Origin: Weeksellaceae bacterium
GTDB lineage: Bacteria > Bacteroidota > Bacteroidia > Flavobacteriales > Weeksellaceae
Length of the DNA: 64,000 nt
Direction: 5' to 3'
Assembly (NCBI GenBank): GCA_019459455.1
Contig: JAIBEX010000021.1
Span: 1-64,000 of the forward strand
Of the stretch, positions 1-64,000 are shown piece by piece (positions within the stretch are counted from its first letter, which is position 1; each line of letters begins with the position of its first letter). Below the pieces are notes generated by a model that saw only the letters and a program-made list of their open reading frames with translations, ran no database searches and was not told the DNA's origin. A program made the translations under genes and the position numbers.

Positions 1-467
1 AGGTCGCCGGTTTATCCCGTTAGCCAGACGAGACCAGTCTTTTTCCATCCGCGACTGCAGGACACGGTCATCAATCAGTTATTTGGATGGGATTCTTGTT
101 TTTGGGAATGACGAAAAGCAGAAAACTGGAATCAGGCAGCAGCAAGAGGCTAGGAGCGTGGAGCATTTAGCCACTTGCCAAAAACAGGAGGCCGGAAGCA
201 GGATTTTTGCTCCCTATTCACCACCAAAAAAAGAAAAGAGAGACAGCAATAATCACAATAATTAAGTAACTCAAATTTCGCACGCGCTTTTTATGGAAGA
301 CCAAATACTCATTAAACTTCAGCTTCTCTTTATTGAAAAAAGAGGTAGAGGAAAACTCCGCTTATGAAGTCAATTGTATATCCTGCAAAAATATCTAACA
401 ATAGCAAGGTTTAGGTAGGTTACAACTGAGGATTTCACATATAAAGTTTAAAAACTAATGAGCGTGG
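1..467. other. Left-edge stretch without a supported gene
   Basis: No convincing gene is seen here. One frame on the plus strand is open from base 2 to 265, but its translation is low-complexity and matches no family I recognise; it could be the tail of a gene cut by the window edge or chance. Bases 110-200 are purine-rich with loose AGGAGC/GGAAGC-type repeats, resembling degenerate intergenic filler also present at 58843-58900. The minus-strand gene that follows ends at 468 with TAG and I see no strong terminator hairpin after it. Confidence 0.4.
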
Positions 468-1109
468 CTAAAAAAACTTCCAGTAACTGGCGTCATATGT
501 TTTGGTGTATTCACGCACACATTTTTGACTTACAATTTTCAGCCTCACTTTAGTGATACTTTTTTCTTTTGTGTAGGGAAATTGTGGTACCTTCTCTGTT
601 GACTGCATTGTTTCCCCTGTGGCATAGCTGGTATTCCATTCGTATTTATAATCATTTTTGGTGATATCGGGGAAGAATGATACAGTCCCTTCTGCGTATT
701 TCACTTCCTTGTATCCTTTTACTTCGATGTCGCACTTTACCGCAATGTTTGCCGCAGGTGCCATTTCCGAAGTCTCAGGTGCGGCCGCAGAAGTTTGTGC
801 GCTATCCAGTATATCAATATTTTTGCTGCACTGTACCAAACCCTGAGGCGAAAGTACTGCCAGCGAAATTACTTCGCGTCCCCCTGAAGTTGCCTTAATT
901 TTTACAGTGTTCTGCCTGTTATCCCCAACTGTGTATGCATTGCCGCCAATATTAACCCAAAGGTGACAGTCCTTACACTGGGCCAAATCTCCAGCGATGG
1001 AATATACCTCCTCGTCCAGTACGCGGATGGATGATTTACCATTGATGCTGCACTGTGAAAATGCAAATACGGAAAGGAACAGGCTTCCAAAAATGAGTGT
1101 GTTTTTCAT
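468..1109 (-). CDS. Secreted protein of unknown function
   Basis: The 213-residue product begins with a clear signal peptide (basic start, hydrophobic core, then FAFSQ, cleavage near residue 18-20), so it is exported. I do not recognise a family. Visible features are a CKDC cysteine pair in the N-terminal half, a short Ala/Glu/Pro-rich linker in the middle and a C-terminal half of alternating beta-type sequence. The ATG at 1109 is preferred over one 90 bases upstream because the longer version would overlap the carboxylase gene and put about 30 residues in front of the signal peptide. It follows the carboxylase gene by 28 bases on the same strand and may be cotranscribed, without an obvious functional link. 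Confidence 0.7.
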   Translation of the reverse strand: MKNTLIFGSLFLSVFAFSQCSINGKSSIRVLDEEVYSIAGDLAQCKDCHLWVNIGGNAYTVGDNRQNTVKIKATSGGREVISLAVLSPQGLVQCSKNIDILDSAQTSAAAPETSEMAPAANIAVKCDIEVKGYKEVKYAEGTVSFFPDITKNDYKYEWNTSYATGETMQSTEKVPQFPYTKEKSITKVRLKIVSQKCVREYTKTYDASYWKFF

Positions 1110-1137
1110 GCTATTGTGTTTTTTATTAGTTATAGCG

Positions 1138-2766
1138 TTAAACCTGAATGACTCCCAAATTGAATTTTTCTGTAATGGGAGCGTTGTTGGCTGCTTCAAT
1201 CCCCATGGAGATCCATTTCCGCGTTTCTATAGGGTCAATGATCGCATCAGTCCAAAGCCGGGCTGCCGCATAGGTTGGCTCGGTCTGTTTCTTATATCTT
1301 TTAGAGATGGTATCCAGTATTTCCTGGTGTTCCTCCTCTGTAATCACTTTCCCTTGTTTCTTCAAGGTTGATTCCTGAATCTGTGCCAGTACTTTTGCAG
1401 CCTGCGAACCTCCCATTACAGCCAGGTCAGCCCAAGGCCAGGCTACGATAAGGCGTGGATCATAAGCTTTACCGCACATGGCATAATTTCCGGCTCCGTA
1501 GGAATTTCCGGTAATCACCGTGAATTTGGGTACTACTGAATTTGCCACTGCATTTACCATTTTTGCGCCGTCTTTTATGATGCCGCCATGTTCAGATTTT
1601 GAGCCAACCATAAATCCTGTGACATCCTGAAGGAAGACCAAAGGTATTTTACGCTGATTACAGTTTGCGATGAACCTCGTCGCTTTGTCGGCCGAATCAG
1701 AATAAATCACACCGCCGAACTGCATCTCACCTTTTCCGCTTTTCACCAGTTTCCTTTGGTTTGCGACAATCCCTACGCTCCATCCGTTAATCCTGGCGGT
1801 GGCGCAAATGATCGTTTTGCCATAATCCGGTTTATATTCTTCGTATTCAGAATGATCTACAAGACATTTTATAATTTCAAGAGAATCATACTGATCGGTC
1901 CGGGAAACGGGCATGATACCGAATATATTCTCGATCTTCTCCTTTGGGGGAGCACTTTCTATTCTGTCGAAACCTGCTTTGTCAAAGGAACCGACGGACT
2001 TCATGATATTTTTGATACGGTCCAGAGCATCGGCATCATCCTTTGCCTTGAAATCGGTCACTCCTGAAATCTCACAGTGGGTAGTCGCACCACCTAAAGT
2101 CTCGTTGTCAATATTTTCGCCTATGGCCGCTTTCACAAGGTAACTGCCGGCCAGAAATATGGAACCTGTCTTATCTACAATCATCGCCTCATCACTCATA
2201 ATGGGCAAATAGGCGCCGCCGGCTACACAGCTTCCCATCACGGCCGATATCTGGATAATGCCCATTGCACTCATTTTAGCATTGTTCCTGAAAATACGAC
2301 CAAAGTGTTCCTTATCCGGAAATATCTCGTCCTGCATAGGCAGGTAAACGCCCGCGGAATCCACAAGGTAGATGATTGGAAGCCTGTTCTCCATGGAGAT
2401 TTCCTGTGCACGGAGGTTCTTTTTTGCAGTGATGGGAAACCAGGCTCCTGCTTTTACGGTAGCATCGTTGGCTACGACAAGACACTGTTTACCCGAAACA
2501 TAACCCATTACCACGACCACTCCGCCGCCCGGGCATCCGCCATGTTCCTCATACATTTCATATCCGGCAAATCCTCCTATCTCGATGGAGTCTGAACCTT
2601 TATCAAGTAAGTAATCAATACGCTCTCTTGCAGTCATTTTACCTTCCTGGCGCATTTTTTCCTGACGATTCTCTCCTCCGCCCTTTTTTATTTCAGAGAA
2701 AAGCCGGTTAATTTCTGAAAGTTTGAGTTTATTTTGATCTTCCCGTTTATTAAATTCTAAATCCAT
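1138..2766 (-). CDS. Acyl-CoA carboxylase, carboxyltransferase (beta) subunit
   Basis: This 542-residue protein is the carboxyltransferase half of a biotin-dependent acyl-CoA carboxylase. It moves CO2 from biotin to an acyl-CoA such as methylcrotonoyl- or propionyl-CoA. Visible signatures are TARERIDYLLD near the N-terminus, VANDATVKAG, the N-domain glycine-rich oxyanion stretch GSCVAGGAYLP, IFLAGSYLVKAA, and the C-domain GNSYGAGNYAMCG. Length and motif order fit the methylcrotonoyl-CoA carboxylase beta type best, but substrate cannot be read from sequence. No biotin carboxylase or biotin carrier subunit lies beside it, so its partner must be encoded elsewhere. A weak -7 element (TATCTTTA) sits 16 bases before the ATG. 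Confidence 0.9.
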   Translation of the reverse strand: MDLEFNKREDQNKLKLSEINRLFSEIKKGGGENRQEKMRQEGKMTARERIDYLLDKGSDSIEIGGFAGYEMYEEHGGCPGGGVVVVMGYVSGKQCLVVANDATVKAGAWFPITAKKNLRAQEISMENRLPIIYLVDSAGVYLPMQDEIFPDKEHFGRIFRNNAKMSAMGIIQISAVMGSCVAGGAYLPIMSDEAMIVDKTGSIFLAGSYLVKAAIGENIDNETLGGATTHCEISGVTDFKAKDDADALDRIKNIMKSVGSFDKAGFDRIESAPPKEKIENIFGIMPVSRTDQYDSLEIIKCLVDHSEYEEYKPDYGKTIICATARINGWSVGIVANQRKLVKSGKGEMQFGGVIYSDSADKATRFIANCNQRKIPLVFLQDVTGFMVGSKSEHGGIIKDGAKMVNAVANSVVPKFTVITGNSYGAGNYAMCGKAYDPRLIVAWPWADLAVMGGSQAAKVLAQIQESTLKKQGKVITEEEHQEILDTISKRYKKQTEPTYAAARLWTDAIIDPIETRKWISMGIEAANNAPITEKFNLGVIQV

Positions 2767-2782
2767 AATATTTTTTGATGCT

Positions 2783-2790
2783 TAAAGATA
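2783..2790 (-). promoter_or_regulatory. Candidate -7 element of the carboxylase gene
   Basis: TATCTTTA on the minus strand differs from the Bacteroidetes -7 consensus TAnnTTTG only in the last base and lies 16 bases before the start codon. Confidence 0.4.
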
Positions 2791-2998
2791 AGGTTTTTTG
2801 CGATAATTGGCATTAACAGAGGGCTTGGAAATAACAGGCTGGGCCATAGAAGAATATGTTAAAATTGTTTAACATAATATCGGGCAATTCCCAGCAATTT
2901 TAGCACAGTTTTTGCGTTATAAAAATGTCTGCAAACCTGAAGAGGAGCAGATCATAAAAATCCCTAGTTTATTTTTTTTAATAGTTTATTAATTGAGG

Positions 2999-3030
2999 AC
3001 CCCGGAAGTTGTATAAATTTCCGGGGTTTT
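2999..3030 (+). terminator. Hairpin with U-tract on the plus strand
   Basis: CCCCGGAA and TTTCCGGGG form a strong stem around a loop of about 10 bases, followed on the plus strand by TTTTC. Both flanking genes are on the minus strand, and the TRIC gene ends at 3048. The stem could terminate that gene in the minus direction, although the U-tract orientation favours a plus-strand transcript. Confidence 0.5.
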
Positions 3031-3047
3031 CAATTGATGGTGCTACG

Positions 3048-3686
3048 TTACATTTCACCATCACCTTTCGTACTATAAAATTTAGGCATTTGCCACTGGT
3101 ACTTTACAGCCATTGTCCTGATTGCTACAATGAGTAATATTGTCGAGATTTGGATTAAGGTATAAGAGAATCTATTGAATGACAGCATCATCAAGAAAAG
3201 GATTCCGCCTACGATGCATGCTGTTGCGTATATTTCCTTCCTGAAGATGAGCGGAATCCTGTTGAGTAAGGTGTCTCGGATAATACCGCCGAAACAACCT
3301 GTAATTGTTCCTAAAGTAATGCAGATAACCGGATGCAGGTCAGCATTCAGACCCTTTTGGATTCCTATGATGGTGAAAAGGCCAAGGCCAAAACTGTCAA
3401 ACAGAAAGAGCGTGACCCTGAATTTTTTGTCGAAGTATTTTACAAGAAATGCCAGCACTGTGGCCAGGAAAATGACTCCGCAAATAAAAACGTCGTGCAT
3501 CCAGAAAACCGGAACTCCCAGAAGCAGATCCCGAACGGTACCACCTCCTACCGAAGTTGCGAAAGCAATAATAAGGACACCAAAAGGATCGAAACGTTTT
3601 TGCATGGCTGCAAAGGCACCAGACATTGCGAAGGCAATGGTTCCGAGAATTTCGATAGCGAAATTAAAATTCTGATGTATGTCCAA
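3048..3686 (-). CDS. TRIC/YadS-family (UPF0126) membrane protein
   Basis: A 212-residue integral membrane protein with about seven hydrophobic segments arranged as an internal repeat. Each half carries the family signature, GGGTVRD at residues 47-53 and GGIIRD at 133-138. This is the prokaryotic TRIC-type fold (Gly_transporter/UPF0126, YadS/YicG in enterobacteria). Members have been described as trimeric cation channels or small-solute carriers, and substrate cannot be inferred here. It lies 15 bases after coaD on the same strand and is probably the last gene of the ddl-coaD operon. The C-terminal tail is short, polar and cytosolic in character. Confidence 0.85.
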   Translation of the reverse strand: MDIHQNFNFAIEILGTIAFAMSGAFAAMQKRFDPFGVLIIAFATSVGGGTVRDLLLGVPVFWMHDVFICGVIFLATVLAFLVKYFDKKFRVTLFLFDSFGLGLFTIIGIQKGLNADLHPVICITLGTITGCFGGIIRDTLLNRIPLIFRKEIYATACIVGGILFLMMLSFNRFSYTLIQISTILLIVAIRTMAVKYQWQMPKFYSTKGDGEM

Positions 3687-3701
3687 AATTTAACAGAATA
3701 T

Positions 3702-4163
3702 TTATACGCGAACCGCATCGGGGACAAGGAGTTCGTAATCTCCATTGAAACTGATGATTTCCCTTACTATACTGCTGCTGATGAATGATTTCCCGGCGGA
3801 AGTCAGCAGGAAGATGGTTTCAATTTTATTGTCCTTGGTGAGTTCCCTGTTCGTTTGGGCAATGGCCTTTTCGAACTCAAAATCGGCAGGATTCCTTAAT
3901 CCGCGTAAAATAAAATGTACGTTTTTGCTGTGGCAATAATCAATGGTTAATCCTTCAAAGTGATCCACCTCCACGTTCGGGAAATTTTCAAAGGTTTTTT
4001 TTATAAATTCCATTCTCTGTTCCAGGGAGAACATATATTTTTTTTGGGAATTCTGTCCTATGGCAATTACTATTTTATCAAAAAGTGGGGCGGCCCGCTC
4101 TACGATGTCATAATGTCCTAAAGTAATCGGGTCAAAGGAACCCGGAAACACAGCTGTTCTCAT
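3702..4163 (-). CDS. coaD: Phosphopantetheine adenylyltransferase
   Basis: CoaD catalyses the penultimate step of coenzyme A synthesis, joining ATP and 4'-phosphopantetheine to dephospho-CoA plus pyrophosphate. The 153-residue length is typical. The nucleotidyltransferase signature GSFDPITLGH is at residues 8-17 (TxGH histidine at 17), RGLR at 87-90, and the second ATP-binding motif SSSIVR at 129-134. The ATG overlaps the end of ddl by 4 bases, indicating translational coupling within a ddl-coaD-TRIC operon. Confidence 0.97.
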   Translation of the reverse strand: MRTAVFPGSFDPITLGHYDIVERAAPLFDKIVIAIGQNSQKKYMFSLEQRMEFIKKTFENFPNVEVDHFEGLTIDYCHSKNVHFILRGLRNPADFEFEKAIAQTNRELTKDNKIETIFLLTSAGKSFISSSIVREIISFNGDYELLVPDAVRV

Positions 4164-5158
4164 ATTTTCTTTTTTTCTTTTTTCAGGGCCTTCTCCACTT
4201 CATTGCCACACAGGTCCTGTATGGATATGCCATATATTTTTGCCTGTTTCGGCAGGATGGACGCAGGTGAAAAGCCCGGATTGGTATTCATTTCCAGCAT
4301 ATAGGGGGTTCCGTTCATGATGATGAATTCACTTCTTGAAAATCCGCTCATTCCCAGGGAATCATAGGCTTTTATAGCGATCTCCTCCACTTTTGTACGG
4401 GTTTCGTCATCAATCCTCGCCGGTGTTATTTCTTCGGAAGCACCTTCATATTTCGCTTCATAATCAAAAAACTCTTTAGCAGGAACTATTTCAGTGATAC
4501 CAAGAACAATGGTTTTCCCTTCAAAATCTACAACGCCCACCGAAACCTCCATTCCATCAAGGGCACTTTCAATCAGAACTTCCTCATCCTGTTCAAACGC
4601 AAGTTTAAAGGCATTCTCAAATTCTGCAATCGTCTTTACTTTGGAAATTCCCAGCGAGGAACCGCTTTGGTTTGGTTTTACGAAACAGGGAAGTCCCAGC
4701 CTCTCAACGATTTCTTCTGTACTGATTTCTTCCCCTTTCCTTATATAAATGCTTTTTGCAGAAGGAATCCCATATTTGGAGAGTACGGCCAAGGTATCCT
4801 TTTTATTAAAGGTAAGGGCACTCTGGTAAAAATTACAGCCGGTATACTTTTGACCGATGATATCCCAGTACGCCTGGAGTTCGCCGTTTTCGCCCGGTTT
4901 ACCGTGAATGATGTTGAAGCAGACATCAAAAGTCACCTTATAGCCGCTGTCCAGGTCAACAGAAAAATCAGCTTTGTTCATGCCTGCTTTCTGTCCATGG
5001 TCATCAAGGAAATACCATTCCTCTTTCATTATTACCACTTTATAGACATTGTACTTTTCGCGATCCAGAGAATCATAAATGAGCTGTCCGCTTTTCAGGG
5101 AAACCACGTACTCATCAGAATAACCGCCCATAACTACGGCCACATTTTTCTTATCCAT
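4160..5158 (-). CDS. ddl: D-alanine--D-alanine ligase
   Basis: This ATP-grasp ligase makes the D-Ala-D-Ala dipeptide for peptidoglycan precursors. The 332 residues show the N-terminal GGYSDEY substrate loop, HGKPGENG at 85-92, the ATP-grasp stretch KPNQSGSSLG at 161-170, and the C-terminal EMNTNPGFSP signature near 289-298, which supplies metal-binding Glu and Asn. No catalytic residue appears to be missing. It is the first gene of an operon with coaD and a TRIC-family gene. It is divergent from the PASTA-domain gene, which also points to the cell wall. A consensus -7 element lies 22 bases before the start. Confidence 0.96.
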   Translation of the reverse strand: MDKKNVAVVMGGYSDEYVVSLKSGQLIYDSLDREKYNVYKVVIMKEEWYFLDDHGQKAGMNKADFSVDLDSGYKVTFDVCFNIIHGKPGENGELQAYWDIIGQKYTGCNFYQSALTFNKKDTLAVLSKYGIPSAKSIYIRKGEEISTEEIVERLGLPCFVKPNQSGSSLGISKVKTIAEFENAFKLAFEQDEEVLIESALDGMEVSVGVVDFEGKTIVLGITEIVPAKEFFDYEAKYEGASEEITPARIDDETRTKVEEIAIKAYDSLGMSGFSRSEFIIMNGTPYMLEMNTNPGFSPASILPKQAKIYGISIQDLCGNEVEKALKKEKKKI

Positions 5159-5180
5159 AATATTTCAGACTCAGTAAAGG

Positions 5181-5188
5181 CAAATTTA
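5181..5188 (-). promoter_or_regulatory. -7 element of the ddl operon
   Basis: TAAATTTG on the minus strand, a perfect match to TAnnTTTG, ends 22 bases before the ddl ATG and predicts a short leader of about 18 nt. Confidence 0.65.
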
Positions 5189-5296
5189 AATGATTTTGTT
5201 GAATCTTTGGAAGACCTGCCTGTAATTTATGCAATAAACTAAACAGAGCTTTTGATTTTGAATCAATTAATGAATATAGATTCTAAAATTATTAAT

Positions 5297-5304
5297 TATA
5301 TTTG
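5297..5304 (+). promoter_or_regulatory. -7 element of the PASTA-protein gene
   Basis: TATATTTG, a perfect TAnnTTTG, ends 26 bases before the ATG at 5331. It is back to back with the ddl promoter in a 172-base divergent spacer. Confidence 0.65.
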
Positions 5305-5330
5305 CCGCTATATTTAAAGTTAAAGACCCC

Positions 5331-6401
5331 ATGCTGAAATCACTTTTCCACTGGAAAGTCCTGGTGAATCTTCTATTAGCAGCAGCCATTTTTATCGGTT
5401 TGGTATGGCTTACCTTCCGGTGGTTGGAATTACATACGAACCATGGTAAGGAAATCCAGGTCCCGAATGTAATGAATAAGTCGGTGCATGATGCAATAAA
5501 AATCCTCGATGATCAGGGACTGGAGTATAAAGTGGACAGTTTCAAATACGACCCTAAATATCGTCCTTTTCAGGTGCTGAATATGTTTCCGAAACCGGGC
5601 GCAAGGGTAAAGAATGGAAGAATCATTGAAATCCGTGTAAATCCAAGAACCTGGGCTAAGGTTACCATACCCGATATCCTGGACCGTTATAAAGGCCTTG
5701 CATTCCGAAGGCTGGAGCAGGTTGGTCTAAAGGTCGGCGACACCATATTTGAGCCCAGCATCCAAAGGGATGCGGTGATACGGATGCTTTATAACGGAAA
5801 TGTTTTGAAACCCGGAAGCCAGCTGACCCGCTTTTCGACCATCGATCTGGTGATTGGAACAGGGCCGAAGAGAAATATCGCCATACCGAATCTGGTTGGA
5901 CTTACCGTTGCAGAAGCAAAGGCCATAGTGGCAAACAATCTGTTTGAAATTGGACTCGTTGAGCATGAAGACGGTAAAAATGACGAAACCGATATTGTAT
6001 ATTATCAGGATCCGGCAGGTGGCGACCTTAGGGACCAAGGAATGCAGATTGACCTTTGGGCAAGCAAAAAAACTCCTGCACAGATGGGAGGTAAGATTTC
6101 CCAACTGAACTCCATTTACCGTATAAAAATTGACACGACGCTACCACCGGTACGTTATGAGGAAGTTCCGGTGTATGAAGAGCCGGTCTATGAAACACCT
6201 AAAACAGAGCCGGTGGAGCCAAAACCTGTAGTGCCCGCAGCCCCAACAACACAGCCCAAAACTACTGTTTCAAAAACACCGGCCACGTCGCAAACAACTC
6301 CGTCAACCACCAAACCCGCAGCAACTCCGTCAAAACCGGCAACAAAACCGGTTACGAAACCTGGAGAGAAGCCTAAGGCCAATAAAGTGGTGGTAGAGTA
6401 A
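5331..6401 (+). CDS. Membrane-anchored PASTA-domain protein without kinase domain
   Basis: The 356-residue product has a short cytoplasmic start, one transmembrane helix (about residues 9-28) and three PASTA repeats (about 41-105, 110-177 and 181-247). The repeats have the expected beginnings (IQVPNVM, VTIPDIL, IAIPNLV). A Pro/Thr/Lys-rich disordered tail follows, with repeated PVYEEPVYE-type and TKP motifs. PASTA domains bind peptidoglycan fragments and normally occur on PknB-type kinases or high-molecular-weight PBPs. Here neither catalytic domain is present. The divergent ddl gene supports a cell-wall role, but the exact function is unknown. Confidence 0.9.
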   Translation: MLKSLFHWKVLVNLLLAAAIFIGLVWLTFRWLELHTNHGKEIQVPNVMNKSVHDAIKILDDQGLEYKVDSFKYDPKYRPFQVLNMFPKPGARVKNGRIIEIRVNPRTWAKVTIPDILDRYKGLAFRRLEQVGLKVGDTIFEPSIQRDAVIRMLYNGNVLKPGSQLTRFSTIDLVIGTGPKRNIAIPNLVGLTVAEAKAIVANNLFEIGLVEHEDGKNDETDIVYYQDPAGGDLRDQGMQIDLWASKKTPAQMGGKISQLNSIYRIKIDTTLPPVRYEEVPVYEEPVYETPKTEPVEPKPVVPAAPTTQPKTTVSKTPATSQTTPSTTKPAATPSKPATKPVTKPGEKPKANKVVVE

Positions 6402-6420
6402 ACAAAGGTCTCTTAAATTG

Positions 6421-6447
6421 GGCTTCGGCATAAAGCTGAAGCCTTTT
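6421..6447 (+). terminator. Hairpin between the PASTA gene and the pseudouridine synthase gene
   Basis: GGCTTCGGC and GCTGAAGCC pair around an ATAAA loop, followed by TTTTC. The next start codon is 11 bases on, so this may be a partial terminator allowing some readthrough. Confidence 0.55.
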
Positions 6448-6457
6448 CAAAAATACA

Positions 6458-7516
6458 ATGACAGCCGAAAACGAAGATTATACGGAAGATGAATTGCTGG
6501 AGGTGGAGTCCGGTGACGGTGAGAACAGTGGTCTTTTTGAACATCTGAGTATTACTGTTGACAAAAAACAGGACCCGCTCCGTATTGACAAATATCTTCA
6601 GGTCTTCCGGCAAAATTCCTCCAGGAACAAAATTTCGCAGACCTGCAGGGCAGGAAATGTAATCGTAAACGGAGTTCCGGTGAAACAGAACTACCGTGTA
6701 AAACCCGGCGACGAAATCTCCGTACTTCTTGCACACCCGCCCAGAGAAAACTTTATAATTCCGCAGGACATTCCCATCAAAATCATTTATGAGGATGATG
6801 ACCTGGTGGTGGTGGATAAGGAACCCGGAATGGTGGTGCATCCCGGACATGGTAACTGGGACCGCACCTTGGTCAATGCTTTGGCCTACCATTTTGAAAA
6901 AATTGGTACCAAATCCGACCTGGACAGGGTGGGCCTGGTGCACCGAATTGACAAGGATACCTCCGGGCTTTTGGTTATAGCCAAGAATGAATATGCATTG
7001 AGTTACCTGGCGAAGCAGTTTTTTGACCGCAAGACCAAACGGCTCTATTGGGCCTTTGTATGGGGGAATGTAGAGCAGGACGAGGGAACGATTACCGGGC
7101 ACATCGGAAGGCACGTAAAAAACCGGATGCAGATGGCGGTTTATGAAGACGGAAGCCATGGTAAGCATGCCGTTACGCATTATAAAGTGATTGAGCGCTT
7201 CCGGTACATGACCTGGGTGGAATGCAAGCTGGAAACAGGAAGGACTCACCAGATTCGTGCCCATTTCAAGCATATTGGGCATACCCTATTCAATGATGAA
7301 CGTTATGAAGGACATATTCCGCTTAGGGGTCAGAACCTGCCAAAATACAAACAGTTTATACACAATGTCTTTGAAATTTTACCCCGACATGCGCTTCATG
7401 CCCATACTTTAGGTTTCATTCATCCGGTGACTAAAAAAGAAATGTATTTTGAAAGTCCAATGCCTCCCGATATGGATGCAGCGATAAAAAAATGGAGAAA
7501 TTATCTCGAAAAATAA
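6458..7516 (+). CDS. RluA/RluD-family 23S rRNA pseudouridine synthase
   Basis: The enzyme isomerises uridine to pseudouridine in RNA. RluD-type members act on 23S rRNA helix 69. After an acidic, disordered N-terminus of about 30 residues comes an S4 RNA-binding domain (about 38-100), then the catalytic domain. The family motif HRIDKDTSG is at 162-170, with the catalytic aspartate at 165. Downstream GRTHQIRAH and HALHAHTLGF are also intact. The 352-residue length suits the flavobacterial form. It may be partly cotranscribed with the PASTA gene across a hairpin. Exact target uridines cannot be stated. Confidence 0.92.
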   Translation: MTAENEDYTEDELLEVESGDGENSGLFEHLSITVDKKQDPLRIDKYLQVFRQNSSRNKISQTCRAGNVIVNGVPVKQNYRVKPGDEISVLLAHPPRENFIIPQDIPIKIIYEDDDLVVVDKEPGMVVHPGHGNWDRTLVNALAYHFEKIGTKSDLDRVGLVHRIDKDTSGLLVIAKNEYALSYLAKQFFDRKTKRLYWAFVWGNVEQDEGTITGHIGRHVKNRMQMAVYEDGSHGKHAVTHYKVIERFRYMTWVECKLETGRTHQIRAHFKHIGHTLFNDERYEGHIPLRGQNLPKYKQFIHNVFEILPRHALHAHTLGFIHPVTKKEMYFESPMPPDMDAAIKKWRNYLEK

Positions 7517-7536
7517 AAATATACCAATAAATTTTT

Positions 7537-7544
7537 TATATTTG
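7537..7544 (+). promoter_or_regulatory. -7 element of the porP/sprF-like gene
   Basis: TATATTTG matches TAnnTTTG exactly and ends 23 bases before the ATG at 7568. Confidence 0.6.
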
Positions 7545-7567
7545 TTCAACTGAAATCTTGATTTGTT

Positions 7568-8515
7568 ATGAGAAAACTATATGCTGTTGTTTGCTTCGCC
7601 TTATTGTCCGGCGCATACCAGGCACAGGAAACATTACCTTATTATCAACAATATCTGTTAGATGGTGATTTTCTTTTTAATCCGGCCCAATACGGGAAAA
7701 CGGATTATGTGCACGTAAACGCCAATTATCAAAAACAGTATTCATCTTTCAGTGAGTCTCCGAATGTTCAGTCTGTTGGTTTACACGCGAATATTTTCGA
7801 CAGGGTAGGTGCAGGTCTTTCCGTATTCAGGGATCAGAACGGTCCTATTAATGCCGGCGGGATTACCTTAGGAGCTTCTTATTTTATTCCCATCAGTGAC
7901 GAAGGCGACAGAAAAGACCAGTTTTCTTTCGGTACGAGCGTTACTGCCTATAACATGAATTTCGATTACACCAAACTGAATACAGACAGTCCAAGTGATC
8001 CTCTTCTTTCAGGCGAAAACAGCATATTTATGATGTATGCCAACTTCGGTTTGGCTGCGACCTACAGAAATATCTTTGCGGGAGCTTCTGTCAATGACAT
8101 TGCGCTCAGTAATGATGAAGCGATTGTTAACAACTACGAACCGTCTCCAATCAAGATTTTCTTAAACCTTGGATACGACTGGGAAATAACGGAAGGGATG
8201 TATATAACACCTTCTGCGTTAATGAAACTTGATACCAACTCTTCTCTGATGTTGGACGGAAACCTGATGGGTACGGTAGCAACGGATTTCAACAAATTCT
8301 CAGCCGGAGCAAGTTTCAGATATGTTCAGAACAGATTCGACAACCAGAGCCTGAGTATTGCACCGGTAGTGAAAGTTCAGCTGAACAAAATCATGATCGG
8401 AGCCACCTATAACATCGGTCTTTCCGATATCGCAGATTACGGAGGGAACAGTTTCATGATCGGCTTAGGTTATAATTTTGATAACTTCATCAACGCAAGA
8501 GGTTACAGATACTAA
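7568..8515 (+). CDS. PorP/SprF-family type IX secretion membrane protein
   Basis: A 315-residue outer-membrane protein with a signal peptide ending near residue 19 (GAYQAQ). The family hallmark LPYYQQYLLDGDFLFNPAQYG opening follows, and then amphipathic beta strands ending in an aromatic residue (GYRY). PorP/SprF proteins belong to the type IX secretion and gliding system and bind PorE-like or SprB-like partners. This copy is not next to other T9SS genes, as is common for the many paralogues in Flavobacteriia. Cargo-specific function is inference. The gene ends in a strong terminator that also carries the hemW promoter. Confidence 0.88.
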   Translation: MRKLYAVVCFALLSGAYQAQETLPYYQQYLLDGDFLFNPAQYGKTDYVHVNANYQKQYSSFSESPNVQSVGLHANIFDRVGAGLSVFRDQNGPINAGGITLGASYFIPISDEGDRKDQFSFGTSVTAYNMNFDYTKLNTDSPSDPLLSGENSIFMMYANFGLAATYRNIFAGASVNDIALSNDEAIVNNYEPSPIKIFLNLGYDWEITEGMYITPSALMKLDTNSSLMLDGNLMGTVATDFNKFSAGASFRYVQNRFDNQSLSIAPVVKVQLNKIMIGATYNIGLSDIADYGGNSFMIGLGYNFDNFINARGYRY

Positions 8516-8529
8516 AAAAAATATTTCGA

Positions 8530-8537
8530 TACATTTG
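8530..8537 (+). promoter_or_regulatory. -7 element of hemW inside the preceding terminator region
   Basis: TACATTTG fits TAnnTTTG. The predicted transcription start, near 8541, falls within the 5' arm of the terminator hairpin, so a hemW mRNA would carry an incomplete hairpin. Confidence 0.5.
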
Positions 8538-8562
8538 AGCTCCGGTTTTCGGAGCTTTTTTT
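8538..8562 (+). terminator. Intrinsic terminator of the porP/sprF-like gene
   Basis: AGCTCCG and CGGAGCT pair around GTTTT and are followed by seven T residues. The T-tract ends immediately before the hemW ATG. Confidence 0.85.
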
Positions 8563-9687
8563 ATGATTTACCTTCATATCCCTTTCTGTAAGCAAAAATG
8601 CAGCTATTGCAATTTCCATTTTTCCACTTCTTTCAAAGGGAAAGCGGACATGGTGGCGGCGTTGAAAAAGGAGATCTTCCTGAGAAAGAATGAACTCGAA
8701 GACAAAACACTGAAATCCCTGTATTTCGGAGGTGGAACGCCGTCAGTTTTATCCGGTGATGAAATCAGAAGTTTAATCGATGAAGTCTTAAGGTACTACA
8801 CTTTTGATCCGAATATGGAAATCACGCTGGAAGCCAATCCTGATGATCTCACAGAGATTTTCCTCAGGGATTTGGCAGGTACGGCTGTGAACAGACTGTC
8901 TATAGGAACCCAGAGTTTTTTTGATGAGGATCTTAGGCTTATGAACCGGGCCCACAACGCATCCGAAGCCGAAGGGTCCATTAAGCGGGCACAGGATCAC
9001 GGTTTTGAGAATATCAGCATTGATCTCATTTACGGATCTCCAACTTCGAACCTTGAAATTTGGAAAGAAAACCTGAAACAGACTATTAAACTTCAGGTTC
9101 CGCATATCTCCTCATACGCACTCACCGTGGAGCCAAAAACAGCGTTGGAAAACTGGGTGAAGAATAAGAAAGTAAGCGCACCGGCAGAAGAGGAGCAAAA
9201 CGAGGAATTCTACTATATGTGTGGGTTTCTGCAAGAGAATGGTTTTGAGCACTATGAAATATCGAATTTTGCAAAACCCGGTTTTCATTCCAGGCATAAC
9301 GCAGCATATTGGCAGTATGAGCCCTATCTCGGAATAGGCCCCTCTGCCCACTCCTACGACGGCCGCAGCATCCGGAGCTGGAATATCGCGAACAACCCAC
9401 TGTATGTAAAAAGCATTGAAGCAGGCCGGCTTGCCCTTGAATCTGAAGTGCTATCAGAAAAAGACCGTTTCAACGAAATGCTGATGATTGGTTTGCGTAC
9501 GGTTTGGGGGGTAAACTTGAATAAACTTACGGAAGATTTCAGTGAATCGCTGGTCTCGCACTTCCAAAAGGAAACCGCTAAGAAACTGAATACCGGCGTC
9601 CTAATCATTGACGATAACCGACTGAAAATACCGGAATCCCACTGGTTTATGGCCGACGGAATTGCCTCGGACCTTTTTATGATTTAG
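8563..9687 (+). CDS. hemW: Radical SAM heme chaperone HemW
   Basis: HemW is a radical SAM protein, long misannotated as oxygen-independent coproporphyrinogen oxidase, that delivers heme to target proteins. The 374-residue protein has the 4Fe-4S signature CxxxCxYC at C9, C13 and C16, followed by FGGGTPS and the EANPDDL stretch. It lacks the extra N-terminal region of true HemN, which supports the HemW call. The start is fixed by the conserved opening IYLHIPFC. The ATG abuts the T-tract of the upstream terminator, and the likely promoter overlaps that hairpin. Confidence 0.93.
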   Translation: MIYLHIPFCKQKCSYCNFHFSTSFKGKADMVAALKKEIFLRKNELEDKTLKSLYFGGGTPSVLSGDEIRSLIDEVLRYYTFDPNMEITLEANPDDLTEIFLRDLAGTAVNRLSIGTQSFFDEDLRLMNRAHNASEAEGSIKRAQDHGFENISIDLIYGSPTSNLEIWKENLKQTIKLQVPHISSYALTVEPKTALENWVKNKKVSAPAEEEQNEEFYYMCGFLQENGFEHYEISNFAKPGFHSRHNAAYWQYEPYLGIGPSAHSYDGRSIRSWNIANNPLYVKSIEAGRLALESEVLSEKDRFNEMLMIGLRTVWGVNLNKLTEDFSESLVSHFQKETAKKLNTGVLIIDDNRLKIPESHWFMADGIASDLFMI

Positions 9688-9736
9688 GTGATGCTTAAAA
9701 ACCAGCACGCTCAACCGTTCACATTCAAAAAATACC

Positions 9737-9744
9737 TATTTTTG
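9737..9744 (+). promoter_or_regulatory. -7 element of murI
   Basis: TATTTTTG fits TAnnTTTG and ends 20 bases before the TTG start of murI. Confidence 0.55.
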
Positions 9745-9764
9745 CAGGAAATACTGCATCAACC

Positions 9765-10595
9765 TTGAAAAAGAAAAAAGAGGACTACACCCACCTACAG
9801 GCCGACCAGCCTATCGGTATTTTTGATTCCGGAGTGGGAGGTTTAACGGTAGCCAGGGAAATCAAGCGTATGCTTCCGCAGGAAGACCTGATTTATTTCG
9901 GGGACACCAAGCATCTTCCTTATGGCGATAAATCCCGCGAAGCCATTGTAGGATATTCTACAAAAATCACGGATTTTCTGCTTGAAAATAACTGTAAAGC
10001 CATTGTGGTAGCCTGTAATTCGGCCACAGCGAATGCGCTGAACGAGGTTTTGGAAACCGTGGACGCAAAGGTTCCCGTTATTGACGTCATCAATCCCGTT
10101 GCGGAAAAGGTAGCCTTCGAAATTCATAATAATGTGGGGGTAATCGCCACCAAGGCCACGGTAAATTCTGGGCTTTATAAAAAAAGCATCCGCAAGCACA
10201 ACAAATTCATCAAGGTCGACGAACTGGCCACCCCGCTTCTGGTGCCGGCCATTGAGGAGGGCTTCAAGAACCATCCTATTACGAACGCCATCATTTACAA
10301 TTATTTAAGCAACAGCAAATTAAAGAATATTGAAACCCTTATTTTGGGCTGTACCCATTATCCGCTTTTGATGGATGAGATCAGACAGTTTTACGGAAAC
10401 CGCGTACGCGTCATCGATTCTCCTAGCATCGTCGCTACCCAGCTAAAACATATTCTGGAAAAGCATCATCTTCTGCACGTAAACAATCCCCATCCGGAGT
10501 ATGATTTCTATGTCTCGGACCTTACAAAGAATTTTGAGAAAATCTCCAAAAAGATTTTTGGAAAGTCCATAAGGCTCGAACTGAAAGTTCTTTAA
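9765..10595 (+). CDS. murI: Glutamate racemase
   Basis: MurI converts L- to D-glutamate for peptidoglycan. The 276 residues contain DSGVGG (21-26), the first catalytic cysteine in ACNSAT (C84) and the second in GCTHYP (C196), so both proton-transfer residues are present. The start is a TTG. No in-frame ATG occurs before the conserved core, and the TAnnTTTG element lies 20 bases upstream, so TTG is the best choice. It is monocistronic, between hemW and a convergent hydrolase gene, and ends at a bidirectional terminator. Confidence 0.95.
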   Translation: MKKKKEDYTHLQADQPIGIFDSGVGGLTVAREIKRMLPQEDLIYFGDTKHLPYGDKSREAIVGYSTKITDFLLENNCKAIVVACNSATANALNEVLETVDAKVPVIDVINPVAEKVAFEIHNNVGVIATKATVNSGLYKKSIRKHNKFIKVDELATPLLVPAIEEGFKNHPITNAIIYNYLSNSKLKNIETLILGCTHYPLLMDEIRQFYGNRVRVIDSPSIVATQLKHILEKHHLLHVNNPHPEYDFYVSDLTKNFEKISKKIFGKSIRLELKVL

Positions 10596-10596
10596 C

Positions 10597-10634
10597 AAAA
10601 AAAAGAGGAAATGAATGATCACTTCCTCTTTTTT
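10597..10634. terminator. Bidirectional terminator between murI and the convergent hydrolase gene
   Basis: AAAAAAGAGGAA and TTCCTCTTTTTT form a near-perfect inverted repeat around a 12-base loop, giving a U-tract on both strands. Confidence 0.85.
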
Positions 10635-10655
10635 AATGATGGCCGCTTAACAGGC

Positions 10656-12203
10656 TTATTTTTTTTTCAGGTCCAGGTCCTCGAAATCAAAACTGAAATC
10701 GGTGATGTCGGAGATGGGTTTCATTTTTGCAGACTGTGCTTTTCCGTTTTCATCCAGACTGAAATTTACGAATGCATCAGCGTCATAACTGCGGTCGTCC
10801 CATTTTGCAATCATCACATTTGGAGTGTAAGGCAGCAATTCGCCCTTCAGGCGCGGGGAGTTCTTACATACAATCCGGTAGGTTTTTCCGTCATGCGAAA
10901 TGGTGACGTCGCCAAACCACAGGTCGTGATATGTGCCTACAATCTGCTCTGGTTTAATCTGCTGATTTTTGTTTTTGGCAAAGGCTGTTGACTTTTCAAA
11001 GATCTCTTTCTTGCCTTTGTCCACGTCAGTATTATATTTCGTCATGCGGTCACCATAGGTTTTCAGCCAGTTGCGGTCGGTAACTCCAAGATAGGAATCC
11101 TTCACCGTATTCGTAATGGTGTTGAAGGCAGCACCGCTCTGTTGGTTGGTGAGTACAATAATCCCGAGTTTCATATCCGGTATCAGCGTGAATTGGGTAA
11201 CTGTTCCGATTAGCCCTCCGGTGTGGTAAACCTGCTTGTGCCCTTTCACATCGGTAACAAACCAGCCCAGACCATAACCTCCAAAATTAGAATCGTAGGT
11301 ATTTTTCAGTGCCACAGGAGTTGAAACCTGGAGGTTCCAGAGTTGCTGTATCTGTTTGTCTGAAACCAGTTTCTTCCCGTCTTTTGTGGTGAATCCGTTC
11401 ATAAGGAATTCTGCCCAGGTCATCATGTCTTTTATATTGCTCATGATGCCGCCTGCAGCATTTGCGGTTTCATTCCAGTCGTGGGGAACCATCACCGCTT
11501 TGCCGTCTACCGGCGCGTGGGCATCAATGATATTGGTCACGCCGGCCCTTTTGGCGCGGCTGTAGGATCCAAAACTGGCATTCATGCCAACAGGTTTCAT
11601 GATTTTCTTTTCGATGAATTCTGCCCAACTCAGTCCGGATACGCGGTGGATGACCTCGCCGGCCACAATAAACATGATGTTGTTGTAGTCCAGCGTAGTA
11701 CGGAAAGGGTTTTCTGGCTTTAAGTACCTAACGTTGTGTACAATGTCGTTCACCGTAAGGTTTCCGCCTTCAGGAAAGAACATGAGGTCGCCCTGGCCCA
11801 GCCCAAGTCCTGCCCGGTGGGTGACAAGGTCTTTAATAGTCACCTCTTGAGTCACATACGGATCGTACATCTGGAATTCGGGGATGTATTTGGTGACCTT
11901 ATCGTCCCAGTTCAGTTTACCCTCATCGGCCAGTATGGCGAGTGCAGTGCCTGTAAAACCTTTGGAATTGGATGCAATCCCCACGAGGGTATTTTCGTCC
12001 ATGTTATTCCTGGCAGCCAGTGAATTCACGCCGAAACCTTTAGCATAGACAATTTTGCCGTCTTTTACGATTCCAACGGACATTCCCGGCACGTCAAATG
12101 TCTTGAGGGTATTTTGGATGAGTTCATCCAGTTTTTTTTCTTCAACCTGCCCAAAGGAGAGCAGTGAGAGGAAAATCAGAACGAGTGATATATTTTTATT
12201 CAT
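10656..12203 (-). CDS. Secreted serine hydrolase of the class C beta-lactamase/ PBP4* fold
   Basis: A 515-residue periplasmic enzyme with a signal peptide (cleavage about residue 18). The penicillin-binding fold shows all three active-site motifs: SxxK at S78-K81 (SNSK), YxN at Y173 (YNN) and HTG at 327-329 in place of KTG. About 140 further residues form a C-terminal domain of the DUF3471 type seen in esterase/D-aminopeptidase relatives. True class C beta-lactamases are near 380 residues, so a peptidase or esterase is more likely than an antibiotic resistance enzyme. Its promoter is divergent from a small secreted-protein gene. Confidence 0.85.
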   Translation of the reverse strand: MNKNISLVLIFLSLLSFGQVEEKKLDELIQNTLKTFDVPGMSVGIVKDGKIVYAKGFGVNSLAARNNMDENTLVGIASNSKGFTGTALAILADEGKLNWDDKVTKYIPEFQMYDPYVTQEVTIKDLVTHRAGLGLGQGDLMFFPEGGNLTVNDIVHNVRYLKPENPFRTTLDYNNIMFIVAGEVIHRVSGLSWAEFIEKKIMKPVGMNASFGSYSRAKRAGVTNIIDAHAPVDGKAVMVPHDWNETANAAGGIMSNIKDMMTWAEFLMNGFTTKDGKKLVSDKQIQQLWNLQVSTPVALKNTYDSNFGGYGLGWFVTDVKGHKQVYHTGGLIGTVTQFTLIPDMKLGIIVLTNQQSGAAFNTITNTVKDSYLGVTDRNWLKTYGDRMTKYNTDVDKGKKEIFEKSTAFAKNKNQQIKPEQIVGTYHDLWFGDVTISHDGKTYRIVCKNSPRLKGELLPYTPNVMIAKWDDRSYDADAFVNFSLDENGKAQSAKMKPISDITDFSFDFEDLDLKKK

Positions 12204-12219
12204 TTATAAAAAATTTTCT

Positions 12220-12227
12220 CAAAGATA
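12220..12227 (-). promoter_or_regulatory. -7 element of the serine hydrolase gene
   Basis: TATCTTTG on the minus strand is a perfect TAnnTTTG and ends 16 bases before the ATG at 12203. Confidence 0.6.
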
Positions 12228-12237
12228 ACGAATTCAT

Positions 12238-12245
12238 TAACTTTG
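12238..12245 (+). promoter_or_regulatory. -7 element of the divergent secreted-protein gene
   Basis: TAACTTTG on the plus strand fits TAnnTTTG. It overlaps the TTG at 12243, which argues that translation begins further on at the ATG at 12267. It lies 10 bases from the oppositely directed element at 12220-12227. Confidence 0.6.
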
Positions 12246-12266
12246 AAAAAAGCACAAATAATTAAA

Positions 12267-13241
12267 ATGGTTTTAAAAGGTAATAAAATACCAATAGGAA
12301 GCAGCCGGCAATGTATAATCACGAAACTGTGGTTTCTTCTGTTAATTACGACATTATCATTTCTTTACGCGCAGCCTATAGGTCATGAGGTGCCACTTTG
12401 GCAAAAAGATAATACCGGCGTGAAGGAAATAAAAGTCTTTAGAGATAGTGAACTTGTAGGTTTAAGGCAATTCCGAACTGAGGGAGAAACTGCGTTTCAA
12501 ATGGTAAGAAACGTAAATTCCAAAACAGAGCACACTGTACACTTTTATACTACTGACGGAGACATAAAAAGAAGTATCCTGGCTACGTCCAGGTCGGGCT
12601 TTTTTGTGTTCAGGGAACAAAAATTGGGAAAGATCAGGAAACATTTTATTAATCATACTTTCGGTTACAATATGACTGATCTGGATAAGAATACGTTTCT
12701 TTCTCAGGTTCGCAACATTCGGGACAGTATGTCGTTAATGGCTCACAAAAAGGTACGCCTGATGCTGGACGAAAGCCCTCATTTAACCCAGATAGATCAC
12801 TTTGATGACGATGGCAAAAAGCTCAAGTCTTATCAGTATCATAAGGGTAAACTGATCGGTATAGCAAAGAAGATAGTTCGGGCAGATGATACGGAGCAAT
12901 TAGTTAAACCGGACGGTACACCGGCAGGACTAAGTATAGAGCGCGAAGATAACTTGGTAGTGAGCACTAAGACGATAAATACGGAGGATTTCTTTGGTTA
13001 CAATAAGGATAAAAAGTTGGTTTCGCATACCACCTACAGACAAGGTAAGCTTCAGTACGCTACTACTAACCGGTATGATGGTGACAAGCTTGTACACCGG
13101 AAGTTTGAAAACCTGGATGCTAAGAATAAGAAAGAGAATGAATATTTCTTCCACTACGACGAAAAAGGAAAATTAAGTTCTATTGTAAAGCACGATGGTA
13201 AAGAAACGGCGACCTTTAATTATGAGTATAGCTATTGGTAA
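12267..13241 (+). CDS. Secreted protein of unknown function
   Basis: The 324-residue product has an N-terminal polar stretch, then a hydrophobic export signal (KLWFLLLITTLSFLYAQ) and a mature region rich in Lys, Asp and short beta-like repeats. These include tetrads such as YDGDKLVHRKFEN and YDEKGKLSSIVKH, which resemble RHS/YD-type or MORN-like antitoxin repeats. I cannot assign a family. The ATG at 12267 is chosen because a TAnnTTTG promoter element covers a possible TTG start at 12243. A gene remnant and a lipoprotein gene follow. Confidence 0.6.
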   Translation: MVLKGNKIPIGSSRQCIITKLWFLLLITTLSFLYAQPIGHEVPLWQKDNTGVKEIKVFRDSELVGLRQFRTEGETAFQMVRNVNSKTEHTVHFYTTDGDIKRSILATSRSGFFVFREQKLGKIRKHFINHTFGYNMTDLDKNTFLSQVRNIRDSMSLMAHKKVRLMLDESPHLTQIDHFDDDGKKLKSYQYHKGKLIGIAKKIVRADDTEQLVKPDGTPAGLSIEREDNLVVSTKTINTEDFFGYNKDKKLVSHTTYRQGKLQYATTNRYDGDKLVHRKFENLDAKNKKENEYFFHYDEKGKLSSIVKHDGKETATFNYEYSYW

Positions 13242-13277
13242 GGGTAGCAGAGCGGGGGATGCAGTTATTAAAGTTAA

Positions 13278-13538
13278 AAGTCCGGAATTGAAGATTCGTC
13301 AAAGTCAGATTTTGCGGAACAGGAAGACAATATTAAAGGTGGAGCACAGTTTGCGGATACGCAGCATCGCGAGTTCATCATTATCAGTGAAGAACCCTTT
13401 TTACCACATTACAATGAGATACTTATTATTCCCACTGCTTTTACTGCTATCATGCAGCAAGCCAAAGATCAAAGAGATGCACGTGTACTCAGCGGGTGTG
13501 CATTACGACCTTACCTCTGGCACGGGCAGCTACTATAA
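13278..13538 (+). pseudogene. Possible gene remnant overlapping the next lipoprotein gene
   Basis: A frame open from 13278 to a TAA at 13536-13538 reads like real coding sequence in its first half (for example GGAQFADTQHREF and IISEEPF). It has no start codon and runs, out of frame, through the beginning of the lipoprotein gene. It could be the 3' end of a gene lost by deletion. It may also be chance, and no family is recognised. Confidence 0.25.
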
Positions 13539-13869
13539 AAATGTCGGGGAATCCGGGATGTACAGGGAACTTTTCAATTTTACTGTCCCACGGGGCGATA
13601 TCGAAAAAATCAGGACAGAATATTACAGTAGCGAGTCGGACAGAGCGGAAAAAAAAGTGGACTTGGAATCTCTGGAAAAATATTCTAATGCTTACGGAAG
13701 AAGATCAATGCTAATCAAGCTCTCCCTAAGCAACGGCTGGAACCAACAAATAGGCTATTCCGGTCATGTGTCGAGGGCCCCTGCGAAGGTAAAAGGTTAT
13801 TTGACACATACCTATGAAACGTGCAAACGAATCAGGGACAGCCTGCAGCTTAAGCCCGTAACCTGGTAA
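13414..13869 (+). CDS. Putative lipoprotein of unknown function
   Basis: The 151-residue product starts MRYLLFPLLLLLSCSK, a textbook lipoprotein signal with lipobox LLSC and the lipidated cysteine at residue 13. A longer frame beginning at 13195 exists, but its first 73 residues have no signal-peptide character, so the ATG at 13414 is preferred. The mature part has no motif I can place. It follows an unknown secreted protein and a likely gene remnant, in a patch of orphan genes between conserved housekeeping blocks. Confidence 0.65.
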   Translation: MRYLLFPLLLLLSCSKPKIKEMHVYSAGVHYDLTSGTGSYYKNVGESGMYRELFNFTVPRGDIEKIRTEYYSSESDRAEKKVDLESLEKYSNAYGRRSMLIKLSLSNGWNQQIGYSGHVSRAPAKVKGYLTHTYETCKRIRDSLQLKPVTW

Positions 13870-14336
13870 GGCATTCCAATCATTTCAAAGGCTGCCACCT
13901 GTGGCCCCGCGACCCCGAAGATTTGACCACCTCAAACATTTCTCTAAATGCCACATCCCAACAGTCCATAGCCACTATTAGCATTTTTTAACCTTTCTGC
14001 ATTCCGTGATATTTCCCGCTACGCCAAGCCTCCCGACTTTGGAGCAACCCTATTTATCAACATTCTACTGGAATATCCTATCTTTAAATACTGAAACATT
14101 ATAGCTATTCACCGGCTTCCCTTGCGTTTTGGGCGAGGAATTAGTGAGGTATATATTGTGAGAATCCCGTAACTGATACTTCTACAACTTCACAATTTCC
14201 TAAATTTGGGGTTATGAAAAATGACTAATTGTTAAACGCACAGACCGGAGGCTTTGCAAAGCGGGGTGTTCATTTTTAACCAAAAACATAGAAAGTAGTA
14301 AAGCCCGTAACTCCGTAACTCCCCAAATAGATAATT
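13870..14336. other. Non-coding stretch with one copy of a 45-bp direct repeat
   Basis: No gene is supported in these 467 bases. They contain the first copy of a repeat at 13973-14017, a short duplicated phrase (CCCGTAACT, at about 14167 and 14305), and AT-rich sequence immediately before the small gene at 14337. No transposase fragment or terminal inverted repeat is evident. Confidence 0.5.
13973..14017 (+). repeat. 45-bp imperfect direct repeat, copy 1
   Basis: This stretch matches 14738-14782 at 41 of 45 positions by eye (shared core TTAACCTTTCTGCATT). It lies 765 bases upstream of the second copy, with an orphan gene between the two. Confidence 0.8.
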
Positions 14337-14654
14337 ATGCTTTCAACAGATAGAAAATTCCACTTTATTGCAGAATTACACATTAAAAAAAGTGGAGTTT
14401 TAAAGGCTACTGAAAAGCCTTGCGAAGATGAAGTAAACTGGATGTTTATCAAATTTGAAAATTCCAGACGTTCCAGTTTTGTTTATGAAATTTTAGAACC
14501 GCAAATAGCTACATATGATGATCCGTTCAGTGTGAAAATCGCGTTTACTTTTTTTGATTCGGTCCGGAATGCATTGCAAATAAATAAATCTTACCCTGTA
14601 ATGAGAGGAGAAGAAATAATTGGTACCATAAGGTTAGTTCAATATAGAGTCTGA
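14337..14654 (+). CDS. Small protein of unknown function
   Basis: A 105-residue soluble protein with no signal peptide. Its C-terminal phrase, YPVMRGEEIIGTIRLVQ, loosely recalls the last strands of EF-Tu domain III, suggesting a small beta-barrel, but this is weak. It is AT-rich and separated from its neighbours by non-coding sequence. It sits between two copies of a 45-bp direct repeat upstream of the UMP synthase gene, which suggests it arrived or was left by a duplication or insertion. Confidence 0.6.
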   Translation: MLSTDRKFHFIAELHIKKSGVLKATEKPCEDEVNWMFIKFENSRRSSFVYEILEPQIATYDDPFSVKIAFTFFDSVRNALQINKSYPVMRGEEIIGTIRLVQYRV

Positions 14655-14737
14655 GTCATACGATGCGACGGGGTCTGCGCCACGCACCGCAAGGCCCCCC
14701 GCTGCAAAAACCTGCCGACTTTTTAACTCTTCCCCCT

Positions 14738-14782
14738 CACTATTGGCATTATTTAACCTTTCTGCATTCTGTGAGATTTCCC
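14738..14782 (+). repeat. 45-bp imperfect direct repeat, copy 2
   Basis: Second copy of the repeat at 13973-14017, ending 9 bases before the UMP synthase -7 element. This copy probably is the native promoter region. Confidence 0.8.
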
Positions 14783-14791
14783 CGAAAACCT

Positions 14792-14799
14792 TAACTTTG
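14792..14799 (+). promoter_or_regulatory. -7 element of the UMP synthase gene
   Basis: TAACTTTG fits TAnnTTTG and ends 18 bases before the ATG at 14818. Confidence 0.6.
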
Positions 14800-14817
14800 T
14801 AGGAAAGTAAATGATCA

Positions 14818-16176
14818 ATGGAAAGTAAGAAAGAATTTTTTCTGGAATGTTATAAGCTCGGCATCATTAAATTTGGCCGTTTCACCCTTAAAAGCGGGAT
14901 AGAAAGCCCATTCTATGTTGACTTAAGGCCGCTGGCGTCCGATCCGAAGATTTTAAAACACCTGGCGAACTACCTTCTGGAAATGCTTCCGCTTGACAAT
15001 TTCGACCTCATCTGCGGCGTACCATATGCCGCACTTCCGATGGCCACAGCAATGTCGCTGGAAAGTTATATTCCCCTCATCATTAAACGTAAGGAAGCCA
15101 AGGATTACGGTACGAAGAAAATGATTGAAGGGATTTTCGCGAAAGGGCAGAACTGCCTTTTGGTTGAAGATGTCATCACCAGCGGAAAATCTTTACTTGA
15201 AACGATTCCTGAGATTGAAAACGAGGGCATTTCGGTGTCAGACATCGTGGTGGTACTGGACCGTCAGCAGGGCGGTAAGGAACTGCTGGAAAGCAAAGGC
15301 TACCGGGTACATACGCTGTTCACAATCTCTGAAGTCTGTACCCTGCTGAAGGACGAAGGACATCTGACGGATGACGAAGTACTCAGGATAAATGATTTCC
15401 TGAAGGGTAACGAAGTGAAGTTTGAAGAGAAAAAGCGCCTTTCCTACGAACAGAAACTGGAAAACGCTGAACATTCCGTCGCAAAAAGACTGTTGGAAAT
15501 CGCCGTAGAAAAAAAATCAAATCTCATCGCATCTGCCGATGTGATCACGACCGCCGAGCTGCTGGACCTTGCCGACAAAGTAGGTCCGCACATTGTAGCC
15601 CTGAAAACCCATATCGACATCCTTACCGATTTTGATCCGGATTCCACCATACTTCCTCTTAAAGACCTGGCGGCAAAACACAATTTCCTTTTGATGGAAG
15701 ACCGCAAATTTGCTGATATTGGCAGTACACAGGAACTGCAGTTTTCCTACGGGATCTACAAGATTTCCAACTGGGCAGATTTTGTAACCTCTCAGGTCAT
15801 CGGTGGCTACGATTCCCTGGACTGTTTCAGGAATGTGGGCGTAGTTGCTATTTTGGGGATGTCATCCAAAGGAACACTTACCGATGCCCATTATCAGGAA
15901 GAAGCTTTAAAAGTCGCACAGTCCCACCCGAATGTGATTGGTGGTGTTTCCCAAAAGCCGGTTCCCGACGAACTTTTACATTTCACACCCGGAGTAAACC
16001 TTGCGGATAAAGGCGATGGAAAAGGACAGCAGTATCATACGCCTCAGCATGTATTCCAAAACCTTCAGACGGATTTTATGATCGTAGGGCGCGGCATTTA
16101 CAGGGCAGACAATCCTGAACTGGCCTCCCTTACCTATAAAATTGAGGGTTGGAATGCGTATCTCGCCAGTCTGTAA
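14818..16176 (+). CDS. Bifunctional UMP synthase (orotate phosphoribosyltransferase fused to OMP decarboxylase)
   Basis: The 452-residue protein carries the last two steps of UMP synthesis. Residues 1 to about 200 are an orotate phosphoribosyltransferase with RKEAKDYGTKK (91-101) and the PRPP loop VEDVITSGKS (116-125). From about 210 on is an OMP decarboxylase with KTH (263-265) and the catalytic Asp-Lys-Asp array in DRKFADIG (D295, K297, D300). The order and linker, and phrases such as EHSVAKRLLEI, are those of eukaryotic UMPS (catalytic array D312/K314/D317 in the human enzyme). They are unlike the separate PyrE and PyrF of most bacteria. No frameshift is seen. The AEC transporter gene follows after 15 bases. 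Confidence 0.93.
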   Translation: MESKKEFFLECYKLGIIKFGRFTLKSGIESPFYVDLRPLASDPKILKHLANYLLEMLPLDNFDLICGVPYAALPMATAMSLESYIPLIIKRKEAKDYGTKKMIEGIFAKGQNCLLVEDVITSGKSLLETIPEIENEGISVSDIVVVLDRQQGGKELLESKGYRVHTLFTISEVCTLLKDEGHLTDDEVLRINDFLKGNEVKFEEKKRLSYEQKLENAEHSVAKRLLEIAVEKKSNLIASADVITTAELLDLADKVGPHIVALKTHIDILTDFDPDSTILPLKDLAAKHNFLLMEDRKFADIGSTQELQFSYGIYKISNWADFVTSQVIGGYDSLDCFRNVGVVAILGMSSKGTLTDAHYQEEALKVAQSHPNVIGGVSQKPVPDELLHFTPGVNLADKGDGKGQQYHTPQHVFQNLQTDFMIVGRGIYRADNPELASLTYKIEGWNAYLASL

Positions 16177-16191
16177 CCTGCGCCATCGTCA

Positions 16192-17112
16192 ATGACCAGT
16201 TTAATTCTCCTTTTCCTTTGCCTGATTCTGGGGATTATACTGACGAGGAACAAACTCTTCCCCGAACACGGCCATCTGGCGCTCAATGCATTTGTCATCA
16301 ACATTTCGCTTTCCGCGCTTTCGCTGTATTACATTCCGAAGATTACACTGAATCTGCAGGTTGTTTTTCCTGTCGCAGTTGCCTGGCTTAATATCCTGCT
16401 GGCCATTGCTTTTTTTGGTTTTTTAGGGAAGAAATTCAGATGGTCCAAATCCGTCATTGGGGCGCTGATTATGTGTGCGGGTTTTGGGAATACCTCTTTC
16501 GTAGGAATTCCGGTGATTCAGGCGCTGTTCGGCGATAGCGGTCTGAAAACGGTGATGCTGGTTGATCAGCCCGGTTCTTTCGTAGCCCTTTCCACGGTGG
16601 GAATTGCGGTGGCCAACCTCTATTCGGGAACCAGGACTTCTGTAGCTGATCTACTGAAAAAAATAATCCGGTTTCCTCCTTTCATCGCATTCACCGTTGC
16701 AGTGTTGCTCAATCTTATGAATGTTGAAGTTTCACAAAGTCTCAATGAGGTTTTTAAAATATTGGGAGCGACTACGGTTCCCCTCGCGCTGGTTTCTGTA
16801 GGAAGTCAGCTGAGGTGGCAGAAACCGGATCATGATTCCAAACCTTTATTTTGGGGGCTTTTCTTCAAACTGATTATTTTTCCGGCCGGTATTTTCGTAT
16901 TGTATTTTATGATATTGGAACAACGGAGTGAGCTGGTCCGGATTTCATTTATGGAATCCGCCATGGCGCCTATGATTACTGCGGCAATAATTGCGTCGGC
17001 GCATCGGCTGGAGCCCAGACTCTGTAATCTGATGATTGGAGTGGGAATCCCGCTGTCATTTCTGACCCTGTTCTTCTGGTACGTGGTTATGCAGCTGTAT
17101 CTGCAGACCTGA
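16192..17112 (+). CDS. AEC-family (auxin efflux carrier-like) transporter
   Basis: A 306-residue inner-membrane protein with about ten hydrophobic helices in two halves and the typical central cytoplasmic region (about 138-155). The GFGNTSFVGIPV motif near residues 97-108 and the TTVPLALVSVG stretch near 196-206 are characteristic of the AEC/BART superfamily. Bacterial members export or exchange malate and other carboxylates, and the substrate here is unknown. It begins 15 bases after UMP synthase and is probably cotranscribed. It ends 13 bases from the convergent ABC ATPase gene. Confidence 0.88.
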   Translation: MTSLILLFLCLILGIILTRNKLFPEHGHLALNAFVINISLSALSLYYIPKITLNLQVVFPVAVAWLNILLAIAFFGFLGKKFRWSKSVIGALIMCAGFGNTSFVGIPVIQALFGDSGLKTVMLVDQPGSFVALSTVGIAVANLYSGTRTSVADLLKKIIRFPPFIAFTVAVLLNLMNVEVSQSLNEVFKILGATTVPLALVSVGSQLRWQKPDHDSKPLFWGLFFKLIIFPAGIFVLYFMILEQRSELVRISFMESAMAPMITAAIIASAHRLEPRLCNLMIGVGIPLSFLTLFFWYVVMQLYLQT

Positions 17113-17125
17113 AAAGGAATTAAGC

Positions 17126-18067
17126 TTACCGTTGAGTAAAGATGAGTTTCTGTGTGCCTGACATCAATTGATCGGTGTAGATGACCAAAGGAATATCCCG
17201 CACCATAACCCGGTTCCAGTATGCACTTCCCGCAAATCTGCTTTCAAGGACTTCGGCCGGTTCGCCCTCTTCGCCAACCTTGATCTCGTGTGGATACCAC
17301 AAAGTTTTACTCAAATTCAGCCGGTCTTTCTGTTCGTCCGAGAGTACGTTCACTTCCCCAAAAAGTTTCGCTACGTACGCATTGTAAGGAAAATGATAGG
17401 TTTCCTGCGGGCTGTCGTTTTGGATGAGCCTGCCGTCCTGCAGCACGATAATTTGGTCCAGCCATGGCATCACTTCCTGTATTTCGTGCGTCGATATTAG
17501 GAGGGAGATGTTTTTTTCTTTAACAAAATTGAAAAGCTTCTCGCGGAGTTCAATTTTTCGGGAGAAATCCAGGTTACTGAACGGTTCATCCAGTAAAAGC
17601 AGCCTGGGAAGCACCGAAAGTGCCCTGGCAATGGCGACCCGCTGCTGCTGTCCTCCGCTCAGGAATTGGGGTTTGACCCCGGCGTATTCTTCCATTCCAA
17701 CCACGGTAAGCAGCTCCTGGACTTTTGCCCGTTTTTCGTTGAGGTCAATATTGGAAATGAACTTGCCCACATTATCATATACTGTGGAGTACGGCATGAG
17801 GTCGTAAGTCTGGATTACGAATTTCATATCGTTCTCGCCCGGTACTATGTTGCCTTTAGGACCCAGAAGGGGGTTTCCGTTAAAAACAATTTCACCCTCC
17901 GACCAGTCCAGCAGGCCATAGATGAGGTTCAGAAGGGTGGATTTCCCGCAGCCGCTTTCACCGGCAAGCGCAATTATTTTTCCTTCGTCAATACGGATAT
18001 TGAGGTTGGTGAAAAGTTTTTTATCGGGAGTGTAGGAAAAGTGTAAATTTTTTACTTCCAGAACCAT
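17126..18067 (-). CDS. ABC transporter ATP-binding protein without adjacent permease
   Basis: The 313-residue ATPase has Walker A GESGCGKST (36-44), the signature LSGGQQQR (136-143), Walker B LLLLDEP (156-162) and a downstream H-loop (STHE). About 70 C-terminal residues form an extra domain after the nucleotide-binding core, as in importer-type ATPases of the spermidine/iron/maltose branch. No permease or binding protein is nearby, so its partner is unknown. A TAnnTTTG element ends 5 bases before the ATG, predicting an mRNA with virtually no leader. Confidence 0.88.
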   Translation of the reverse strand: MVLEVKNLHFSYTPDKKLFTNLNIRIDEGKIIALAGESGCGKSTLLNLIYGLLDWSEGEIVFNGNPLLGPKGNIVPGENDMKFVIQTYDLMPYSTVYDNVGKFISNIDLNEKRAKVQELLTVVGMEEYAGVKPQFLSGGQQQRVAIARALSVLPRLLLLDEPFSNLDFSRKIELREKLFNFVKEKNISLLISTHEIQEVMPWLDQIIVLQDGRLIQNDSPQETYHFPYNAYVAKLFGEVNVLSDEQKDRLNLSKTLWYPHEIKVGEEGEPAEVLESRFAGSAYWNRVMVRDIPLVIYTDQLMSGTQKLIFTQR

Positions 18068-18072
18068 AGCTG

Positions 18073-18080
18073 CAAAATTA
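18073..18080 (-). promoter_or_regulatory. -7 element abutting the ABC ATPase start codon
   Basis: TAATTTTG on the minus strand fits TAnnTTTG. Only 5 bases separate its last G from the ATG, so the transcript is probably leaderless. Confidence 0.55.
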
Positions 18081-18144
18081 ACTTTTTTCGTTTAAAATTT
18101 ATTTTCTTAGTTTAGCGTAAATGTAAACATTAAAAAAAGATATC

Positions 18145-18804
18145 ATGACCACAAAGTTTTTAACCCCGTTTTTTGCGGCTCTTATTTTAGGAGGCGCGGC
18201 AGTTTCCTGCGGAAAGGATAAGCCACTGACCAGCGAAACCACGGAAGTGACCACTACCAAGGAAGGACAGGTTTACGTGATTGACACGATGAACAGTAAA
18301 GTTGAATGGAAAGGTTTTAAAGTTGTAAAAACGGATAATACCAGTCATTTCGGAAACATTTTGTTTGAAGGGGGAGATGTGACCGTGAAGGACGGAAAGC
18401 TGGAGAGCGGAACATTTGTCACCGATATGTCCTCGTTGGAAAATGTTGATTTAAAGGATGATGCAGAGCAAAAAGCAAAACTTGAAGGTCACCTGAAGTC
18501 CGGCGATTTCTTCGAGGTGGAGAAATTTCCCACCGCCTCCTATGAAATTACGAAGGTTACTGAAGCTCAGAACGGAGACTACAATACGGTATTGGATGGT
18601 AACCTGACCATAAAAGGCATTACAAAACCGGTGCAGTTCAACGCGAATGTCAGCGTAAATAATGGAGAAGTAAGCATCGCTACGGAGCCGAAAGACATCA
18701 TGAGGGAAGATTACGGGGTGAAATTCCAGCTCCCGTTGGAAAACGGCCTTATTAAAAATGAGGTGAATGTCCAGATCCTGATTAAGGCGCTGGAGCAGAA
18801 ATAA
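18145..18804 (+). CDS. YceI-family lipoprotein
   Basis: A 219-residue envelope protein with an N-terminal lipoprotein signal (AAVSCGK, lipidated Cys near residue 22). A YceI domain from about residue 45 to the end contains SKVEWKGFKV, the FEGGDVTVKDGKLESG strand pair and GNLTIKGITKPV. YceI proteins form a lipocalin-like barrel that binds isoprenoid or other amphiphilic ligands. In this subtype, function is unknown. A second, non-lipidated YceI paralogue lies at 40047-40622. The gene is monocistronic and ends in a hairpin terminator. Confidence 0.9.
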   Translation: MTTKFLTPFFAALILGGAAVSCGKDKPLTSETTEVTTTKEGQVYVIDTMNSKVEWKGFKVVKTDNTSHFGNILFEGGDVTVKDGKLESGTFVTDMSSLENVDLKDDAEQKAKLEGHLKSGDFFEVEKFPTASYEITKVTEAQNGDYNTVLDGNLTIKGITKPVQFNANVSVNNGEVSIATEPKDIMREDYGVKFQLPLENGLIKNEVNVQILIKALEQK

Positions 18805-18828
18805 TTTTAAGTTTTCTAAAGATGCAGA

Positions 18829-18863
18829 AAGGCAGGGCTCGATTATCGGTTCCCTGCTTTTTT
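18829..18863 (+). terminator. Intrinsic terminator after the YceI lipoprotein gene
   Basis: GCAGGG and CCCTGC pair around a 14-base loop and are followed by TTTTTT. Confidence 0.75.
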
Positions 18864-18881
18864 AGTTTGTTGTGAATGTTG

Positions 18882-18889
18882 TAAATTTG
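18882..18889 (+). promoter_or_regulatory. -7 element of pheS
   Basis: TAAATTTG fits TAnnTTTG and ends 21 bases before the pheS ATG. Confidence 0.6.
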
Positions 18890-18910
18890 CATCACTAAGA
18901 AAATAACAGG

Positions 18911-19921
18911 ATGTTTGATAACATTGACCAGCTGCTCACGGAAGTAAGCAGTTTCACCTCCAAGGGAAAAGAGGATACTGAGCAGTTCCGGCTGCGTTTC
19001 AACGGAAAAAAAGGAATTTTAAACGATCTTTTTGAGAAGTTTAAGGAAGTGCCGAACGAGCAGAAGAAAGAATATGGACAGCGTATCAATACCCTGAAGC
19101 AGGCTGTAGCCGCTAAACTGGAGGAGCTTAAAAGTGCCACTGAAATAACAGGTGCACAGGAGAAAGAAGACCTTACCCGTCCCGGATTTCCCCTGGAGAC
19201 AGGAACAAGACATCCCATCAATATTGTAAGGAACAGGATCAATGAAATATTCAGGTCCATTGGTTTTGCAGTGGCAGAAGGTCCCGAAATAGAGGACGAC
19301 TGGCATAACTTTTCGGCACTTAACATGCCGGAATACCACCCGGCCCGGGACATGCAGGATACTTTTTTCATCGAGCAGAATCCGGATGTTCTGTTGCGAA
19401 CTCATACGTCGTCTGTGCAGATCCGTTACATGGAAAACAACGAACCGCCAATCAGGATACTGGCTCCCGGCAGGGTTTTCCGTAACGAGGCCGTATCGGC
19501 AAGATCCCACTGTATCTTCCATCAGGTAGAGGGACTCTATATCGACGAAAATGTAAGTTTTGCAGATTTGAAACAGACCATACAGTACTTTACTACCGAG
19601 CTTTTCGGGAAATCCAAAATCCGGATGAGACCTTCATACTTTCCTTTTACCGAACCAAGTGCAGAGGTGGATGTGTACTGGGGGCTGAATTCCGAGACGG
19701 ATTACCGGATTACGAAAGGCACCGGTTGGCTGGAAATCATGGGTTGTGGGATGGTTGATCCGTCCGTATTGCAGAATGTGAACATAGACCCCGAAAAATA
19801 TTCAGGATATGCATTCGGCATGGGAATAGAGCGGATCGTAATGCTCCTTTATCAGATTGGGGACATCCGGATGTTTTTTGAAAATGATAAGCGGATGCTG
19901 GAACAGTTCAAATCGATTTAG
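18911..19921 (+). CDS. pheS: Phenylalanine--tRNA ligase alpha subunit
   Basis: PheS is the catalytic subunit of the alpha2-beta2 phenylalanyl-tRNA synthetase. The 336 residues include the N-terminal coiled-coil arm (1-90), class II motif 2 around FHQVEGLYID, and motif 3 at the C-terminus (GMGIERIVML). GTGWLEIMGCGMVDP lies between them. Length is normal. The beta subunit gene pheT is not adjacent, which is usual for Flavobacteriia. The gene has its own promoter and terminator. Confidence 0.97.
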   Translation: MFDNIDQLLTEVSSFTSKGKEDTEQFRLRFNGKKGILNDLFEKFKEVPNEQKKEYGQRINTLKQAVAAKLEELKSATEITGAQEKEDLTRPGFPLETGTRHPINIVRNRINEIFRSIGFAVAEGPEIEDDWHNFSALNMPEYHPARDMQDTFFIEQNPDVLLRTHTSSVQIRYMENNEPPIRILAPGRVFRNEAVSARSHCIFHQVEGLYIDENVSFADLKQTIQYFTTELFGKSKIRMRPSYFPFTEPSAEVDVYWGLNSETDYRITKGTGWLEIMGCGMVDPSVLQNVNIDPEKYSGYAFGMGIERIVMLLYQIGDIRMFFENDKRMLEQFKSI

Positions 19922-19928
19922 AAATATA

Positions 19929-19953
19929 AAGTGGCCGCAAAGCCACTTTTTTT
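19929..19953 (+). terminator. Terminator after pheS
   Basis: AGTGGC and GCCACT pair around CGCAAA and are followed by TTTTTTT, just before the convergent DUF3108 gene. Confidence 0.75.
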
Positions 19954-20725
19954 ATTTTATAAAGTTTAAGGGATACTTTACATTTCTGAAATGATCCAGG
20001 TCTGCTTTCAGTGATCCCACCGCAAGTTCTGCCTTTATGGAAACCGGTATGTGGTTAGCGTCATTGCTTACCCACAGTGTTACCCCTTCCTTGGCTTTAA
20101 AAACCCTTCCACTTTTCACAAGTGGTACGATCTTAAGGCAGTTAATCCTTCCAAATTTTGTATTCACATATTCCGTTCCGGTAACCCTAAGTTGAAAAGG
20201 GAACATTTCATCGTCAATCCAGATGTTCATGTTCTTTACCGTACCCACCTTAAGTTCGGATGGGTCCAGTGTCCTTAAATAATAAAATGCTGAAAGCATG
20301 TCCTGAACCCCTTTTACGGACTTGATGATCTTCGAACCATTGGCTGGTGTCTTTTTATCTGTCAGGATCAGGGTTTGGTTGCTGTGGTTAAAAACGGTCT
20401 GCAGGTGTTGGCTGTAGCCACCTTCTTTTACATTCCGGACGTAATAACTTGGCAGTCCGGTATTGTAGTTGATGTAGCTCTCATACAGGTCTTCTACCTT
20501 AAAAAATGCACGCACGGCTCCGGTGGTCCTTCCCACTCCTTTCACATAATAATGTGGCTGCCCTTTGTAATTTGTTTTCAGTGTGGTAAGATTCGCAGTC
20601 CCCGCAGTCAGCATGCCATAATGGATCCGGTAGGAGAGTGACTCTCCGGAACTTATTTTGTCTAACTTTTGGGGAATTGCAAGTATATATAGAAAGAAAG
20701 CAATTATGCTGAATAATTTTTTCAT
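19952..20725 (-). CDS. DUF3108 domain-containing periplasmic protein
   Basis: The 257-residue protein has a signal peptide (cleavage near residue 19). The DUF3108 signature follows: ESLSYRIHYG near the N-terminus, a central DLYESYINYNTGLP, and C-terminal GVTLWVSNDANHIPVSIKAEL. DUF3108 proteins are predicted periplasmic beta-rich proteins of unknown role, often cell-envelope associated. It is convergent with pheS and has a perfect TAnnTTTG promoter element 27 bases upstream. Nothing nearby suggests a pathway. Confidence 0.85.
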   Translation of the reverse strand: MKKLFSIIAFFLYILAIPQKLDKISSGESLSYRIHYGMLTAGTANLTTLKTNYKGQPHYYVKGVGRTTGAVRAFFKVEDLYESYINYNTGLPSYYVRNVKEGGYSQHLQTVFNHSNQTLILTDKKTPANGSKIIKSVKGVQDMLSAFYYLRTLDPSELKVGTVKNMNIWIDDEMFPFQLRVTGTEYVNTKFGRINCLKIVPLVKSGRVFKAKEGVTLWVSNDANHIPVSIKAELAVGSLKADLDHFRNVKYPLNFIK

Positions 20726-20752
20726 GGCTTAGTTTTTACAAAATCTCTGCCA

Positions 20753-20760
20753 CAAAGATA
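20753..20760 (-). promoter_or_regulatory. -7 element of the DUF3108 gene
   Basis: TATCTTTG on the minus strand is a perfect match. A plus-strand TACCTTTG at 20762-20769 lies almost on top of it, so the site may be bidirectional. Confidence 0.6.
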
Positions 20761-20841
20761 ATACCTTTGTTAAAGACTTATATCAGGCTTTTCCCCAATC
20801 TTTTCCTCCCGAAACTGCCAAAGGGTTCATATTATTTTTAG

Positions 20842-20849
20842 TATTTTTG
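20842..20849 (+). promoter_or_regulatory. -7 element of the ferredoxin reductase gene
   Basis: TATTTTTG fits TAnnTTTG and ends 37 bases before the ATG at 20887. Confidence 0.55.
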
Positions 20850-20886
20850 CACAGTTTTATTTTCAAAATTAAAAAACAAGAAATCA

Positions 20887-21942
20887 ATGATTATAACTGA
20901 TTTACTGATAATCGGAGCTGGCCCTACGGGACTTTTTGCAGTTTTTGAGGCCGGTTTGCTTAAAATAAAATGCCATCTTATTGATGCGCTTCCTCAGGCA
21001 GGCGGGCAACTTCAGGAGCTGTATCCAAAAAAACCAATTTTCGATATTCCAGGCTACCCAACTATTAATGCAGGTGAGCTTGTAGATAACCTTATGGATC
21101 AGATCAAGCAGTTTCAACCAGGGTTTACCCTTGGTGAGACGGCAACCACATTAAATAAAATTGATGACGACTGGTTTGAAGTGATTACCAATAAAGGAAC
21201 TGTGCACCGCGCTAGAGCGGTGGCGATTGCAGGAGGACTGGGGACTTTTTCTCCCCGGAAGCCCGAACACCTACCGAATTTGGCTCAGTTTGAAGAGAAC
21301 GGAGTTGAATATTTCGTGAAGGAGCCTGAGCATTTCAGGAATAAAAAAGTGGTCATTGCCGGAGGCGGAGATTCTGCCCTGGACTGGAGTATTTTCCTTT
21401 CTAATGTAGCCAGCGAAGTAACCCTTATTCACAGGAGAAATGAATTCCGAGGTGCTTTGGATTCTGTAGAAAAAGTTCAGGAACTTAAGAATTCAGGGAA
21501 ATTAAAGCTCATTACCCCGGCTGAGGTAACTGCACTGACCGGAAACGGACACCTGCAGGGAATTACAGTGGATCTGGGTGGTGAGACCAAAGATATAGAG
21601 ACCGATTTCTTTATCCCACTTTTTGGGTTGACTCCTAAGTTGGGAGACCTGGCAAACTGGGGGCTCGACATTGAAAAGAATGCAATTAAAGTGAATAATG
21701 CACTGGATTATCAAACCAATATTGAAGGGATATATGCCGTAGGTGACATCAATACCTATCCGGGGAAACTGAAACTGATCCTGTGTGGCTTCCACGAAGC
21801 GACCCTCATGTGCCAGAGCGTTTACAGCCGCATGAATCCAGGAAAGAAATATGTCCTGAAATACACCACCGTAAGTGGAGTTGACGGTTTCGACGGCAGC
21901 CGGAAGGAGGCGGAAAAAGCGGTAGTGAAAAAGATAGATTAA
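20887..21942 (+). CDS. Ferredoxin/flavodoxin--NADP+ reductase, thioredoxin-reductase-like type
   Basis: A 351-residue flavoprotein with an N-terminal FAD-binding motif (GAGPTG, 10-15) and an NADPH-binding GGGDSALDW (159-167). The C-terminal FAD contact YAVGDINTYPGKLKL is also present. It lacks the CxxC of thioredoxin reductase, so it belongs to the YumC-like ferredoxin-NADP reductase group. The next gene, 44 bases on, encodes a 2Fe-2S ferredoxin, a natural electron partner. The pair probably supplies reduced ferredoxin to an unlinked oxygenase or desaturase. Confidence 0.9.
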   Translation: MIITDLLIIGAGPTGLFAVFEAGLLKIKCHLIDALPQAGGQLQELYPKKPIFDIPGYPTINAGELVDNLMDQIKQFQPGFTLGETATTLNKIDDDWFEVITNKGTVHRARAVAIAGGLGTFSPRKPEHLPNLAQFEENGVEYFVKEPEHFRNKKVVIAGGGDSALDWSIFLSNVASEVTLIHRRNEFRGALDSVEKVQELKNSGKLKLITPAEVTALTGNGHLQGITVDLGGETKDIETDFFIPLFGLTPKLGDLANWGLDIEKNAIKVNNALDYQTNIEGIYAVGDINTYPGKLKLILCGFHEATLMCQSVYSRMNPGKKYVLKYTTVSGVDGFDGSRKEAEKAVVKKID

Positions 21943-21986
21943 AACTTCACGTGTTCCGGAAGGAATATTAAAATAAGGAACAATAC

Positions 21987-22319
21987 ATGTCCGATATCAA
22001 CATTAAAATAACCGACCGCGAAGGGGTGACGCACGATATCGCTGCGCCCACCGATATGTCCATGAACCTCATGGAAGTGATCCGGGCTTACGAGTTGGCG
22101 GAAGAAGGCACCATTGGCGTCTGTGGTGGTATGGCGATGTGCGCCTCCTGCCAGGTTTATGTAATGAACAATGCAGACAAACTTCAGGAAATGGGTGAAG
22201 AAGAGGATGCGATGCTGGGTGAAGCGTTCCACGTGCAGGAAAATTCGCGCCTGGGCTGTCAGATTCACATTACAGGAGAGATTGAAGGCCTGGAAGTGGC
22301 CATCGCCCCCTATCCATGA
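21987..22319 (+). CDS. 2Fe-2S ferredoxin, adrenodoxin/ISC type
   Basis: The 110-residue protein carries the four cluster cysteines in the vertebrate-type arrangement C46-x5-C52-x2-C55 ... C91 (GVCGGMAMCASC and RLGCQI). It is highly acidic, as expected for a protein docking to a basic reductase surface. It is cotranscribed with the reductase just upstream. ISC-type ferredoxins serve Fe-S assembly or feed cytochromes P450 and Rieske oxygenases; the specific partner is not visible here. Confidence 0.93.
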   Translation: MSDINIKITDREGVTHDIAAPTDMSMNLMEVIRAYELAEEGTIGVCGGMAMCASCQVYVMNNADKLQEMGEEEDAMLGEAFHVQENSRLGCQIHITGEIEGLEVAIAPYP

Positions 22320-22343
22320 TTGAATCTCAAAATAATTAACATA

Positions 22344-22372
22344 AAAAACGCCCGAAATTTTCGGGCGTTTTT
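22344..22372. terminator. Bidirectional terminator between ferredoxin and amylase genes
   Basis: AAAAACGCCCGA and TCGGGCGTTTTT form a perfect inverted repeat around AATTT, serving both convergent genes. Confidence 0.88.
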
Positions 22373-22389
22373 GCTTTATAAAGAACCGC

Positions 22390-25263
22390 CTATTTAACGG
22401 TCATTTTGGTGACTGCACTTCCCTGCGGTGCGCGAAGCTGTACCAGGTAAGTTCCCGCCGCCAGTCCGGGGATGGCCATTTCAATTTCACCTTCACTGCC
22501 TGTTACTTTCGCCGTTTTCACCACTTTACCTGAGAAGTCGAATATGGTAACCGTACCGCCTTTGGCATTTGCATATCTGAATTTAGCTTCCCCCGAAATT
22601 ACCGGATTCTGCATCAGTTCTAAAGAAATGCCTGGGTCATTCGCCGCTGTTTCGTACGTTCCCAAAACCGCTGCGGCTTTGTTTCCGAAAATTCTGAATT
22701 CACCCGGCAGCAGGGTAACAGGGGTAGTGGTATTGCTTACCGTCAGAGGCGTATCGTCCATTAGATTGTACCAGCTGCCGGTATATGGGAAATTGGGTAC
22801 AATGTTCTGCGGTACGAGCGTAAAGTTCGCAAGGATTACCACATTTTTTAGACCGGTCGTAGGCAGGGCATCATTCCAGATATAAATCCTTGGCATAAGG
22901 TTTCCGGATTCTACAGTGAACGTAGTAGTGTCAAACACCGGGTTCGCACGTTTAAGGTTCATCATTTTTGACCAGCTGTCCTTAACTCCTGTTCTAACAG
23001 GATCAAAATCATAAAATAATTCGAACGCAGATGGTTTTGAATCCAGTTTGCAGTCTCCCGGACCGTCAGCAGCATTGTCAGGGAAATTATTGGTTCCGTT
23101 TACACATCTGAAAATACTCTGGTCGTATCCCAGTTCAGCAAACTGCCATAACATCTTGGGACCGGGAACCGGAAGAAATACCGCTGCCAATGCTTTCTGT
23201 CTCTGCAGTGCGTTTCCGAGGTCCTTTGCGTCATAGATACCGTTCGTAGCTCCATAGGTGATGTTCTTGAACATAATCCTCTCCTCATCGTGGCTTTCCG
23301 GGTATGACACATTCCTTCTCTCCGCAAAACCGTGATTTTCGAAATCAACTCTGCTGAAGTTGCTGTCGGTCACGTACCCCATTGTATTTTGGTTGTATGG
23401 AGTGGTCAGTTTGTCCCAGGTCATGATGCCTTTACCTTCCGAAAGTCGGTAGTTCGCCCACTGCTGTTCCTCGGCATCCGTTCCCAGATGTTCAAAGATA
23501 ATTAAGGATGTGGGGTCGTACGACCACTGATAGTCTGCATAGGATTTAAGTGTGGCGATTCTGTCGGCCTGTGATGCATTGGTGCAGGTTTCATCCCCTG
23601 AAGTACAGTTCTGGGTGAATCCTTTTGTTAGGTCCCAGCGGAACCCGTCAATCTTATATTCGGAAATCCACCGTTCCAGAACGCGGTTTACGTAATATTT
23701 TGTTTCCGGTTTGGAGTGGTTGAAATCATAGAACACACTGTAAGCATGAGTCGCGTTTTGGTTGAAGTATGGGTTGTTCGCGGCGACTCCTCCGTAACTG
23801 CCATCCGTACTTGTGGACCACAGCCTTTGCAGCGGATTCCGACCGGTTGCATGATTCAGTGCGATATCAAGTATCACCGCGATTCCGTTCTGGTGACATT
23901 TGTCGATAAATTCCTTGAATTTATTCGGCGTTCCATATGCCTTGTCCAGTGCATTATGGAAACTGGTGTTGTAGCCCCATGAGTTGTTTCCGTCAAATTC
24001 CATGACCGGCATCAGTTCTACTGCGTTGATATTTAGACTCTTCAGGTAAGGAATCTTATCAATCAGGGATTGCCAGTTCTGCTCGACTGTAAAATCTCTT
24101 ACCAGTAATTCGTACACCAGCAGGTTTTGTTTTGCGGGTTTCTGAAAATTTGTGACTGCCCAGGAGTAGGCCGGCATTCCGGTCTGCACCACCGACACAT
24201 CAAACTGCTGACCTGCCGGATATACTGGGAGATTCGGGAAGTCCGCTGCCGGAATATAAGGGTCGTCATCGGGTGACAGTACCATCGTGGAATAAGGATC
24301 GGCCACTTTCACCCCATCATTGGTTCTGTATTGGAAGGTATAGACCTGTTGGGGTGTCAAACCTGTAATTTCAATCCAATAGAGATTCGGGTCGGTAGTA
24401 TCCCTTTTCATTACGTAAGGTGAACTCAAGGCCCAGCCGTTAAAACTGCCTATTACATGTACATAAGCTTTGTTTGGTGCATACAGTGCAAGGCCAATTT
24501 TAGTCTGGTCTGTCGGATGATAGCTGATTCCCTGTCTCATGTAGGACGGGATAGCAGCCGTCTGCACCGTAGGGTTTATAATGAAGTTGAAAGTTGAGTT
24601 TATGGAGGTTGCATCTGCAACGCTGGTAGCGGTAAGCAGCATGGCTGCATCTCCCGTCACGGTATACGCGTAATTGAATGCGGTGGAGTTGGAAACGGTG
24701 GTAACCGGTACTCCGTTTGCCGTCAGCACCCAGTTAGAAGGCAATGAGGCCGTATAATTAATGGTGTAAGGTGTTCCCGAGTTTACAGCGGTAACTGAAT
24801 TCTTAGCGGGTGTCTGCGTGTTGAACTGCAGGGTTCCGATATTCACATAGATGTCCTGCGATTTCTTGTCTCCGGTTCCATCCAGTGCTTTTACCAGAAA
24901 CCCCATTTTGCTCAGTCCGGTTCTGTTGAAAAAGGTGGTTGGCACAAAGGTGAGCGAATAGGTATCAGTCCCTGCACTGTAAACGAATTTGTTGGCAGCT
25001 CCTGATGCAGTCCACGATCCGTTCGTTGGACAGTCCATACTCGTGTTGGTTGCATGGTCGTATGACCACGCCCACATATAAAGTGCATTATTGCTGATTC
25101 CCCAGGCGGTCTCGTTTACACTGCTTCCGTTTATGGTGATGGTAACGGCTTGTGTCTCATTGAACGAGGTCGGGGAAACCGAATACGTTACCGTCTGCTG
25201 CTGGGCAGTGGCTGCAAAGTGCAGGATCAGCGCAAATACAAAACTGTAAATATATTTTATCAT
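22390..25263 (-). CDS. Secreted GH13 alpha-amylase-family protein with T9SS sorting domain
   Basis: The 957-residue protein has a signal peptide (1-20), a DUF4961-like beta domain (about 24-145), an Ig-like region (about 150-235), a CBM48-type module (about 240-345) and a GH13 catalytic barrel (about 380-790). A C-terminal type A sorting domain spans about the last 85 residues (ending GTYLVQLR...MTVK). Catalytic motifs are intact: DIALNH (466-471), GFRWD with nucleophile D544, acid/base E591 in IIFEH, and SHD with D659. It should be exported through the type IX system and act on alpha-glucans at the surface or outside. No susCD pair is adjacent. Confidence 0.92.
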   Translation of the reverse strand: MIKYIYSFVFALILHFAATAQQQTVTYSVSPTSFNETQAVTITINGSSVNETAWGISNNALYMWAWSYDHATNTSMDCPTNGSWTASGAANKFVYSAGTDTYSLTFVPTTFFNRTGLSKMGFLVKALDGTGDKKSQDIYVNIGTLQFNTQTPAKNSVTAVNSGTPYTINYTASLPSNWVLTANGVPVTTVSNSTAFNYAYTVTGDAAMLLTATSVADATSINSTFNFIINPTVQTAAIPSYMRQGISYHPTDQTKIGLALYAPNKAYVHVIGSFNGWALSSPYVMKRDTTDPNLYWIEITGLTPQQVYTFQYRTNDGVKVADPYSTMVLSPDDDPYIPAADFPNLPVYPAGQQFDVSVVQTGMPAYSWAVTNFQKPAKQNLLVYELLVRDFTVEQNWQSLIDKIPYLKSLNINAVELMPVMEFDGNNSWGYNTSFHNALDKAYGTPNKFKEFIDKCHQNGIAVILDIALNHATGRNPLQRLWSTSTDGSYGGVAANNPYFNQNATHAYSVFYDFNHSKPETKYYVNRVLERWISEYKIDGFRWDLTKGFTQNCTSGDETCTNASQADRIATLKSYADYQWSYDPTSLIIFEHLGTDAEEQQWANYRLSEGKGIMTWDKLTTPYNQNTMGYVTDSNFSRVDFENHGFAERRNVSYPESHDEERIMFKNITYGATNGIYDAKDLGNALQRQKALAAVFLPVPGPKMLWQFAELGYDQSIFRCVNGTNNFPDNAADGPGDCKLDSKPSAFELFYDFDPVRTGVKDSWSKMMNLKRANPVFDTTTFTVESGNLMPRIYIWNDALPTTGLKNVVILANFTLVPQNIVPNFPYTGSWYNLMDDTPLTVSNTTTPVTLLPGEFRIFGNKAAAVLGTYETAANDPGISLELMQNPVISGEAKFRYANAKGGTVTIFDFSGKVVKTAKVTGSEGEIEMAIPGLAAGTYLVQLRAPQGSAVTKMTVK

Positions 25264-25581
25264 AGCTTAAAGTTTATTGTTCAAAAAATTAGAAATGTAA
25301 ATGTACAATATTTATTTACCGGTATCACAAAAATATCAGCCGGAATTTATCATATTCAATACATATCTCGCTTTATTTAATGAATCAATTTGATAAAATA
25401 GATTTTATGATGCAATTAATTAAAAGCAATTTCTGATATGCTGTTTTGACGAATGATAAATAGGATTAGGAGGCAAACGCAAGAATCGGGAAATAAAGGA
25501 CTCTATTTTCCTTTGGTGGGGTGAATTTTTCCTAATCTGCCAAGCATAATAAAATATTATCTTTAAATTTACATTCTGAAT
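25264..25581. other. AT-rich divergent intergenic region
   Basis: These 318 bases separate the amylase gene from the plus-strand nuclease-fold gene. I see no gene, strong hairpin or repeat. On the plus strand TATCTTTA at 25558-25565 is a plausible -7 element for the gene at 25582. Confidence 0.45.
25558..25565 (+). promoter_or_regulatory. Weak -7 element of the endonuclease/exonuclease/phosphatase-fold gene
   Basis: TATCTTTA departs from TAnnTTTG only at the last base and ends 16 bases before the ATG. Confidence 0.4.
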
Positions 25582-26553
25582 ATGAGTACGGAATACGAAG
25601 AAAGCAATGTTTATGAGCTGGCAGTGTTTTATAACACGGAGAATTTTTACAGCACTGATCCCAGACCGCTGCACAAACTTAATCCCACAGCTTCGGGATT
25701 AAGGAACTGGGACGACCGCCGCTTTCTAAACAAACTTGGCAAGATTGCACAGGTTTTTGACCTCATAAAAGAGGATCATGGAATGTTGCCCATGCTTATT
25801 GGACTTTCTGAAGTGCAGGGCGAAAAGGTTCTGCGGAAGCTTGTTTCAGAACCCGTTTTCGGTGAAACGTATGACTTTGTCCATTTTGAATCCATGGACG
25901 AACGCGGTGTCGACGTTGCACTTCTTTACGACAAATCCAAAATCGAGATCATTTCTGCGGAGCCCATCAGTTTCTTTTTTGAGATTGACGGAACAGATCC
26001 AGAAAAGTATGATACCACAAGGGACGTTCTTCTGGTAAGGCTGCGCTACAGCCAGATGCTTATTAATGTGTTTGTATTTCATCTGCCTTCAAAACGGGAG
26101 AAAGACGTGAATAAGCCTAAAAGGAATACAATCATCAGCGATATTAAAGAAAGGATATTAAAAATAGGCATCCACACAGATGAGGCGGTACTGCTCATGG
26201 GGGATTTTAACGAAAATCCGGATGAAGATAATTTAAAGAATCTCGTATATGATGATTCACTGAATAAAATCTTACACAACCCTTTCGCAGAACTCTTCAT
26301 TAGCAAAAAATTTTCAACTTTCCATCATGAATTTGGCTTGCTTTTTGACCAAATCCTATTTTCAGATGATTTTTTTAAAGAAGATGCGCTTTTGAAATTT
26401 GAGAATGCTGCGGTTTTTGATCATCAAAAATTAAAAAGTTGGGACAGGAAATTTGAAGGGCGTCCGTTCCGTACCTATGCCGGAACGCGTTATTTAGGCG
26501 GATACAGCGACCATTTCCCTGTACTTGTGAGGTTATTAAAAAATTTAGATTAA
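25582..26553 (+). CDS. Endonuclease/exonuclease/phosphatase-fold protein
   Basis: The 323 residues fit the Mg-dependent DNase I/phosphatase superfamily. YNTENFY is near residue 17, the metal-binding Glu is in GLSEVQ (about 74-78), GDFNENP lies in the middle, and the terminal SDHFPV histidine is present. There is no signal peptide, so the protein is probably cytosolic. Members cleave nucleic acids or phosphoesters of lipids and nucleotides, and the substrate is not predictable. It is followed after 16 bases by an Lrp-family regulator gene and the two may form an operon. Confidence 0.86.
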   Translation: MSTEYEESNVYELAVFYNTENFYSTDPRPLHKLNPTASGLRNWDDRRFLNKLGKIAQVFDLIKEDHGMLPMLIGLSEVQGEKVLRKLVSEPVFGETYDFVHFESMDERGVDVALLYDKSKIEIISAEPISFFFEIDGTDPEKYDTTRDVLLVRLRYSQMLINVFVFHLPSKREKDVNKPKRNTIISDIKERILKIGIHTDEAVLLMGDFNENPDEDNLKNLVYDDSLNKILHNPFAELFISKKFSTFHHEFGLLFDQILFSDDFFKEDALLKFENAAVFDHQKLKSWDRKFEGRPFRTYAGTRYLGGYSDHFPVLVRLLKNLD

Positions 26554-26569
26554 AATTGAAAAAATTATC

Positions 26570-27040
26570 ATGAAAAATGCAACGAATATAGGGTACCTTT
26601 TGGACTCGATTGATAAGCAGATCATCCACATGCTGATGGACAACGCCAAAACATCCCTGGCTCATATCGCAAAGAATGTAGGTATTTCCACTACGGCAGT
26701 GCATCAGCGGATCAAGAAGCTGGAACAGGCGGGGGTGATTGAAAATTCCATCTCTTTTTTGAACGTCAGGAAAATAGGATATAAGGTGGTTGCCTATATT
26801 GGAGTCTTTCTGGAACAGCCCAGCCATTATCCGGATGCGGTGAAGGCGTTAAAGGAAGTAAAGGAGGTTGTCGAAGCCCATTACACTACCGGAAACTATA
26901 CGATATTTCTTAAAGTACTCTGCAGGGATAATGATCATCTGATGGAGATACTGAACAAACTTCAGAAACTGAAGGGTGTCACCAGGACCGAAACCTTCAT
27001 CTCTCTTGAACAAAGTATCAGCAGACAGCTTAAGGTGTAA
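26570..27040 (+). CDS. Lrp/AsnC-family transcriptional regulator
   Basis: The 156-residue protein has an N-terminal winged helix-turn-helix (about 14-65, with DAKTSLAHIAKNVGIS-type sequence here as NAKTSLAHIAKNVGIS). A C-terminal RAM/AsnC ligand-binding domain follows (about 75-150, with EAHYTTGNYTIFLKV). Such regulators are octamers that sense amino acids. The gene starts 16 bases after the nuclease-fold gene and precedes the deoC operon by 155 bases. It could regulate neighbours or act elsewhere. Confidence 0.92.
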   Translation: MKNATNIGYLLDSIDKQIIHMLMDNAKTSLAHIAKNVGISTTAVHQRIKKLEQAGVIENSISFLNVRKIGYKVVAYIGVFLEQPSHYPDAVKALKEVKEVVEAHYTTGNYTIFLKVLCRDNDHLMEILNKLQKLKGVTRTETFISLEQSISRQLKV

Positions 27041-27195
27041 TACTCACCATTTGGTTGGGTACAGTAGGAAATACATTTCATTCGGGGTGTATTTTTTTTT
27101 GATTGGCAGTTTTGCAATTTCGGAGAACTTATATCTGCAGTTGCAGATTATTGGTTAATTTTACAATTCTTAAGCATTAATTAATTTTCTTACTT

Positions 27196-28194
27196 ATGAC
27201 TAAAGTACTGGAAAAAAATCATATCAAATCCGCTCTTCAGCATGGCGATGGGCGCAACGGGGGTCTGCCTTTCAACACGAAATATTTTGACGGAATCAAC
27301 CTGAACAGAAGCGCCATCGAGCGACGCGTGAATACTTTGGCGGGCAGGCGCAGCGTGAAAAAGGAATTTCAGGCCGCCTGGCTGCTGAAAGCGATTTCCA
27401 TGATCGACCTCACCACTCTTGCGGGTGACGATACCCGCGGAAACGTGATGCGTCTCTGTGAAAAAGCAAAGCAGCCTGTACGTCATGATATTTTGGAAAA
27501 ACTGGGAATGAAGGATTCAGGAATCACAACCGGCGCGGTGTGCGTGTACCACAGTTTAATTCCTTATGCAAAGGAAGCTTTGGAAGGATCAGGCATTCCA
27601 ATCGCAGCAGTTTCCACAGGATTTCCGGCAGGAAAAAATTCCATTGAAGAAAAAATTGCCGAAATCAAGAGGTCTGTTGCCGCGGGAGCTTCAGAAATCG
27701 ATATCGTGATTTCACGTGATTTGGTCTTGGAATCCAAATGGAAAGAACTGTATGAAGAGATAAAGCTTTGCCGTGAAGCCTGCGGTGATGCACATATGAA
27801 AACCATTCTTGCCACAGGCGAGATCCCGACCTATACCAAAGTGGCGAAAGCTTCGTGGGTAGCCATGATGGCGGGTTCGGATTTTATCAAGACCTCCACC
27901 GGCAAGGAATCGGTGAACGCCACCCTGGCCGTAAGCCTGGTCATGATCCGCTGCATCAGGGATTATTATGAACTGACGGGCGTTAAGGTGGGTTATAAGC
28001 CTGCTGGCGGAATCCAGAAAGCAAAACAGGCACTTGATTACTTAATTTTAATTAAAGAAGAACTCGGTAACGACTGGCTCACTCCGGAACTTTTCCGCTT
28101 TGGGGCCAGTTCACTTCTGGGCGATATTGAAAGACAGCTGGAACACTATGTAACCGGAAGCTACAGCGCAGGCTTCCGCCATCCGATGGCTTAA
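27196..28194 (+). CDS. deoC: Deoxyribose-phosphate aldolase
   Basis: DeoC splits 2-deoxyribose-5-phosphate into glyceraldehyde-3-phosphate and acetaldehyde. The 332-residue protein is of the longer type (human DERA-like) rather than the 220-250-residue short form. The Schiff-base lysine is K232 in FIKTSTGKE and the second active-site lysine is K268 in GYKPAGG; ILATGE (204-209) is also conserved. The next gene, 56 bases on, encodes an aldehyde dehydrogenase that could oxidise the acetaldehyde product, so the two probably form a deoxynucleoside salvage unit. Confidence 0.94.
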   Translation: MTKVLEKNHIKSALQHGDGRNGGLPFNTKYFDGINLNRSAIERRVNTLAGRRSVKKEFQAAWLLKAISMIDLTTLAGDDTRGNVMRLCEKAKQPVRHDILEKLGMKDSGITTGAVCVYHSLIPYAKEALEGSGIPIAAVSTGFPAGKNSIEEKIAEIKRSVAAGASEIDIVISRDLVLESKWKELYEEIKLCREACGDAHMKTILATGEIPTYTKVAKASWVAMMAGSDFIKTSTGKESVNATLAVSLVMIRCIRDYYELTGVKVGYKPAGGIQKAKQALDYLILIKEELGNDWLTPELFRFGASSLLGDIERQLEHYVTGSYSAGFRHPMA

Positions 28195-28250
28195 TTTCTT
28201 TAACTGAAGGATACCATCACTTTACCAAATCAACTCATCATCAATCAACA

Positions 28251-30656
28251 ATGGAAATCAAAGAAATATACGACACCATGGTTTACGGTCCTGCTCCCGA
28301 AACTACAGCTCCTGCTGTAGAATTCCTCGAAAATCATCAGAGAAGTTTCGACCTTTTTATAGGTGGAGAATGGGTAAAACCGAATTCTAAAAAATACGCG
28401 GAAACGCACAATCCTTCCAACAAAGAATTTTTGGCAAAAATTGCAGAAGCTGATGAAAAGGATGTTGATAAAGCTGTAAAGGCCGCCAATAAAGCATTAA
28501 CTGAGTGGGCTACACTCAGTGGTTTTGAAAGAGCGAAATACCTTTATGCAATTGCCCGGCAAATCCAGAAGAACTCCAGGCTTTTTGCGGTACTGGAAAC
28601 CCTGGACAACGGGAAACCCATCCGCGAAACAAGGGATATCGATATTCCCATCGTGGCAAGGCATTTCTATCACCACGCAGGCTGGGCAAAACTTATGGAT
28701 ACTGAATTCAGGGATTATAAGGAAGTCGGCGTCGTCGCTCAGATTGTTCCGTGGAATTTCCCTTTGATGATGCTCGCCTGGAAAGTAGCCCCGGCTTTGG
28801 CTATGGGGAACACAGTAGTCCTGAAACCCGCGGAACTGACCTCTTTAACCGCACTGCTTTTTGCTGAAATCTGCGAAAAAGTTGGGCTCCCGAAAGGAGT
28901 TGTCAATATCATTACAGGAAGAGGTTCCGTAGCAGGATCTGCTCTTGTCGGACACCCCGATGTCCAAAAAGTGGCTTTCACCGGTTCCACTGAGGTGGGC
29001 AAGATCTTACGGAAGCAGATTGCCGGTTCTGGCAAGAAAATATCTCTTGAACTGGGCGGAAAATCACCATTCATCGTTTTCGAGGACGCTGATCTGGATT
29101 CGGCGGTGGAAGGAATTGTGGATGCGATCTGGTTCAACCAAGGACAGGTGTGCTGCGCCGGTTCGCGCCTTCTGGTTCAGGAAAGCGTTGCTGAGAAATT
29201 CTACAAAAAATTAAGAGCAAGAATGGAAACCCTTCGCCTTGGTGATCCGATGGATAAGACCGTTGATATGGGAGCGATTGTTTCAAAAGAGCAGTTCAAA
29301 ACCATCGACAATTTGGTTAAGCAGGGCGTTAAAGAAGGTTGCACCATCTATCAGACTAAAAATGCCGTGCCGAAAGAAGGCTGGTTTTATCCGCCAACCC
29401 TGTTCACCGATGTTTCCACGAGCTCCACGATTGCGCAGGAAGAGATTTTTGGGCCTGTTTTGGTCGCGATGACGTTCCGTTCGCATAGCGAGGCTGTAGC
29501 GTTGGCGAATAATTCACGTTATGGCCTGGCTTCAAGCATCTGGACGGAAAATATCAACTTGGCTTTGGATATTGCCCCGAAAATTAAAGCCGGAAGCGTC
29601 TGGATCAACTGTACGAATCAGTTTGATGCAGCATCAGGTTTCGGCGGCTACCGCGAATCGGGTTTTGGCCGGGAAGGGGGAAAAGAAGGGTTGTATGAAT
29701 ATATGAAACTTAAGGTTGAAGACGAATTCGCTTCGGAACCTTTCCTTCCAAAAACAGATAAATCTGATTCCAAAAACGGTCAGAACAAAAAGGAAAAGAA
29801 TAGTTTGGCGGATATCGACAGAACCACCAAGATGTATATCGGCGGGAAACAGGCAAGACCGGACGGCGGGTACAGCACCGAAATCATGAACACATTTGGC
29901 CGATACATCGGTGAAGTCTCCGAAGGAAACCGCAAAGACATAAGAAATGCCGTGGAAGCTGCCCATGCTGAAAAATCGTGGGGCGGCATGACAGGACATG
30001 CAAGGGCTCAGGTGCTCTACTATATCGCTGAAAATCTAGCGATCCGCGCTGAAGAATTTGCACAAAGAATTATAGAGATGACCAATCAGAGTCTGGAATC
30101 GGCACAGGATGAGGTTGAAAAATCAATTGAAAGAATTTATACGTATGCCGCGTATGCCGATAAATACGACGGCGCAGCGCATTCCACCGTTCAAAGGATG
30201 GTAACTTTGGCGATGCCGGAAGCGGTAGGCGTTATGGGAATTATCTGTCCGGATGAAAACCCGCTGTTAGGATTTATTTCCACCGTAATCCCTGCAATAG
30301 CGATGGGTAATAGGGTGGTAGTTATCCCATCAGAAAAGCATCCGTTTTCTGCAACCGATTTTTACCAGATTTTAGAAACTTCGGATGTTCCGGGCGGAAC
30401 CGTAAATATCGTAACCGGCCCGAAAGAAGATTTGGCGAAGGAGCTCGCGAAACATTATAACGTAGATGGCATCTGGTATTTTGGCACGAAAGAAGGAAGT
30501 AAAGAAATTGAAATCCTTTCCACTGATTCCATGAAACGCTCGTGGGTGAATTTCGGGAAGTACAGGAACTGGCTGGATGTTGCGCAGGGTGAAGGCGAAG
30601 TGTTCCTTAGACACGCTACTGAAATCAAGAACATCTGGATTCCTTACGGAGCATAA
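28251..30656 (+). CDS. ALDH16-like double-domain aldehyde dehydrogenase
   Basis: The 801-residue protein contains a complete NAD(P)-dependent aldehyde dehydrogenase domain (about 30-490). It has VPWNFPL, the NAD-binding FTGSTEVG, glutamate E267 in LELGG and catalytic cysteine C301 in GQVCCAG. A Lys/Asp-rich linker then leads to a second, shorter ALDH-like domain (about 525-800) that lacks the catalytic Cys and Glu motifs. This catalytic-plus-pseudo-domain build is that of the ALDH16 family. Placement after deoC suggests acetaldehyde as a substrate, which is inference. Confidence 0.88.
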   Translation: MEIKEIYDTMVYGPAPETTAPAVEFLENHQRSFDLFIGGEWVKPNSKKYAETHNPSNKEFLAKIAEADEKDVDKAVKAANKALTEWATLSGFERAKYLYAIARQIQKNSRLFAVLETLDNGKPIRETRDIDIPIVARHFYHHAGWAKLMDTEFRDYKEVGVVAQIVPWNFPLMMLAWKVAPALAMGNTVVLKPAELTSLTALLFAEICEKVGLPKGVVNIITGRGSVAGSALVGHPDVQKVAFTGSTEVGKILRKQIAGSGKKISLELGGKSPFIVFEDADLDSAVEGIVDAIWFNQGQVCCAGSRLLVQESVAEKFYKKLRARMETLRLGDPMDKTVDMGAIVSKEQFKTIDNLVKQGVKEGCTIYQTKNAVPKEGWFYPPTLFTDVSTSSTIAQEEIFGPVLVAMTFRSHSEAVALANNSRYGLASSIWTENINLALDIAPKIKAGSVWINCTNQFDAASGFGGYRESGFGREGGKEGLYEYMKLKVEDEFASEPFLPKTDKSDSKNGQNKKEKNSLADIDRTTKMYIGGKQARPDGGYSTEIMNTFGRYIGEVSEGNRKDIRNAVEAAHAEKSWGGMTGHARAQVLYYIAENLAIRAEEFAQRIIEMTNQSLESAQDEVEKSIERIYTYAAYADKYDGAAHSTVQRMVTLAMPEAVGVMGIICPDENPLLGFISTVIPAIAMGNRVVVIPSEKHPFSATDFYQILETSDVPGGTVNIVTGPKEDLAKELAKHYNVDGIWYFGTKEGSKEIEILSTDSMKRSWVNFGKYRNWLDVAQGEGEVFLRHATEIKNIWIPYGA

Positions 30657-30677
30657 ACCAAACCAAACCTTATATAA

Positions 30678-30705
30678 AAAAACCACGTTGCGAAACGTGG
30701 TTTTG
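30678..30705. terminator. Bidirectional terminator between the ALDH16-like and dihydrouridine synthase genes
   Basis: AACCACGTT and AACGTGGTT pair around GCGA, with A-rich and T-rich flanks, between two convergent genes. Confidence 0.8.
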
Positions 30706-30709
30706 ATTT

Positions 30710-31702
30710 TTATGAGAACTGATGTTCTCTGTAAAAATTGCTGGCTTCCGCAATCACGCCATCCATTTCTTCCAGCGTAAAAACTTCTAAAAATTTCCTT
30801 CTGAAATCCTTAAAATGTGGAATTCCGCGGAAGTAGTTGCTGTAATGCTGGCGCATTTCAATCAGGCCCACGCGTTCACCTTTCCATTCCGTACTCCATT
30901 CGGCATGCTGACGAACGGCATGCAACCGGTCTTCAATGGTAGGTTCCGGCAAATGTTCGCCCGTTGCAAAGAAATGCTTGATCTCATTGAAAATCCACGG
31001 ATATCCAATGGCGCCGCGCCCGATCATAAGACCGTCGCAGTCGTATTTTGTTCGGTATTCAAGCGCCTTTTCAGCAGAATCCACATCACCGTTCCCGAAA
31101 ATTGGTATTTCAATATTTGGGTTGTTCTTCACTTTAGAGATGTATTCCCAGTCCGCCTGGCCTTTGTACATCTGTGCACGGGTTCTGGCATGGATGGTTA
31201 ACGCCTTGATTCCCGTTTCCTGAAGTCTTTCTGCGACTTCCATTATGTTGATGGTTTCGGTATCCCAGCCCAAACGGGTTTTCACGGTAACGGGAAGATG
31301 GGTAGAGTTTACCACCGCTTTTGTCAGGCGAATCATAAGGTCAATGTCCTTCAATACTCCGGCTCCGGCTCCCTTGCAGACTACTTTCTTGACGGGACAG
31401 CCAAAATTGATGTCCACCAGATCGGGATTTACGGTTTCAACAATCTTTGCAGAAAGTGCCATTGCCTCTTCATCACCACCGAAAATCTGGATGCCCACAG
31501 GCCTTTCGTAGTCGAAAATATCCAGCTTTTTGCGGCTTTTCATGGCATCGCGGATCAAACCTTCGGAAGAAATGAATTCGGAATACATCATATCCGCGCC
31601 GTGCATTTTGCAGAGACGGCGGAAAGGCGGATCCGAGACATCTTCCATAGGAGCCAAAAGCAGCGGGAAATCCGGGAGTTCTATGTTGCCAATTTTTACC
31701 AT
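30710..31702 (-). CDS. tRNA-dihydrouridine synthase, DusB-like
   Basis: The enzyme reduces uridines in the tRNA D-loop using FMN and NADPH. In 330 residues the TIM barrel shows LAPMEDVSDPPFRRL (16-30), NFGCPVKKV with the catalytic cysteine C102, HARTRAQMYKG, FGNGDV and the FMN-phosphate motif MIGRGAIGYPW. The C-terminal helical domain recognises tRNA. DusB is the closest subgroup by eye. The TAnnTTTG element ends exactly 4 bases before the ATG, so the mRNA is probably leaderless. Confidence 0.93.
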   Translation of the reverse strand: MVKIGNIELPDFPLLLAPMEDVSDPPFRRLCKMHGADMMYSEFISSEGLIRDAMKSRKKLDIFDYERPVGIQIFGGDEEAMALSAKIVETVNPDLVDINFGCPVKKVVCKGAGAGVLKDIDLMIRLTKAVVNSTHLPVTVKTRLGWDTETINIMEVAERLQETGIKALTIHARTRAQMYKGQADWEYISKVKNNPNIEIPIFGNGDVDSAEKALEYRTKYDCDGLMIGRGAIGYPWIFNEIKHFFATGEHLPEPTIEDRLHAVRQHAEWSTEWKGERVGLIEMRQHYSNYFRGIPHFKDFRRKFLEVFTLEEMDGVIAEASNFYREHQFS

Positions 31703-31706
31703 CGTG

Positions 31707-31714
31707 CAAAGATA
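31707..31714 (-). promoter_or_regulatory. -7 element abutting the dihydrouridine synthase start codon
   Basis: TATCTTTG on the minus strand is a perfect TAnnTTTG with 4 bases between its G and the ATG. Confidence 0.6.
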
Positions 31715-31799
31715 GGGATTTTTGAAAATCAGGACAGGAATTCAATATTGATGGACCCCTTTCAAATATTTTTTGGATATTTGAGTACAAAACAAAATT

Positions 31800-32645
31800 A
31801 TGAGACGATTATTTCAGCTATTTCTACTGGTGCTCGGATTGCAGCTCACATTCGGTCAAACCAAAACTAAACTTTATTACGAGGTGAGCAAAACAAGAGA
31901 TACAATAACTTATTTTGCGGACAACCCGGAGATTTTTCCTGTGTCCATTTCTTTTTCTGAAAAGCCGATTTTAGAGAATATGAGATTCGAACGCCCATTT
32001 CAAAACAGATACGTACTGAACTCCGAAACGGTGAAAAACAAAATTATCTCTTTTGTCCTGATGAATAAATCAAAAAAATGGGGTGTGAAGCTGATGCCGT
32101 CATATAGAACGTTTGTCGGTGATTTAACTGTTTCGGCATATGATAAAGACTATGTTTACGACTTACCCTTTAAAAAGGGACAAACCTTTGAATTGTATCA
32201 GGGCTACAACGGAACTTTTTCTCACCAAAATGAAAATGCTTTGGATTTTATAATGCCTGAAGGGACAGAAATTTTAGCTGCAAGAGAAGGTAAAGTGATT
32301 GGAATGGTACAGCATAACAAATCAGGATGCGCGACCGTAAAATGCGCTGATCTGGGAAATTATATAAAAATTTTGCATTCAGACGGTACCATTGCAGATT
32401 ATTTTCATTTACAGCATAACGGAGCAAAAGTTAAACTGGGACAGGAGATTCAAAAAGGGGAATTAATCGGTCTAAGCGGCAATACAGGTTGGAGCAATGG
32501 ACCTCATTTACATTTTGTTTCTTACCTCCCTTCTGATTCTGCCGAGGAAAGAGGGCGAAAAACCATCAAAACCTTATTCAAAACAGATCAAATGCCCAAG
32601 GGAGAGTACCTGCAGGCGAAAGCTAAATATTACAAAAATTATTAA
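31800..32645 (+). CDS. M23-family (LytM-type) metallopeptidase
   Basis: A 281-residue secreted protein with a signal peptide (cleavage near 19-20) and an N-terminal beta-rich region. The C-terminal M23 zinc peptidase domain (about 130-250) has ligands H142 and D149 (HQNENALDF) and H236/H238 in HLHF, so it appears catalytically competent. M23 enzymes cut peptide cross-links of peptidoglycan. It is convergent with the large outer-membrane protein gene and has no enzymatic neighbour in the same operon. Confidence 0.9.
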   Translation: MRRLFQLFLLVLGLQLTFGQTKTKLYYEVSKTRDTITYFADNPEIFPVSISFSEKPILENMRFERPFQNRYVLNSETVKNKIISFVLMNKSKKWGVKLMPSYRTFVGDLTVSAYDKDYVYDLPFKKGQTFELYQGYNGTFSHQNENALDFIMPEGTEILAAREGKVIGMVQHNKSGCATVKCADLGNYIKILHSDGTIADYFHLQHNGAKVKLGQEIQKGELIGLSGNTGWSNGPHLHFVSYLPSDSAEERGRKTIKTLFKTDQMPKGEYLQAKAKYYKNY

Positions 32646-32665
32646 TAAGCGCCGAAACTCATATT

Positions 32666-32679
32666 TTGTACGCGTACAA
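32666..32679. repeat. Perfect 14-base palindrome between convergent genes
   Basis: TTGTACGCGTACAA is exactly self-complementary. It has no T-tract and no loop, so it looks more like a protein-binding site than a terminator. Confidence 0.5.
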
Positions 32680-32715
32680 CTTGCCTGAATTAAAAGGACT
32701 TCGTAAAACAGCGTA

Positions 32716-35700
32716 TTAGAAACTTGCCTTAAGCTGCATGCTGCCGATGTGGATCGTCCGTTCGCCGGAGTTACGGCCTTCATAATTGACATTCAGCGTT
32801 ATGAACGAATTGATGGTCTGCTGCAGAAAGAGGCTCCAGAGTTGGTTTTTACCGGGTTTAAGACCGTCCAGCATCTGGTTTCCGACAATGGAAAAGTTAT
32901 TGCCCGTGAAGTTGTTATTGATAAAGGAAAAATTTCCGCGCACTGAGGTTTTCTTCCTTTCCCACTGCAGGGCTCCGGTCAAATCAAAGGTTTTCAGGAA
33001 TTCCCCGCCATCCATTCTTTTTTTCTGACGCAGGGCAGTTGAAAGTTCGGCCTGCATGCTGTCGGAAAACTTATACGTAGCCTTCGGTTTGGTTTCAAAA
33101 TTATTCAGGATGAAGTTTCGGGTATCAAAAATTTGGGAAGCGTTTTCAATCCGGTGAAGCGAGTTTTCCCAGTCAAAACGGAAATTCTTCGTTATCCAGT
33201 AACCTACATTCAGGAAATGCGAAGTCTGCTCGCGTTCTTCGCTGCTGAAATTAGCATTAACGAGGTTGTCGTTCGCGATGAAACGGTAATTCCCGTTCCA
33301 GCCGGATTTGTCGGTGGGGTTAAACTGTGCGGAGGCCAGGAAGTTCTGGTTTTTCAGGATCTGGCTTTCATTTTTCTCGAAAGGGTTCAGCACTAAAACA
33401 CGGTCTTCCTTGTAAAATGAATTTTGGGAATTAAGCGAGATGTTGAAATTCCACCTTTTCAGAAAAGCGTTTTCGGAATTGAAGACAACGGCCGGATTCA
33501 CGAAAAGCGCCAGCTGGAGCTTATTTTTATTTGAAGGGATATAGTTGACCGAGTTGGTGTAGATCCTGATGTACTGAGCCAGGTCGGCATATTCTGCGAT
33601 TTCGAATTCATCCAGTTGTTGCACACCGTCACCGTTATAATCGGTCCATTTGTAAACGCCCTGTCCGTCCGTCACCTTTATGTACTGAAATTCGCGCTGC
33701 GCTTCCTGTCCGTTGCCCAGTTCAAAGAAGGCCTGCAGCCGCATGCCATTGTTGAAGAGCTGCTGGTTGTACAGGATATTTCCAACCACAAAATCATTGT
33801 TCAGTTGCGCCAGAAGGTCCTCATTCTGATAATAGAATTTGCGGTAGTGCACGAGGGCGTTCAGCGTGGTTCGGTCGGTTTTAATGATCTGACTTTCCAC
33901 CATCAGGCCCAGGATGTGGTTCATATCCTGCAGCTGGTTGTTGCGGATGGAATCGTTATCCCGGAAATAGACCTTAGCCAAAAGTTTCGTGCGCGCTGAA
34001 TCCCCGATGCGTTTCTGCGCAAAAACCTCCTTCCAGCTGAAACTGGTCACATCAAAAAGCCCGGTTTCATTGAACTTCTTTACATTATGCTCCAGACTGC
34101 CACCGGTTGCCCAGCTGCCTTTCTCTCCTTTCACTTCAGAAATAAGGGCGCTGCGGATAAATTTAGTATCCTGAAAGGTCGCTTTCGTGTCGAGATAGGA
34201 AAAATTTCCTTTTGTGTTGAACTTTCCTCTAATCCAGCCGAAATCCAGATCATTTTTGAAACCTTTGTAAAAATCCTTCTCGTCCAGGAAGTTCATGCGG
34301 TAGTTAAGGAAAGAGAGGTTTTTCCACTGGTTCAGGAAACTGAAGATAAACCTGTTCTGCGTACGGTTGTTGAATTCATTGACAAGGTTGAAATCCCGGG
34401 AAAACTCAACATCATTAATCCGGTCCAGGATGTGGAACTGTGAATTAATGTGCTGATATTCAAAGGCGGGCGTTCCTTTCCAGTTCTGGTAAGTGAAAGT
34501 TTTGTTCCCGAAAATACGTGCAGCATACCCGAGGTTTTGCTTAGCATCCTTGGATGAAAACAGGTTGATGTCATAATTGCTGAAGGAAAAATCGGCGCCA
34601 ATTTTCCCTTCCTTCAGGAGATATTCCGCGTTGTAGGAGAAAACCTGTGCTTTCTGTGGCGACGGCAGTTTCCGCACTGCGCGGTATTCGCCCAGGTTAG
34701 GACCCACATATTCAAAGACCCTCCCGTTGTTTGTCGTCTGTTTCAGCGTATAATCACCGAGTTGGGCTCCGAAATAGGTAAAGGCGACCTGGTATAGGGT
34801 AACGGTCTGGTCGGAGGAGAATTCATAGTATGCACCGTTGGGGTCCGGAACGAGGCGGTAAAGGATTTTGTTTACATCATATTCCGATACCGTTCCCGAG
34901 GATGCAAACATGAGGTCCGGGTTGTTGCCTGCATTTACCAATACCTGCTGGTCTTCCTCGGTAAGGTTCAGGGCGAGCGGTGCATTTTTATTGTCTTGTT
35001 CCAGGAACCAGCTGAAGCCGGTCCGGAAACGTTCGCGTTCGTGTCGAACTTCACCGGTGAAAAGATATCTCGAGTAATTTCTGTTCGTATAATTATAGGA
35101 AATGGTGATGAAATTCTGGCGGAAAATGGGCCTGAAACTAGTAAAGGTAACCTCCCCGGTGTTGTAGTTTACCACATAATCCTGATTTTCACCTCTTTTC
35201 ATTAAGATTCCGTCAATGAAAACCTGCTCGGAACCGGAAATGACGGTGATGAAATTTTCCCCGTTTTTGCCGGTCAGCCGGTAGGGACCCTGGTTGCCTT
35301 CAATTCCCTGGAAGCGGATCCGGTGAAATTCGCTTCGGGCCACGCCTCCTGCGACATCCAGGAAGGTTTTGTTTTCCTTTCCGAAAACCGTTTGGAACTG
35401 CAAACCCATGCTGCGGCGCTGGTATCTTCCGAAATAGGTTTTGTCGTCCACAAGGTCCAGATGTCCTGCACGCAGAATGGATTTCTCCTTTATATTGAGC
35501 TGCATGTAGATTTTGTCGAACTCTTCTAAAGTCTGAGTATAACCGTCAGCCTGTATGGGAAGGTTATGGTCGGAAATGGAGGCAAGAACAGAGACATCCG
35601 GCGAAAGTTTACCTGAAATCTGAAGATCCATCGAACTCTGCACCGATGAACCCTGGTTGTTGCCGAAAGTGACCCCACGGATAATTGACCCTTTGGAATT

Positions 35701-35949
35701 AAGGTCCCCGAGGAATTTCTGCCGGTCGTTCTTCACAAGCACGGCCTCATCTACAATAACGCGGTTTTGGGTACGTATGAAGTCGAGGGTATCCTTTGAA
35801 AAAACATCCTGTTGGAGTTTGGCGGCAAGAATGGAATCTTTTTTGATGGAGTCCTTGGGAAGATTGGGGTTTTTCCAGGTGAAAATCTGAGCCTTAAAAG
35901 GATTAAAGCCCAGCAGGAGAATGCAGAGAAAAATTATTTTTTTACCCAA
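32716..35949 (-). CDS. Very large predicted outer-membrane beta-barrel protein of unknown function
   Basis: The product (1077 residues from the TTG at 35949) has an export signal (GKKIIFLCILLLGF...FKAQ). A polar region, an N-terminal plug-like segment (about 75-260) with GVTFGNNQGSSVQ and SISDHNLPIQADG, and then a long series of amphipathic aromatic beta strands to the terminal SF follow. That architecture suggests an outer-membrane barrel. Near residue 790 is DYNGDGVQQLDE, an EF-hand-like calcium loop. I recognise it as conserved in Flavobacteriia but cannot name it. An ATG at 36018 would add 23 residues before the signal peptide, so the TTG behind a weak promoter element is preferred. Confidence 0.75.
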   Translation of the reverse strand: MGKKIIFLCILLLGFNPFKAQIFTWKNPNLPKDSIKKDSILAAKLQQDVFSKDTLDFIRTQNRVIVDEAVLVKNDRQKFLGDLNSKGSIIRGVTFGNNQGSSVQSSMDLQISGKLSPDVSVLASISDHNLPIQADGYTQTLEEFDKIYMQLNIKEKSILRAGHLDLVDDKTYFGRYQRRSMGLQFQTVFGKENKTFLDVAGGVARSEFHRIRFQGIEGNQGPYRLTGKNGENFITVISGSEQVFIDGILMKRGENQDYVVNYNTGEVTFTSFRPIFRQNFITISYNYTNRNYSRYLFTGEVRHERERFRTGFSWFLEQDNKNAPLALNLTEEDQQVLVNAGNNPDLMFASSGTVSEYDVNKILYRLVPDPNGAYYEFSSDQTVTLYQVAFTYFGAQLGDYTLKQTTNNGRVFEYVGPNLGEYRAVRKLPSPQKAQVFSYNAEYLLKEGKIGADFSFSNYDINLFSSKDAKQNLGYAARIFGNKTFTYQNWKGTPAFEYQHINSQFHILDRINDVEFSRDFNLVNEFNNRTQNRFIFSFLNQWKNLSFLNYRMNFLDEKDFYKGFKNDLDFGWIRGKFNTKGNFSYLDTKATFQDTKFIRSALISEVKGEKGSWATGGSLEHNVKKFNETGLFDVTSFSWKEVFAQKRIGDSARTKLLAKVYFRDNDSIRNNQLQDMNHILGLMVESQIIKTDRTTLNALVHYRKFYYQNEDLLAQLNNDFVVGNILYNQQLFNNGMRLQAFFELGNGQEAQREFQYIKVTDGQGVYKWTDYNGDGVQQLDEFEIAEYADLAQYIRIYTNSVNYIPSNKNKLQLALFVNPAVVFNSENAFLKRWNFNISLNSQNSFYKEDRVLVLNPFEKNESQILKNQNFLASAQFNPTDKSGWNGNYRFIANDNLVNANFSSEEREQTSHFLNVGYWITKNFRFDWENSLHRIENASQIFDTRNFILNNFETKPKATYKFSDSMQAELSTALRQKKRMDGGEFLKTFDLTGALQWERKKTSVRGNFSFINNNFTGNNFSIVGNQMLDGLKPGKNQLWSLFLQQTINSFITLNVNYEGRNSGERTIHIGSMQLKASF

Positions 35950-35970
35950 AATCCTTGAAAAAATGATGTG

Positions 35971-35978
35971 TAAAAGTA
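35971..35978 (-). promoter_or_regulatory. Weak -7 element of the large barrel-protein gene
   Basis: TACTTTTA on the minus strand resembles TAnnTTTG and lies 21 bases before the preferred TTG start. It would place the upstream ATG outside the mRNA. Confidence 0.35.
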
Positions 35979-36059
35979 ACGAAAATAATGCTCTGAAATT
36001 GTGGACATTATTTAACATATAATTAAAATCACAGAATTTTTCCTTTCATTATTAATTTG

Positions 36060-36067
36060 TAATTTTG
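36060..36067 (+). promoter_or_regulatory. -7 element of the T9SS cargo gene
   Basis: TAATTTTG fits TAnnTTTG and ends 35 bases before the ATG at 36103. Confidence 0.6.
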
Positions 36068-36102
36068 CACTATCAATAATCTTAACATTTAAATTTATTA
36101 AA

Positions 36103-37017
36103 ATGAAAAAACTTTATTCTCTTATTGCAGTGGTAGTGATTTCTGCTTCTGCTTTCTCACAAGCGACTTTACCGTATAATGAAACATTTACTTATGCAAA
36201 TGGGAATTTGTTAGGGAATGGCAACTGGGTGCTACAAGGAGCGGCAGGAACAGATGAAATCCAAGTGGTTAGTGGAGCGGCAACCTTTGATGGTGCGGGT
36301 TCAGATTTACAGCAAATCATTGCACCTGTCAGTTCAGGTAGTGTTTATTATGGAATGAGCATGAATGTCACTAATATTACAGCGGCCACCCTTGCTGATG
36401 GGGGTTACATAGCAGGTTTCAATCAAAATTCTACAACCTTTGGCGGAACATTGTGGACGAAAAGAATTACTGACACAACTTATAAGTTAGGTATCGAGGT
36501 AAGAACCGCGCCAGGCACTGCCACTACGTGGACTACTGCTGATTACAATATTAACCAGGTTTACAATATAGTTGTGGGTTACACCTTTGGGGCAGGAGCT
36601 GCCGATGATACCGCTTCTCTTTGGGTTAACGGAGCGCTGGTAGCCACCGATACTCATACCGGAGTAGATCTCAATCCCATTAATGGCTTCTTCCTAAGAC
36701 AGGATAGTGTTACTGAGACTCCATTCATTACTGTAGATAATCTTAAAATAGCACTAACGCCTGCGGAAGTGTTAGCAGTATCAGATATCATTTCAATTAA
36801 AAATGGTAGTTTCGTTCAAAACACTTTTGTAACCGACGAAATTAAGTTCGGTGCGAAGTCTGATGTGAAAATCTACAACATGAACGGACAGGTTGTTAAA
36901 GCGGCTTCAGTTTCTGAATTCCGTGCACTTGATGCTTCTGACCTTCAGCCGGGAATGTACATCGTTACTGGTACTGTAGAAGGACAGCCGGTTTCCCAGA
37001 AAATCCTTAAGAAATAA
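36103..37017 (+). CDS. Secreted protein with type IX secretion sorting domain
   Basis: The 304 residues comprise a signal peptide (cleavage about residue 19, AFSQA) and a lectin-like beta-sandwich region (about 20-225) rich in Thr, Gly and aromatic residues and poor in Lys. A C-terminal type A sorting domain of about 75 residues ends in GMYIVTGTVEG...QKILKK. The mature domain resembles concanavalin-type jelly-roll modules but carries no catalytic signature. It should be exported through the T9SS and attached to or released from the surface. Its codon use is more AT-rich than that of its neighbours, common in abundant surface proteins. Confidence 0.88.
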   Translation: MKKLYSLIAVVVISASAFSQATLPYNETFTYANGNLLGNGNWVLQGAAGTDEIQVVSGAATFDGAGSDLQQIIAPVSSGSVYYGMSMNVTNITAATLADGGYIAGFNQNSTTFGGTLWTKRITDTTYKLGIEVRTAPGTATTWTTADYNINQVYNIVVGYTFGAGAADDTASLWVNGALVATDTHTGVDLNPINGFFLRQDSVTETPFITVDNLKIALTPAEVLAVSDIISIKNGSFVQNTFVTDEIKFGAKSDVKIYNMNGQVVKAASVSEFRALDASDLQPGMYIVTGTVEGQPVSQKILKK

Positions 37018-37037
37018 TTTTTTCTAAGATATTTTAT

Positions 37038-37065
37038 AAGGCTGCTCAGAATTGGGCAGCCTTTT
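37038..37065 (+). terminator. Terminator after the T9SS cargo gene
   Basis: AAGGCTGC and GCAGCCTT pair around a 10-base loop, followed by TTTT. Confidence 0.75.
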
Positions 37066-37114
37066 GTCGTTTATCAAATCAAGGGTATGTCAGAACTAAA
37101 TCATTTCATTTTTC

Positions 37115-39934
37115 TTAATACCATCCGCGTCTCGCTGTATTGACCACCGCACTCAGGTTCAGGACAAGGGTAAAACGGATCCTTTTGGCATAGTCCTTAA
37201 AGGAAGGTTCAAAACCCAAGGTGGAGTAAACGGGCAGGTAAACCTCCAGGAAGTCAGGCACGATTCGCACTTTCACTCCGGTATCATAAATAAATTTGGG
37301 ATTAACAGTTCTGTTTTTGTAAACGCCCGCGTCTGCATACACATTGAACATCTTCCAGACGTGCGAATCCACGTTCAGGGAAGTAATCCATTGATTGGCG
37401 GTGGTGTCTATGAAGGATTTAAAACCGCCGTCTGCCATTACAAACTGCTGGGCCAGAACACCGGAGGTCGCACTCTGCCCCAGTAATCCATAGGAGAAAG
37501 AATAGTTCGAAACCTTTGAGATTCCAAAATCAAAAATATCATTACGGGTCTTATTGTTCAGGAAATATCCTGCAAAAAGCCTGAAGGCAATCTTTTTGTT
37601 GGCTGCATATTCGTAACGGTAAGTCGCTTCGGCCGCGACCTTCTGAAAATCCTGCATTCCCTGCACATAGGCACCAAAGGATTTTTCGTAAATGAGCCGG
37701 CTGTCCGAAAATCCATAATTCACGTTCCATAGGTTATACCGGTCATATTCGTTGCTCAGGACCATTTCCGGTGTAAGGTCTTTTTCGTAATGGTTGAAGG
37801 AGACGCCGATACTCCTGCTAACAGCACTTCGCGGGTTCTTCGCAAAATTCATCCCTGCACTTGCCGTGAATTTGCGGTAGCTGAGCCCGTAATCATAATG
37901 GAAATAGGATCCGGAAACCCCAAGACTGATGTTTTGGAAGAAACTTTCGGGTGGCATGATGTTGTAACTGATGCCTCCTGACCCCGTCATCTTGCCGGTC
38001 CCGGTGCTGTAATAGGGCGTCAGGGAGTAAGCAAAACGGTGTTTGAAAAGAGATTCGTTCCGGAAGTTCAGACCCAGTAAAATCTTGTCGTATGCGTTAA
38101 AGCTAAGCCGCGGATTGAGGTAGATTTCGTTGTATTCCGGATTGGGGATGTCCTTGATGAGTTTCAGTTTGATCTTCTTCATATTCGAGAAAATCCCTTT
38201 CGTATAGATATAATTATCACGGAAGTTTTTCTCAGGAAAGAAATGCCCGCTGTTAATGACAATCTTGTCCGCATCGGCCTCCGGAATGACGTAGGAATCT
38301 TCGGAGGGATGTTCCGGCGTGCCGAACCAGTGGGTTTTGGTCCCGCCGGTTTCCGAAATAGTTTCCAGTTTAAAGGGAACTGGATCGTAGGTGTTCTTTT
38401 TGACTTTAACCAGCAGGTTCCCGTCCTCCCTTTTGAATTTTTTTAAGTTGAAATTCACCCGGTGTTTTCTTGCGATAAGGTTTTCCAGAAAAACGGAGGA
38501 GTAATGGGAACGGATGGCAAGTTGGTCCAGGAAATCTTTCGTATCCACCGGGTCATCTCCATTTTTTTGGAGATATTCTTTAAGGAAGTCATTGAAATCT
38601 CTGGTACCCATTTTTTCCGAAACGAAATTGAGCAGGCTGCCGGTCTCGAAATTACTCACCGTCATCTCATTGAAATTGCTCAGGTCTTTGAAATCCGAAT
38701 CAATTTTCTGGTCCAGGTTCTGCGTCATCATGTATTGATACGCAATACCGTAACGTTCGATAAGTTTCAGCCGCGAAGCATGAAATATCTTAAGCGGTTT
38801 TATGCCAATAATGGACGCGTCGGTAAGCTGACCCAGCAGTTTATGTTTTGCATAGTTCTTTTTCAGATACTGAAGCTCAATATAGGTTTTGATGCCGTTC
38901 TTAAACCAGTGGTCATCCTCTTTGTTGGTAATGAAGTTCTGCTCAATCACATTTTTGGATATGATACTGAAGTAATCCAGGTCCGTATTTTCTGCGGGTG
39001 TAAAGAGTGGAAAACGGAATTTCCAGAACTCAATATCATCATTGCCGAAAAAATCCTCCTTATTCTTAAATTTTTCAGACAGGTATATTTTTTTTGGAAG
39101 CAGTCCTGTAGTCTCACGCAGGTACTGCAGATGAAGCGGCAGATAAAATTCAAGATGCTGCCGTTCTTCTTTCTTCAGGTTATACCCGAAATCTACCGCT
39201 ACATTTTCACCACCCACGTTTGCGTTAAGGGTAGGATAGCTGTTTGTTGAGATGAGGAATTCGGGATCATTTTCCAGGTAACCTTTAAAAGACTGTGGCT
39301 GGACCTCCGGCAGGTTACTTTTGGTATAGGAATTGGGAGGAACATCCAGGTTAACGGTCCAGAAAGTGCTGTGATTGGCGGTCTCTTCGGTGTCGAGGAA
39401 TTTTCTCTCACCCTTATCCGGCAGCTCAAAACTGTCGGGCACCAAAAAGAAATACTTAAGCGCAACATTCTGTTCGGAAGTTCCGTAACCAGTGAATTTT
39501 GCCAGGGGTAGCTGTAATTCGTAGCGGAGATGGATTTCAGTCCGTTCACCCGGTTCCAGCGTTTCGGGAAGCTCAAAGTAAAGGTTTTCGGAACTTAAGT
39601 TGGCTGCATTTTCACTCGGCAGGCCGGCAATATTTACTGACAGGGTCTTCAGTTTTCCGAGATCATCCGCTTTGGCGAAATGAAGTTCCTTGCTGCGGTC
39701 TTCTATCTTTCTAGCGTACAGGGCGGAGCCACGGTTTTTGTATGCCGCAATCCAGTTCAGAAGCTGGATTTCGTTTTGGGGTGTTTGGGTTTTGTTGTGA
39801 TAGACCATTTCCTGAGTCACTTCCAGGGTTCTGCGGTCGGAAGCCAGTCTGGCTTCTATGTAAATGCTGTCTTTTTGCGCTGAAATCAGCACAAAACCTC
39901 CTAAAATCAATAAACCTGCAAGCGTTCTCTTCAA
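37115..39934 (-). CDS. M1-aminopeptidase-like protein lacking the zinc site, fused to an outer-membrane barrel
   Basis: The 939-residue product (TTG start) has a signal peptide (LAGLLILGGFVLISAQ). An N-terminal beta domain and a middle region follow the M1 (gluzincin) pattern, but the place of HExxH-x18-E reads ISKNVIEQNF (about 325-334), then WFKNGIKTYIE (about 343-353) where active enzymes have WLNEGFATY. All three zinc ligands seem lost. The last 400 residues are alternating aromatic strands typical of an outer-membrane barrel. The frame extends to an ATG at 40072, but that would read through the upstream gene's terminator. A perfect promoter element 13 bases before the TTG supports the shorter form. 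Confidence 0.78.
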   Translation of the reverse strand: MKRTLAGLLILGGFVLISAQKDSIYIEARLASDRRTLEVTQEMVYHNKTQTPQNEIQLLNWIAAYKNRGSALYARKIEDRSKELHFAKADDLGKLKTLSVNIAGLPSENAANLSSENLYFELPETLEPGERTEIHLRYELQLPLAKFTGYGTSEQNVALKYFFLVPDSFELPDKGERKFLDTEETANHSTFWTVNLDVPPNSYTKSNLPEVQPQSFKGYLENDPEFLISTNSYPTLNANVGGENVAVDFGYNLKKEERQHLEFYLPLHLQYLRETTGLLPKKIYLSEKFKNKEDFFGNDDIEFWKFRFPLFTPAENTDLDYFSIISKNVIEQNFITNKEDDHWFKNGIKTYIELQYLKKNYAKHKLLGQLTDASIIGIKPLKIFHASRLKLIERYGIAYQYMMTQNLDQKIDSDFKDLSNFNEMTVSNFETGSLLNFVSEKMGTRDFNDFLKEYLQKNGDDPVDTKDFLDQLAIRSHYSSVFLENLIARKHRVNFNLKKFKREDGNLLVKVKKNTYDPVPFKLETISETGGTKTHWFGTPEHPSEDSYVIPEADADKIVINSGHFFPEKNFRDNYIYTKGIFSNMKKIKLKLIKDIPNPEYNEIYLNPRLSFNAYDKILLGLNFRNESLFKHRFAYSLTPYYSTGTGKMTGSGGISYNIMPPESFFQNISLGVSGSYFHYDYGLSYRKFTASAGMNFAKNPRSAVSRSIGVSFNHYEKDLTPEMVLSNEYDRYNLWNVNYGFSDSRLIYEKSFGAYVQGMQDFQKVAAEATYRYEYAANKKIAFRLFAGYFLNNKTRNDIFDFGISKVSNYSFSYGLLGQSATSGVLAQQFVMADGGFKSFIDTTANQWITSLNVDSHVWKMFNVYADAGVYKNRTVNPKFIYDTGVKVRIVPDFLEVYLPVYSTLGFEPSFKDYAKRIRFTLVLNLSAVVNTARRGWY

Positions 39935-39947
39935 AATTCCAAAAAGC

Positions 39948-39955
39948 CAAATATA
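39948..39955 (-). promoter_or_regulatory. -7 element that fixes the TTG start of the M1-like gene
   Basis: TATATTTG on the minus strand is a perfect TAnnTTTG, 13 bases before the TTG at 39934. Confidence 0.6.
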
Positions 39956-39993
39956 AAGTATTGCCAGTAAATAACAGGATATTCCTATCAAAA

Positions 39994-40021
39994 AACAGAC
40001 CCGAAATTTGTCCGGGTCTGC
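39994..40021 (-). terminator. Terminator of the second YceI gene
   Basis: AGACCCG and CGGGTCT form a hairpin around AAATTTGTC downstream of the YceI stop codon. On the minus strand a short T-rich run follows. Confidence 0.65.
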
Positions 40022-40046
40022 TTTCTTTAAATTTGTGCTTAACTTT

Positions 40047-40622
40047 TTATTTTTCGGTAAGTTCAAAGTCACCCTTAATCCTTACCTGGTCGCTAATGAC
40101 CGCTTCAGGAAAGCCGGGACCTACATTGAAATCTGATCTTTTAACAGTTGCCAAAACCTGATAACCGTAGGTTTTTTTCTTATTCATTTGATTCACAGTG
40201 GAACCGCGGTACACCAGAACTACAGATACAGGTTTGGTAATTCCGTGCATGCTGAGGTTACCTTTTACGTTGTAGTAGTTTTTCTGCTTTGCTTTTGAAA
40301 TGGCCGTAGAAGTGAACATCATTTTAGGATATTTTGCCACATCTAAGAAGTCGGCGCTTCTTAAATGGTTGTCACGGGCCTCAATATGGGTATTGATGGA
40401 ATTTACATCTACCTCAAAAGTGAGTTTTGAATTCAGGAAATTTTTCTCATCGGCGTTGATGGTAAGGTTAGCTGTTTCAAAGTTACCTGAGATATCACTG
40501 ATGGTAAGGTGAATGACAGAAAACTGAATCCTGGAATGGGCGGGATCGTTTACAAGTACTTTCTGTGCAAAAACGCTCACAGCAAAAAGTGAGAACATAA
40601 GCAATGACATTACTTTTTTCAT
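40047..40622 (-). CDS. Secreted YceI-family protein
   Basis: A 191-residue periplasmic protein with a cleavable signal (AVSVFAQ, about residue 20). The complete YceI lipocalin-like domain shows DPAHSRIQFSVIHL, LRSADFLDVAKYPKM and GNLSMHGITKPV. Unlike the paralogue at 18145-18804, it is not lipidated and retains the HSxxxFSVxH-type entry strand of classic YceI. Members bind polyisoprenoid-type ligands and are often stress-linked; the ligand here is unknown. It has a perfect TAnnTTTG element upstream and its own terminator. Confidence 0.92.
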   Translation of the reverse strand: MKKVMSLLMFSLFAVSVFAQKVLVNDPAHSRIQFSVIHLTISDISGNFETANLTINADEKNFLNSKLTFEVDVNSINTHIEARDNHLRSADFLDVAKYPKMMFTSTAISKAKQKNYYNVKGNLSMHGITKPVSVVLVYRGSTVNQMNKKKTYGYQVLATVKRSDFNVGPGFPEAVISDQVRIKGDFELTEK

Positions 40623-40663
40623 AATCTTTAAAATTTTATATTACTAATGATTTAATTATAGCG

Positions 40664-40671
40664 CAAAGATA
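40664..40671 (-). promoter_or_regulatory. -7 element of the second YceI gene
   Basis: TATCTTTG on the minus strand is a perfect TAnnTTTG, 41 bases before the ATG. Confidence 0.55.
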
Positions 40672-40720
40672 AGGTGGCCCGGCCGCGCCGGAGTTGATGT
40701 AAGATAAGAAAGCATCTTTC

Positions 40721-41422
40721 TCAGTCACAATTTCCTTCCGCGTCGCAACGGTCGCCTTCAATAATCTGCAGGCCTTTATCGCCGGCCGAGAATTCCTGCC
40801 AGGATTTCTGAAGTATTTCCAGAAAGAGCTCGGGCTGCTGTGCTCCGGACACCCCGTATTTGTCGTTGAAAACAAAGAAGGGAACCGAATTGATGCCCAG
40901 TTTGGATGCCATCTGCATATCCTGTGCAACAGCGTACGCCAGTTCATCGGATTGCAGGGCGGTTTTCACTTCCTCTACTGTGAAACCAACTAATTCGCCT
41001 GTTTCAATAAGCGTGGCCTCATCGTCAATATTCTTTGCATCAATAAATTGTACTTTAAACAAGGCTTCTTCCATTTCATTGGCGCGGTTCCTTGTCTTTG
41101 CCAACTGAATCAGGAGGTGTCCTTTAAATGAATTCGCCACTTTCTGATTTCTGAAATTGAAATCAATGCCGGCCTCTTTGCCTGCGTTCGCAGCGTGGGT
41201 ATGCATCATCTCAGCCTGCGCGAGCGGGATGCCTTTCTTCTCGGCGAAGAATTCAAAAGGGTCCCTGTCCGCCTGCGTCTCGATCGACGGATCGAGCTGG
41301 AAGCTGTGCCATTCCACCTGCACCCCTGCTGCCTCGGGGAACTGATTAAGGGCTTTCTCGAATTTTCTTTTACCTACATAACAAAACGGACAGCGGATGT
41401 CGCTCCAAATATTTACTTTCAT
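40721..41422 (-). CDS. DsbA-family oxidoreductase, FrnE-like
   Basis: The 233-residue protein has a thioredoxin fold with an inserted helical domain. It begins MKVNIWSDIRCPFCY, giving the CxxC motif at C11 and C14, with the cis-Pro loop near GINSVPFFVFN. There is no signal peptide, so it is a cytosolic DsbA/FrnE-type disulfide oxidoreductase or 2-hydroxychromene isomerase-like relative. A frame extending 80 codons upstream has no plausible sequence and overlaps the promoter region, so the ATG at 41422 is taken. The C-terminus carries a further CDAEGNC pair. Confidence 0.9.
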   Translation of the reverse strand: MKVNIWSDIRCPFCYVGKRKFEKALNQFPEAAGVQVEWHSFQLDPSIETQADRDPFEFFAEKKGIPLAQAEMMHTHAANAGKEAGIDFNFRNQKVANSFKGHLLIQLAKTRNRANEMEEALFKVQFIDAKNIDDEATLIETGELVGFTVEEVKTALQSDELAYAVAQDMQMASKLGINSVPFFVFNDKYGVSGAQQPELFLEILQKSWQEFSAGDKGLQIIEGDRCDAEGNCD

Positions 41423-41520
41423 CTGTTGAGATTTATTACAGAACAAAGGTAGTTGTATGCCAGTGAAATGGGGTTGATGTAGGGTAAGAAATCTCGAGAC
41501 TGCCTTCCAGCAGAACTGAT

Positions 41521-42060
41521 TTAGACCCTCAATACGCCGCGGAATCCCCGCGCGGCGTAATAAGAATCGGCGCCGTTGTGGTAAGTGAATACGGTTCCGT
41601 AACGGAAATCCCCGAATATGGCTCCGCCAAGGTTGCGGATGTTTTCGGGAGTCTTCAGCCAACTGGAGGTTTTGGTATCAAAGTTCCCGAGGGTTTGCAG
41701 ATGGCGGTATTCCTCCTCCGTCAGCAGGTCAATTCCCATCGCAGCTGCCACATCGTGGGCACTGTTTTTGGGTTTGTTCTCTTTCCTTTTGTCCAGTGCC
41801 TGCCGGTCGTAGCATAGGCTGCGCCGGTCCTTTGGGCTTTCGGCAGCACAGTCATAAAAAAGATATTCGCCGGTTTTCTTGTCTACACCAACCACATCGG
41901 GTTCGCCGCCCGTATCTTCCATTTTCTGGAGTATGGCCAGTTTTTTTGGATTTGCCAGCAGTTTTTTCTGGATTTCAGCCCATTTCAGGCCTTTGTGACG
42001 GTTGGGATTTTTTTCGAAACGGGTTTGGAGGGTTTGGAGCAGGGTGGGAGATAGTGTCAT
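41521..42060 (-). CDS. DUF4256 domain-containing protein
   Basis: The 179-residue cytosolic protein fits DUF4256, with GGEPDVVG, FYDCAAESPKDRRSLCYDR, NFDTKTSSWLKTP and the C-terminal AIFGDFRYGTVFTYHNGA motif. Its biochemical role is unknown; the conserved Asp, Cys and His residues suggest an enzyme-like pocket. An ATG 45 bases upstream (42105) is possible. The start at 42060 fits the family length better. It is separated by 98 bases from the downstream DsbA-like gene. Confidence 0.82.
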   Translation of the reverse strand: MTLSPTLLQTLQTRFEKNPNRHKGLKWAEIQKKLLANPKKLAILQKMEDTGGEPDVVGVDKKTGEYLFYDCAAESPKDRRSLCYDRQALDKRKENKPKNSAHDVAAAMGIDLLTEEEYRHLQTLGNFDTKTSSWLKTPENIRNLGGAIFGDFRYGTVFTYHNGADSYYAARGFRGVLRV

Positions 42061-42227
42061 ACTTTTATGTGAATCAGTTAAGTCGTTTTTAAGCGGGATT
42101 CTCAAAAGAATTGTGTGTGAGACCGGGAGACCGGAGCAAGTTCATCGGATGCATTGCAACAATTTTTTTCAGAATGTTTTTTCTCAAAGAAAGTTACGGA
42201 AATATTCATATTGTTGGCTGGTGCTTT

Positions 42228-42695
42228 TTACATGCCCTGTTTCCGCCGTTCTTCTATGCGAGCGCAGAAAAGCGGGTCGGCTTCAATTGCTGCAATAAAT
42301 TTTCCATCGGCACTTGCGACGGACAGGAATTCGAATTCACAACTGTACGTGTTCTTCAAACCGTTTTGCCGCAGTATACTTTCCAGATGTTGTGGGGGAA
42401 GATATTGAAGCGCAAGGGTATCGGGCACTGGTTTGTCAAATTGGTAGATGCTTATATGCGGCGTGTTAAGTTCTAAAATTCTCTTCAGACCATCTAAGTC
42501 GGTGCGGATATCAAACTCCATATTCCTCACCGACAGATTCTCAAACAGTTCTCCGTCCTTCATTTTCAGGTCGGTTTTCCACCAGGCCACTGCCTCATTG
42601 GGCGTGAATTTGTATATGAGGATGTGATTGAACCTTTTATCAATCAACGTCCAGAGCTCGTCGCTTGAGTTTATTTCAAAAGTTAGTTCTGTCAT
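42228..42695 (-). CDS. Conserved-looking protein of unknown function
   Basis: The 155-residue soluble protein begins MTELTFEINSSDELW. It has no export signal. It contains TPNEAVAWW and PHISIYQFDKPV phrases and ends in a charged helix. I do not recognise a family. A start 96 bases upstream is open, but the extra residues are of poor quality. It lies 129 bases downstream of pepD on the same strand and may have its own promoter. Confidence 0.6.
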   Translation of the reverse strand: MTELTFEINSSDELWTLIDKRFNHILIYKFTPNEAVAWWKTDLKMKDGELFENLSVRNMEFDIRTDLDGLKRILELNTPHISIYQFDKPVPDTLALQYLPPQHLESILRQNGLKNTYSCEFEFLSVASADGKFIAAIEADPLFCARIEERRKQGM

Positions 42696-42824
42696 ATTGC
42701 TTACGGAGGGTTCCAGGAGTTTTTTATCAGTTTTTCGAATTTTAGCAATAGCTAATGGTTGTCTGTTGCCGGGATTCCAAAAAATATCCAAAACACATTC
42801 GTACTTTGGATATTCATTTCGTAA

Positions 42825-44267
42825 TTATTTCTTCGGAATCTCAGCCAGGATATTCTTCAGGAAGCCCCAAAATTTCTGGGCCGATGGAATGTTGGCCCTT
42901 TCGTCCGGCGAGTGTGCCCCGCGAATCGTAGGGCCGAAACTTACCATTTCCATCTGCGGGTAATTGGCACCGATGATGCCACATTCCAGCCCTGCGTGGC
43001 AGGCGACTACCGCAGGCTTTGCACCGAAGTCCTTTTCATAGATTTTCTCCATCAGTTTCACGATTTCAGAACCGGGTTTTGGTTTCCAGCCGGGATAGGA
43101 ACCGCTGAACTCCACCTTCATACCCGCAAGTTCAAATACCGATTTAAGCTGTTCCGCCACGGCATATTTTGTAGATTCCACAGAAGAACGGGAAAGGTTC
43201 AGGATTTTCAGTTCGCCTTCCTTCAGTTCCACGCGTGCGATATTGTTGGAGGATTCCACGAGGTCGGCAACGTCCGGACTCATGCGGTAAACACCATTGT
43301 GTGCAGCCTTCAGGGCCATAATGACTTTTTTGGAATCTTCCCGAGAGAGGCCCAGATCAGGGGATGTATAATTTTCAATGGCAATGGAAAGGTCTTTCTC
43401 TATGCCGGCAAATTCTTCCAGGATCGCAGCCTTCAGACTTACCGAATTTTCAATGAATTCCAGGGCATTCCTTACCGAAAAGACGGCAGTGGCTTCCCTT
43501 GGAATAGCGTTGCGGAGCCCGCCTGCATCTATGGAGATGAGCTGGATGTTCTCAATGTCAACGCCGGAGTAAAGCAAACGGCCCAGGATTACATTTGCAT
43601 TTCCAAAACCTTTGTGGATGTCCATTCCGGAATGGCCGCCCTGGAGCCCCTTTATGGAGATCATGACGATCTGTCCGGCAGGTTTCACGAGTTCATATTT
43701 TTGGGTGGCGGTTACGTCTATTCCGCCTGCACAGCCAATGTCGATCTCATCATCTTCCTCGGTATCCAAATTGAGCAGGATATCGCCATGCAATGTGCCG
43801 GGTTTCAGGCCCATGGCACCAGTCATTCCGGTTTCTTCGTCAATGGTGAACAGTGCTTCCAGATTAGGGTGTGGAATATCGGAACTTTCCAGAATGGACA
43901 TGATGGCGGCAACGCCTATGCCATTGTCGGCACCCAGGGTGGTTCCTTTCGCCTTCAGCCAGTCGCCTTCCACTTCCATTTGGATACCCTGATTGTCAAA
44001 ATCAAAATTAATGTCGGAGTTTTTCTGGTGCACCATGTCGAGGTGTGACTGGAGTACCACCGTCTTACGGTCTTCCATACCGGGAGTTGCCGGTTTTTTT
44101 ATGATCACATTACCAACTTCGTCCACCGTGGTATCCAGACCGAGTTTCTCGCCAAAATTCTTCATGAATTCGATTACGCGTTCTTCTTTTTTGGAGGGTC
44201 TCGGAACAGCGTTCAGTGCTGCGAAATTTTTCCAGATGGGTTGGGGTTCTAATCGTGTGAGGTCCAT
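42825..44267 (-). CDS. pepD: Cytosolic beta-alanyl-/Xaa-histidine dipeptidase
   Basis: PepD is a di-zinc M20-family dipeptidase that hydrolyses Xaa-His dipeptides such as carnosine. In 480 residues the metal motifs are SHLDMVH (74-80, H75 and D77), GADNGIG with D114, and DEETG (143-147), where the glutamate is the catalytic base. A C-terminal CHAGLECG stretch holds a further ligand histidine. The ATG at 44267 is used, not the in-frame one at 44288, because the TAnnTTTG promoter element ends at 44286 and the upstream ATG would lie before the transcription start. Confidence 0.93.
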   Translation of the reverse strand: MDLTRLEPQPIWKNFAALNAVPRPSKKEERVIEFMKNFGEKLGLDTTVDEVGNVIIKKPATPGMEDRKTVVLQSHLDMVHQKNSDINFDFDNQGIQMEVEGDWLKAKGTTLGADNGIGVAAIMSILESSDIPHPNLEALFTIDEETGMTGAMGLKPGTLHGDILLNLDTEEDDEIDIGCAGGIDVTATQKYELVKPAGQIVMISIKGLQGGHSGMDIHKGFGNANVILGRLLYSGVDIENIQLISIDAGGLRNAIPREATAVFSVRNALEFIENSVSLKAAILEEFAGIEKDLSIAIENYTSPDLGLSREDSKKVIMALKAAHNGVYRMSPDVADLVESSNNIARVELKEGELKILNLSRSSVESTKYAVAEQLKSVFELAGMKVEFSGSYPGWKPKPGSEIVKLMEKIYEKDFGAKPAVVACHAGLECGIIGANYPQMEMVSFGPTIRGAHSPDERANIPSAQKFWGFLKNILAEIPKK

Positions 44268-44285
44268 AACGTTTTTTATTTTGAT

Positions 44286-44293
44286 CAAATTTA
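44286..44293 (-). promoter_or_regulatory. -7 element of pepD, deciding its start
   Basis: TAAATTTG on the minus strand fits TAnnTTTG and ends 18 bases before the ATG at 44267. Confidence 0.6.
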
Positions 44294-44301
44294 AGAATAA
44301 T

Positions 44302-44329
44302 AAAACGCTCCCGGAATTTCCGGAAGCGT
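44302..44329 (-). terminator. Terminator of the lipoprotein gene, next to the pepD promoter
   Basis: ACGCT-CCCGGAA and TTCCGG-AAGCGT pair with one mismatch. On the minus strand TTTTATTATT follows. It ends 9 bases from the pepD -7 element. Confidence 0.65.
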
Positions 44330-44352
44330 GAATCTTTCATTTTAGGAATTTT

Positions 44353-44859
44353 TTAACAGCCGCATTCCCCGTAAACAGGAGTGGTGATCTTCTCACCGCT
44401 TTTTTTGTCTACCACGGTCATTTGACCCCGGAACATCATGGTTTCGTCCAGCTCGCTTAATTTTTTGCCAGTCATACTGACTTTGTACTCAGCATTTTCA
44501 ATTGTTTTGCTGAAGTTGGAAGGGTCAAAATCGCCTTCATCCATCTGGATTTTAATCATTTTCCCGTTCATTTTGAGGTAGGCACTGTTTCCGTAGTCAT
44601 CCACATAAAGATAGCGTTCCTTTTCATAGTTCTCCCTGTTTTCGGCAAAGTAGCAGGAGCATCCTTCTACTTCCGGCGGCATGGCGAAGGTTTCAAGAAC
44701 AGGAGCACCGGCAATGGCGGAATCAGCTACTTCAGCGGTGTCCCGAACAGCTGTTGTGCTGTCTGCAATCTTATTTTCGGAGATGACCACGTTTTCTTTC
44801 TTACAGGACTGCAGCACCAGGAGCATCAGGGCAGCGAACAGGGTGGTATATTTTATCAT
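44353..44859 (-). CDS. Putative lipoprotein of unknown function
   Basis: The 168-residue product starts with a hydrophobic signal ending in the lipobox LQSC (lipidated Cys at residue 19). An Asp/Ala/Thr-rich linker of about 40 residues follows, then a compact C-terminal domain. Two cysteine pairs, CSC near residue 67-69 and CGC at the very end, could form disulfides. I recognise no family. It follows the LURP-one-like gene by 17 bases on the same strand, so the two are likely cotranscribed. Confidence 0.7.
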   Translation of the reverse strand: MIKYTTLFAALMLLVLQSCKKENVVISENKIADSTTAVRDTAEVADSAIAGAPVLETFAMPPEVEGCSCYFAENRENYEKERYLYVDDYGNSAYLKMNGKMIKIQMDEGDFDPSNFSKTIENAEYKVSMTGKKLSELDETMMFRGQMTVVDKKSGEKITTPVYGECGC

Positions 44860-44876
44860 CTTAATTTTTATTTATT

Positions 44877-45482
44877 TTAGCCGCGTTCCCTTTCGAGGAG
44901 GACCATCATCAGAAAACTGAGGACGATCAGTGATTCATCTTCATCTGCAATGTCTACAAGGCGGTCAAGCTGGAATTTACGTCCGAAGAGTGACGGCATT
45001 TTTTTGAGTCTGAAATATTCTTTTCCTGCGGTGTCCTTTACAGTGTACGACGGGTTCAGAAAATAGCCGGACAGCATTCCGACCAGCGGGATTTCACCAA
45101 TGATCCCGTCCAGAACTTTAATCCATCCGTTATCTTCGTTGATTTGATATTTTGAGGTTCCGTTTCCGTCAGCGATATCGTACTGGGATTTCCACAAAGA
45201 GCGCATACCTCTTCTGGAGAGGTTTCCGAAGTTTTGTCCGCTCTGCAGGTCGGTCATGGCATAGGAGGCATTAAAATCAATCCACTGGTTTGCTTTAATC
45301 CTGAAGAGTTCCTTGGTCCTGCTTTCATCAGTAAACACAACGACATCTTCTTTCAGTTTGAACATTTTCTGACGTACGTAGGCGACATAGTTGCCGTTAC
45401 GGTCCGTAATATTGAAATCGCCGGACAAGGTGGTGATCTTAAAGGTAAAATCCAGCGGATAATTTAGGTTTTTAAGTACCAT
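44877..45482 (-). CDS. LURP-one/YxjI-like (tubby-fold) protein
   Basis: The 201-residue soluble protein shows the Tubby-C-like/LURP-one-related pattern. Paired strands ITDRNGNYVAYVRQKMFKL and a following hairpin (LKEDVVVFTD) precede a second half with SYTVKDTAGKEYFRLKK and a final hydrophobic helix LIVLSFLMMVLLE. Related proteins (plant LURP1, bacterial YxjI, phospholipid scramblases) may bind membranes or phosphoinositides; bacterial roles are unknown. It has a perfect TAnnTTTG promoter element and is divergent from recR. Confidence 0.72.
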   Translation of the reverse strand: MVLKNLNYPLDFTFKITTLSGDFNITDRNGNYVAYVRQKMFKLKEDVVVFTDESRTKELFRIKANQWIDFNASYAMTDLQSGQNFGNLSRRGMRSLWKSQYDIADGNGTSKYQINEDNGWIKVLDGIIGEIPLVGMLSGYFLNPSYTVKDTAGKEYFRLKKMPSLFGRKFQLDRLVDIADEDESLIVLSFLMMVLLERERG

Positions 45483-45498
45483 AAACGGTTATTTTTCC

Positions 45499-45506
45499 CA
45501 AAGATA
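45499..45506 (-). promoter_or_regulatory. -7 element of the LURP-one-like gene
   Basis: TATCTTTG on the minus strand, a perfect TAnnTTTG, ends 16 bases before the ATG at 45482. Confidence 0.6.
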
Positions 45507-45545
45507 ATAAAACAGGGTAAACTTGCACCTTGAGGGATTAAATTT

Positions 45546-45553
45546 TATTTTTG
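45546..45553 (+). promoter_or_regulatory. -7 element abutting the recR start codon
   Basis: TATTTTTG fits TAnnTTTG with exactly 4 bases between its G and the ATG at 45558. A TTG at 45523-45525 with a 20-base spacer is a good -33 element. Confidence 0.6.
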
Positions 45554-45557
45554 TGGA

Positions 45558-46169
45558 ATGGATTATCCGAGTAAAGTTTTGGCAAAGGCAGTGGAAGAGA
45601 TTTCGGGCCTACCCGGAATTGGAAAAAAGTCTGCGCTTAGGCTGGCTTTACACCTGCTGAAACAGCCGGAAAGTCAGGCCATCGCCCTGGGTGATTCCCT
45701 GAAAAAACTCGTCACCGACATTAAATACTGTCGGGAGTGCCATAATTTTTCGGATGCTGAAATCTGTGAGATATGTTCCAATCCGAAAAGAAGTGAAGAA
45801 ATTCTTTGTGTGGTAGAGGATGTGCGCGATGTCATGGCCATAGAAAATACCGGAAAGTTCCGTGGCAGGTATCTGGTTTTAGGCGGCAAGATATCACCAA
45901 TGGAAGGGATCGGACCCAATCAGTTGAATATTTCAGCTATTGAACGAAAGCTGGAAGGCGGTTCGGTTCGCGAGTTGATTTTTGCGCTTAGTGCCACCAT
46001 GGAAGGCGACACCACGGCTTACTATATTTACAAGAAATTCAAAGGTTTCAGCGTTAATTTTTCCACAATCGCGCGTGGAATTTCCGTTGGCGATGAGCTG
46101 GAATATGCGGATGAGATCTCCCTTGGACGTTCCATACAGAACCGTGTGCCATACGACGAAAAGGATTAG
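45558..46169 (+). CDS. recR: Recombination mediator protein RecR
   Basis: RecR loads RecA with RecO/RecF during gap repair. The 203-residue length is standard. It has an N-terminal helix-hairpin-helix ([18 protein letters not shown], about 17-34), a four-cysteine zinc finger (C58, C61, C70, C73) and a Toprim domain (about 78-175) beginning [14 protein letters not shown]. The promoter element ends 4 bases before the ATG, so the mRNA is probably leaderless. Two glycosyltransferase genes follow in the same direction. Confidence 0.97.
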
Positions 46170-46210
46170 CCCGATACCCATTATTTTTAGAAGGATATTC
46201 GTACATTAAC

Positions 46211-47020
46211 ATGATGATTTCCGTAATAATTCCCATGTACAACGCAGAAGCCAGCATTGAAAAATGTCTGGATTCGGTGAAAGCGCAAACCTACGGCGGG
46301 GATTTCGAAATTTTAATTACCAACGACGGCTCTACGGACCAGAGTGCTGAGGTGGTTACGCGTTATATTGCGGAAAATCCCGACCTGAACATCACCATTA
46401 TTCATCAGCGGAATCAGGGTGTTTCAAAAGCCCGAAATGAGGGTCTTAAAATATCCACCGGAGAATTCATCGCCCTACTTGATGCCGATGATGTGTGGAT
46501 GCCGGAGAAAACAGAAAGACAAATGGCTTTTTTGCAGAATCCTGATTACGAAATCGATTTCCTTTCCTGCCGAAGTATAAAGCAACGCATATTTTTCCCG
46601 TACATTGCTAAGAGTGACAACCTGTCCCTTATCACCTTTAGAAAACTCATGCTCCGTAATGGTGTGCAGTCACCCACGGTGCTGTTCAAACGGAAGGTTT
46701 TGGACAATACCGGGTTCTTCGATGCCCGACAACGGTATGCGGAAGACCTGAATTACTGGCTTAAAGTTTCACTGAATAATAAAATGTATATTTTGGGGGA
46801 AGAACTGGTGGTGGCAGGAGACGGTAAAAGAAGTTTTGGAGTATGCGGGCTGTCTGCAGATTTGAAACGTATGGAGATAGGCTTTCAGAAAAACCTGCGC
46901 GAGATGCTCAGCCTGAAAAGGATCAGTGCGGTGGAGTACGTTTTATATCTTGTCTTTTATAAATCGAAGTATGGGATAAGACTCATGCGTAATGCCTTCT
47001 TAAGGATGTTGGGCAGGTAA
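46211..47020 (+). CDS. Family 2 glycosyltransferase
   Basis: A 269-residue GT-A fold enzyme beginning ISVIIPMYNAEASIEKCLDSV. The nucleotide-sugar motif NDGSTDQS and the metal-binding ALLDADDVWMPEK (D-x-D) follow, with the acceptor-side EDLNYWLK stretch. The C-terminal 60 residues are helical and basic, suited to membrane association. Donor and acceptor sugars cannot be predicted. It lies 41 bases after recR and 31 before a second GT2 gene, so the pair probably contributes to a surface glycan or glycolipid. Confidence 0.9.
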   Translation: MMISVIIPMYNAEASIEKCLDSVKAQTYGGDFEILITNDGSTDQSAEVVTRYIAENPDLNITIIHQRNQGVSKARNEGLKISTGEFIALLDADDVWMPEKTERQMAFLQNPDYEIDFLSCRSIKQRIFFPYIAKSDNLSLITFRKLMLRNGVQSPTVLFKRKVLDNTGFFDARQRYAEDLNYWLKVSLNNKMYILGEELVVAGDGKRSFGVCGLSADLKRMEIGFQKNLREMLSLKRISAVEYVLYLVFYKSKYGIRLMRNAFLRMLGR

Positions 47021-47051
47021 AAAGCTGCCGGTAGGAATCAAGTACATTATT

Positions 47052-47888
47052 ATGAAATTATCAGTTATCATTGTCAATTATAATGTCACCCATTTACTGC
47101 GGAGATGCCTGTTCTCTATAAAGAAGTACGTCCGGGATCTGGATTATGAGGTGATCGTGATTGATAATGCGTCCCCCGATTCATCCTGGAAAGGCTTAAA
47201 GACCGAATTCCCGGAGACGAGGTTTATCGCGTCGGAAAGTAATGGAGGATTTTCCAGTGCAAACAACAAAGCGGTTAAGGAAGCACAGGGTGAATATATC
47301 CTGCTGCTTAATCCCGATACCGAACTGGAAGGATTCTATATGAAGGAAATCGTGGACTTTGCTGATGCGCAAAAGGATTTTGGTTGTCTGGGTGTCAGTA
47401 TGCATGATGCGGGCGGCAAGTTTTTGCCAGAAAGTAAAAGGGATGTTCCGAACATGGTCAATTCATTTGAGAAACTGTACACCAACATCCGCAAAAAGAA
47501 TTCAAGATCCTATTACCGGAATGATGTAGCAGAAGATGAAATTGCCGAAGTTGAAGTTGTTACAGGTGCATTTCTGCTGATGAAAAGGGAAGTTTACCTC
47601 GAAATTGGAGGCCTGGATGAAAAGTATTTTATGTATGGCGAGGATATTGACCTCTGTTATACGCTTCTCCGGAAAGGATACCGCAACTGGTATTACGGAA
47701 AATATGCCATCCTGCACCACAAGGGGCAGAGCACGGTGAAAGACCTCGAATATCTGCGGATATTTTACAGCGCGATGTACATCTTCATCGATAAATATTA
47801 CCGGAAACAACATCCTATGCAATATGCTGTACTCCGTGTTGGCTTGAAACTGCGTTACACCCTGGAAACGATAAGGCTTAGAAAATAA
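47052..47888 (+). CDS. Family 2 glycosyltransferase, rhamnosyltransferase-like
   Basis: The 278-residue protein starts KLSVIIVNYNVTHLLRRCL, with IDNASPDSSW, the donor-site LLNPDTEL (D-x-D equivalent) and the WbbL/RfbF-type YGEDIDLCYTLLRKGYRNWY. C-terminal helices are basic and amphipathic. This subfamily often transfers deoxysugars to O-antigen or cell-wall linkers. It forms a likely operon with the preceding GT2 gene and recR. It is followed by a bidirectional terminator shared with secG. Confidence 0.9.
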   Translation: MKLSVIIVNYNVTHLLRRCLFSIKKYVRDLDYEVIVIDNASPDSSWKGLKTEFPETRFIASESNGGFSSANNKAVKEAQGEYILLLNPDTELEGFYMKEIVDFADAQKDFGCLGVSMHDAGGKFLPESKRDVPNMVNSFEKLYTNIRKKNSRSYYRNDVAEDEIAEVEVVTGAFLLMKREVYLEIGGLDEKYFMYGEDIDLCYTLLRKGYRNWYYGKYAILHHKGQSTVKDLEYLRIFYSAMYIFIDKYYRKQHPMQYAVLRVGLKLRYTLETIRLRK

Positions 47889-47920
47889 AAAGCGGCTCAG
47901 GATAACTGAACCGCTTTTTT
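47888..47920. terminator. Bidirectional terminator between the glycosyltransferase and secG genes
   Basis: AAAAGCGG-TCAG and CTGA-CCGCTTTTTT pair around GATAA. A- and T-runs flank the stem, serving both convergent genes. Confidence 0.85.
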
Positions 47921-47940
47921 TATGTTTTGAATTGTTCTTC

Positions 47941-48309
47941 TTAATTTCCTGCCGGAGCCGGGGTCTGTACTGGTGTTTGTACCGGTGCTGTACCACTGTT
48001 TGTGGCTGGAGCATTCTGCGCCGGAGCTTCCGTTTGTACCGGAGCCTGGGCCGGGACAGTACCAGCAGTTTTCGGCTTTGCGGTCAGGATTACACTTAGC
48101 ATACAAATGACCACGATGGTGATTCCTAGGGTCCAGGTTGCTTTTTCCATGAAGTCGTTGGTTCTCTGTACACCGAACTGTGCGGAAGATGCACCGCCAA
48201 ATGTAGAGGAAAGGCCGCCACCTTTAGGATTTTGCGCCATGATGATAATCACCAGAAGAACACATGCAATCATGATCAGAACCATGAATAATGTAAATAT
48301 CGTACCCAT
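47941..48309 (-). CDS. secG: Preprotein translocase subunit SecG
   Basis: SecG assists the SecYE channel. The 122-residue protein has two transmembrane helices (about 4-24 and 58-77) linked by the family loop AQNPKGGGLSSTFGG. The flavobacterial form carries an extra C-terminal tail of about 45 residues, rich in Pro, Ala, Gln and Thr with a repeated PVQT/PAQ motif, predicted to be disordered. It has a TAnnTTTG promoter element and shares a bidirectional terminator with the glycosyltransferase operon. Confidence 0.95.
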   Translation of the reverse strand: MGTIFTLFMVLIMIACVLLVIIIMAQNPKGGGLSSTFGGASSAQFGVQRTNDFMEKATWTLGITIVVICMLSVILTAKPKTAGTVPAQAPVQTEAPAQNAPATNSGTAPVQTPVQTPAPAGN

Positions 48310-48334
48310 TGTATTATAACAGTTTTAGAGTTGG

Positions 48335-48342
48335 CAAATTTA
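48335..48342 (-). promoter_or_regulatory. -7 element of secG
   Basis: TAAATTTG on the minus strand fits TAnnTTTG and ends 25 bases before the secG ATG. Confidence 0.6.
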
Positions 48343-48404
48343 ACTTTTTTTTACTGAACCGCAAAATAACTTCCGGTATTTGTGGGCGCAGTTTAGCGAT
48401 AATG

Positions 48405-48434
48405 CAAAAAACGGCAGCTTACGCCACCGTTTTC
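48405..48434 (-). terminator. Terminator of the M16 peptidase operon
   Basis: AAAACGG and CCGTTTT pair around a 12-base partly paired loop. On the minus strand the stem is followed by TTTTTTGC, just upstream of secG. Confidence 0.75.
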
Positions 48435-48453
48435 GCAGTATCAGTTTTGCATC

Positions 48454-50487
48454 TTATTTAAAATCAGCGGCAGTAGCCTGGTTGATTTGGTAAGAATTTA
48501 CCGTAAAATCAATATCCATTCCTGCCATGTTCTGGCTGAATTTGTAAGGCATCTTAACTCCGGCTACCTCTTTGTAATCGGAATAGGAGGTTGGGATGCT
48601 CTGTCCTCCCTGCACCTTCACTTCGCCTGTTTTCAGGCCTGTTTTTGTACTGTAGTAATAGGTTGCATTTTTCCCTTTCACTACGTAGGAATCCTCGCCA
48701 TTGTATTTTTCAACACCTCCAACGGTGTAATTTGCAGATTTTGCAAAGGTAAGTTCCGGAAACAGTTCAGTCTCCAGCGCCATTTCAGCTGCGGCTTCTG
48801 CAGGCAAAGGCATTTTCTGCCCCTGTGCTTCCATATATCCCGTTTTCCCGTCAAAAACGATTTTCTGAACGGTATTTCCCATCATCTTTACATCCATGAA
48901 GGTCTTAGCACCTTTTCCCTGAATGAGTTTAAGGTTCAGGTCCATTCCCTGCACTTTGGCAGCTGCATCCGTGGTAATGAAATTTACCTTCTGCACATTG
49001 CTTAAACCGCCAATGGCTGCAATATATTTCTCCGCAACCGAAGCCGCTGTTATGCTGGCGTCCACTTTCTGCGCGGTAGGTTTTGCAACAGGATTGGCCT
49101 GACTGTCGTAATATTTTACAGGATACCCCATTTTTTCCAGACTTTCGGAGATTTCCGAAGCCTTACCGGCGATGAAAATGCGCGATTTATTTGGGAATAT
49201 GGTAGCCTTCACCGCGTTTGAAACATCAGCAGCAGTAACCCTGTCAATCGATTTCAGGTAATTGGTATAAAAATCTGCAGGAAGATTCTGTGTTTTTGTA
49301 TTTACAGCAAATCTTGCAATGGTTTCCGGTCTTTCCAGTGAACGGATGAAGTCCCCTTTAAGTTTTGCCTTGGCGTTTGCCAATTCTTCAGGAGTGATAT
49401 TGGAAATGGCGTTCAGTTCATTCATGAATTCCTTTACCGCTTTGTCCGTCACCTCATTCCTCACACTGGATTCTGCCGAGAAACTCGGGGAATACTTGCT
49501 GGTGGAAAGTGAAGAATAGGCACCGTAAGTAAATGCATTTTTCTCTCTAAGGTTCATGAAAAGTCTTGCTTCACCTCCGCCTCCAAGGATATAGTTTGCA
49601 ATCGCTGTAGCAAAATATTTAGGATCGTTGGTTTTTACATCATGCAGGTTACCCACGCTTATAACCGACTGTACCGCGGTCGGAACATCAACGATGTCGA
49701 TTTCGGTTACCGGAACATTAGCTGCAGGCTCCAATGCCGCATATTTCGTATTGGATTTTTTCCAGTTGCTGAAGTTTTTCTCAACCAGTTTTTTAACATC
49801 GTTAAATTTCACATCACCAACAACCACCAGATAGGCATTGTCCGGGGCGTAATGTTTGTTGAAGGTATTCTGTACATCGGCCAGCGTAACTGCTTTAATT
49901 GAAGCCTCGGTTTCAAATTCACCTCTGGAGGTGTTCTTTCCGTAGGTCACTGCGTTGGAGACCCTTGCTGCAATTGCATCTGCACTTTTTTCCTCGGCTT
50001 TAAGCCCTTCAATCATCCGTTCTTTGGATTTCTCTACTTCGGCTGCTGAAAATTTAGGATTGATGATTGCATCGGACATCATGCCCAGGATTTCCGGGAA
50101 ATATTTTGAAAGTGAGTTTGCGAACGCTCCACCCGAAGAGAAATTCAGGCTTGCACCCAGATAATCCACCCTCTTGTTGAATGCTTCCTTACTCATTTTC
50201 GCAGTTCCCTCTCCAATCTGGTCCGCCATAATCTGGCTTACTCCCGCAACATTTCCTTCATAATAAGGAGGTCTGTCCATGGATAAGGTAGCATTTACAC
50301 GGGGAAGTTTGTTATTCTCTACCACCATTACAGTAAGTCCGTTCTTCAGTGTGAACGTCTTGGGCTGGCTGATGTTGATGGTAGGGGTTGGTCCCGCAAC
50401 CGGCATTTTATTGATGTCGATCTTTTGAGCAGACACCATTCCCGAAATCAGGAACGCCACCGCAATATATTTAAAGTTGAATTTCAT
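48454..50487 (-). CDS. M16-family peptidase subunit without HxxEH, with C-terminal LolA-like domain
   Basis: The 677-residue secreted protein (signal peptide cleaved near MVSAQ) has two pitrilysin-type domains (about 40-450). Where active M16 enzymes have HxxEH, this reads DQIGEG, so it should be non-catalytic. It retains the acceptor GGGGEARLFMNLRE loop. From about 490 on is an extra beta-rich domain resembling LolA-type lipoprotein carriers (VAEKYIAAIGG ... SYSDYKEVAGVKMPYKF). It follows a catalytic M16 gene by 51 bases and should form a heterodimer with it. The ATG at 50487 is used because it starts the signal peptide. Confidence 0.9.
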   Translation of the reverse strand: MKFNFKYIAVAFLISGMVSAQKIDINKMPVAGPTPTINISQPKTFTLKNGLTVMVVENNKLPRVNATLSMDRPPYYEGNVAGVSQIMADQIGEGTAKMSKEAFNKRVDYLGASLNFSSGGAFANSLSKYFPEILGMMSDAIINPKFSAAEVEKSKERMIEGLKAEEKSADAIAARVSNAVTYGKNTSRGEFETEASIKAVTLADVQNTFNKHYAPDNAYLVVVGDVKFNDVKKLVEKNFSNWKKSNTKYAALEPAANVPVTEIDIVDVPTAVQSVISVGNLHDVKTNDPKYFATAIANYILGGGGEARLFMNLREKNAFTYGAYSSLSTSKYSPSFSAESSVRNEVTDKAVKEFMNELNAISNITPEELANAKAKLKGDFIRSLERPETIARFAVNTKTQNLPADFYTNYLKSIDRVTAADVSNAVKATIFPNKSRIFIAGKASEISESLEKMGYPVKYYDSQANPVAKPTAQKVDASITAASVAEKYIAAIGGLSNVQKVNFITTDAAAKVQGMDLNLKLIQGKGAKTFMDVKMMGNTVQKIVFDGKTGYMEAQGQKMPLPAEAAAEMALETELFPELTFAKSANYTVGGVEKYNGEDSYVVKGKNATYYYSTKTGLKTGEVKVQGGQSIPTSYSDYKEVAGVKMPYKFSQNMAGMDIDFTVNSYQINQATAADFK

Positions 50488-50538
50488 ACGTAAATTTTTA
50501 ATTTTAAAAGTTTGATTTCCCTGTTTGAACCGCAAAGA

Positions 50539-51852
50539 TTACTTCTTTTCAGGAACATAGTTAATGACCACCCTTTGGTTTGGACTCAGGTATTTCTTGG
50601 CTGCATTCATGATATCCTGGCGGGTAATGCCGCGGTAAATGTCAATTTCCTTGTTGATCAGGTTCGTGTCCCCCATCAGCATGTAATTTGTAGCCAAAGA
50701 GCCCGCAATTCCCTGGATTGAAGAATTGGAATTCACGAAGTTGTTTTCAAACTGGTTCTGAAGCTTCTGGAAATCTTCTTCAGAAATCAAACCGGTCTGC
50801 ATTTTTCTGATTTCCGCATCGATGTCATTCTGCAGGACATCTTTGGAAGTAGCTCCCATTGGGATTGCAAAGAAACCGAACATACCGTAATCTTCAAGAC
50901 CCTGACTGAAGGCCTGAACCTGAAGTGCTTTTTTCTCTTCATCAACAAGTTTCTTGTAGAGTACGGAAGATTTCCCGGCGCTCAGATATGCTGATACCAT
51001 GTTGAGGATGTAGGCGTCACGCTCTTTTGAACCTGGGGTTCTGTAAGCAAAAACATACGCGGGGAGCTGGATGTTCTTATCCGTAACCGTTACTTCTTTC
51101 TGGGTGGTGATAGGGTCTTCCTTTGCAAAATTCTTAGGATATACCGTTCCCTTAGGGATGCTTCCGTAATATTCCTGAATCCACTTCTTGGTCTGCTCAG
51201 GCTTTATATCACCCGCAACTACCAGTACCGCATTGTTCGGTACGTAATATTTCTTGTAAAAATTCTGAAATTCTTCCAGTTTTGCAGCGTTTAAATCCTC
51301 CATGGATCCAATGGTTGTCCACCGGTAAGGGTGTTTGGAAAAAAGATTGGTCTGCATTGCAGTCCCAATATTACCGTAAGGCTGGTTGTCCATGCGCAAA
51401 CGCTTTTCTTCCTTAACTACTTCCCTTTGTGTATCTACGCCAATCTGGTTCACGATCCCGCTTCTCATCCTCTCAGCTTCCATCCAAAGTCCCAACTGTT
51501 CGTTGTTGGAAGGGAAGGTTTCGTAGTAATAGGTCCGGTCGTTTGTGGTGTTTGCGTTGTTTGCCCCTCCGTTGGAAGAAACTACTTTAAACCATTCTCC
51601 ACGTTTGATATTTGCAGTTCCTTCAAAAAGAAGGTGTTCAAAAAAGTGTGCAAAGCCGGATCTTCCCGGATCTTCATCCTTGGCGCCAACATGGTACATT
51701 ACGCCTGTGGTAACTACAGGAGCAGTATTATCCTGGTGCAGAATTACGTGCATTCCATTGGGTAGCTTGTACTCTTCGAATTTGATTTGCTGTGCATTAA
51801 GCATCATGCTTACAAAAGCAACTGCAGCAGCAGAAAGTATTCTTTTTTTCAT
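50539..51852 (-). CDS. M16-family zinc metallopeptidase, catalytic subunit
   Basis: The 437-residue periplasmic protein starts with a signal peptide (about 1-20). It carries the inverted zinc motif HFFEH (69-73) with the distal glutamate in REVVKEEKR (about 148-149). A second, non-catalytic M16 domain follows. With the 677-residue partner downstream it forms the classic two-gene M16 pair whose proteins assemble into a heterodimer that degrades short peptides. Substrates are unknown. The two genes form an operon ending at a strong terminator. Confidence 0.93.
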   Translation of the reverse strand: MKKRILSAAAVAFVSMMLNAQQIKFEEYKLPNGMHVILHQDNTAPVVTTGVMYHVGAKDEDPGRSGFAHFFEHLLFEGTANIKRGEWFKVVSSNGGANNANTTNDRTYYYETFPSNNEQLGLWMEAERMRSGIVNQIGVDTQREVVKEEKRLRMDNQPYGNIGTAMQTNLFSKHPYRWTTIGSMEDLNAAKLEEFQNFYKKYYVPNNAVLVVAGDIKPEQTKKWIQEYYGSIPKGTVYPKNFAKEDPITTQKEVTVTDKNIQLPAYVFAYRTPGSKERDAYILNMVSAYLSAGKSSVLYKKLVDEEKKALQVQAFSQGLEDYGMFGFFAIPMGATSKDVLQNDIDAEIRKMQTGLISEEDFQKLQNQFENNFVNSNSSIQGIAGSLATNYMLMGDTNLINKEIDIYRGITRQDIMNAAKKYLSPNQRVVINYVPEKK

Positions 51853-51931
51853 GAAAATAATATATTTATGTAATTAGTAATAAAACTGATTTAAAAGTTA
51901 CACCGGATTCCGGATGAGTTCTAACAAAAAC

Positions 51932-53419
51932 TTAATTTACTATAAACTTCCGGTCAACAATCAGCGCGGCAACGTTCAGCATGTCATCACCGATAAGGCG
52001 GTCATCTTCAAGCTTGGCAACCTTAGACCGAACAATTCCGTAATTTTCCTCCACAATCTTCGAGCATTTGGCAGGTCTGCGGAATTCGAGGCCCTGCGCT
52101 GCAAACATCAGTTCCACTGCAAAGATATTCACAAGATTGTCCAAGACCTGATTGAATTTTCTTCCCGAGATGCTGCCCATGGACACGTGGTCCTCCTGTC
52201 CCAGACTGGTAGGGATGGAATCCGCTGATGCCGGGAAACAAAGGGTTTTATTTTCGGTAACAAGCGCAGCGGTTGTGTACTGCGGAATCATAAACCCCGA
52301 ATTCAGACCTGAACTCTCCGTCAGTAAACGCGGCAGTCCAAATTTTCCTTCAAGCAACAGATAACACCTGCGGTCGGAGATGTTTCCCAATTCCGCCGCA
52401 GCTAAAGTGGCATAATCCAACGGGAGTGCAAGCAATTGGCCGTGGAAGTTTCCGCCGGAAATGCTTTCCTCGGCGCTTAAAACAATCGGGTTATCGGTTA
52501 CTGAATTCAGTTCCGTTTCTGCAAGGTCTTTCAAGTGTTCGAAGGCGTTTCTGCTGGCGCCGTGAACCTGTGGTATGCACCGGAACGAGTATGGATCCTG
52601 TACCCGGTCGCAAAATTCATGGGACATCAGGTTATCGGAGTTTTTAAGGAACTTCAGCATTCGGGCTGCCACTTTTTTACTTCCGGCAAACGGGCGGATG
52701 TCGTGCAGTTCCTTTCTGAATGGGCTGGCAGAACCCCTGTAGGCCTCAAGCGACATCGCCGCTGTAACATCGGCCAGGTCCAGGAGATATTCCATTTTTT
52801 CCAGTCCCTTTATTGCATGCGCCAGTATGAACTGGGTGCCGTTTATTAGACCAAGGCCTTCTTTCGGACCTAGCTGTAAGGGTTCCAGTCCGAGTCTGTT
52901 CAGAACATCTTCAGTGGGAGTGGGAGTACCGTTTTCCCAGACTTTTCCAAGGCCTAAAAGCGGTAATACCATATGGGCGAGCGGTGCCAGATCCCCGGAC
53001 GCACCTACCGAACCCTGTTCGGGAATACAGGGAATTATATCCTTTTCAAGCATGAGGATCATCCGTTCTATGACTGCAAGCGTTACCCCGGAAAATCCCC
53101 GGGAAAGTGCATGGATTTTAGCGATCATCATGATTTTAGACAGTTCCTTATCAATGGGTTTTCCAACACCTACAGCATGCGAGATAATGAGGTTATGCTG
53201 TAGTTTTGCCGTTTCTTCTTCAGATATTTTCACATCGCATAGCGGTCCGAAACCGGTGTTGATTCCGTAAACAGTACGGTTTGACTCCACAATTTCCCGG
53301 ACGTTGCGCTGGGACTGCAGGATTTGTGCTTTGGATTTGTCGCCGAGTGTGGCTAAAGCCGGATTCTTTGCAATCTCTAAAATATGATGGAAAGTAAAAC
53401 TATCTACGCCGTAAATCAT
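51932..53419 (-). CDS. hutH: Histidine ammonia-lyase
   Basis: HutH deaminates histidine to urocanate. In 495 residues the sequence has the MIO-forming Ala-Ser-Gly triad at 140-142 (GSVGASGDLAPL), YGINTGFGPL near 51-60 and NPI in SVTDNPIVL. The C-terminal QEDHVSMG is also present. No other hut genes are adjacent, so the catabolic route to glutamate must be encoded elsewhere. PAL/TAL relatives share the fold, but the length and the flanking MIO residues fit histidase. A weak promoter element lies just upstream. Confidence 0.94.
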   Translation of the reverse strand: MIYGVDSFTFHHILEIAKNPALATLGDKSKAQILQSQRNVREIVESNRTVYGINTGFGPLCDVKISEEETAKLQHNLIISHAVGVGKPIDKELSKIMMIAKIHALSRGFSGVTLAVIERMILMLEKDIIPCIPEQGSVGASGDLAPLAHMVLPLLGLGKVWENGTPTPTEDVLNRLGLEPLQLGPKEGLGLINGTQFILAHAIKGLEKMEYLLDLADVTAAMSLEAYRGSASPFRKELHDIRPFAGSKKVAARMLKFLKNSDNLMSHEFCDRVQDPYSFRCIPQVHGASRNAFEHLKDLAETELNSVTDNPIVLSAEESISGGNFHGQLLALPLDYATLAAAELGNISDRRCYLLLEGKFGLPRLLTESSGLNSGFMIPQYTTAALVTENKTLCFPASADSIPTSLGQEDHVSMGSISGRKFNQVLDNLVNIFAVELMFAAQGLEFRRPAKCSKIVEENYGIVRSKVAKLEDDRLIGDDMLNVAALIVDRKFIVN

Positions 53420-53436
53420 TGATTAAAATTTGGTTT

Positions 53437-53444
53437 TAAAAGTA
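53437..53444 (-). promoter_or_regulatory. Weak -7 element of hutH
   Basis: TACTTTTA on the minus strand is one base off TAnnTTTG and 17 bases before the ATG. Confidence 0.35.
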
Positions 53445-53485
53445 CGGAAATTTGGTGATAACCCAAATGCCCGAAAAGTTTTCCT

Positions 53486-53493
53486 TATTTTTG
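53486..53493 (+). promoter_or_regulatory. -7 element abutting the GTG start of uvrC
   Basis: TATTTTTG fits TAnnTTTG with exactly 4 bases between its G and the GTG at 53498, predicting a leaderless mRNA with a GTG start. Confidence 0.6.
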
Positions 53494-53497
53494 GCAT

Positions 53498-55300
53498 GTG
53501 AATCCCCAGCTTGAACTTCAGTTAAAAACATTGTCTTCCAATCCGGGAGTTTACCGCTATTACGATAAAAACGGACAGTTGCTGTATGTGGGAAAGGCCA
53601 AGAATCTAAAGAACAGGGTACTGTCCTACTTTAACAAGAACCTCTCCGGCTACCGTACCCGGATCATGGTCGCTAAGATTCACCGTCTGGAAACCACCAT
53701 TGTCCCAAGCGAATACGACGCTTTGCTGCTTGAAAATAACCTGATCAAGGAGCATCAGCCGTTTTACAATGTCATGATGAAGGACGATAAAACCTATCCC
53801 TGGATCTGCATCAAAAACGAGGATTTTCCGCGGATATTTATGACCAGGACCCTCATCAAAGACGGGTCCGAGTATTATGGTCCCTTTGCAAAAGTAAGAC
53901 CCGCCCGCGTCCTGCTGGATACGGTGCGAAGCATATACAAACTTCGGAGCTGCAACCTGAACCTGGCGCCAGCAAGAATTGCTGAAGGAAAGTACAGGGT
54001 CTGTCTGGAATACCACATCAAGAACTGTAAAGGGCCATGTGAGATGCTGGAAACTAAGGAAGCGTACGATAAAAAAATTGACGCTATCCGTGGAATCATC
54101 AAAGGGGATTTCCGGTCGGCCAGAGATTATCTGATAGACGAGATGAAGACTTTTGCCGAAAACCTGGAGTTTGAAAACGCCCAAATGGTGAAGGAGCGCC
54201 TGGCTTTGCTGGAGAGTTACCAGTCCAGGCATACGGTAGTGAATCCGAACATCAATGACGTTGATGTCTTTGGAATGACAAGTGACGAAACCGCAGCCTA
54301 CGTTAACTATTTTAAGATCCAGAACGGGAGCATCATTCAGAGTTATACTTTTGAGATCAAAAAGATGATTGAGGAGACCGATGAGGAAATCCTGGAGCAG
54401 GCGCTGATTGAGATCAGGCAAAAGTTCAGTTCCGATTCTGCCGAAATACTGCTTCCTTTTCACCTGAATTTTGAGATTCCGGGGGTTAAACTCCTGGTCC
54501 CGAAAATGGGGGATAAGAAACGCATCGTAGAACTTTCTGAGAAAAATGCAAAGGAATACCGCATCGAAAAACTGAAACAGGTACAAATCGTGGATCCGGA
54601 ACGGCATACCAACCGCATCATGGCCGAAATGCAGAAACTCCTGCGGATGCCTGAAGAGCCAAGACATATTGAAGGATTTGACAATTCCAATATCCAGGGA
54701 ACGAACCCTGTGTCTTCCTGTGTGGTCTTTAAGGACGGTAAACCCAGTAAAAACGATTACCGGATTTTCCACGTGCGGTCCGTGGAGGGTCCCAACGATT
54801 TTGCGAGTATGGAAGAAGTGGTTTACCGCCGGTACAAAAGACTGTTAGAAGAAAATGAACCCCTTCCCCAGCTTATTCTCATTGACGGTGGCAAGGGACA
54901 ACTATCGTCGGCCGTAAAAAGTTTAACACTTCTGGGTTTATACGGAAAGATAACCGTTATCGGAATTGCAAAGCGCCTGGAAGAGATTTTCTTTCCTGAA
55001 GATCCCATTCCGCTTTATCTGGACAAGAAATCCGAGACCCTCAAAATCCTGCAGCGCGTGCGCGACGAGGCCCATCGCTTTGGTTTGAAGCATCACCGGA
55101 CCAGGCGTAAGAACTCCACCATTAAAACCGAACTGGAAGAGATTCCCGGAATCGGTGAGAAGGCCATAGAGCTGCTGTTTGCGAAACTGAAGTCGGTAAA
55201 ACGGATAAAGGAAGCACCCCCGGAGGTTCTTGAGGAGATCCTGGGAAAGTCTAAGGGCGGATTCGTATGGCGATATTTCAATCCGGACCATGCCTCATGA
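53498..55300 (+). CDS. uvrC: UvrABC excinuclease subunit C
   Basis: UvrC makes both incisions in nucleotide excision repair. The 600 residues hold the GIY-YIG nuclease (NPGVYRYYDKNG ... YVGKAKNL, about 14-95), a cysteine-containing region, a UVR domain (about 200-235, FENAQMVKERL), the RNase H-like endonuclease (about 380-535, with GFDNSNIQG and LILIDGGKGQL) and C-terminal helix-hairpin-helix motifs (IPGIGEKAIELLF). The start is GTG; the conserved opening NPQLELQLKTL fixes it. The promoter element ends 4 bases before the GTG. Confidence 0.97.
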   Translation: MNPQLELQLKTLSSNPGVYRYYDKNGQLLYVGKAKNLKNRVLSYFNKNLSGYRTRIMVAKIHRLETTIVPSEYDALLLENNLIKEHQPFYNVMMKDDKTYPWICIKNEDFPRIFMTRTLIKDGSEYYGPFAKVRPARVLLDTVRSIYKLRSCNLNLAPARIAEGKYRVCLEYHIKNCKGPCEMLETKEAYDKKIDAIRGIIKGDFRSARDYLIDEMKTFAENLEFENAQMVKERLALLESYQSRHTVVNPNINDVDVFGMTSDETAAYVNYFKIQNGSIIQSYTFEIKKMIEETDEEILEQALIEIRQKFSSDSAEILLPFHLNFEIPGVKLLVPKMGDKKRIVELSEKNAKEYRIEKLKQVQIVDPERHTNRIMAEMQKLLRMPEEPRHIEGFDNSNIQGTNPVSSCVVFKDGKPSKNDYRIFHVRSVEGPNDFASMEEVVYRRYKRLLEENEPLPQLILIDGGKGQLSSAVKSLTLLGLYGKITVIGIAKRLEEIFFPEDPIPLYLDKKSETLKILQRVRDEAHRFGLKHHRTRRKNSTIKTELEEIPGIGEKAIELLFAKLKSVKRIKEAPPEVLEEILGKSKGGFVWRYFNPDHAS

Positions 55301-55688
55301 CGTTATAGTGACTACATGCCAGGATGAACACGCGGTGATTCAGGGGTGCATTTTTTTTAATTCCGCATAAAATCCGATTGTTTTGTAGGAATTTTTTTAC
55401 AGAAACTTATCATAATGAAGTTCTTATTAAAATAAATTGTATATTTGCACCACAATTAGAACGGGTCACTGCCTTTGCTTCTTCTGTTGCAGTTTAGAAT
55501 AACCATTTTTTTCTCTCAGTTTTCGCTCTCTCAGCCGCCGTTTTTTAGCCATATTCCCATTGATTGAAATCGTTCAGTCTTCCGTAATCAGTTAAAAAAA
55601 TCCGTTTTAATTATAGTTGAAAAACGAGATCCGTAAAAAGCGAAACGGAAAAAAACAATTTTAATACAATATTATACGATTATTATTT
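55301..55688 (+). other. Intergenic region and long 5' leader of the cold-shock operon
   Basis: The 388 bases after uvrC contain no gene. A perfect promoter element at 55440-55447 predicts transcription from about 55451, giving a leader of roughly 238 nt. The leader has pyrimidine-rich stretches (about 55480-55560) and possible stems such as CCGTTTT pairing with AAACGG around 55600-55650. Long structured leaders are typical of cold-shock genes, where they act as RNA thermoswitches. That function is inferred here. Confidence 0.5.
55440..55447 (+). promoter_or_regulatory. -7 element of the cold-shock genes
   Basis: TATATTTG is a perfect TAnnTTTG, located about 240 bases before the first start codon at 55689. 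Confidence 0.6.
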
Positions 55689-56123
55689 ATGGCAGATTCT
55701 TTCTCAAAAAAAGAAAATTTTAAGAAAAAAATTCAGAAAGCAAAAGAAAAAGCGCAGAAGCGCGAAGAGCGTAAAACCAATAACAACAAAGGTAAAGGTT
55801 TGGACGACATGTTAGTTTATGTAGATGCAAACGGACAACTGACAGAAACAAGACCTGAAGATCAGGAAAGAGTGGAAATTAATGCAGAGGATATCCAGTT
55901 GGGTGCAGCACCGATTGAGGCTGAAGAACTTATAAAAACAGGGATCGTAACCTTCTTAAGTGATAAAGGTTATGGTTTCATAACAGAAAACAACAGTAAG
56001 GACAATATTTTCTTTCACGAAAACAACTGTGCTCACCAGGTAAAGAAAGGAAACAAGGTTTCTTTCGAAAAAGAAAGATCACCAAAAGGTTTTTCTGCAG
56101 TAAACATACAGATCATAAAATAG
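55689..56123 (+). CDS. Cold-shock domain protein with basic N-terminal extension
   Basis: The 144-residue protein combines a Lys-rich, low-complexity N-terminus (about 1-40, KKENFKKKIQKAKEKAQKREER) and an acidic linker. A C-terminal cold-shock domain (about 82-144) carries RNP1 KGYGFI and RNP2 NIFFHE. The extension probably increases RNA affinity or directs it to ribosomes. It is followed after 42 bases by a 63-residue CspA-type gene and shares the long leader upstream. Such proteins act as RNA chaperones. Confidence 0.92.
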   Translation: MADSFSKKENFKKKIQKAKEKAQKREERKTNNNKGKGLDDMLVYVDANGQLTETRPEDQERVEINAEDIQLGAAPIEAEELIKTGIVTFLSDKGYGFITENNSKDNIFFHENNCAHQVKKGNKVSFEKERSPKGFSAVNIQIIK

Positions 56124-56165
56124 AACAATACAACAACAATACAATAATTTTTAATACCCAATACA

Positions 56166-56357
56166 ATGCAAGAAGGCACAGTAAAATTTTTCAATGAAAC
56201 TAAAGGTTTCGGATTTATCACTCCATCAAACGGCGGAGAAGACATCTTTGTACACACATCAGGACTGGTTGACAGAATCCGTGAGAACGACAAAGTAACT
56301 TTTGAAGTAAAACAAGGAAACAAAGGATTAAACGCAGTGAATGTGAAATTAGCGTAA
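56166..56357 (+). CDS. CspA-family cold-shock protein
   Basis: A 63-residue single cold-shock domain with GTVKFFNETKGFGFI and RNP2 DIFVHTSG, the standard RNA/ssDNA-binding signature. It lies 42 bases after the larger cold-shock protein gene and ends at a strong terminator. The pair probably forms one operon expressed from the promoter at 55440. Confidence 0.95.
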   Translation: MQEGTVKFFNETKGFGFITPSNGGEDIFVHTSGLVDRIRENDKVTFEVKQGNKGLNAVNVKLA

Positions 56358-56378
56358 GCTGTTTTATCATAATACTCT

Positions 56379-56412
56379 AAATAAAGTTCCGCAAGGAGCT
56401 TTATTTTTTTTT
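56379..56412 (+). terminator. Terminator of the cold-shock genes
   Basis: AAATAAAG-TCC and GGA-CTTTATTT pair around GCAA and are followed by a run of T residues. Confidence 0.8.
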
Positions 56413-56484
56413 GCCTGAACTTCCGGTGTTGAAAATTAGTTTCCGGACCAGGGTTTGTGACTTGAGTTCCATATATATTTTCCC

Positions 56485-56492
56485 TAAATTTG
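56485..56492 (+). promoter_or_regulatory. -7 element of the UvrD-like helicase gene
   Basis: TAAATTTG fits TAnnTTTG and ends 22 bases before the ATG at 56515. Confidence 0.6.
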
Positions 56493-56514
56493 TTTCCCAA
56501 AAATTTTTGCGCAG

Positions 56515-58842
56515 ATGGATTACTTGAAAGGATTGAATGAAGCACAGTATGAAGCCGTTACCACGCTGGAAGGGCCCCTGATGGTCCTCGCAGGCGCCGG
56601 TTCCGGTAAGACCCGTGTGCTCACCATGCGGATTGCCCATCTGATCACCAATCTGGTGGACCCCTTCCACATTCTCGCCCTCACCTTTACCAATAAGGCT
56701 GCGAAGGAAATGAAGGAAAGGATTGCAAAAGTGGTGGGGCAAAGCGAAGCAAGGTCGCTCTGGATGGGAACCTTTCACTCGGTTTTTGCCAGAATACTGC
56801 GCAGCGAGGCCCATTATCTGGGTTTCCCGGCCAACTTTACAATCTACGATTCCCAGGATTCCCTGAATGTAATCAAAAAAGTGCTGAAGGAACTCAACAT
56901 CGATGCTGACCTCTATAAACCGAAAAAAGTCCAGGCCAGGATTTCCAATTACAAAAACAACCTCATTACGGTAAAAGCATATTTTGGCAATCCGGAACTC
57001 ATAGAGAATGATGAACGTGCCAATATGAAGCATATGGGAATGATTTACCAGAAGTATGTGGATGCCTGCTACCGCAACGGTGCGATGGATTTTGATGATT
57101 TACTTCTAAGGACCAATGAACTGCTCACGCGGTTTCCCGAAGTCCTGGCAAAGTATCAGGACCGCTTCCGTTACATCCTGGTCGATGAGTATCAGGATAC
57201 AAACCACTCCCAGTATCTGATCGTAAAGGCGCTGGCGTCCAAGTTTGAGAACATTTGTGTGGTAGGCGACGATGCCCAGTCCATTTACTCCTTCCGGGGC
57301 GCGAACATCCATAACATCCTGAATTTTAAGAAAGACTATCCCGATGCGGTTACCGTTTCGCTTGAGCAGAACTACCGTTCGACCCAGAACATTGTGAATG
57401 CGGCCAACGTTGTGATTTCCAAGAACGTCCAGCAGTTCAAGAAAAATGTTTTCAGTGACAATGAAGAAGGGGATAAAATCAAGGTCTACCGCTCTTTGTC
57501 CGATGCTGATGAAGCCAACTTTGTAGCGTCCAACATCTGGGAGCTCCACAACTCGCAGCAGCGGAAATTTACGGATTTTGCCATTTTATACCGTACCAAT
57601 TCGCAGACAAGGGCTTTCGAAGATGCTTTACGACGCAAAAATATCCCGTACCGGGTTTTTGGCGGACTTTCCTTTTATCAGAGAAAAGAAGTAAAGGATC
57701 TCATCGCTTATCTGCGTTTGCTAATCAACGAGAACGATTCCGAGGCCTTAACCAGGATCATCAATTTTCCCGCGCGTGGGATCGGGGATACCACGCAGAA
57801 CAAACTCATTGTTTTTGCAGATGCACAGAATGTCTCCATTACCACGGTTCTGGATAATCTTGGCATGTATGCACCGCAGCTGGGCCTTAACAATGGTATC
57901 CTTACAAAACTGTCGGATTTCTGGGCCATGATTAAGGCGTTCCAGGTGATGCTGAAATCCGAAAATGCATACACTGTCGCAATGGAAGTCGCCAAACGCA
58001 CCGGGCTGATTAAATTCCTGAAAGACGACCAGACGCCGGAAGGTATTTCCCGTGTGGAGAACGTGCAGGAACTCATGAACTCCATGCAGGGATTCATTGA
58101 GGAGCAGCAGCAACTGGAGGATGGCGACCCTTCACTTTCCAGTTTCCTGGAGAATATCGCGCTTTCGGCAGATACCCAAAAGGACAAAAAGGACGATGGT
58201 GACCAGGTTTCATTAATGACGATTCACCTTTCCAAAGGTCTGGAATTCCCCGTCGTACATTTGGTAGGTTTGGAGGAGAACCTTTTCCCGAGTTTCATGA
58301 GTTCATCCACCCGTGAAGAGCTTGAAGAAGAGCGCCGACTGTTTTATGTAGCACTGACACGAGCAGAAAAGCAGGCTTTTTTCAGTTATGCGATCTCCAG
58401 GTTCCAGTGGGGGAAAATTACCGATGCCGAACCTTCCAGGTTCTTAAGTGAAATGGATGAAGCGCATCTGGAATTCATCAATCCGGCCATTGAAAGCCGT
58501 TTTGTTAACCATTCCGGGTTGAAATCAAATATTTTTGATGATGAAGCGGCAGCGCCGCGGTTCTTTAAAAAGAAGGAAGAGAAAAAAACAATTCAGCGCA
58601 ATGAAATGTTGCCTGTTCCCCAAAACCTGAAACCGGTGGCCACCGCAAAAATTACGAATCCAAGCGGGGTTTCTTCGGAAAATATTGAGGTGGGCGACCA
58701 GGTACGTCACGACCGTTTTGGCGTGGGAGAAGTGCTGTTTTTAGACGGGACTGATCCACAAAACATTAAAGCAAAAGTGAAATTCCAGCATGAAGGTGAA
58801 AAGAATCTGATTTTAAAGTTTGCGAAGCTGACGAAGATTTAG
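56515..58842 (+). CDS. UvrD/PcrA-type superfamily 1 DNA helicase
   Basis: A 775-residue 3'-5' helicase of the UvrD/PcrA group. Q-motif LNEAQYEAV is at the N-terminus, Walker A AGAGSGKT is at 26-33, and Walker B DEYQDTN lies near 223-229. GDDAQSIYSFRGA, the motif around LEQNYRST, and the C-terminal VSLMTIHLSKGLEFPVV and ALTRAE are also present. The tail has a Tudor-like KOW patch (GDQVRHDRFGVGEVLF) typical of PcrA/UvrD, used to contact RNA polymerase. It acts in excision repair and in removing RecA or stalled polymerase. Confidence 0.95.
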   Translation: MDYLKGLNEAQYEAVTTLEGPLMVLAGAGSGKTRVLTMRIAHLITNLVDPFHILALTFTNKAAKEMKERIAKVVGQSEARSLWMGTFHSVFARILRSEAHYLGFPANFTIYDSQDSLNVIKKVLKELNIDADLYKPKKVQARISNYKNNLITVKAYFGNPELIENDERANMKHMGMIYQKYVDACYRNGAMDFDDLLLRTNELLTRFPEVLAKYQDRFRYILVDEYQDTNHSQYLIVKALASKFENICVVGDDAQSIYSFRGANIHNILNFKKDYPDAVTVSLEQNYRSTQNIVNAANVVISKNVQQFKKNVFSDNEEGDKIKVYRSLSDADEANFVASNIWELHNSQQRKFTDFAILYRTNSQTRAFEDALRRKNIPYRVFGGLSFYQRKEVKDLIAYLRLLINENDSEALTRIINFPARGIGDTTQNKLIVFADAQNVSITTVLDNLGMYAPQLGLNNGILTKLSDFWAMIKAFQVMLKSENAYTVAMEVAKRTGLIKFLKDDQTPEGISRVENVQELMNSMQGFIEEQQQLEDGDPSLSSFLENIALSADTQKDKKDDGDQVSLMTIHLSKGLEFPVVHLVGLEENLFPSFMSSSTREELEEERRLFYVALTRAEKQAFFSYAISRFQWGKITDAEPSRFLSEMDEAHLEFINPAIESRFVNHSGLKSNIFDDEAAAPRFFKKKEEKKTIQRNEMLPVPQNLKPVATAKITNPSGVSSENIEVGDQVRHDRFGVGEVLFLDGTDPQNIKAKVKFQHEGEKNLILKFAKLTKI

Positions 58843-58911
58843 TAGCTGGAAGGGGGAAGCTGGAGGATGGAAAAGTGAAGTTGGAGTCAGAAGATGGCTC
58901 CCTTAGGAGTT

Positions 58912-59017
58912 GTCATTGCGAAGATTGGAGCGCAGCGCAATAACGCAGCAATCTTTTGAGCTTATCATGGATCTATTTGGGGATTGCTTCCTCGTCGTAC
59001 CTCCTCGTCGCAATGAC
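58912..59017. repeat. Palindromic intergenic repeat element
   Basis: The 106-base element has matching ends, GTCATTGCG and CGCAATGAC, and an internal pair AGCAATC (58947-58953) and GATTGCT (58982-58988). The arms are GC-rich with the repeated word CTCGTCG. It can fold into one long hairpin with no open reading frame. This is the form of small dispersed palindromic repeats (MITE/REP-like) common in Flavobacteriia genomes. It ends 2 bases from the DUF3037 stop codon. Confidence 0.8.
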
Positions 59018-59019
59018 GG

Positions 59020-59403
59020 TTACTTCACCAACTCCTCAAACAACCTCTCAAACGTCCCATCCAAATCCTTTGTCTTTCCCGGGTGGGGACGTGAGGTCTG
59101 AATCACCGAACTCCGTACCGCCGTCAGCCAGCGGAACCGTTCCGGGATATCAAGCGCAGCGATTTCGCCACCTACTTTTTCACCTCTTGCGACATGTTTG
59201 AAGTTTTCCAGGTTCTGAAGGATGTCTTCAACATCCATTTCAGAATGCATGAGCTGAAATTTATACGGACAGAGATGAAATTCCACCCGGATGTATTTTT
59301 CCCTTTTCGAAAACATGACGAGGCCGATGTTGAAGAATTCTTCCCTCTCCACCTTTGGAACCAGCCTGATGACGGCGTATTCGTATATCTTAACCTCTTG
59401 CAT
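59020..59403 (-). CDS. DUF3037 domain-containing protein
   Basis: The 127-residue protein fits DUF3037, opening YEYAVIRLVPKVEREEFFNIGLVMF and continuing to the characteristic SRPHPGKTKDLDGTF near the C-terminus. It is soluble and has no known activity. Its ATG overlaps the end of the HipA-like kinase gene by 14 bases, implying translational coupling. This kinase-DUF3037 pairing recurs in other bacteria, so the two proteins probably work together; the function is unknown. Confidence 0.88.
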   Translation of the reverse strand: MQEVKIYEYAVIRLVPKVEREEFFNIGLVMFSKREKYIRVEFHLCPYKFQLMHSEMDVEDILQNLENFKHVARGEKVGGEIAALDIPERFRWLTAVRSSVIQTSRPHPGKTKDLDGTFERLFEELVK

Positions 59404-60169
59404 TTTTCGCTTCGTTTACAAAGTTATGGGAATTCTCAAGCCGGGTTTGCAGGAAATTGCAATAGACGTCCTTAATCTCTTCCGGCGAATCCTCGGTGTC
59501 TTTCCAGTCCAGCCATTCTAACGGGATGAGTTCTGCAATTTCCCGCAGAACGGTATCATTTAAAACGGTTTTGGCAAATACGTCCGCTTCATCAAGCATA
59601 GAGGCCTGACGAAGAAGAACGTGGTCTTTTACATAAGCAAAAGGGCTCAGGGCATGCTTCTCGAAATTCATCCAGGAATGATGGAAGTAGAAGGACGCGC
59701 CGTTATCGATGACCCAGAGTTCCTTATGCCACATCAGCAGGTTCGTATTTTTATGCGTACGGTCTATGTTTGTGATGAAGGCATCAAGCCAGACAATTTT
59801 GGAGGCCAGCAGCGGGTCAATTTTTACGGAAGAATCATAGGCAATGGCCCCGGACAGGAAATGCAGCGCCAGATTCAAACCTTCCGAAAACTTCAGCAGG
59901 TCCTGTATCTCTTCGTCGCCTTCGGTACGGCCGAAATCCACATCCAGGTTTGCAAACACCAGTTCCGGGATTTGCAAACCCAATACTTCTGCGATTTTTC
60001 CCCCAAGAAGTTCAGAAATAAGCATCTTCACCCCATGGCCGCCGCCCCTGAATTTCAGGACGTATTTAAAATCGTCATCCGCTTCAGCCAGTGCAGGCAG
60101 TGAACCTCCTTCCCGCAAAGGCAGGATGTACCGCATGACTGTAACCGTTCTTAAAGATAAATCCCGCAT
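59390..60169 (-). CDS. HipA-like kinase (solitary C-terminal-type domain)
   Basis: The 259-residue protein has a kinase fold of the HipA-like type: a lysine in YVLKF (K39) with a glycine-rich FRGGGHG after it. The catalytic loop NIDRTHKN (134-141, D136 and N141) and the metal-binding D155 in VIDNG follow. The N-terminal HipA domain of the classic HipBA toxin and the HipB regulator are both absent. It overlaps the DUF3037 gene by 14 bases. A promoter element ends 6 bases before the ATG. The substrate is unknown; phosphorylation of tRNA synthetases, as by HipA, is not implied. Confidence 0.85.
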   Translation of the reverse strand: MRDLSLRTVTVMRYILPLREGGSLPALAEADDDFKYVLKFRGGGHGVKMLISELLGGKIAEVLGLQIPELVFANLDVDFGRTEGDEEIQDLLKFSEGLNLALHFLSGAIAYDSSVKIDPLLASKIVWLDAFITNIDRTHKNTNLLMWHKELWVIDNGASFYFHHSWMNFEKHALSPFAYVKDHVLLRQASMLDEADVFAKTVLNDTVLREIAELIPLEWLDWKDTEDSPEEIKDVYCNFLQTRLENSHNFVNEAKNARG

Positions 60170-60175
60170 AGATTA

Positions 60176-60183
60176 CAAATTTA
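60176..60183 (-). promoter_or_regulatory. -7 element of the HipA-like/DUF3037 operon
   Basis: TAAATTTG on the minus strand fits TAnnTTTG with 6 bases between its G and the ATG. Confidence 0.55.
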
Positions 60184-60202
60184 ACATTAAAAACACACAA
60201 AT

Positions 60203-60230
60203 AAAAAAGTTACCCAAAACCGGATAACTT
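60203..60230 (-). terminator. Terminator of the UbiB-family gene
   Basis: On the minus strand AAGTTA-CC and GG-TAACTT pair around a short loop and are followed by TTTTTT, 26 bases after the stop codon. Confidence 0.7.
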
Positions 60231-60255
60231 ATTTATTGACTTGCGTGGACTGATG

Positions 60256-61917
60256 TCAGTCTTTATTCTTCCTGAAATGCTCATCCTTGAACATGATGTT
60301 ATAGACCAGGAATAATCCGAGTCCAATCGCGATCATAAAGAAGACAAAGGGCAGGATTCCATACCCCATGACGGAATAGCTGGACGGAATCCTCATCAGC
60401 AGCGCAGCACCGATAATCATGGCGGCTATAATCAGACCTGCAGTAATGCGGTTTGCTACCTTCTGAAATCCGTCGGTAAGCCGTTCCTCATCAATGGCAT
60501 TTATCTTTAACTCCAGTTCATTGTTCGCGAGTCGCTCTGTGATTTTGTTGAGGCGTCCCGGAAGATTTTCAACCAGTTTCTTGTTTTCCAGCAGAAATCC
60601 GTAGGCATTTTCGGGCTTCAGTTCCTTCTTCATCTTTTTGTTCACCATCTCGTCCATAAATTTGCGGATGGCCTTCTGAAGGTCATATTTGGGAGTGAGT
60701 ACCGCAATGATTTGGTCCAGATTCAGGAGTATTTTGCCTAAGATATTAAGTTCTACAGCCAGCTTGATGCCTTCGTCAGCTGCAATCCGGTTCATTTGGA
60801 GCAGGATTCGGCCGGTTTCCATGTCTTCAGCATTTGTACTGGTGCTGTCCATGACGAGGCGGTTGATGTTTTTTCTGAAATTGTCCACGTTGGCTTTCGC
60901 GGCATCGTAAACACTCATCTCCAGCAAAGCTTCTGTGATGGCATCGCCGTCTTTTTTACTCATGCCAACGAGCAGCATCATGATTTTTTCCTGAAGTTTG
61001 GGGCTGAATTTAGCGACCATGCCCAAATCCATCAGCGCTACCTGGTTATCCGACGTTAAGTGAATGTTTCCCGGGTGCGGGTCGGCATGTGCAAAGCCAT
61101 CTACAATGATTTGCTTCAGATAACCTTCCACCAGGTCATCGATGATGGGGTTGAAATCAATTTCGGTTTTCTTGATGTTTCCGAGTGAAGTGATTTTTTT
61201 GCCTTCAATGAAGTCCATAGTAAGCACTTTGGATGACGAATATTCTGAGACCGGCGATGGGATGACCAAATGTCTGTACGTCTTTAGGTTTTCCTTCAGG
61301 ATAATCAGGTTTTGAGCCTCTTTGTTGTAATCCAGTTCATTCAGCAGTATGAATCGCAGTTCCTCAATCACATCATCCAGGGCATATTTTTTTGCTGCTT
61401 TGGAATGCGTAACGGCCAGATCAGCCATTTGTTTCAGGGTATCCAGGTCCTCCAGGAAATTTTTACGGACGCCCGGCCGCTGTATCTTGACCGCCACCAC
61501 CCGTCCGGAGTGGAGTAACGCTTTGTGAACCTGGCCGATAGAGGCACTCGCAAGCGGAACCTGATCAAATTCTACAAAAGCTTTCTTTATACGTACTCCA
61601 ATTTCCTCTTCGAAGATCCTTTCCACCTCCTCGTACGAAATCGTCTCCACATCATCCTGCAGATTAGCCAAGGCATCGAGGTAATGGTCCGGCAAAAGGT
61701 CTGGCCTTGTGGACAGCAGCTGACCCAGTTTTACATAGGTCGGTCCCATCTGCTTTAAATCTTCAACAAGTTCTTCCGGTTTCTGGCTGAACTCCAAATC
61801 GGTTGTGGCTTCATCATTCAGAGCAGTATTGGCGGTGGATTTTACGACATCGCTGTTGTAATATTTTAAGATAAAGCTGAAAAATTTGGTGTATGTGCTG
61901 AGTTGTTCTAGAGCCAT
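60256..61917 (-). CDS. AarF/UbiB/ABC1-family atypical kinase
   Basis: The 553-residue membrane protein carries the family KxGQ motif (YVKLGQLLSTRPD, K63-Q66), the alanine-rich ASASIGQVH loop and the AVKIQRP lysine. The catalytic stretch HADPHPGN and metal site LMDLGM are also present. Two transmembrane helices close the C-terminus (about 495-545). UbiB-type ATPases support isoprenoid quinone synthesis, here presumably menaquinone, since Flavobacteriia lack ubiquinone. The gene is monocistronic and ends in a hairpin terminator. Confidence 0.92.
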   Translation of the reverse strand: MALEQLSTYTKFFSFILKYYNSDVVKSTANTALNDEATTDLEFSQKPEELVEDLKQMGPTYVKLGQLLSTRPDLLPDHYLDALANLQDDVETISYEEVERIFEEEIGVRIKKAFVEFDQVPLASASIGQVHKALLHSGRVVAVKIQRPGVRKNFLEDLDTLKQMADLAVTHSKAAKKYALDDVIEELRFILLNELDYNKEAQNLIILKENLKTYRHLVIPSPVSEYSSSKVLTMDFIEGKKITSLGNIKKTEIDFNPIIDDLVEGYLKQIIVDGFAHADPHPGNIHLTSDNQVALMDLGMVAKFSPKLQEKIMMLLVGMSKKDGDAITEALLEMSVYDAAKANVDNFRKNINRLVMDSTSTNAEDMETGRILLQMNRIAADEGIKLAVELNILGKILLNLDQIIAVLTPKYDLQKAIRKFMDEMVNKKMKKELKPENAYGFLLENKKLVENLPGRLNKITERLANNELELKINAIDEERLTDGFQKVANRITAGLIIAAMIIGAALLMRIPSSYSVMGYGILPFVFFMIAIGLGLFLVYNIMFKDEHFRKNKD

Positions 61918-62030
61918 AGGTTTATTTTCTAACCTTACAGAAAAAAATGTACCACAAAAGAATTGAGGTGAAAGGCAAATGATTTTTGCAGCGACAAATA
62001 TGTTCCCTCCTTACCTGAGCGGAAAATTAT

Positions 62031-62723
62031 TCAGATCATCTTCCCATAATTCCACGCCGCAATGAAAATCCCCGCAGTTTCCGTACGAAGCCGTTGGGAT
62101 CCCAATGAAACGGCATGAACACCGGCCTCGGCCAGCATTTTAATCTCGTTTAGGCTGAAATCTCCTTCGGGACCAATCAAAAAAGTGGTGTTTTCCGATA
62201 ATGGAATCTCTTTCAGATTTACTCTATCAAATGCCTCTTCACAATGTGCAATAAAAGTGTTGGCCGGATTAATGGTCTTAATGAAATTCGGAAGTTTTAC
62301 CAGGTCATTGATTTGAGGAAAATGAAACCTTAAAGACTGTTTGGAGGCGGCAACGGCCTGCTTTTGTATTCTTTCAAAATTAAGATTACGTCTTTCCGAT
62401 TTTTCCGTGAGGAGGAACGTGATTTCGGAGACCCCTAGTTCCGTCGCTTTTTCAACAAAGAACTCTGTACGGTCCATGTTTTTTGTTGGCGCAATCGCAA
62501 TGTGGAGCCGGGGAGTAAAAGGTGGAATTGCTTTAAGTAACTCAGTGACCCCCAGAGTAATCTTTTTTCCTTCAAAGATCAGGTTGCCGGTAGCAGCATT
62601 GCCTTTTCCATCTGTTAGGGTAATCTCCTCATTCGCCCTCATCCGCAGTACCTTTACAATGTGCTGCTGTTCATCCTCATCAATTTTAACGGTGGGGAGT
62701 ATTTCGCCAAAAAATAATTTCAT
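62031..62723 (-). CDS. rsmE: 16S rRNA (uracil-1498-N3)-methyltransferase
   Basis: RsmE methylates U1498 of 16S rRNA in the decoding centre. The 230-residue protein has an N-terminal PUA-like RNA-binding region with LTDGKGN. The SPOUT (trefoil-knot) methyltransferase domain carries LIGPEGDFSLNE and the knot motif SLGSQRLRTETA that binds SAM. It lies 16 bases after tsaD on the same strand, giving a tsaD-rsmE operon focused on translation components. A gap of 113 bases follows before the UbiB-family gene. Confidence 0.94.
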   Translation of the reverse strand: MKLFFGEILPTVKIDEDEQQHIVKVLRMRANEEITLTDGKGNAATGNLIFEGKKITLGVTELLKAIPPFTPRLHIAIAPTKNMDRTEFFVEKATELGVSEITFLLTEKSERRNLNFERIQKQAVAASKQSLRFHFPQINDLVKLPNFIKTINPANTFIAHCEEAFDRVNLKEIPLSENTTFLIGPEGDFSLNEIKMLAEAGVHAVSLGSQRLRTETAGIFIAAWNYGKMI

Positions 62724-62739
62724 GTGTTTTGAAAGTTAA

Positions 62740-63783
62740 TTAACCTTTACCCTGCTCCAGTTCCGATACAAGGTCATAGCGGGCAGTAGCTGAAACAGAT
62801 AAGTCTGCGAATTCGCCGCGCTCAAACTTCAGTTTTGCAACCATGGCAATCATGGCTGCATTGTCGGTGGTATACTCAAACTTGGGAATGTAAATTTGCC
62901 AACCCACTTTTTCCTGATTTTCTGTCATTGCAGCTCTGAGCCTTGAATTGGCTGAAACTCCACCGGCGATTGCAACTTCGTGAATTCCGAGGTCCGCAGC
63001 TGCTTTCTGCAGTTTCTCCATTAGAATTTCCACGATGCTTTTCTGAACAGACGCGCACAGGTCATTCATGTTTTCTTTAATGAAGTCAGGGTTTTTTTTC
63101 AACTCCTTTTGAATGAAATAAAGGACAGAAGTTTTGATACCGCTGAAGGAATAGTCATAATTCTCAAGCCGAGGCTTGTTGAACTTGAAGGCGTTTTCGT
63201 TCCCTTCCTTCGCAAGACGGTCAATGATGGGTCCGGCTGGATAATCAAGACCAAGGATTTTGCCTATTTTATCGAAGGCTTCACCAGCGGCATCGTCCAT
63301 TGTTTTCCCGATGACCTGCATTTCAAAATAATCCTTCACAAGGACAATCATGGTGTGTCCACCGCTTACGGTTAGGCACAAAAATGGAAATTTAGGCGGC
63401 ACAGGATTTGCATCTTCAATGAAATGCGCTAAAATATGCGCCTGCAGGTGGTTTACCTCAATTAACGGAACGTTCAGACTCATAGCCAGCGACTTTGCAA
63501 AGGAGGTGCCGACTAGAAGTGAACCAAGCAGTCCGGGACCTCGTGTAAATCCAATGGCAGCAATATCATTTTGTTGTATATTTGCTTTGCTTATGCACTG
63601 CTTTACTACGGGAATAATGTTTTGCTGATGCGCACGGGATGCCAGCTCCGGAACTACTCCACCATACAGGTTGTGTATTTCCTGGTTGGCGGCAATGTTG
63701 GAGAGGATTTTGTTTCCCACGATTATCGCAGCCGAAGTATCGTCGCAGGACGATTCTATACCTAAAATTATTGACTCGTTCAT
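62740..63783 (-). CDS. tsaD: tRNA N6-threonylcarbamoyladenosine synthase subunit TsaD
   Basis: TsaD transfers the threonylcarbamoyl group onto A37 of ANN-decoding tRNAs, with TsaB, TsaC and TsaE. The 347-residue ASKHA-fold protein opens ILGIESSCDDTSAAI, and has the metal-binding HLQAH within EVNHLQAHILAHF, AIAGGVSANSRLR and DNAAMIA. A longer frame reaches 63990, but its first 69 residues are the antisense of the divergent tamB gene, so the ATG at 63783 is used. The promoter lies inside the first codons of tamB. Confidence 0.96.
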   Translation of the reverse strand: MNESIILGIESSCDDTSAAIIVGNKILSNIAANQEIHNLYGGVVPELASRAHQQNIIPVVKQCISKANIQQNDIAAIGFTRGPGLLGSLLVGTSFAKSLAMSLNVPLIEVNHLQAHILAHFIEDANPVPPKFPFLCLTVSGGHTMIVLVKDYFEMQVIGKTMDDAAGEAFDKIGKILGLDYPAGPIIDRLAKEGNENAFKFNKPRLENYDYSFSGIKTSVLYFIQKELKKNPDFIKENMNDLCASVQKSIVEILMEKLQKAAADLGIHEVAIAGGVSANSRLRAAMTENQEKVGWQIYIPKFEYTTDNAAMIAMVAKLKFERGEFADLSVSATARYDLVSELEQGKG

Positions 63784-63787
63784 TACA

Positions 63788-64000
63788 ATGGCAAATATAG
63801 AGAATAATAAAAACAGTAACGAACAGCAACCAAATACAATTCCTGAAAAGATTGAAGAACGGGTTGAGCAGGTAAAGGAGGTTGTTTCCGATGTGGTGCA
63901 GCATCCTGTGGAATCGGCTGGAGCTATTGTGGAGCAGGCTGCAAAAGATGTAACCGACTTAAAATGGTGGGCTAAGCTTTTACTCATCATTTTCTGGGCA
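63788..64000 (+). CDS. TamB-like translocation/assembly module protein, N-terminal part
   Basis: A plus-strand frame starts at the ATG at 63788 and runs open to the right edge (71 codons). It begins with an Asn/Gln/Glu-rich cytoplasmic stretch and a charged helix (KIEERVEQVKEVV). It then reaches the inner-membrane anchor LKWWAKLLLIIFWA, where the window stops. The divergent arrangement with tsaD, and this N-terminal form, match the flavobacterial TamB (DUF490) genes as I remember them. TamB spans the periplasm and moves lipids or assists outer-membrane protein assembly. Only about 5 percent of the expected gene is visible. Confidence 0.7.
   Translation, partial: MANIENNKNSNEQQPNTIPEKIEERVEQVKEVVSDVVQHPVESAGAIVEQAAKDVTDLKWWAKLLLIIFWA
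63792..63799 (-). promoter_or_regulatory. -7 element of tsaD inside the tamB coding sequence
   Basis: TATATTTG on the minus strand is a perfect TAnnTTTG, 8 bases before the tsaD ATG and within tamB codons 2 to 4. Confidence 0.55.

Follow-up and report, generated by a model that had tools for sequence, protein, structure and literature searches.

Pairs of a HipA-like kinase and a DUF3037 protein have been described in the context of defence against phages. According to PMC12548924, Retron-Sda1 contains such a pair, in which defence against phage Bas51 was lost when the HipA kinase was deleted, whereas deleting the DUF3037 gene proved toxic, the retron not being needed; a C-terminal region of this DUF3037 protein is described there as similar to a retron DNA-binding protein. 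The system DS-6 was renamed HipAD (PMC13092281, citing Brenes and Laub 2025), and that paper reports that defence needs a catalytic residue of the kinase, that AlphaFold3 predicts binding between kinase and partner, and that the C-terminal region of HipD is predicted to contact DNA. In the GenBank record of E. coli prophage PhiR5_1 the two proteins are labelled 'HipA toxin' and 'HipD antitoxin', and PADLOC includes the candidate system PDC-M66. The locus studied here belongs to the window, the whole stretch of 64,000 nt that was analysed from a Weeksellaceae bacterium. An earlier note had taken it for an uncharacterised module and for the window's best candidate for an undescribed system, a view that is ruled out by the matches to PDC-M66 and by the homologous systems tested as Retron-Sda1 and DS-6/HipAD. 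The kinase-DUF3037 kind is already published; new is a short, separate branch that is near-universal in one family, tightly coupled and apparently almost leaderless. In searches that covered titles and abstracts, no publication on a core, short or leaderless branch was found.

The first gene of the pair (59390-60169, minus strand) encodes a HipA_2-family kinase of 259 aa, the second (59020-59403, minus strand) a short DUF3037 protein of 127 aa that lacks the C-terminal region of HipD, and the two genes share 14 nt (59390-59403), as the earlier note had read them. An ABC1/AarF kinase gene assigned by Pfam (60256-61917, minus strand) lies upstream, and a convergent gene downstream of DUF3037 (56515-58842, plus strand) is, judged by its sequence, a UvrD-like helicase. 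Because these are the flanking genes, no HipB-like gene adjoins the pair, and the claim that a HipB antitoxin is lacking holds.

As in HipAD, a HipA_2 kinase gene is followed by an overlapping DUF3037 gene without HipB, and the catalytic residues align. The kinase of the window shares 25% identity with HipA from the HipAD system along 221 aa (E 3e-11), and DUF3037 aligned with HipD by BLASTP in one segment (residues 9-37, E 4e-7), both matching Pfam PF11236. HipD, in contrast, has 275 aa, including a C-terminal region of about 145 aa that is lacking here; when HipD and two plasmid homologues were aligned with the short DUF3037, the latter stopped where their C-terminal region starts. The overlap also differs, with 4 nt in HipAD, and so does the setting, which is phage-borne for HipAD and core chromosomal for the Weeksellaceae pair. 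DUF1829, named for DS-6B in PMC13092281, did not appear in Pfam searches at E<=1 with HipD of PhiR5_1 and the two plasmid homologues, and the HipD extension is therefore termed merely a C-terminal region here. Compared with the accessory pair of Retron-Sda1, the HipA-like kinase and DUF3037 are shared, but the linkage to a retron RT and the DUF3037 C-terminal region are both absent from the window pair. The match of the kinase to PDC-M66A extends over positions 7-264 of 270 (5.9e-20), whereas DUF3037 covers only positions 1-129 of 281 of PDC-M66B (1.1e-9), these matches being judged by profile E value and coverage, outside the PADLOC thresholds and gene-order rules. Judged by sequence, the window pair is a sister branch of HipAD.

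By analogy with these homologues, we consider it probable, with moderate confidence, that the pair is a toxin-antitoxin-like module in which a kinase toxin is held by DUF3037 and which was fixed as a core switch of growth control or defence. A promoter of its own would drive the pair, the mRNA having next to no leader, and DUF3037 would be translated directly behind the kinase from the overlapping start. DUF3037 would bind the kinase and keep it off, and a kinase set free by some trigger, having a HipA/CtkA/HipT-like fold and the catalytic residues, would phosphorylate a cellular protein as its target and thereby slow growth. The data on Retron-Sda1 and HipAD, the invariant catalytic residues, the pairing and overlap in all 211 loci with a readable pair and the fold matches of the kinase speak for this reading, as do the near-universal presence in the family, neighbours without PADLOC matches, the lack of a phage copy and a joint break of both genes in one genome, all of which are presented below. 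Among the roles that the earlier note had offered for DUF3037, that of an antitoxin is thus supported by analogy with the published homologue. Against a toxin-antitoxin function it may be held that the likeness to HipAD is distant, as the identity of the kinases illustrates, so that the function may differ.

The coupling of the two genes was assessed in 219 loci, the window's own included, of which 139 came from one set and 80 were the best of at least 586 relatives found by a scan of named genomes (at least 599 pattern matches), some genomes being represented twice. An intact colinear pair was present in 211 of the 219, corresponding to 175 distinct pairs; one of the eight dropped loci lay at a contig edge, and in the other seven, mostly long forms, one of the two window queries went unmatched. 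Kinase and DUF3037 genes overlapped in all 211 loci, by 11, 14, 20 or 23 nt. The overlap was 4 nt in two long plasmid pairs, as in HipAD, and also in a short pair on a Streptomyces plasmid that is counted apart from the 211, and 23 nt in two Bacteroidales records of the plasmid set. Given the overlapping start of DUF3037, both proteins would be made together and would be hard to separate. In classical toxin-antitoxin operons the antitoxin comes first, and the toxin-first order found here, with putatively coupled translation, is unlike this arrangement, which argues against the toxin-antitoxin reading. Pairwise dN values of kinase and DUF3037 were correlated at 0.82, compared with 0.68 and 0.67 for their respective correlations with UvrD, although the 210 pairs behind these values come from 21 genomes and are not independent. 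The median dN/dS was 0.034 for the kinase (219 pairs), 0.066 for DUF3037 (257 pairs) and 0.015 for UvrD (11 pairs); both genes of the pair are therefore constrained.

The kinase matched Pfam HipA_2 (PF20613) with E 1.4e-17 and 64.3 bits against a cut-off of 27, and no further HipA-type domain was found by Pfam at E<=1. As HipA_2 is the sole Pfam family above cut-off in a protein of 259 aa whose model starts with the kinase lobe, the N-terminal subdomain of HipA is missing, in agreement with the earlier note. Likewise, the lysine, the catalytic loop NIDRTHKN and the metal aspartate that it had read as retained are invariant in all 175 distinct pairs, window included (K39, D136 within NIDRTHKN, N141 and D155), and the same holds for S23. 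A search of the PDB with the kinase sequence gave nothing useful (two matches, E 0.68). AlphaFold2 models of both proteins were built from the window and 45 relatives, and that of the kinase reached a pLDDT of 84.1, with residues 21-23 below 50. HipA is phosphorylated in its glycine-rich loop, and by analogy the flexible loop R19-EGGS-P25, which contains S23, is likely to be the regulatory loop of the window kinase.

Compared with known structures, the kinase model was closest to CtkA (Z 14.3, 3.5 A, 209 aligned), followed by type II PI4-kinases (Z 13.7), HipT-Lp, the HipT of Legionella (Z 11.4, 3.4 A, 185 aligned), and Shewanella HipA (Z 11.1). The predicted kinase fold is common to the HipBA and HipBST systems and the window pair, which differs from them by the missing adjoining HipB gene, the missing HipA N-terminal domain and DUF3037 as partner. 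In Foldseek the top row was Fam20A (E 3.4e-4) and HipA appeared only at rank 25, which speaks against the toxin-antitoxin reading. A kinase acting on a small molecule or lipid instead of a protein would fit a model whose distance to type II PI4-kinases is similar to that to CtkA and smaller than that to HipA, and it would also fit a weak Pfam match to PI3_PI4_kinase (E 0.061, below cut-off). The relatives HipA, CtkA and HipT, however, are protein kinases and the sequence family is HipA_2, so that we regard such a substrate as very improbable.

The partner protein matched Pfam DUF3037 (PF11236) with E 4.9e-39 and is uniform in its branch, with a length of 126-130 aa in 174 of the 175 distinct pairs (142 aa in the remaining one) and ATG as start codon in 172 and GTG in three. 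Fourteen residues were invariant in these pairs (R13, P16, E19, R20, E22, F23, N25, G27, R89, S98, Q102, S104, H107 and G109); P16, E22, N25 and G27 were also kept throughout a seven-row alignment that included the Streptomyces protein and three long forms, while the others were not all kept. The invariant polar residues among them (R13, E19, R20, E22, N25, R89, S98, Q102, S104 and H107) would also suit an enzyme or a ligand sensor, a point against a plain antitoxin. The AlphaFold2 model of DUF3037, with a pLDDT of 91.1, gave no confident match in the PDB (best Foldseek E 0.4, best VIA Z 3.3), and the sequence search of the PDB was not useful either (one match, E 0.21). The small chain (7vkb_B) of a PDB entry described as a 'bacterial kinase complex', presumably HipS-Lp, reached Z 2.7 over 71 aligned residues at 5.0 A, a value tied with unrelated chains and not above noise. 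No confident fold match supported DUF3037 as a look-alike of HipS or HipB, an absent match proving neither novelty nor difference. The 'DUF3037' of PMC6711988 is a plant/animal ARM-repeat domain and probably a different family.

The start of the kinase gene is a further characteristic of the branch. The motif TAAATTTG at 60176-60183 (minus strand) fits the -7 box TAnnTTTG of the Bacteroidota sigma-A factor and ends 6 nt before the kinase ATG. In flavobacteria this box is placed at -12 to -5, 4-5 nt before the transcription start, according to PMC9723704 and PMC6847099, and the window leader would therefore measure about 1-2 nt. In the window and the best 80 of the at least 586 relatives, the box ended 4-8 nt before the ATG at 44 of 81 kinase starts and exactly 4 nt before it at 35, compared with a mean of 0.86 and a maximum of 4 in letter shuffles when boxes within 0-15 nt were counted. 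The arrangement was concentrated in Weeksellaceae, where the box ended 0-8 nt before the kinase ATG in 31 of 35 loci among these best 80 (dinucleotide shuffles: mean 0.27, largest 2); other recurrent ORFs of the Weeksellaceae loci were preceded by the box in 1 of 372 cases, or 3 of 372 when the start was allowed to lie at any ATG within the first 30 codons. Among the 38 Flavobacteriaceae loci of the same best 80 only nine had it, with 15 (or 10) of 281 control ORFs. Three of the four exceptions in Weeksellaceae are Epilithonimonas-type loci with the start called at TTG, which may be misassigned. An almost leaderless kinase mRNA, which the earlier note had thought probable, is thus well supported at the sequence level. 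Leaderless mRNAs account for 5.5% of the mapped mRNAs of F. psychrophilum (PMC9723704); a near-leaderless start that recurs is unusual and offers a concrete handle on the regulation of the pair. A hairpin with a T run resembling an intrinsic terminator (60207-60230, minus strand) lies between the AarF/ABC1 gene and the kinase and suggests that the pair is an operon of its own, weak evidence by itself with four terminator-like sites in the 1.6-kb stretch against a shuffled mean of 1.6. Promoters of the sigma-70 type were not above shuffles in number (2 found, mean 1.8).

The earlier note's claim of a recurrent linkage is confirmed by the distribution of the pair. The 2.59-Mb genome contains one match each to the kinase and DUF3037 families in a Pfam-family search, and both genes were found in four of four genomes of the genus. 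In the family sample of 296 genomes, DUF3037 and HipA_2 were each present in 266 and both in 265, one genome (G035) having a weak DUF3037 match alone and another (G092) the kinase alone. In the largest genus (g20), each of the 149 genomes listed was positive. Each positive genome of the family had one DUF3037 match, and four (G032, G082, G120 and G163) had two HipA_2 matches; the weak DUF3037 matches of G035 and G043 may represent the long form. The order sample of 146 genomes comprised 50 with DUF3037, 21 of them outside the family, and 51 with HipA_2, with the kinase alone in G333. In one genome (G309, contig C170) kinase and DUF3037 were both broken by stops, which suggests a joint decay of both genes, or sequencing errors.

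Among 296 Bacteroidota genomes of the phylum sample, DUF3037 was found in 65 and HipA_2 in 74. Of the 67 DUF3037 matches, 49 were short (E 3e-36 or better, open frames of 131-181 aa, one per genome), and all 49 genomes also had a HipA_2 match. The other 18 were weaker (E 6e-4 to 2e-25), with frames of 278-330 aa in 16 and of 193 and 131 aa in one each. DUF3037 frequently present without the kinase, which the earlier note had named among its refuting conditions, was thus not observed, in support of a two-gene module, but the wider families do separate, with HipA_2 lacking a DUF3037 match in 11 genomes and a long DUF3037 lacking HipA_2 in two. Two genomes (G363 and G667) carried both a short and a long DUF3037 match.

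It is unusual for toxin-antitoxin or defence systems to be present in nearly all genomes of a family, and this counts against the toxin-antitoxin reading. The kinase might instead serve in housekeeping signalling, DUF3037 being its adaptor, activator, substrate or ligand sensor, with no relation to toxin-antitoxin systems. The core distribution, the constraint on both genes, the invariant polar residues of DUF3037 and the overlapping genes with a common promoter, which fit a 1:1 complex, would all agree with this. We nevertheless hold it to be a doubtful alternative, given that the closest tested relative has the kinase as its effector and suffers toxicity when DUF3037 is lost. Equally tentative is the possibility that a HipAD-type toxin-antitoxin system was domesticated as a core switch of the Weeksellaceae with a leaderless mRNA, in which DUF3037, beyond acting as an inhibitor, would be a ligand-sensing or catalytic partner, as its invariant polar residues would allow, that frees the kinase on a cellular signal. 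If this were true, the domesticated pair would be a resident growth-control circuit, and the mobile defence form with its C-terminal region would have evolved from it or in parallel to it.

Regarding descent, the best 80 of the at least 586 named-genome relatives comprised 38 Flavobacteriaceae, 35 Weeksellaceae, two Dysgonomonadaceae, one Bacteroidaceae and four without a family label. In a tree of these, two Kaistella rows were the group of the window (97/92). Nested among Weeksellaceae were five rows from Bacteroidales, Petrimonas and Fermentimonas among them, which points to some transfer between families. A quick tree of 47 kinases placed the 37 with short partners on one side of a branch with support 84 and a single change, a grouping reached in none of 500 shuffles, the depth being unsure because of long branches. 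Also on this side is an ungrouped row, L118 from genome G494, in which a HipA_2 kinase is followed by a downstream frame of at least 413 aa without a DUF3037 match, possibly a third kind of HipA_2 partner. A UvrD gene within 10 kb was common to the window and 24 of the best 80 loci, usually about 6.7 kb off and not adjacent, and the AarF neighbour was shared with one of the 80 (Kaistella treverensis). The recurrent neighbours differ, Chryseobacterium and Flavobacterium each having their own set; ten that were scanned were mostly metabolic enzymes, for example glycine cleavage T-protein, fumarylacetoacetase and NAD(P)H-hydrate dehydratase, a single one lacked any Pfam hit, and none of the ten matched PADLOC at E 1e-5.

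The short form was found in none of 50,697 phage records. A query of the long type retrieved records from three phages and 20 plasmids, counting the record of the query itself, and the phage search is therefore able to detect this kind of pair. Scans of viral contigs with the kinase and DUF3037 alignments gave 230 and 61 pattern matches, respectively, and no relative. The window pair matched six of 72,556 plasmid records, four of which were inspected, those of Nonomuraea (an 11.9-Mb record) and Streptomyces nigrescens being left out. Parabacteroides and Bacteroides records carried the short pair amid metabolic genes, one Streptomyces plasmid carried a short pair, and a Photobacterium record had the long form next to integrases. 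Carriage of the short form by phages or plasmids was rejected on these counts. In the Parabacteroides distasonis record (L220), which is labelled 'plasmid', argH, pyrE and a glutamate synthase gene surround the pair, and it may be a misassembled piece of chromosome.

These data bear on the explanation that the pair is an ordinary abortive-infection system against phages, functionally equal to HipAD and merely well conserved in the family, whose mechanism would overlap with that of our preferred reading while its role differs. Both proteins match the PDC-M66 models, homologues defend, the nested Bacteroidales rows indicate some transfer, and presence in the rest of the order is partial, with the 21 positives outside the family. 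The occurrence of both genes in nearly all family genomes, the lack of PADLOC hits among ten scanned recurrent neighbours, the absence from the 50,697 phage records, in which the long type does occur, and the missing C-terminal region of HipD make this explanation unlikely in our view. Returning to the toxin-antitoxin-like module, we consider it most likely to act as an endogenous brake on growth or under stress, perhaps also as a resident defence, and not as a mobile defence cassette, because it is a near-universal chromosomal pair in Weeksellaceae without the HipD C-terminal region.

One Pfam pair thus comprises two lineages: phages and plasmids carry a long form with HipD, while nearly all members of one family have a short form. 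The short form looks like a reduced, resident relative of a phage-defence toxin-antitoxin system, which suggests that such a system can become a standard part of the chromosome of a bacterial family. Through this split, the question of whether core modules resembling toxin-antitoxin systems have an ordinary cellular function becomes genetically testable. It is also a warning against taking every PDC-M66 hit in Flavobacteriales for a mobile defence system.

Just past the DUF3037 stop, the inverted arms TCGCAATGAC lie at 58912-58921 (minus strand) and 59008-59017 (plus strand). A very strict search pattern for this palindrome gave no genome-wide matches; within the window the arms occur in two copies against 0.10 expected, and they form a REP-like palindrome in the space where the DUF3037 gene and the UvrD-like gene converge.
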